Positions 1 through 64,000 of a stretch of DNA of 64,000 nt are shown in pieces. Below the pieces are notes generated by a model. That model made no database searches, was not told the DNA's origin, and worked only from the letters and a program-made list of their open reading frames with translations. The DNA is taken from NCBI RefSeq assembly GCF_028858725.1, contig NC_084772.1, forward strand, positions 21,925,548 through 21,989,547, written 5' to 3'. How positions within the stretch are numbered: the first letter of the stretch is position 1; every line of letters starts with the position of its first letter. The translations under genes and the position numbers were made by a program. Origin of the DNA: Colius striatus. Its lineage: Eukaryota; Chordata; Aves; Coliiformes; Coliidae.

Positions 1-1190
1 AAACACATTGCCACCCAGAAATCCTCCAGCAACAACTGTGGATTAATGACAACACTAAATACACTTGCTTTGTGTCCTCCAGAATGCTGTGACAGAGCAT
101 CTCTGTCTCTGGCCTGGGAATTTCGTGGTAATCTAGTATTTCTTTTCACTTGGACTTTTTCTTCTGTTACCTAAAAGGAATGAGAGGTTGATTAGAAATA
201 CAATGTCCAGGTTTGCTTCAAGGCTTTTATTCCTTCCAGGTGTGTTCAGTATGTAGTACCACAGGGGGGTTTTGCCAATAAAAAAGCATTAACAGGCCAC
301 ACACTCTGTAATGCCAGAGTATCAGTGTTACAAAAACAAACATGTTTGTCACTAACATGTTCTGCAATGGTTCTGGCTTTCCCTCTGTGTTGCTAAATCA
401 CGATGTGAAGTGTATGTCTGACCTGCTATTATTTACTAGGTGCTTCAGTGAATCCTAACAGTGATCATAAACTTTGAGATGACAAGTTGCCACTTTTGTT
501 TTTGATGTTGATGTCTGAAGGAAAGCTCATTTTGCATGGTTGGACCCTACAACCATTCATCCCATTGCTCCCCCAGCATACCCCCTCATCAGTTCTGGTT
601 TATCCAGGGCTTTTGCAAACGTTAGACAGCCTCATCTCCCAAAGACTGGAAGGTGAGATCCCAGACACAAAACATGCAAATGGATTGAGCTGCATGATGC
701 ATGTACTGAGCAACACATTCTCATCAACTGTGGAGCCAGGCACAGCAAACATTCTCTCTCAGCTGGCTGGTGGCACTGATAGCTGCTGGTGAGGAAGGGG
801 CGTCCTGGGAAGAGATGGGGAAATAGCCACGGCTGCGGTGAGAATAAAGGTCTTATGAGACCTGAAGGTTGGAGTTGAGGTAATTCTGTGTGAAGACAGA
901 TAGAATTCAAGCAGCTTTAAAAATGAAATTTACTAGTATGAAAAGAAATGCTTTCACCTGTGTGTTCAATGACTGACTGGCCTGGCAATGGCAGAACAAA
1001 GCATCAAAAGTATCCTCAGTGTCTCATCCAAACTAGGTGAAGACTTTTCATTCCTGCTTCCCTTAGGATTGTTTCCAACAACACTGGGAGCAAAGTCACT
1101 TCAAATTGAGATGTGTAAAGCGTTTTCTGTTTGAGTTAGGAGGCATTGCTGGCCAGTTGAAAGCATTCTGTGTGTTCTGCCCCGTTGCAG
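1..1190 (+). other. NFAT5: NFAT5 intron (3' part)
   Basis: Moderate-GC intron ending in the acceptor tgccccgttgcag before 1191. No exon, repeat family or RNA gene was recognised. The open frame at 487-792 has no recognisable homology and no splice context. Confidence 0.7.
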
Positions 1191-1381
1191 CTGGAAGGTC
1201 ACAACGAGCCGGTGGTGCTGCAGGTGTTTGTGGGTAACGACTCTGGGCGAGTGAAGCCACACGGGTTCTACCAGGCCTGCAGAGTTACTGGGAGAAACAC
1301 TACACCTTGTAAAGAGGTGGACATCGAGGGGACCACTGTCATTGAGGTCGGACTGGACCCGAGCAACAATATGACACTGGC
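1191..1381 (+). CDS. NFAT5: NFAT5 coding exon: Rel-homology N-subdomain
   Basis: Starts with codons for [15 protein letters not shown] and ends in MTLA with the last codon split GC|G. The acceptor is ttgcag and the donor gtgagt. The segment [16 protein letters not shown] is a signature of NFAT-family Rel domains. Confidence 0.96.
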
Positions 1382-4300
1382 GTGAGTAGCTTTTTGTTTT
1401 GACGCCTTTTCATCTTCACCTCGTTTTCAGAAGCCAATTTTCCTTTGTCAGCTGGATTGCTTAGCAGTTAAAATCTGCCCATCTTGGCACACACCACGCA
1501 CTTAGTGAAGCTACATGTCCCAAAACCTTTCTCAGTTTATGTTCTTTTCCTACAAGCCCAGATCTAGCCCCAGGAGTGGAAGGGTGAAGATCTGTGGTGA
1601 TAAATGGAATGCTTACCAGAATTACTCTGTTACTTTGCATTTTCTGGTTTATTCATACTATTTTCACATTCCTTCCTCCCATGACTCATCATCCAGATTG
1701 TGTAGGGATCAATTGAAAGCTAGGCTGGGTACTAAGAAAGGTCATATAGAGATATCACATGCAGTTAAAGATGTGATAATATTTCAGTAATTACTTTAAG
1801 GTTTTGACTTTCTGGCTTGTTGAAAGAATATTAAAGGTACAGAATGTCTTAAACTCTTTGATGTTGTCAGGGTTGATTGTGTGGGAATACTGAAGCTGAG
1901 GAACGCTGATGTTGAAGCTCGGATAGGGATTGCTGGCTCCAAGAAGAAAAGCACACGTGCCAGGCTGGTGTTCCGCGTTAACATCACTCGCAAAGATGGC
2001 TCAACTTTGACTCTTCAGACACCTTCTTCCCCAATTTTGTGCAGTAAGTATGAAAAGAAATACTTGTTTGTGGAGGACTCTGGATTTTAGTGAGATTACC
2101 GTAAAATACATTGGACTAAAAGCCCAAAGCAACAGTTGTCTGGGACTAGTTCTGAATTGCCAGGGCTAAAGTCCTGTGGATTGAGCTTTCTGTTTTGGGC
2201 AGGGTGGTAGTTAAATGACTGACCAGTATAAAGGTACTTAAACCTTTCATTAAATGATTTTTTTGCCTTATAAAGGGTCAGAATTTTTGTCATGACTGCT
2301 TTGAACTGACCTTATTATTTGATGAAGGTTTTAATCTTTCTGTATTGTCACATACATCTGTCAGCTTTGAGCAATAGGAAGGACTGCTAAGTTAGTCAGC
2401 CTGGCTCTTTACAGTTGTGGTAGCTCATTGGGCCAGAGGCTGAATCTCTTCTGGGTCAGTGCAAGAATGAAACTTTTTATAGCTGTTTATTAAAATGCTC
2501 TGTTTAGCACTGAGCTCAGATGGCTGCAGTGACTGGTTAGGTTATCCTGGGCAACAGGGAAAAGGAAATCGGAGGAGGTTGCAGTACTTCGGGGGCTGCC
2601 TCTGCCTCTAGAGCCTGTAGTGACTTCCAGGCATGGGGAATTCTGCTCATCTGTCAAACAGAAAAGATAGGAAATGTGTCAAATACAGCTGTTGATAGGA
2701 TTGCTGATATCTTGATGAACAAGAAGACAGGAGAGCTTTTTCTCTGTGGAGCGTGGCGTGGTTACACAAGAAGCTTTGGCTGCTTGAGTGGTGCTCCTTC
2801 CATTGTGTAAAATGTTACTGGGTTTTGGTGGTTGGGGTTTTTTCCTGTCCACTGTCAGTACCTATAGCATCAGGGCTCCTGTTCAACTCACCAGAAACTG
2901 CAGCCTTGGTGCCAGCAAAAGAACAGATTGGAAGAGGAGATAATTAGAAACATGTGAGCTCCCCCATCAGCCCCCACCACAGGGCTGCGGTGCCGCAGGC
3001 TGCGGCGCTTGGGCAGATGTGTGTGCAGCCCAGCTCTCCTTCCAGCCTCACTGACAGGCCCTTTGCAGGAGCTGGAGAGAGCAGCAGCCAAGTGGAAGCC
3101 TGAAAAAGCTGATCACCAGAGACATGTTGCTGCTGGTGCTCCTCCCTTCAGCCACGTTCTGAGCGTTAGGCAGCAGTTTGACATTCGGGGTGTTCTTCCA
3201 TAAAGGTCAGCCTGAGGTGTACCTGTCCCTCTTTTTCCTTCTCCTGCCATTTTATTTTTGCTACATCTTTCTTTTCCCAGTGTGTTTTGAACTGGAGAAG
3301 TTCTCAGATGTCTGTGTGTGGTTTGTTGGAAAACACACAAGTACATTTGGTAGGAATGTGTGTCTCTGCAGCCGGGTCTGGGCGGCGCTGCAAGAGCTGC
3401 TGCTGTGGGCAGGTTTAAGAAAAAAACCCCCATTTTCTATAAAACCTCCAGAAGCTATTGCTGTATATTTTGTTTGTATTAATAACTTACTGGTTAAACT
3501 TGAAGTGATTTGAATCACAGCAGAAATGGGAATGGGAAGCAGCTGGTGTTTTCTCACACACGTAACGACCCTGAGCTCTGCGAGTAGAAGCTGTGAGTCT
3601 GAGATGGTTGAGACCTGTTTTAAAAGTAGGCCGTTAAGTTAAAAAAGCTGTATTTGATGCATTTGTTGCTCAGCTTGCTGGGAAGGCCATCCCAGTACTG
3701 GTTTATGAGGGTTCCTTGTAGTCTTCATTCTCTGTTGAACACATCTGTTTATGCCCTTAACATCAGTAGCTATGTCTGGAGTTATGGGCAGGGGGTACAG
3801 AGCAGAACACGTGATGATGCTGCTGTGCTAAGGGGTGTCAGAAGAAAAGGAAAGAGGGAAGTAAAAGTTAATCTTCCATAAATAAAGTCCTAAAAAAAAT
3901 ACAGTAAGGAGTAAATTGGTTTAGTTCTTGGCAAGCTGGGTTTTGGTCAGCTGATGAGAAAATCTTCCTAATCGTGTAAGTAGCTAAGAGATTGCTCAGG
4001 AACTTTATAACATCTCCATTACTGTAAGTCTAAAACAAAGCAACAGAATGCTTTGCTTAGACTGATGTCTGTCAGGAATGATGTGGGTAAAACTGACCGT
4101 GATGTGAAGGTTCAGAGGGGAGTTCAGGAGGCCCTTGCCAGGCTTGCTTTGCAGGATTCTATGCTTGTGCTGCCTTAAGTTACTCTGAAGTTACAGTGCC
4201 TTGCAGCAGACCTTAGCCAACCAAGGGGTGCAGGAATGTGTGTTCTGGCTGTCAGCATAGCATGACATTTTGGTATTTATTAAGTTACCTGCTTATATAA

Positions 4301-7300
4301 ATCATCTCCTTGAGCATGTTGCATCTGCTTTGTTTGCTACATCTTAGTACAGATGTGTAATGTACTTTCTCATAAGAGGTTTACGTTTTCACTCCTAAGA
4401 GCCTGTTCAAGGTGTGGTTTATAACTAATATTTCTGTCAGACTTGAAGTAATGTTCTTGAATCCATAGGAAAGACATGAAGCAGATGCAGGCTCCTCATG
4501 TAGAGGTCTTGGTTTTAAATAGGCTTTGTTAACTTGCTAGCAAACCTAAGTCCAGTTACTCTTCGGAAGTTCATGTGCCTTGAGCATATTTAGTAGTTGC
4601 ATAATGGTTGCCTGGGAACCTGCTGCATCCTTTCTGAAAGGTCAGTAAATAATTGGGAGTGCTACAGTATGTATGCTCTCTGTAGTAAGCCCAGAGAATA
4701 CTGTTGGTAAACACTAAAAGTGGGCCATGGAAGTGCAAAGCACAAGTACTAGCTTATGCCTCTGGGATATTGTGGTGAGTAGAAGAGGTGGTTGAGACAC
4801 CATTGCTAGAAACTAGAGTTGTTTTATAACATCATAAATGTGACAGACTCAAAAGACACGATTTCAAAATGCATGTCTGTGTTTAAATTGTCTTTGATGC
4901 TCGTTTTCATTTAACACTCAAGGTCTTACTTGATTTATGCTTTAAGAAGCGTGGAAATAGTTTGCAGCAAAGACAATGTGTAATGTGTGTTATGTAAGTC
5001 ATCCTCTGGATCACTGGCTGAGGGGCAGAGGTTTCCAGGGATGGGTATCTGTAAGCCACATTCTCCTTGCTAGTTTACAGGATGTAAATTGCTCTAATCC
5101 TCAGCTCCTGCAGGGATTTGTACAGTATAGAGGTCTAGAAAGTCACAGAACCACATGATTTGAGTTGGAAGGGACTTTAAAGATCATACAGTTCCAGCCC
5201 CTTGACCTGGTCAGGCACATCTCCCACCAGACCAGGCTGCCCAAAGCCCTGCATTAGCTCTTGCACCAGCCATGAAAAACAGCTGAAAAACCCAGGTAAT
5301 ACAGGAGCTACTACTTCTACCCTTTTGCATGGCAGAACAACACAAGCATAAAAAGCCCCAATTGTGAGCTTAAGGACAAACTGAAGCTTTTTCTGAGGGC
5401 TGAGGCTTTTTCTGAGGGCTGATGCACTTGAGCATTGCTCTCTATGCCAGGAAATTAGAGCCAGGTTTTCTTCTCTCCTGAGCATTTCTCGAGCTCTAAC
5501 AGTGAAGGTTTCATTTTGAAGATGTAATAAATGCAGGAGAAAAGGGAAAAGGTTGTCAGTGGGTCATTCATCCAAGTGTAATTTTTCTGAGGTCATTACA
5601 TTTAGCGAGGAAATACTGAACAATTGTCTTCTGAAAAGTTTTGTCATGAATGATACAGTCCAGGGAGCAGCTCAGGCATTGTTTTGTCCCTCCCCTTATC
5701 ATCTTGTAGTAAAAGCTGTTTGCTTTGAGTGTTGATATTCATTTCAAACGATGTGGGTTTTTTTCAATTGCAGCTCAACCAGCAGGAGTCCCTGAGATCC
5801 TGAAGAAGAGTCTGCACAGTTGTTCTGTGAAGGGTGAAGAGGAGGTTTTCCTGATTGGCAAGAACTTTCTAAAGGGAACAAAAGTGATTTTCCAAGAGAA
5901 TGTTTCTGGTCAGTGTGAAAGCAATAACAGCTTGGGATGCTGGAGAGAGCATGATGTGTGGGTTTACGTTGGTTGCTGAGTTTAGTTGTAGAGAGCAAAC
6001 TGAGAAGCAGAATCAAAGGCACTAAAGTAAATTGCTCTATATAGATGTGCAATAAATGATGCTTTTTAACTTTCATTTAGATGAGAATTCTTGGAAAGCA
6101 GAAGCTGAAATAGACATGGAATTGTTTCATCAGGTACTTCTGTATTATTATTACTAGTAGTGTTAGTAGTATTGTCATCATCATCGTTACTAAAGACCCC
6201 AACTCTGTTTCCAAAGAGAGCTCAGATGAGCATTTCCTTCATCCTGTACATTTCTAGAAATAATATTCCTTTTCCTCAAATGAGTTCTTTAGTGAGTCTG
6301 GTAGAACATCATTGGTTTGGGTTTACACAAATCTAGTTGTTCGGTTTCTAACTGAGGATTCTGATACCTCAGTGAGAGGGTGGGATGTGAGCCTGGATGT
6401 GATACCTGCCTGGATTTCTGTTCCACTCTGAAATGCTTTACCAAACATTAATTGATTCTTTCTGGCATAACCAAGTGTCTTCATGGACTGTTGGATTCCA
6501 AACAGAGAACTTGTTAGACATAAATGGCATCTAACCAATGTCATCTTGCTTCCACCTCTGCAGGCTGTTCCCTGCCTGTGCTGGTGGGGCTGATTTCTCA
6601 CTTCTGGTGGGATGGGAGGCTGGGGACAGGCAGACCACTCATCACCATTACCATCCAGGACTGATTTCAGGCCTATTTTTTGGTGTCTGCTCAGTGTTAA
6701 AGCCGCTTAACTGTAACTTGAAGCTGCATCTTCCATCTGTTCACACTGAATCCAAAGGCCTGATTCAGCAGAGCAGTGAAGTGTCCAGAGTCCATGTATG
6801 ACAGGCTGAGTGCAGTTCAGCACAGCGTGTCGGGCATGAGCTTATGTTTAAAGTGCTGGATTGATCTCTCCTTCTGTTCTGTGCCTTCCACTTGAGCCAT
6901 AAGTTGCCAGTGAGAATTACATAGGCAGATTATTCAAATCTCTCTTCTAGCACTAGTTATCCATTTACTCCAGTGACAGTGTAACTTGATCACGTTTGCC
7001 CAAATGTCTCTGTTTTTTATGGGGTTACCCATCTGTTTCTGTGTTGCTGGATGTAAATGCAATGAAGGTCAGTTGTAACAAAATGAAGTTTCTAATGTGG
7101 TGATTTTTTAAAGAAATAACTCTCTTTGCACTGCAGAATCACCTTATTGTGAAGGTGCCACCATATCATGACCAGCAAATAACCTCAGCTGTTTCTGTGG
7201 GAATTTATGTGGTGACCAATGCTGGAAGATCACATGATGTGCAACCATTTACCTACACTCCAGATACATGTATGTAAAACAGCACTGGGGAACGAAGGGG

Positions 7301-10300
7301 CATCTTGTTTCTGATTTAGTCCATGTAACAGACATGTGAAGTAACATGGATCCTTTTAAGCTCCTCTTGCTGGCGAGGTTTGCTCTGTTAAACAATACAA
7401 TCTAAAGGCCGTGCTCTTCTCATTTATGTGACAAGTAGCTCAAGTGTCAGCTGCATGGAGACAGCTTTCTTGTTCAGTAGCATCCAATTCTAGTACAAGG
7501 CTCAAAATGAAGCTGAGCAGGAAACAAGCAGACAGGCACACTACACACAGGGCAGCACATGCAGCTGAGGAACAGCACCGAGCTTTATCCTGAGGAGAGC
7601 TGGAATTTGACCAAATCATTTAATTTTGTTTATTTATCTGTATTACAATACACAGTGCAAAACCTTGTGTGGGTTTCAAAGAACTTTAATTTCTTTAAGA
7701 TATCAGTAACTGTTTTGAGTTGCTTTGGGGCTTTTTTTTGCTTGTTTTAACAGAAGGAAGTTCTCAATGTGTTTTGTCTCAACAGCTGGTACTCTGAATG
7801 TTAATGTGAAGAAGGAAATCTCCAGCCCAACCCAACATTGTTCTTTTGAAGAGGCTATAAAAGGTACTAAATTGATTCTTATCATTGTTGTTAATAATTT
7901 AACTATAAATTCCTGCCCAAATTTGGAGGAATGAATCAGATGTCCCGTGAAGATAACTCCGTGCCTATAAAATCCGGCCTCGTTCTTACGGCGAGGTTTG
8001 TTCTCTGGCTGTGGATCTTTTCCTTCACAGCTCTGTTCCTTTAAGTCTGTTTTACCACGAGCTGGGATGGAACAACATTGCAGAATAATTCAGAAAACCC
8101 TATAATTTCCCTTGTCATGCCTCAGGCCCTGCAGTCCAATCCTCATTGAACGTGCTCGTTAGTGAAGCAGCAAAAAGCAAGAGGCCTGAGATGGGAGTTA
8201 AGACAAAGAACTGGGAAGCTGTGTAGAGTTAATTTAAGCAAAGCCACAAGAAGAAATGAGCACTGAAAGATACAAACATGGCACCTTGGTATTTTTTGGA
8301 AGCTCTCAGTGGATTTACAAGGCTGCTGTCAGTGGACCTTGTTCAGAATGCTGCTGCTGTCGACGCTGATTTACTTACTCCCTTCAGGGAGGGTTTTCCC
8401 CAACCATTCTGTCCATGCAAAGTGTGTCCTTTTGTTCCAAGGGAGCAGGTTTTAGGTGTGCTGGGATTCCAAGTGTAAAGTGAATTGATCCTTCCCATAT
8501 TGAAGTCAAACAGAGGAAGGAAACGTTTGTCAGTGGCCTCTCAGCCTCTCCGTACAGCACCCGAGTTTCAGTGGAAATTTCCACGGCCGTGCTGGTGAAG
8601 GCGGGTTGAAAGGCAAGCAAATGAGCAGTGTGATCACAGCTTTGATAGGAATCCATAGCTTCAGGTTAAAATCATGAAGCTCATGTTTGAAGTTAATAGC
8701 TTGGTCTTGGCAGGGGATATATTTACAAGTTGACTTTATGACTTCTTAGGGAGGATGTTGCGAGATATGATGAGTTTAAACCTGTAGAGAATATTTAGGG
8801 GAGAAGTACACAAGAAATATTTAAGGCAATGAAACAAGCTGATAAAAGGGCTGCTGAGACTTCTAGTAGCAAGAGTCAAAAGATGAGGAAAATATTAGCT
8901 AATGGATCAGAGCAAGACTGACAGCAGTTGGATGTGGTACCAAGGGAAGATGCCAGCTGCTCGCAACATCTGCTGTTCAGGGCACGATATTGTCTGTTGC
9001 TTCATGTCCTCCTTTTCATTTGTGATAAATCTGAATTTCCTTTCTTCTGTGGGTTTGAGTGCTAGCCATGGTGGTTCATTCCTGTACCTGTTCTGCTCTA
9101 GGTTGATCAGGAGCCAGCAGCCTGATAACTTTGTCCACTTTGTGCATATGTCCCAGCTCGTGCTTCCTCAACTGTTCTGAAGTGATAAAGACCATGTGGG
9201 GATCCAGTGGGATGCCACTTCCTTCCTCTTTCCTTTCACTGGGAACAAAGTCCTAGAATCCATAACTTCTTATGTGGCATCATTTCCAGTAGCCCTGGCC
9301 AATGGAGTGAGCTGTTACTGCCAGGGACACACACAGTTATGTGTTGAGGGCTGAAAAGTGTAACAGGGAGCAAGAAACCCGCTCTGTGCATAGTGGATGT
9401 TAACATTCTATTGTCCTTCTTCTGTCTCGTTTGTGGCTGCAGCAGTGAAGGCCACTGGTTGTAACCTGGAGAAGGTAAACATTCTTCCTAGTGCCTTGAT
9501 AACTCCACTCATGCCAAGCAGTATGATTAAGAACGAAGATGTGGCTCCAATGGAAGTAAGTGCAGAAAAAAGATCTCCCTCAGTCTTCAAGGTAAGTTTG
9601 ATTGTGATCTGATGGCAATAGCTTGAATAGTCTGAGTTACATTTAGCCCTCAGTCCATGCTCTAGTAGTGGGAAAGTAACACACAGGGAAGGTGCCATGT
9701 CTGAGGTCAGACTGGGCAAAAGGTCATGACTAAAATGACAGACGTGTCCTTCCCTGATCCCACATTCACACAGATTTGGTGGTTACTGATACCCTGATGA
9801 TTTTTTTTTCTGGCCTGTGATGCAGAACTGGTAAATTACCATCAGAATGTTGTTTTGATCACTTCCTAGCATTGCTTGCATTAAATTGTACCTTGATTCT
9901 TTCCTTGAAGTACCATTCCCACTGTAGTCGCTTGCTTACTTCCTTGGTTATGGATGGAGATCCACAGCCATCAAACCTTGTGTCTGCTCTTGCCCCAGCT
10001 TGGTGGATTGGTGGAAATTGTGTCAGTGTAGACAGAGAAAGCTTATCAATTGCTTCATGTGTTGCTCTTTTCAGGCTTCAAATGTGGTTGGACCAACTCA
10101 ACAAACATTGGAAAACAGTATGTCTGGCATATCAACATCTGCTTCCCATCTACCTTCTGAAAATGAAAACCAGCAGCCAATACAGCCGAAGGTGTATAAC
10201 CCAGAGACACTAACTACTATCCAAACACAGGACATCTCCCAGCCTGGGGGCTTTTCAGCAGTGTCTACTCCAGGTCAGCTGCAGAACAGTGACGCTTTAT

Positions 10301-13300
10301 TGCAGCAAGCTACACAGTTCCAAACAAGAGATTCCCAAACCAGGGAAGTCTTGCAGTCAGATGGCACAGTGGTCACTTTGTCCCAGCTGACAGATGCATC
10401 CCAGCAGCAGCAGTCTACGCTTTCAGAACCAGCACAGGCACTGCAGCAGCAGATTTCATCGAGCATTTTCTCGTCAGCAAGCGGTGTGAGTCAGTTACAG
10501 AACACTATACAGCAACTGCAAGCTGGGAACTTTCCAACAAACACTGCCACAGGCAGCAATAGAAACGTTGACTTGGTGCAACAGGTACTGGAAGCTCAAC
10601 AGCAGTTGTCTTCTGTTTTATTTTCTGGTTCAGAGAGCAACGAGGATGTTCAAGATCAGCTCAATGCAGACATCTTTCAGCAGGTTAGCCAGATGCAGAA
10701 CAGTGTAAATCCTGGCATGTTTTCCTCGTCAGACACAGCTGTCCATTCCAGACCAGAGAACCTTTTGCCTGGACGAGCTGAAAATGTTCACTCTCAGCCT
10801 GAAAATACGTTGTCCAACCAGCAGCAACAGCAGCAGCAGCAGCAGGCGGCGATGGAGACCTCTGCAGCAATGGTGATAGGGATCCAACAGAACATGTGCC
10901 AGGCTGCAACACAGATGCAGTCCGATCTGTTCTCTTCCACAGCTTCGGGGAATGGAGCCCTCCAGCAGTCACCTGTTTACCAGCAGGCTTCTCACATCAT
11001 GGGTGGGTTGTCAACAAGTGAAGACATGCAAATGCAGTGTGAATTATTCTCTTCATCTCCTGGGGTTTCTGGGAGTGAGACGGCTCCTCCTGCTCAGCAG
11101 CAGGTCTCCAACAACGCACCGGCCATGTTTCAGGCATCGAACTCTGCAGATGGGGAGGAAGCTTCAGGACAGAGTAAACAGATGCAGAGTACTGTCTTTC
11201 AGACCATGGTTCAAATGCAGCATAGTGGAGAAAGTCAATCTCAAGTCAATCTCTTTTCATCTACCAAAAACATGATGACTGTTCAGGCGAGTGGAACTCA
11301 GCAACAGGGCGGTGGTCTGTTCCAGCAAGGCGGAGAAATGATGTCCATCCAGTCAGGCAGCTTTATGCAGCAGTCCCCACACTCACAGGCACAGCTCTTT
11401 CACTCTCAGAATCCCATTGGTGATGCTCAGAATATATCACAGGAAACTCAAGGCTCTATTTTTCACAGTCCAAACTCCATTGTCCACAACCAGACCAGTT
11501 CCAGCTCCTCAGACCAACTGCAGCCTCCCATGTTCCACTCACAGAACGCCATGGGGGTGTTGCAGAGCTCTTCAGTTCCTCAAGACCAGCAGTCTGCCAA
11601 CATATTCCTTTCCCAGAGTTCAATGAGCAACCCTGCAAGTCAGGAAGAGCAGATGTCATTCTTTACAAGCCCCAATTCCATTTCTCCTCTTCAGACGGCA
11701 ACAAACACTGAGCAGCAGACTTCTTTCCAGCAGCAGACGCAGATGTCTCATATGCAGAGTTCTATGCTTCCCCAAGAGCAGCCCCAGACTCAGCCTGCCC
11801 AGCAAGGTTTGTTTCAGTCTCAAGTGTCATTGGGCTCCATCCAGTCCAGTTCGATTCCCCAGAACCAACAAGGAGCCATCTTCCAGCCTCAGCATTCGAT
11901 GGTTGCTATTCAGAGCAGCCCCCCGTCTCAAGAGCAGCAGCAGCAACAGCAGAACATGATGTTCAGTAATCAGAATGCAATGAATACAATTGGTTCTCAA
12001 AAGCAGAACATGATTTTCAACCCAAATCAAAACCCAGTTGCCAATCAGGAGCAACAAGGCCAGTCCATTTTTCGTCCACAGTCTAACATGGCACCGATGA
12101 ACCAGGAGCAGCAGCCCATGCAATTCCAGAGTCAGACTACAGTGTCTTCTCTTCAGAATCCTGGATCCAACCAGGCTGAAGCACAGCAGCCAGCCATCTT
12201 CCATAACTCGCCCCAGATTCAACTGGTCCAAGGGTCACCAAGTTCTCAAGAGCAACAAGTCACCCTCTTCATCTCCTCAGCTTCCATGTCTGCCTTGCAG
12301 AACAGCATGAGCCAGCAAGAGCTGCAGCAGTCGCCTATGTACTCCTCTCAGAACAGCATGGCAGGGATGCAGGGAACTGCCTCTCCTCCGCAGCAACAAG
12401 CCTCTTTATTTCACAACACAGCAGGAGGTGCTATCAACCAGCTGCAGAATTCTCCTGCTTCATCTCAGCAAACATCAGGAATATTCCTGTTTGGCATTCA
12501 AAACAGTAAGTGATAGGTGCCCGATTCTGAGCTCACAAATGAGAAGAGCTGCTCATTGGGGTCCACAAGAAAATGACTGTTCGATTCTGAGATGTTTTTT
12601 AACCCTACCCATAGTTCTGGAATAAGTGATGTAGCACTGAATTGAGAACACACACAGCACAGAGTCACAGCCTGGTTTGGGTTGGAAGGGACCTTAAAGA
12701 CCATCTCATTCCAAACCCCCTGCCACGGCAGGGACGCCTTCCACCAGACCAGGTTGCTCCAAGCCCCATCCAGCCTGCCCTTGAACACACCAGGTGGCTC
12801 CAAGCCCCATCCAGCCTGCCCTTGAACACACCAGGTTGCTCCAAGCCCCATCCAGCCTGCCCTTGAACACACCAGGTTGCTCCAAGCCCCATCCAGCCTG
12901 CCCTTGAACACACCATGCTGCTCTGAACGTTGCTGATGTTGCATGCCAACTCTGCAATACCTGTCGGTGGTTTTGTGTGTGATAAAACCACACAGTTTAC
13001 AGTCAGTGTGGATACATGTTAAAAAACTGACCAATTCACTACATGTCTTAGTGATGTAAATGTTCCTTTGCTCTTCCCTTACTGCTTAACAGACTGTGGC
13101 CAGCTGCTGACCTCGGGACCAGCCCCGCTGCCGGATGAGCTGATGGCGATCGGTCAGCCGGGGCAGCCGCAGGGCGAAGGGCAAGCGGCGGTGCCGGCGC
13201 TTCTCTCCCAGCAGATATCTGAGACCCCTCCACTACCTTCAGCCATGGCGACCAATCAGAACATGGAGAAAATAGATGATCTGCTGGTGTCACTGCAAAA

Positions 13301-13331
13301 CCAAGGGAACAATATGGCTGGCTCATTTTAA
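1191..13331 (+). CDS. NFAT5: NFAT5 (TonEBP), 3' nine coding exons, partial
   Basis: Osmotic-stress Rel/NFAT transcription factor. It binds TonE sites as a dimer and induces osmolyte transporter and chaperone genes. Exons: 1191-1381, 1871-2043, 5774-5908, 6081-6133, 7137-7269, 7786-7863, 9443-9591, 10075-12505, 13093-13331. Together they are 3,582 nt, or 1,193 codons plus stop, with every join GT-AG and in phase. The order seen is the Rel-homology N-subdomain, an IPT/TIG dimerisation domain, a linker with two SUMO-type motifs (VKKE, IKNE), then a very long Gln-rich activation domain ending in NNMAGSF. The human protein is about 1,530 residues, so roughly the first 340 residues, including most of the DNA-contact loop, lie upstream of the window. 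The first visible codon (CTG) is phase 0. Identity is by clear residue-by-residue likeness to mammalian NFAT5 as I know it; other NFATs lack the Gln-rich tail. Confidence 0.97.
1871..2043 (+). CDS. NFAT5: NFAT5 coding exon: end of Rel N-subdomain
   Basis: Continues with [15 protein letters not shown] and a basic stretch [15 protein letters not shown]. It ends SSPILC with A|CT split across the next intron (donor gtaagt). The Asn-Ile-Thr-Arg near its end differs from Ile-Met-Arg in human as I recall it. Confidence 0.96.
2044..5773 (+). other. NFAT5: NFAT5 intron, 3.7 kb
   Basis: Longest NFAT5 intron in the window. It holds a CR1 tail at about 5142-5275 and an 18-bp direct duplication (core tttttctgagggctga) near 5385-5421. 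The rest is unremarkable moderate-GC sequence with no recognisable exon. Confidence 0.7.
5142..5275 (-). mobile_element. CR1 LINE 3'-end fragment
   Basis: The text tcacagaaccacatgattt, gagttggaagggactttaaa, gatcatacagttcc, then ccaccagaccaggctgccc is the reverse complement of the avian CR1 3' terminus. It is 5'-truncated and diverged, with no reverse-transcriptase frame. The far edge is fuzzy. Confidence 0.85.
5774..5908 (+). CDS. NFAT5: NFAT5 coding exon: start of IPT/TIG domain
   Basis: Encodes [18 protein letters not shown] and [20 protein letters not shown], the first strands of the Rel C-terminal immunoglobulin-like dimerisation domain. Acceptor ttttttcaattgcag; donor gtcagt. Confidence 0.96.
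6081..6133 (+). CDS. NFAT5: NFAT5 coding exon, 53 nt
   Basis: Very small exon too short for an ORF scan. G|AT GAG joins to [18 protein letters not shown], matching NFAT5 between two IPT strands. Acceptor tttcatttag; donor gtactt after CAG. Confidence 0.95.
6134..7136 (+). other. NFAT5: NFAT5 intron with short AT/TAG-rich simple sequence
   Basis: Contains a degenerate trinucleotide patch (tattattattactagtagt onward, about 6144-6185). Nothing else was recognised. Confidence 0.65.
7137..7269 (+). CDS. NFAT5: NFAT5 coding exon: end of IPT/TIG domain
   Basis: Encodes [18 protein letters not shown] and [19 protein letters not shown], the last strands of the dimerisation domain. Ends in ACA T with the codon completed by CT of the next exon (TPDTSGTLNV). 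Acceptor ctgcag; donor gtatgt. Confidence 0.95.
7786..7863 (+). CDS. NFAT5: NFAT5 coding exon with SUMO-type motif
   Basis: Encodes [15 protein letters not shown] through SFEEAIK. VKKE fits the sumoylation consensus (hydrophobic-K-x-E) at the position described as modified in human NFAT5. The assignment to SUMO is inference from motif and position. Confidence 0.93.
7864..9442 (+). other. NFAT5: NFAT5 intron, 1.6 kb
   Basis: No repeats or exons recognised. Two adjacent open frames (8278-8478 plus, 8384-8656 minus) show no homology I know. Confidence 0.6.
9443..9591 (+). CDS. NFAT5: NFAT5 coding exon with second SUMO-type motif
   Basis: Encodes [19 protein letters not shown] then [24 protein letters not shown] keeps the sumoylation consensus where human has IKSE (from memory). 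The start is fixed by phase: G of the previous exon plus CA gives Ala. Donor ggtaagt. Confidence 0.93.
10075..12505 (+). CDS. NFAT5: NFAT5 large exon: Gln-rich transactivation domain
   Basis: A single 2,431-nt exon, typical of NFAT5. It begins [15 protein letters not shown] after the acceptor cttttcag. The frame extends 75 nt upstream to an ATG at 10000, but that part is intron. The exon is built of loosely repeated modules of about 30 residues (FxSQN-M---QSSS-PQ-QQ) rich in Gln, Ser, Met and Phe. There is a 9-Gln tract at 10819-10845 and a shorter 6-Gln tract near 11936-11953. It ends FGIQN with A|AC split to the next exon (donor gtaagt). Confidence 0.97.
12664..12913 (-). mobile_element. 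CR1 LINE 3'-end fragment with internal expansion
   Basis: gtcacagcctggtttgggtt, ggaagggaccttaaagacca and ccaccagaccaggttgctcc mark the complement of a CR1 3' end. The inner part is repeated four times (separate entry). No coding capacity remains. Confidence 0.88.
12750..12913. repeat. 41-bp tandem repeat, 4 copies, CR1-derived
   Basis: Units start at 12750, 12791, 12832 and 12873 with caggttgctccaagccccat; the second has caggtgg. The unit is CR1 sequence, so the array arose by duplication inside the element. The near-identical copies produce three overlapping spurious frames on the minus strand. Confidence 0.95.
13093..13331 (+). CDS. NFAT5: NFAT5 last coding exon
   Basis: Encodes [20 protein letters not shown] to [16 protein letters not shown] and TAA at 13329-13331. 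The C-terminal signature matches mammalian NFAT5 (human ends NNLTGSF). Acceptor tgcttaacag at 13092. Confidence 0.95.
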
Positions 13332-16124
13332 TTAGCCAAGTAAGTAAGGTGGTTGGGTTTCTGGGGTCTTTCTGGCCACGCTGGAATGTGTTGCCGTGCT
13401 TTAAGAGGTCGGCTAAAGTACCAGTAGTGCTGAGTTAGGAGTGTAACAGCAGAGGCTTGAATGAAGGGTTGTTGAAGAGGTCGGAATTTGTGTGAAACAA
13501 ACGGCTGAGACTGGGTCTTGTTGTTCAGCCACTGTATATTTTGTCCATCTGCTGTTACAGTCGAGTACTTTGTGAGGAGGGAGAGTGGATCACTGACAGC
13601 TTGGCTGAGCAAAGTGCTGTGGAATATGACTGGAGTTAAAAACTTGAGGCGTATTGAGTAAATAACACCTCAAGTCTGAGCTATTCTGGAGTTGCCCCCT
13701 GGGTTACAGGAACACTAACGTGAGAACGTGGCAGCTATTGAGCGTGTGCCACACGCTGAGTCTGTGTGAAGTGAGCTGGCAGGATCAGCTGTTACTAGGA
13801 AACATTCTGCTTTTAGAAGGTGTTTTTTCTTCAGAGGGTGAAACAGACACTGACTACAAATGAGGACCAAGAGCCAGGAGGAGCCTGCAATCTAGTGCTG
13901 TCCACACTGTGTAACTTGGCTCTAGTTAACTCTGTTGCTGTCCTTACTCCCCCAGAAATTTCACTTAAGTGATACACGTCATTTTCTAGTCTAAACTATG
14001 TTGTGTGTGGAGTTATGAACTTTAAAAAAAAGGGAGAGTGGAAGGAGAGTAATTGTGCTCTGTGGAAGGGTGCTGCATTCTGATACTTGGGAAGAAGACC
14101 TCCAAGGTGAAGGAACCCACGTAGAAGTAAGAGGATGACTTGTGTGAGTTATGCCTAACTTCTTTGCTTGCTTGTTTTGTCCAGCAGAAATTCTGTGAAG
14201 AAAAAAAGAGTGATGATTTCCCAGATCCTCTCAGACCTTCCAACTCGGGATTAGGCTGTGTGGAACTGATTGCTTCTGTCAAAAAGTGACCCTCTTCTCT
14301 AAAGAGCACACACGTGGCCAGTCGCAGCTGAGGCCGTGCCCACAGTGTCTGGATTCAGTGCCAATAATGCTGAAAGGCTATGCTTTGTTTTACTGGGGCA
14401 CGGGATCGGACTGGTACCAGGTTCCTAAACCTCATGAGCAGTGGGGTGCTCTCTGAATTTAAAGCATATCTGGTCAGTTGTTATTGTTGTTAGAAGGTCA
14501 TACATGTTACCACGTTTACTTTTTTTCTCTTCCTCTTCCTTCTTGACGTCCCCTCTCTCGACTAGAAGAGCTTGTGGAGCAGAAACATGAAATGCCCGTG
14601 ACGCGAGCTGTGACTCAGAGCTGTCAGCAAGAGAAGGGATCACGTGCAGTCGAGGGGGAGCCAGTGCTGCCATTTGCTAATTGCAGTAGGCAGCAATGCC
14701 CAGCACTGATGAATAAACAAGCAGAGAATTGCTCACTGCTGCAGCCAGCCAGAGGTGGGTGCTTCCAGCAGAGAATGTAACGGTTTCCCTCGGCTCTTGG
14801 GTGTTAACCGTGCCTAGAGCAAGGGTTTGGTGGCTCTGGCAAAAGGAAGAAACAAAGGGCAGCTTTCCATTAGATTTTGCTCTTAAAAATGTTACCCTCT
14901 GAAACACCTTCAACCTGAAAACAACATTCTTCCTGGCTGGGGAAGGAACTCCCCCGTGTGTCTCTGACTGTGGGCTTGACCCCCGTAAAGCTGCATTAGC
15001 CATTCTCAGACTGCCCTGTGCCCTTTTGTTCTTTCCATGGTTTTCCTTCTCTCCCCCTCAGTTCCATGCTGCATTTAAAAAAGAGAAAAGAGATAAATAT
15101 CCTGCTGGCTTTAGAGACCAGAAGCAGCTTTTAGGAATCTCTGGCATTAAATTGCTTAGTCAGTAGAAGCTTTGACAAATAATCGAGGATTACGGGAAGA
15201 AGAAGCAATTTCTCCACCACCTAAAGCAGGAATCCCCCTCCATCAGCTGTTACTGATGTAAACCTCCAGCTCGACTTTACTCCAGACAGGGGGCAAGTTA
15301 CATCATTTTTAAGCATTCTTGAGAGTCTCACTTCATCCTGAGCTGTTGCATCTTGGTAGCGGATCGAGCTCGTGGCGGTTGTGAAGTGATGTGGTTTTCA
15401 ATACCAACAGTGTCTCCAGGTCTAGTTTCTAGGTTGTCGCGTCTCGAGGGACGCAGCGACCGGTGTTACGGAATGTAAACCCAGCCCACTCCAGACCACG
15501 CAGTTGTATCGTGAGGCATGTGAATCTTTCGGGTGCTCCAACTGTCGGACAGTTCTGTGATATCTCACTACAGCCTCCTGCAGGGTCGTGTCCTCTCCTC
15601 CTGCAGGCAGGGAGCTGCAGCGGCCGAGCCCGGCAGCTCTCCCGCGGGGCTGCTTTGGCCTCGGCAGCGTGTGGTTGGTATCACGGCAGTTTTCATTTCT
15701 GTTATTTTAAATAACAAAGAACAGTCTGTAAATGGTTTTTTGAGTTCCTCTGGTCTGTTTACCGTGTGTTTCCCCCTTGACTCGTGTGCTTAGTTGAGCC
15801 GTGTAGAGTTTTTTGTTTAACGGATTTTCCTGTTTGTCGGTCTGTCCTGACGTCCTCTTGCTGTCTCTCTCTTTCTCTCTCTCATTGAGAGGCATTGAAT
15901 TACGTTTTCAGTAGTAAGGCTTCTTGCCGATATGAAGGGAACTTTTCAGAAAGAGACCTGCTCTGGGTCATTTAATTTTGAATACAGTTTTCAATCGTTC
16001 AAGTTTTGGATGGTTTATATCTAATGTGTGTTTCATTTTTTTGGAAAGCTATATTTTGTATTTAGGAAATGGTATAACTATTTTGCTATTTGTACTGAGT
16101 GAGTACATTGGCATAAATATAAAA

Positions 16125-16152
16125 ATTTATATATATACATATATATAAAATA
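16125..16152. repeat. AT-rich (TA) simple repeat
   Basis: Alternating TA with a single CA interruption, inside the presumed NFAT5 3' UTR. Confidence 0.8.
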
Positions 16153-19100
16153 TTCTTTTTGCCACACATTTTGGTGGTAAATTTGTGAGTTTGTCTGATG
16201 TTCTACCACAACGTGGCGTCTGATATAACAGTGGGGTGGGGTGGGGTTTGTTATGTCTTTACTGAGTATTTAAGTACTTTTTGCGACATAAATAACTTGT
16301 TCATCTCTCGCCATTCCATCGGGCAGTTTCTTGTTCCAACTGGCTGTGAGAAGCTTCGCCGTGTGTTTCGCTGTGTCTGCGCTCAGCAGTAGGATCTAGT
16401 GAGGAAGCCCGTAGGCATTTAGGCGTGTGTAAAACCTGGGGGTTTCGTTCAGGATGAGCCATTCAGCTTTTAGCCACTGTCAGCCTCTATTTAATATTTT
16501 ACCCTTAGCTCCTCTGTGTTTTAATTTATGATTACGCCGAAGTGTTTAAAGTTTTAATCATGGTGAAAAGAATTCCCCTCTTCACAATGTCCAGAGCTGC
16601 TTTAACCCTCAATCATGCTTCCTTTTTCTTTCTGTGATTACCTTTATTTTGCCTGTTAAGACAAAATACTAACAAGCCCTTGTTGGCGGGTGCCGTGAGG
16701 ACAGCAGCGCCGCGCACTCACCCGCCGCCGCCTGCGAGTTACCGCGGGAGCCCGGAGCCGGTTACTCAAACACCAGCTGGTGGCGTTCGCAGGATCGAAG
16801 TCCCAGGACGAGCTGATGGGTGTCACCTGGGGCCTTCATACACAGAAGAAACAATAGGAGTGATAAATCCCCACGTGTGCTGCTTGTGTCCCAGAGGGGT
16901 GTATCTGCACGTCAGATGCTGCTGTTCAGTGCCAAGTCACCAGGGACCAGTTCTCCACGTAACAAGATGGGTGTCCAATAGAGAACTTCACACCAAGGCT
17001 GCTGCAGCCCCAGGGAAGGGTCTGTCTGAATTGTGGGTGTATTTTCGGCCGCTGCTGAAGAGAGGAAAGAGGGGAAAAAAAGGGTTTTAACAAACAACAT
17101 CAATTTCCAAAGGGCTGTGCTGTGCCATTCCTCACTCTGGGTGACACCTTTCTCGTGTTAAACTCATCTTGCTCGTGTTAGGTCAACGTTTAAATGTGCA
17201 ACACCTGGAACGTGTAGTTTGGTTACAGAAAGTACCTGTGCTGAGGAGGGCGAGCTGGCTCAGCGGCGGAGCAGCCGAGGCCAGGCGCAGCCTGCAGGGC
17301 CCCGTGGCACGGGCAGCCACGGGCTGGTCGGAGCCCGCAGCGCTGACCTCTGCACGCCAAGCAGCTGATGTTGATAATTGGAGCTTACTCTGCGTTCTGC
17401 TGTGTTTCCATCCCGGGGTTCCCTCCTCGGCCTGTTGGCTGTGAGCAGGCAGAGGTGAGGCACGTGTCCAGCGCATTTTGGTTGGGGAAGTTCCAAGGTA
17501 CTGCAATGTTAGTCTCTGTGAATGTGAAGATCTTGGTGTTTGTTGTTAAGGGACTGTTGTTATGCACAAAGCAGCAGGGAGGTACAGATGATGTTACTAG
17601 GTGAAGAATGGAGGATTTCAGAGCTGCGTTGCTGGGATGGGGTCTCTGTATGATGTTTTTTCTGCTGCTTCATGCTCTGAAAAGAATTGTTAAATCTAAG
17701 CCTCCTTGGGAGAGGTGGGACGTGCTCTTCAGCTGTGTGTGCCTCTAGAGCACCCGAGGCACGGGATGGTCACGGGCTCGGGAGACGGACCTGCTGGGCA
17801 CCGGCCGTGCCTTCGCTCTGCTCTCCCTTGTCTTGTACACCGTGTGTGTGTGAGTCAGAAACACACAACCCAGGGTTAGGAGCTCGACATCTCCTCTGTC
17901 AGGAAGTTCCTGGTGCTTTGTGCTTCATGGGGGAGGCCACGTTGTGTTGTGAACTGCCTCTGCGCTGGCTGATCCGTCAGCAGCCTCACGGCAAACGCTT
18001 TGCTGTTATTTTGACATAGAGGTAGTTGAAGCAGCAGTTTCAGCTTTACTCCTTCCCAGTGGGTGTCTAATCACCAATCATTTTATTAGAATTACTTTTA
18101 ATTGCTGACAGGGTGGGTACTTCCTCTGTAGTTCCAGGATGGGACAAGCACGAGCAGTTGAGCTGGCAGGTTTGTTACTGGCAGTGCTCTGGGCAGCTGG
18201 ATCCGTGGACATTCCCTGCATTTGCAGAAGCTGAAAGCGGTTTTGTTTTGGTTTTGTAAAAAGCTTCTATGAATTAGGATTTAGTTTCTGAAAAGAAAAC
18301 TTGCCTGAACAGATCTTCTACTCCAGGTACCTTTGCAGAGTCTCCAGAAGGAACACCAAACAAGCCCGACGCGTGCGTTGGTCTCTTGTAGTTTGAAGCA
18401 CTATTTGAGTAGCAGGAAAGTTGGTTTATTAAAAAGCAAAACCAGAGTTGTTGTTACTGGACTACAAAAGCTGCACAGAGCTTCCCCCCTGGGAACGTGT
18501 GTGTGTTTGCACGTGCACCTTCAGTAAGACAGAAAGGAGTTTCACTCAGCTTTTGAATCTCCTGCCTCGGTGGCAAAGTGCTGGTTCTGTTTTGAGGGTA
18601 AGCACAGGGGAGGATGACGAGGGGTTACAGGCATTTAACCGACTCACAGGAGCAGAACAAGGAGAAGGAATTGCTCTGCATGTCTGAGCCATGAGTTGTA
18701 GGTGGAAGGTGAGAGGGAGGATGTTGGTCACTGGTGACTCCTCATTAGTGCAGCATTTCCTTTCTGGGAGCAGATGTGGTTTATGTTCCAGAGGGCTGGC
18801 AGCAGCTCCAGTATTTTAGAAGATGAAACTAGTGCTGAGCTGCTTCGTGTGTTTGGGGTTTCTGCTTTGTCTTGGGGTAGATTGTGTGTGAGCACTTGGT
18901 GTTCAGACCAGTGGTGCCAGTGGGATGTGACAGCAGTGAGGGCTGCAGGCTGGGAACCGGGCACAGGAGGATGGATGCTGTTTGGAGACAAGGGAAGATG
19001 CAGCAGCAGATAAGCTCCTGTACAAGTGTTACCTGCAAAAGCCTCTCGTTCAGAGGGAGCTCCCAGGGGTCACTCAGGAGGAGAGGCTGTTGTTTGTCAC

Positions 19101-20974
19101 GAGCTGTGTAGCTATGTACATACGCAATGCCTGTATATTCCAGGGTTATATATATGTATATAGAGGAGTCGTATGTCATCTATGATATATAAATAATTAG
19201 TGAACAGATGCATAGAACACTGTTATATTTACATTTTTATAAACATGAAATAATATTCCTTTTCCTTAGAACGAGGTTATTTACTGAGGTTTTTGTAGTA
19301 ACTCCTGGGTAGGTGTATGAGGCCCTTTCAGTACTGTACACGTGGCGCTGTCGGTAGTGTTGCTTGGGGAAGTTGCTCGGTGTGTGAACGTCACAGCCCC
19401 AGCTTGGAAGCAGCTCTACACTTTTGTATCCTTTTATATATTTTTTTATTGCTAATTGCAGGTGTGTTGGCAAAGCAGTTGGACTGTCAGGCTCAGCTTT
19501 CTGCACCCCTCTGCCCCCTGCCAGCTTTCCTCAAGGGACTCCCGACTTGGGGACCTTTCCCAGTGCCAGTCCCCCAGCAGCTCGTGCTGGTAGGGAGTGG
19601 TGGTGGTGGCTGTGTGGCTCCAGGGGAGCTGGGCTGAGCCCAGCAGCCCTCTCCCACGGAGGGTTGTTAGTTGTCGTTGCATAGCAAAGGAGCCTGGCTG
19701 CTGCTCGCTGGGTTGGTTTGGATCAGGAAGTGTAATCAGTCATTCCTCTTGTCCTTGTTCTCGGAAAGGCATCTCGGGAGCTTTTCTTTTGCTTGCTTTT
19801 TAACTGACATACTGCAACAGCCAATGTCTAGAAAACCCTCTCCTTGAAAGCTGGTGCAAGCTCTCCCTGGTTTCTAGCCCTGAGGAGCCCTGCCCTGACT
19901 TGCACCAATTCCTTTCAGATGGTGTGAGAAATTGGACTCTCAGAGAAATCCAGACTGTAAAATCAACAGCAGGTCTTTGTCCCCAGTGACCCTGCAGGCC
20001 TGATCGGGTGTGTTCTGCTGCACTTTGACCGAGGCTGATGGACAGACATCACTGTCCTGGGACAGCCTTGGTCAAAGCTTCTCTGCCAAACTGAGAGCAA
20101 ATGTCCTTATTTCTTGTTTGAGCCACCAGTTTGCAGGTCTGAGCTCCACTGCAGCCAGAGAGCTGCCATTCTGCAGGTGCAGGTCACAGACTCGCCTCCT
20201 AACATTCAACAGCACGGGGACAAGAGTGAAGAGGCCGAGGGTTCCCTGCTTGCTGTGGGCCGTTTGGTTCAGGCTCCCCTGTGCAAAACACCCACTGCAG
20301 AGCAGCCCAGTTGTGTGTGTGCTCCAGGCCTCAGCCGAGCAGCTCGTGATCCATGTGCAGATCACACGAGTGGCCTTCGCTTCTCTTTTGTCCCTGAGCT
20401 GGGAGGGTCTGGGGCAGGGGCCCCGGGGCAGGGGGGAGCGCAGCTGACCCCGAGGTGGGGGAAGCTCCCTGGTGCAAGGAGAGTGTTGCAGAACTGGGAA
20501 CACATTCCAGTGTCTCACTCACACCACAGCATTCCTGAAGCTTTTCTTTTTTTCCCATTCTGGACACTAGATGGTTTGAAATCTTTCCATTTGAGCTCAT
20601 TAACAACGAGTAAGCTCCAAAACCCTTCAGAGCAGAGCGTTCTACCTCTGTCCCTGGCTGCATCTCGCAGTGGCTGAGCTGTCTGCCATGTGCCCCGGAG
20701 CGCTGCTCGGCCGCTGAGCTGCCTCTTGCCCTGCCCTGCAGCGTGACGTAGCCGCAGATATTCCTTCGTGTGTTGGTGTTGGATGGACTTGAGTTGGGAT
20801 TTTCAAAGCCCTGAGACCCGGTGTTTTCAGTTTGTCCTACGAGGGGATATTTTATTTGCATCTATGTTTTTAGCTATCCTGTGATAACTTGTTGAATATT
20901 AAAAAATACAGATATTTTGCTTCTCTTGGGACATTTGTACTCGCAACTATATTTCTGTAAACAGCTGCAGTCAG

Positions 20975-20980
20975 AATAAA
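20975..20980 (+). terminator. NFAT5: NFAT5 poly(A) signal
   Basis: Canonical AATAAA in cagaataaaacaatgaaag, followed by T-rich then GT-rich sequence (ttttcattttgcagtgtaaa, cttgtggtgg), as at a cleavage site. It is the last such signal before the convergent NOB1 gene. Confidence 0.75.
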
Positions 20981-21005
20981 ACAATGAAAGTTTTCATTTT
21001 GCAGT

Positions 21006-21889
21006 GTAAAGTCTTGTGGTGGTTTCTTTCAAAGGCTGCCTCTCTGCTGGGACCGAGTGCTGCTGCTGTGCACAGGATGAGCCCCCTGGGAGCCATGTGG
21101 GAGCAGCCTGAGCCATGCCTGGGCTGTGCCTCTGCCGTGACAAGAGGTACCGTGTCATCTTCTGCTTTCAGAACACACTGCAGTGGTTCTTGTTGGCTGA
21201 GTGGCATCATGTCTGCAGTGACAGCTGTGGTGTCCTGCTCCCAGCCCAGCCTGCAGCTGGAGGTGTGCAGGGAAATTGTTCTTGCAGGGTTCTGGCTGTG
21301 GGGGCTGGGGTGATGCACAGAACCCCCCAGGGTGGGCTGGGGGCTCTTTGGCCCGTGAGGTGATGTGGGAGCTGCTGCTGCACTAGTGGTTTATCTGTGT
21401 TCTAGCACAGTCCCCCTTTAGCTGCAACTTTGGTGTACTCAATATTGAACACGCTAAGGGTGACCCAGGGTGGCCAAGACTCAGGTGCTTGTCCCCCCTC
21501 CTGCAGGGTCAGGAGCCTGTGGCAGGGCCCTGGGGCTGGCAGCCAGCAGCAGTTCTGTCATTGACAGGGGCAAGAGGAAACTGCAGTGCTGTCAGGAGCT
21601 GGGCAGGATGCTTTGTTGTTGATTTAAGCACATTTATCCAGAAGGCTTAGCCCATATTGCTGCTGAGCACTTGTGCCCATGGCCCTGGGCAGCGTCTGCT
21701 GCCAGGCTCAGCCCTGCTCTTGGCTTTTCCCCTTCCGGAGCTGCCAGTCCCCTCGTTACTGCCACGAGACAGAGACATGAGACCCTCAGCAACCCTCCCC
21801 AGCTGCCTCTTGTTCCTGAGGCTCAGGGCACGGCACACCTTGGCCCGGGAACTGGGCACAGGCATCCCCAGAAACCAGACCGAGCCCTG
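21006..21889. other. Intergenic gap, NFAT5 / NOB1 (tail-to-tail)
   Basis: About 0.9 kb separating the convergent 3' ends. No exon, repeat family or RNA gene was recognised. In mammals NQO1 occupies this interval. Confidence 0.6.
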
Positions 21890-21907
21890 GTGCTGCAGGG
21901 TTTGGTG

Positions 21908-21913
21908 TTTATT
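21908..21913 (-). terminator. NOB1: NOB1 poly(A) signal
   Basis: TTTATT on the plus strand, i.e. AATAAA on the minus strand, about 180 nt past the NOB1 stop codon. It gives a short 3' UTR. Confidence 0.75.
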
Positions 21914-22090
21914 AGTGATGCAGCCGCGGCCTGGGGCCGAGCAGGGGGAAGCTGCTCCGGGCAGGGATGGCATCGCAGGCAGCAGCGGAGGAAGGAAAGG
22001 CCCTGCAGCTGCCCTGGGCGGCGAGGCCTCGCAGTCCCGGGCCAGCACCAGGCAGCAGCCGCTGCGGCTGCTCCTTCCCTCACGGTCCCT

Positions 22091-22360
22091 TCACCTCCTC
22101 TTCACGAACTTGCCGGTGACGGCGTTGGGGTTGAGGCGGCGGCGGCCGGCGCCCAGCGCCGCGTCGCGGATCTGCAGCTGCGCCGCGCGGCTGTACACGT
22201 CGTTCTCGGCGAAGGGCGACGGCCCCGCCGCGTAGTCGGGGTCGAACACGTTGGTTTTCTGCCGGGCCTTGCGGGACAGGCGCTGCTGCGGGAAGCGCTG
22301 GTCGGCCACCAGCTGCGGGTTGTTGGCGTGTTTCCCTCCCTGCGGCGCCGGCAGCGGGTA
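22091..22360 (-). CDS. NOB1: NOB1 exon 9 with stop
   Basis: YPLPAPQGGKHANNP, LSRKARQKTNVFDPDY and GAGRRRLNPNAVTGKFVKRR then TGA at 22091-22093. The last ten residues are basic, as in orthologues. Confidence 0.95.
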   Translation of the reverse strand, partial: YPLPAPQGGKHANNPQLVADQRFPQQRLSRKARQKTNVFDPDYAAGPSPFAENDVYSRAAQLQIRDAALGAGRRRLNPNAVTGKFVKRR

Positions 22361-25300
22361 CTGCCGAGGGAAAGCGCCCGTTACATGGCGCCTCTCGCCG
22401 ACGGAGCCGAGCGGGCTGACCCCGACGCCCCGCGGCCAGGCGCAATGGCGGCAGAACCGGAGCCCTGCCTCGGCCCCAGCAGCGCCAGCCCCGGGGGACG
22501 CCCCAGCAGACACTCACCCGCAGCCCGCGGGGGTTCAGCACCTTGGGGTTGCGGGAGAAGTGCATGTGCAGGCTCCCGTCCTCGCTCACGCTCACCGCCA
22601 CCTTCTTCAGCGTCTTGTTACCGCAGTGAGGACAGAAAACCTTGCTCATGTCCGAGGTGGTCCTGCAAGATGGGGACAAGGGGGTTGTTCCTGCTCCCTG
22701 GGCTGTGGAATGTGGGCTCTGGCCAGGAGCAGCAGCCCAGCACTGCTCAGCACACACACACTCACCTGAAGCAGCCCAGCACTGCTCAGCACTGCTCAGC
22801 ACTGCTCAGCACACACGCACTCACCTGAAGCAGCCCAGCACTGCTCAGCACACACACACTCACCTGAAGCAGCCCAGCACTGCTCAGCACTGCTCAGCAC
22901 TGCTCAGCACACACGCACTCACCTGAAGCAGCCCAGCACTGCTCAGCACACACACACTCACCTGAAGCAGCCCAGCACTGCTCAGCACACACACACTCAC
23001 CTGAAGCAGCCTCAGCACTGCTCAGCACTGCTCAGCACACACACACTCACCTGAAGCAGCCCAGCACTGCTCAGCACACACACACTCACCTGAAGCAGCC
23101 TCAGCACTGCTCAGCACATGCACACTCACGTGAAGCAGCCTCAGCACTGCTCAGCACACACGCACTCACCTGAAGCAGCCCAGCACTGCTCAGCACACAC
23201 ACACTCACGTGAAGCAGCCTCAGCACTGCTCAGCACACACGCACTCACCTGAAGCAGCCCAGCACTGCTCAGCACACGCACACTCACCTGAAGCAGCCCA
23301 GCACTGCTCAGCACACGCACACTCACCTGAAGCAGCCCAGCACTGCTCAGCACACACACACTCACCTGAAGCAGCCTCAGCACTGCTCAGCACACACACA
23401 CTCACCTGAAGCAGCCCAGCACTGCTCAGCACTGCTCAGCACACACACACTCACCTGAAGCAGCCTCAGCACTGCTCAGCACACACACACTCACCTGAAG
23501 CAGCCCAGCACTGCTCAGCACTGCTCAGCACACACACACTCACCTGAAGCAGCCCAGCACTGCTCAGCACACACACACTCACCTGAAGCAGCCGTGGCAG
23601 CGCAGGATGTAGCTCCGGGCCTGGCGGATCAGCCGCCCGTTCACTGCCAGCACGTGGAGGCCCATCTGCAGCAGCACGTTCTGCCAAGGGGAGGGAGGAA
23701 CCCAGACACCCTGAGCTGGGGCCGCCAGGAGCTTTGCCTGGCGTTTGCCAGCCGAGGGAAGCGATGCCAACGGCTTTGCAGAAGGGAGAAAAGGGGCTGC
23801 TTTGAAGGTAAAGGAGCTGTTACAAGGCTGCTCTCGTGCTGCCCAGGGACTCAGAGGTGTGCTCCTCTGTCTCAGTGTGCTGTTTAAGCAGCCCAGAGGC
23901 TGGAGTAATGTGTGGATCTGCCCATGGTTCCCCATTACCCCCTGCTCCTCAGGCTGGGCCGTGCAGGGCAGCAGCGTCCAGCACTCACCTGCATGGCAAA
24001 GTCTGTGGTGACGCAGCCGACCTGGACCCCAACGGGAACAGTGTCACAGTGCCCCAAGTCCTGCTGCACCTGCTTGAGGTTGCTGGGTGTGATCCAGCCC
24101 TCGTCATCACTCTCCTCCTCATCCTCCTCGGCACTGCCTCCATCCTCAGAGCTCTGCTGCTCCTCGGACGTCTCTTGGCTGACGGAGATGGCTTCAGCTT
24201 TCTGAGGGGAGGAGACAGCTCTGGCACACACCAGAAACCAGGACAGCGAGGAGAGAGGAGGGTTTGGGTCTCACCAGCAGCTCCTGCAGCTCCTCCTCGA
24301 TGCTGGGCAGGGGAGCTCGCCAGTACAGGAAGGAGCTGAACTCGTCACTCTCTGAGGGGCCGGTGCTGCTCTCAGGGCTGGGCTGGTGCTGGCCCTTCCC
24401 TGGGCGCTTGTGCTGTGGGGTGACACGGGACAGGGGAGCCCCTGCCTGCCGCTGCCCGCGGGCTCTGCGGGGCTGCGTCCCTGTCCCTTACCTTGGCGGG
24501 CAGGTGGAAGCCAGCGAGGTGCACGGGGGCCTCGGGGTGCTGAGGGGTGGAGCTGAGCCGCACCTGGGGAGGCAGCGCGGGGGGTCGCCAGGGCTCCCCG
24601 GGGACGGGGCCCCATCCCTGGCGCGGGCCCTACCTTGTCCTGCGGCTCCCAGCGGAGGCTGCCGGTGCCGTCGGTCTCGGCCTGCAGCTGGCATGTGAGG
24701 GCAAGCACCTGCAGGTCTGCGGCCGAGAGGCTCGGGTAGTCCCCGGTCTTCTTGGAGAAGTCGGTGACTGCGGGGCGGGGGAAGGGGCGGCGCTGAGCCG
24801 GGCGCGGCCGCTCTCTCCGGTACTCACCGAGGCGCAGCAGCGCGGGCGCTCCGGTACTCACCGAGGCGCAGCAGCACGGGCCGCGGGCGCTCCGGTACTC
24901 ACCGGGGCGCAGCAGCGCGGGCGCTCCGGTACTCACCGAGGCGCAGCAGCCCGGGCCGCGGGCGCTCCGGTACTCACCGGGGCGCAGCAGCGCGGGCGCT
25001 CCGGTACTCACCGAGGCGCAGCAGCACGGGCCGCGGGCGCTCCGGTACTCACCGAGGCGCAGCAGCACGGGCCGCGGGCGCTCCGGTACTCACCGGGGCG
25101 CAGCAGCGCGGGCGCTCCGGTACTCACCGAGACGCAGCAGCTCGGGGCGCGGGCGGCGGAGCCGCAGCTCGCAGGGCAGCGCGGACAGGCGGCGGCGCGC
25201 CGCGCGGTCGCGGATCTCGGCCAGCACCTCGGGCACGGTGTACAGGTTCAGCGCCAGGTCCTGCGGACGGCGCGGTCAGGCCGGGCGGGTCCCCGCGCCG

Positions 25301-25397
25301 CTCCCCCCGCCCGCTGCCCCGGGGCCGCCGGTACCTGCAGCGGGGCCGCGCTCAGGAACGCGCCGCTGTCGGCCACCACGTGCGGCACGCGCGCCAT
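22091..25397 (-). CDS. NOB1: NOB1, 20S-pre-rRNA endonuclease, complete
   Basis: PIN-domain endonuclease that cleaves the 3' end of 18S rRNA in late cytoplasmic pre-40S particles. Minus-strand exons: 25335-25397, 25128-25260, 24634-24767, 24492-24563, 24275-24412, 23989-24201, 23583-23680, 22518-22662, 22091-22360. Together 1,266 nt, 421 codons plus stop (human 412). Residues 1-110 form the PIN domain, beginning MARVPHVVADSGAFL with the conserved acidic Asp. An acidic linker follows (about 180-215), then a zinc ribbon made by RCHGCF and FCPHCGNKTLKK, and the C-terminal QKTNVFDPDY and GAGRRRLNPN motifs. The start ATG lies in GCGCCATGG. It is head-to-head with WWP2 across a CpG island. Oddity: introns 2 and 7 are minisatellites built from their own splice donors. 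Confidence 0.97.
22518..22662 (-). CDS. NOB1: NOB1 exon 8 (second half of zinc ribbon)
   Basis: TTSDMSKVFCPHCGNKTLKK supplies the second CxxC, then VSEDGSLHMHFSRNP and NPRGLR. Acceptor cttgcag; donor gtgagt. Confidence 0.95.
22734..23582 (-). repeat. NOB1: 39-bp minisatellite of the exon-7 splice donor, 20 donor copies
   Basis: Minus-strand unit: ggctgcttcag (exon tail), gtgagtgtgtgtgtgctgag (donor and intron), cagtgctg. The basic period is 39 bp, lengthened by one or two extra copies of a 10-bp module (actgctcagc in plus view). I counted 20 donors including the authentic one at 23582; two have CAC|GTGAG. The array fills about 850 of 920 bp of the intron. The many open frames across it are not genes. 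Confidence 0.96.
23583..23680 (-). CDS. NOB1: NOB1 exon 7 (first half of zinc ribbon)
   Basis: NVLLQMGLHVLAVNGRLIRQ then ARSYILRCHGCF, with the first CxxC of the zinc ribbon at the very end. The exon ends in TGCTTCAG and the next codon position begins the donor gtgagt, so read-through meets an in-frame TGA at once. This junction is the seed of the adjoining array. Confidence 0.95.
23989..24201 (-). CDS. NOB1: NOB1 exon 6 (acidic linker)
   Basis: KAEAISVSQETSEEQQSSED leads into an acidic run (EEDEEESDDEGW), then ITPSNLKQVQQDL and VGCVTTDFAMQ. WITPSN and TTDFAMQN are NOB1 signatures. Phase 0, donor gtgagt. Confidence 0.94.
24275..24412 (-). CDS. NOB1: NOB1 exon 5
   Basis: HKRPGKGQHQPSPESSTGPS then FSSFLYWRAPLPSIEEELQE. 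The FSSF-W-PLP-I--ELQELL block is conserved in NOB1; the front half is lineage-variable linker. Donor gtgaga. Confidence 0.92.
24492..24563 (-). CDS. NOB1: NOB1 exon 4, 24 codons
   Basis: VRLSSTPQHPEAPVHLAGFH then LPAK, phase 0 at both ends. The human counterpart reads IQHPETPLHISGFHLP. Donor gtaagg. Confidence 0.92.
24634..24767 (-). CDS. NOB1: NOB1 exon 3 (PIN domain)
   Basis: Encodes VTDFSKKTGDYPSLSAADLQ and VLALTCQLQAE to WEPQDK. It carries the conserved Asp of GDYPSLSAADLQVLAL, part of the PIN active site. Donor gtaggg. Confidence 0.94.
24813..25127 (-). repeat. NOB1: 34/41-bp minisatellite of the exon-2 splice donor, 9 donor copies
   Basis: The donor TACTCAC (plus-strand view) occurs at 25121 (authentic), 25087, 25046, 25005, 24971, 24930, 24896, 24855 and 24821. 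Spacings are mostly an alternating 34 and 41. Each copy carries ctgctgcgCcTCG-like exon tail and gtgagtaccgg. The 41-bp form has a seven-base insert (ggcccgt-like). The array nearly fills the 360-bp intron. Confidence 0.95.
25128..25260 (-). CDS. NOB1: NOB1 exon 2
   Basis: Encodes DLALNLYTVPEVLAEIRD to RRPRPELLRL, split CTC G|TC. Its last 13 nt (ctgctgcgtctcg) plus the donor gtgagtaccgg are the seed of the adjoining tandem array. Confidence 0.93.
25335..25397 (-). CDS. NOB1: NOB1 exon 1 (start of PIN domain)
   Basis: 21 codons from ATG at 25397 to Gln (MARVPHVVADSGAFLSAA). The Asp of VADSGAF is the first metal-binding acidic residue expected of PIN nucleases. Donor gtaccg, phase 0. Confidence 0.93.
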
Positions 25398-25500
25398 GGC
25401 GGAGCGCTTCCGGGGCCTGGCGCTCACGTGACGCGCCGCGGTCACATGACGGCGGCTGCTGGAGCCGGAAGCGACAGCGGAGCGGGCGCCGGTAACTCGG
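25398..25500. promoter_or_regulatory. Bidirectional NOB1/WWP2 promoter core (CpG island)
   Basis: No TATA box, and dense CpG from about 25140 to 26040. Between the divergent genes are two ETS-type sites (CGCTTCCGG 25405-25413; CCGGAAGCG 25465-25473) and an E-box CACGTG at 25425-25430, with a second E-box-like TCACATGAC nearby. These are usual in housekeeping bidirectional promoters. Start sites are not determinable here. Confidence 0.65.
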
Positions 25501-27213
25501 GCGGCGGGACGGGACGGGGCACGGCCGGGCAGGGCCACACCGGACCCGGCCAGGCCACGCGGGCACGGCACGGCTGGCACGGCCTCCGCAGGCGCTGGCG
25601 TCCGGCGCGCAGGGCCTGGCGCGGGGCCCCGGGAGCGGCTCGGCCGCGGCTGTGCGCGCCCCGGGGCGGTTCCGGCCCGCCGAGGCTCACGCGGCCCGCA
25701 CGGAGGGCTGTCCCGGCCGCTGCCCCTCCTCCGCGGCACCCCTGCGGCGGCAGTCGCGTCCCGCGGGGCCCGGCCGTGCTGGGGACACTCTGACCCCCGT
25801 GAGCCCCGGCGCGAACCGGCGGCGGCGGCGGGGCGGGACCTGGCCCGGGGCTGTGGGGAGGAGCGGCCCCGGCCCGGCCGCGGGTGAGCAGGGAGGCGGC
25901 AGGGCTGGCCCCGGGCAGGGGGAGCCGCCGGGGAAGGCTGCCCGGGGCGGGGGCAGCGCCTCGGCCAGTGCCGATGCCGGAGCGCGCACAGGGACGGCCG
26001 TGGGCTCCGCCGTGGCCAGGCGCGCTCACGCAAGGCAGGGTGAGATGGTGAGGAAACAGGAGAGGAAAGGGGGAAAGAAGGAAGGTTTAAAGCAAAAGGC
26101 CCGAGGCAGCCCGGGCCGGTCCTCTGCCGTCGTGTGAGGCAGGAGGAAGGGGGGCTGGGGGACCTCGGGGCCCTGGGCTTGAGCAGCAGGAAGGGGGGTG
26201 GCAGGGGTGTGCATGGGGGGCTGGTGGGGGACAGTGCCTCAGTAACACGGAACAGGGGGCTGAGCAGCCCCAGGCAGCCTCCCCGGGGGGCTGGTGACAG
26301 CTCTACTGTGGGGACGCGGTGTGAGAAGGACCCTGAGGGACAGGCTCGGGGCTGCCCCTGCCCAGCGGTGGCCAGAGCTGGCACAGGAGGCCCAGCCCTG
26401 GAGGGACACACGTTCTGTGGGGCCGTGGTGGCTCTGGGGCAAGGATGATGTGGGGCTGTGACAAACAGGGAGCAGCAGCATCCTGGGGAAGGCTGAGCTG
26501 GGCTGGGGCATTGCGAGTCCCTGCAGTAACAGCAAGTGCCATTAGTCTGGTGACATTTCTCCCTTGGCAGGGTGACAGGAGTGAGACTCCTCTTTGCTCC
26601 TGCCTAGAGGTGGGTGGCAGATGCCCCCATTGCCCAGCTGTGTCAGGCTGGTGCAGGCAGCGACGCTGTGACACCCCCACAGCACCCACACTCGCCATGT
26701 CCTCTGAGGGGGAGCTTCTGCCCATGGGCTCAGGGGATGGTCTGAGCCTGCCACTGACTCTGTGGTCCCTGACCAAGCACCACGTGCCCCTGTGTGACAC
26801 GTGGCCTCGTCCTGCTGCCTCGTGCTCAGTCGCTTCAGCAGCAGTGCCCGGCTGTGCCCTGCCACATCCCCAGCGGCAGCCCCCGGCCCTCCTGCCCCAT
26901 CCCTCCTCCCGGGGGGCTCCAGGGCAGAGCTGCAGCAGAAGGGGCAGCAGGAAGCACGATGCCTGTGGTGACAGTGATGTGGCACCAGAGAGCAAGGGAG
27001 TGGTGAGGGCTCAGGGAGCAGCGGCCTGTGCTGTGCTGCAGGGCTGGTTTATTGGAGTGAGAAGGAGCCCTGGTCAACCAGGCACGTTCCTGTCCTTGCT
27101 GTGTGGGTCACACAGGAACAGCCCCAGGGGCTGAGCAGAGACCCCAGCGCAGCCCCAGCTGCCTGGGTGCAGTGGGAGCAGTGCTGAGGCGTCTCCTCTC
27201 TCTCTGCTTCCAG
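25490..27213 (+). other. WWP2: WWP2 5' non-coding region (first exon not resolved) and first intron
   Basis: The first coding exon opens with an acceptor (cttccag at 27213), so at least one non-coding exon lies upstream, most likely in the CpG island. Candidate donors are gccg|gtaact at 25489 and gcgg|gtgagc at about 25883; neither can be chosen by eye. The long minus-strand frame at 25248-26411 is a GC artefact around NOB1 exon 1. Otherwise no recognised content. Confidence 0.5.
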
Positions 27214-27227
27214 CCCGGGGTGATGCC

Positions 27228-61299
<34,072 letters not shown>

Positions 61300-62150
61300 C
61301 GGAGCGTTGGTGCTGTGCTGGGGCGGGGAGCGCCCCGCCGAGCCCGTGGAGCCGGCGCCGGGCCCTCCCGCAGGACGCTGCGGACGCCGTTGCTCTTGTT
61401 CCTGTGTGACCCGCGCTCCTGCCGCCCGGGCTCGGGCTGTCCTCTCGCTCCCTGCCGCGACAGCCGGGCTCGGGGCTCGTGTGGCGGCGCGGAGGGGCCG
61501 GGGAAGGGCTGGGCCTGGGCACAGCAGCGCGGGCGCCGGGGCTCCTCGCTGCCCCTCGCAGACGCAGTTCAACGAGATCTGGTTTCGGCACAGACTGTTT
61601 CCCCTCCTCGTGTTTTCTGCCTTTTCCTGGCATTCTAATACGTGCAGGTGAGGGGAAATGAAATGGCTCTCGAACCAACTCTCGGGTCGCGTTTGGGCCC
61701 TGTCTGTCGGCTGTACAGGGGAGCCCCGGTGCTGCCGCTGGTGTGGTGCAGGAGCACCAGGACAGCCCCTGCCCGTGCGGTTGTGTGTTTGGGTTTGGAG
61801 CGCGTGGCCCCCGTGCAGTTGTATTTATCGTTAGTGGTGTGTTGCTCAGAGCTGGTGCTCTGCAGCAGCCTCGGGCCGCGTCTGCCCTTTGCTCGGTTCG
61901 TGGGTTCGGCTCCAGCTCCCCGTTTCCCGTGCCGCCGGCCGGGCTGGTGGCAGCAGCCCCTGGGGCTGCAGGTGAGGGCCGGCTGAGGGCCCTGGCCTGG
62001 CTGCCCGCTCCCCCGCTGCCCCCGCAGCCACGGCTGTACATAAAGGAAGTCTGCGATAGCTTTTAACTGGCAAGAGGGTGTGTTTGTACTGCACCCTCCT
62101 GCCTCAGCGACGCCTTCTTGTGCAATAAAGGATAAGCAGCTGCCCAGGCG
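61300..62150 (+). other. WWP2: WWP2 3' untranslated region
   Basis: GC-rich tail without homologous frames on either strand, ending past the AATAAA at 62124. Confidence 0.75.
62124..62129 (+). terminator. WWP2: WWP2 poly(A) signal
   Basis: tgcaataaaggataagc with GT-rich sequence (ggtcggtgtgtggcgg) 30 bp on. Sole canonical signal after the stop. Confidence 0.8.
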
Positions 62151-62940
62151 CGTCGCTGGTCGGTGTGTGGCGGGGGGACGGGCCGTGCCGGGGCCTGGCT
62201 GAAGGGCTCATAAACAAGAGGGGTTAATTCCACGCCCACGGCGGGTGGGAGGGTCGGGCTGGGTGCCCTGCTCCTGCCAGCCTTTGCACAACCCATAATC
62301 ACACTCAGCTAAAAACATCTCCAGGCCGCTGTGGCGGGGCCGGCGCTGCCTCCCCGTGCTCCCTCCCATCAGGTGCGTGAGGCCCGTGGACAGAGGCTGG
62401 GGGTGTTGAGTAAAAGCCCACCACAAGCAGAACTGATCAAAGCCCCTGTTCCTGGTGCCAGGGACGGCCTGTGCCCCGGGTGTTGCCGTGACTTGGCCTT
62501 TTGGCAGCTGCTTTGTCTGGTTGGTCTTTTTGTGGCTTGGGCAGGAAGGATAGCAAAAAATCCCAACACAAACCTAACCCTGCCGAAAGCAGAGCTGAGG
62601 AGAAGAGCCAGCAGGAGCAACAGGCTCTGTGCTAGTCCCTCTGGAGCTCAGCACCTCCTCCTCAGCTCAGACATGAGCCCATGGTAACAAGTGGGGGTCC
62701 CACACCAGTGAAACTCGGTGTCAGCTACACCAGGGCCCTAGAAGGGAGGCTAACACAGGACAGGGGAAAACCCTCTGCTCTTGGCCTAAACGTCCCTGAA
62801 GGTGCACTGGGGAAAGGAAGAGGGAAATGATTTCAGCTTGAACCTCAATCCAGCCACGCTGGGGTGAGCACAAAGAGCAGCAGGAGAGCAGAGGGGAGCA
62901 GAGCATGGCCTCTTTGGACAAACCAGCACCAGAGGGATTT
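62151..62940. other. Intergenic gap, WWP2 / PSMD7 (tail-to-tail)
   Basis: About 0.8 kb of unique sequence. No C-type lectin (CLEC18) exon or repeat was recognised. Confidence 0.6.
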
Positions 62941-62952
62941 AGTTTACAAGAT

Positions 62953-62958
62953 TTTTAA
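62953..62958 (-). terminator. PSMD7: PSMD7 poly(A) signal (variant)
   Basis: TTTAAT on the plus strand is ATTAAA on the minus strand, only about 25 nt past the stop, implying a 3' UTR of roughly 40-50 nt. Confidence 0.55.
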
Positions 62959-62981
62959 TTTACAAATAAAAAACCTACATT

Positions 62982-64000
<1,019 letters not shown>

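Follow-up and report, generated by a model that had tools for sequence, protein, structure and literature searches.

How can a gene be expressed when one of its introns offers twenty nearly identical donor sites in a row and the use of any but the first of them ends the protein, and by what process could such an intron have arisen? Both questions are raised by NOB1, the gene of an essential ribosome-assembly nuclease, on the minus strand of a 64,000-nucleotide stretch of DNA from the bird Colius striatus (this whole stretch is called the window below). The window corresponds to 21.93–21.99 Mb of a 22.98-Mb contig (C16), about 1 Mb from the contig end. An earlier inspection of its letters (the sequence-only reading) had described intron 7 of NOB1 as a minisatellite of its own 5′ splice site with 20 donors.

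The gene was rightly named in that reading: the predicted protein of 421 residues matches human NOB1 (6g18 chain y) over its full length, with an E value of 2.4e-181. The number given for the intron is right too. The exons contain no stops and encode a full-length protein, so that the coding exon beside the array is unaltered. A tblastn search of the 1.21-Gb assembly with the last 240 residues of NOB1 gave four matches, every one of them an exon of NOB1 in the window, and no second copy or retrocopy was found by this search. The GC content of NOB1 is 67.6%, compared with 58.0% for the window, and the introns other than 2 and 7 measure 70, 73, 74, 79, 157 and 308 nt. Three other minisatellites of the window, at 52659–53113, 28966–29559 and 38290–38733, have 28-, 30- and 40-bp units; the one at 52659–53113 begins about 45 bp after a donor-like GGTAAGT. 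Among nine open reading frames of the window that were scanned, one gave a WW domain (E 1.9e-11) and another a weak HECT match below the cut-off (E 0.00031), both on the plus strand, which suggests a WWP2-like gene there. The coordinates of the NOB1 features are collected in Table 1.

Table 1. NOB1 features, in positions of the window. A slash within a sequence marks the exon–intron border.
Feature	Position	Strand	Remarks
NOB1 coding region	22091..25397	minus	9 exons, 421 aa; from homology and translation
NOB1 exon 7	23583..23680	minus	98 nt; supplies 11 exonic bases of every intron 7 unit
NOB1 intron 7	22663..23582	minus	920 bp, phase 2; mostly donor array
NOB1 exon 8	22518..22662	minus	145 nt
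NOB1 intron 2	24768..25127	minus	360 bp, phase 1; mostly second donor array
Intron 7 donor array	22731..23593	minus	20 units GGCTGCTTCA(G or C)/GTGAGT...; unit 1 spans the exon 7/intron 7 border
Intron 2 donor array	24815..25155	minus	TRF call; 9 donors, 34 bp apart (4 intervals) or 41 bp apart (4 intervals)

The end of exon 7 and the start of intron 7 read GGCTGCTTCAG/GTGAGTGTG. With at most one mismatch, the 17-base border sequence GGCTGCTTCAGGTGAGT matches the window 20 times, always on the minus strand and between 22760 and 23593, and it has no match in 100 dinucleotide shuffles of the window. The authentic donor lies at 23582 and its 19 copies extend from 23543 to 22765, which makes 20 donors as claimed. 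The unit had been described as the last 11 bases of exon 7 followed by the donor, in 19 near-perfect copies, and this is what we observe: 17 of the 19 copies are identical over the 17 bases, and GTGAGT, and with it the GT, is kept in all 19 in the assembly sequence. Eighteen of the 20 donors read CAG/GTGAGT, while those at 23208 and 23129 read CAC/GTGAGT, with C at position −1. The 18-mer GGCTGCTTCAGGTGAGTG has 18 matches in the 1.21-Gb assembly, all inside this array. The span of 22734–23582 given previously was right as to position, though the array is slightly wider and runs from 23593 to about 22731 when its exonic part is included.

The basic period of 39 bp was also confirmed as the commonest unit length, found in nine of the 19 units; the others measure 40 bp (five), 49 bp (two), 50 bp (one) and 59 bp (two), and the units of 49–59 bp carry one or two extra 10-bp sub-repeats. 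A 39-bp unit comprises 11 exonic and 28 intronic bases, donor included. Over this 39-base core 11 of the 19 copies equal unit 1, with a mean pairwise difference of 0.89 of 39. Certain unit lengths recur as neighbours (49 + 40 twice, 39 + 59 twice), which suggests that blocks of two units were copied. After the last unit stands GGCTGCT, the same 7 bases that open every unit, followed by other sequence; these 7 bp may be an incomplete final unit, or else the microhomology that served the first duplication. Deviating bases occupy 10 of the 780 core positions, and two of these 10 fall in the nine donor positions, approximately the share expected by length. The decoy donors show no sign of purging or of preservation, a weak indication given that the units are non-independent.

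What would a wrong choice among these donors cost? Every junction had been held to read AGG TGA in the NOB1 frame. The first junction does so, and this is sufficient; the remaining ones need not, as the length of 10 of the 19 units is not divisible by three. The consequence drawn from it, an in-frame stop from any donor but the first, stands: on translation, all 19 later donors lead to ...C F R stop and to a protein of 284 aa. Under the rule of nonsense-mediated decay, the stop has to lie more than 50–55 nt before the last exon junction. Here it lies at least 180 nt upstream of that junction, so each mRNA made from a later donor fits the rule and would be a candidate for decay. The sequence-only reading had concluded that the gene depends on choosing the first donor or loses transcripts to decay, both of which are predictions. 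Exon 7 would grow from 98 nt with donor 1 to 137–275 nt with donors 2–5 and to more than 300 nt beyond. Donor 20 gives an intron of 103 nt, and its use would abolish the NOB1 protein. With the reading frame intact and NOB1 essential, donor 1 must be used often enough.

How donor 1 could be distinguished from its copies was examined at the level of the donor and of the local RNA. The donor 9-mer is ruled out as the selector, since 17 copies share the nine bases of the authentic donor; splice-site scoring, which the sequence-only reading had proposed, likewise placed 17 of the 19 copies as high as the authentic donor in a simple matrix for human donors. In the copies the upstream CUGAGCAG can pair with the copy's own CUGCUUCAG, a pairing that the authentic donor lacks. 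RNA structure was nevertheless rejected as the selector, as donor 1 does not stand out in accessibility, predicted with three settings of the folding window: several copies are as open as donor 1 or more so, and donor 1 of intron 2 is likewise not singled out. With the 9-mer and local structure excluded, donor 1 is still set apart by the exon 7 body and its acceptor, which suggests selection by exon definition.

Arrays of this kind extend beyond intron 7, and in this respect the earlier description was incomplete: a second one lies in intron 2 of the same gene, and others in PRIM1 and RPL10A. The donors of intron 2 read YCG/GTGAGTACC, and its copies have CG rather than AG before the GT. Compared with the final 25 bases of exon 2, the eight copies fall into two groups of four: those that follow the preceding donor at 41 bp agree at 22 of 25 positions, the remaining ones at 16–17. 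By the same simple matrix, three of the eight (CCG/GTGAGT) outscore the authentic TCG/GTGAGT. If used, donor 2 would shift the frame and give 158 aa, and donors 3–9 would lead to a stop after 77 aa. From the last donor, intron 2 measures 60 nt. If the array copies are removed, introns 7 and 2 both become short, and their last donors give sizes near those of the other short introns of the gene.

Elsewhere in the genome, motif searches were made and 16 further regions with donor-motif arrays (13 + 3), chosen among the matches listed, were examined. A position at a coding exon was confirmed by homology in two of the 16, namely PRIM1 and RPL10A, and the other 14 were judged by eye on 240–300 upstream bases. 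In PRIM1 (C32:1950000-1957000, minus strand, 4.2-Mb contig) the exon ending in EYLSLVK is followed by an intron of 1271 bp, in which the last 16 bases of the exon recur in 29 further exact copies, 28 of them with GT and 13 with GTGAGT. The second PRIM1 copy has the site GTGGTT, which is not a strong donor, and its use would insert 39 nt in frame with no stop. The RPL10A exon (C27:2781500-2787500, 9.3-Mb contig) has five donors in a row, and the repeat begins at the donor itself. A long array with a unit of about 61 bp containing GCAG/GTGAGT lies at C187:62000-71000 on a 98-kb contig; no exon was identified there by eye.

The nine-base donor CAGGTGAGT, repeated three times at 24–54-bp spacing, gave 11 matches versus none for the reversed motif; 10 of the 11 lie in the NOB1 intron 7 array, and the eleventh belongs to a short array on contig C35 that resembles a simple repeat. 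The triple of CAGGTAAGT has no match in the genome, nor does its control. Genome-wide, three copies of GGTGAGT matched 435 times and the reversed motif 405 times; triples of AGGTRAGT gave 28 matches versus 78 in one search and 33 versus 92 in another; all these counts are of overlapping triples, so that long arrays dominate them. The 28 AGGTRAGT matches group into eight loci, three of which are NOB1, PRIM1 and RPL10A. A general attraction of tandem arrays to donors was rejected, since there is no clear excess over the reversed motifs (435/405, 33/92 and 28/78).

A closely similar phenomenon has been described in chicken. Hron et al. (2026, Genome Biol Evol, PMC12954441) report sequence stuttering, in which blocks of tens to hundreds of bases form imperfect tandem repeats. 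In some of the genes, where it is termed exon stuttering, the repeat includes a coding exon's edge together with the donor or acceptor there, and the exon stays intact. According to their account, 236 chicken introns are affected, 190 on dot chromosomes and 46 elsewhere, and the length of a stuttered intron differs between individual chickens. Among the matches listed in our searches of the literature on repeats, intron gain and donor choice, the phenomenon was recognised only in that paper, the main text of which does not name NOB1, PRIM1 or RPL10A. NOB1 resembles the cases reported there in that exon-edge and splice-site copies stand in tandem and are confined to the adjacent intron, that the coding exon is intact, that it is a GC-rich bird gene and that several of its introns are hit. 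The source as reported, an exon border with adjoining intron bases, is likewise what the intron 7 units contain (11 + 28 bases). Two differences were noted: NOB1 lies on a 22.98-Mb contig, whereas dot chromosomes are preferred, though not required, in the published account; and the intron 7 units have 11 exonic bases, under the exon match of at least 20 bases (with a bit score of at least 42.1) of the published screen, which is a limit of detection rather than a definition. In intron 2, half of the copies carry a match of 22 over the last 25 exonic bases. Judged by this analogy, the NOB1 arrays fit published exon stuttering closely, and NOB1 would be an additional case of an avian instability already in print.

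Taken together, we consider it probable that stuttering copied the ends of NOB1 exons with their donors, that the copies are passive, and that exon definition mostly picks donor 1 while most of the remaining transcripts are decayed. Tandem-duplication instability of avian GC-rich introns would have placed 19 copies of the exon 7 end and its donor in intron 7 and, separately, eight copies of the exon 2 end and its donor in intron 2. The first copy in intron 7 may have arisen by slippage or microhomology-mediated duplication between the exonic GGCTGCT and the same 7 intronic bases, and the array may later have grown by slippage, unequal exchange or conversion, with the copies as presumable by-products. 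Donor 1 would mostly be used because it alone adjoins exon 7, with the true acceptor and the enhancers of that exon, and transcripts from later donors, ending after residue 284, would mostly be removed by nonsense-mediated decay. This explanation draws on the second array in the same gene and the PRIM1 and RPL10A arrays in the same genome, on the low divergence of the units and the recurring unit pairs, on the GC-richness of NOB1, on the published chicken precedent and on the decoy donors, which look neither purged nor preserved. Counted against it are the 23-Mb contig, whereas published cases are mostly on dot chromosomes, the donor-motif arrays without clear excess over the reversed motif, and the confirmation of only two of 16 further arrays at coding exons. 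Against the use of donor 1 in particular counts the 103-nt intron of donor 20, which is near the other NOB1 introns (70, 73, 74, 79 and 157 nt).

Could the copies instead have a function, or be harmless for another reason? Their number might tune NOB1 output, more decoys causing more decay, so that array length acts as an expression dial. All 19 decoys are indeed decay-competent by the 50–55-nt rule, with the stop at least 180 nt before the last junction, and 17 of them score as high as the authentic donor in the simple matrix; yet the decoys are without sign of constraint, and arrays of the same kind in intron 2, PRIM1 and RPL10A speak for a mutational process that acts generally, which leaves a regulatory array unlikely. 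An alternative interpretation is that splicing corrects itself. The product of donor k still holds an intron that begins at the first GT and ends with the CAG of copy k, and a second splicing step there would restore the exact normal mRNA and make wrong donor choices harmless; the array might also be removed stepwise, in a recursive manner. CAG precedes GT in 17 of the 19 copies, and a tandem genomic duplication of AGGT has been described as a route to intron gain, with a demonstration in vivo (PMC3443670). In both cases a duplicated AG/GT segment yields paired donor and acceptor-like sites; unlike that system as reported, the NOB1 segment straddles an existing border and adds donors rather than a new intron, and its copies are weak acceptors.

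The acceptor side bears directly on self-correction. The pyrimidine fraction from −20 to −5 is 0.50 in all 19 copies, compared with 0.69–0.94 at the eight real NOB1 acceptors, and the nearest upstream AG is 10–16 nt away at the copies, compared with at least 17 nt, or none within 40, at the real acceptors. A recursive splice site, or ratchet point, is a strong acceptor directly joined to a donor; the intron 7 copies have CAG/GTGAGT, with a weak pyrimidine tract and an AG within 10–16 nt, and do not qualify as such sites. Moreover, donor 2 would leave an intron of 39 nt, probably too short, and the CG ends of the intron 2 copies do not provide the AG. We therefore regard self-correction as very improbable, and just as improbable the wider proposition that donor arrays are tolerated, and can reach dozens of copies, through self-correction, in which case NOB1 intron 7 would be a multi-step recursive intron made by mutation alone. 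We give equally little credence to an assembly artefact, by which array length would be inflated or copies falsely homogenised. The array does rest on a single assembly; this assembly is long, however, with 191 contigs for 1.21 Gb, the window contains no N, NOB1 is single-copy, and the variation among the units, in length as in bases, is structured. In chicken, the intron structure of PHF8 was verified by raw nanopore data according to the authors (PMC12954441).

The preferred reading, stuttering with mostly exon-defined use of donor 1, meets its main difficulty in what is reported for pairs of donors. In ER-alpha exon 1 the intron-proximal of two comparable donors is favoured, by a mechanism stated as not known (PMC6002489), and in DOK7 intron 4 the intron-proximal donor is preferentially selected (PMC5585400). 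As in these two systems, the NOB1 donors compete for one intron and their products differ. In both, as described, there are two donors and the intron-proximal one is normally used, whereas NOB1 has twenty and needs the most distal. The intron-proximal rule (PMC6002489) thus predicts donor 20 and counts against our explanation.

For avian genomes, these arrays suggest that exon stuttering is confined neither to dot chromosomes nor to long exon fragments. With stuttering outside dot chromosomes and with short exon parts, the published counts may be low. The choice among comparable tandem donors is itself an open question, for which NOB1 intron 7 provides a ready natural test, since the nine donor bases are identical in 18 of the 20, neighbouring donors lie 39 to 59 nt apart, and any wrong choice leads to the same stop. 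Donor 1 is expected under exon definition, donor 20 under intron definition and the proximal rule, and it is mainly as a natural experiment in donor choice that the NOB1 array matters.
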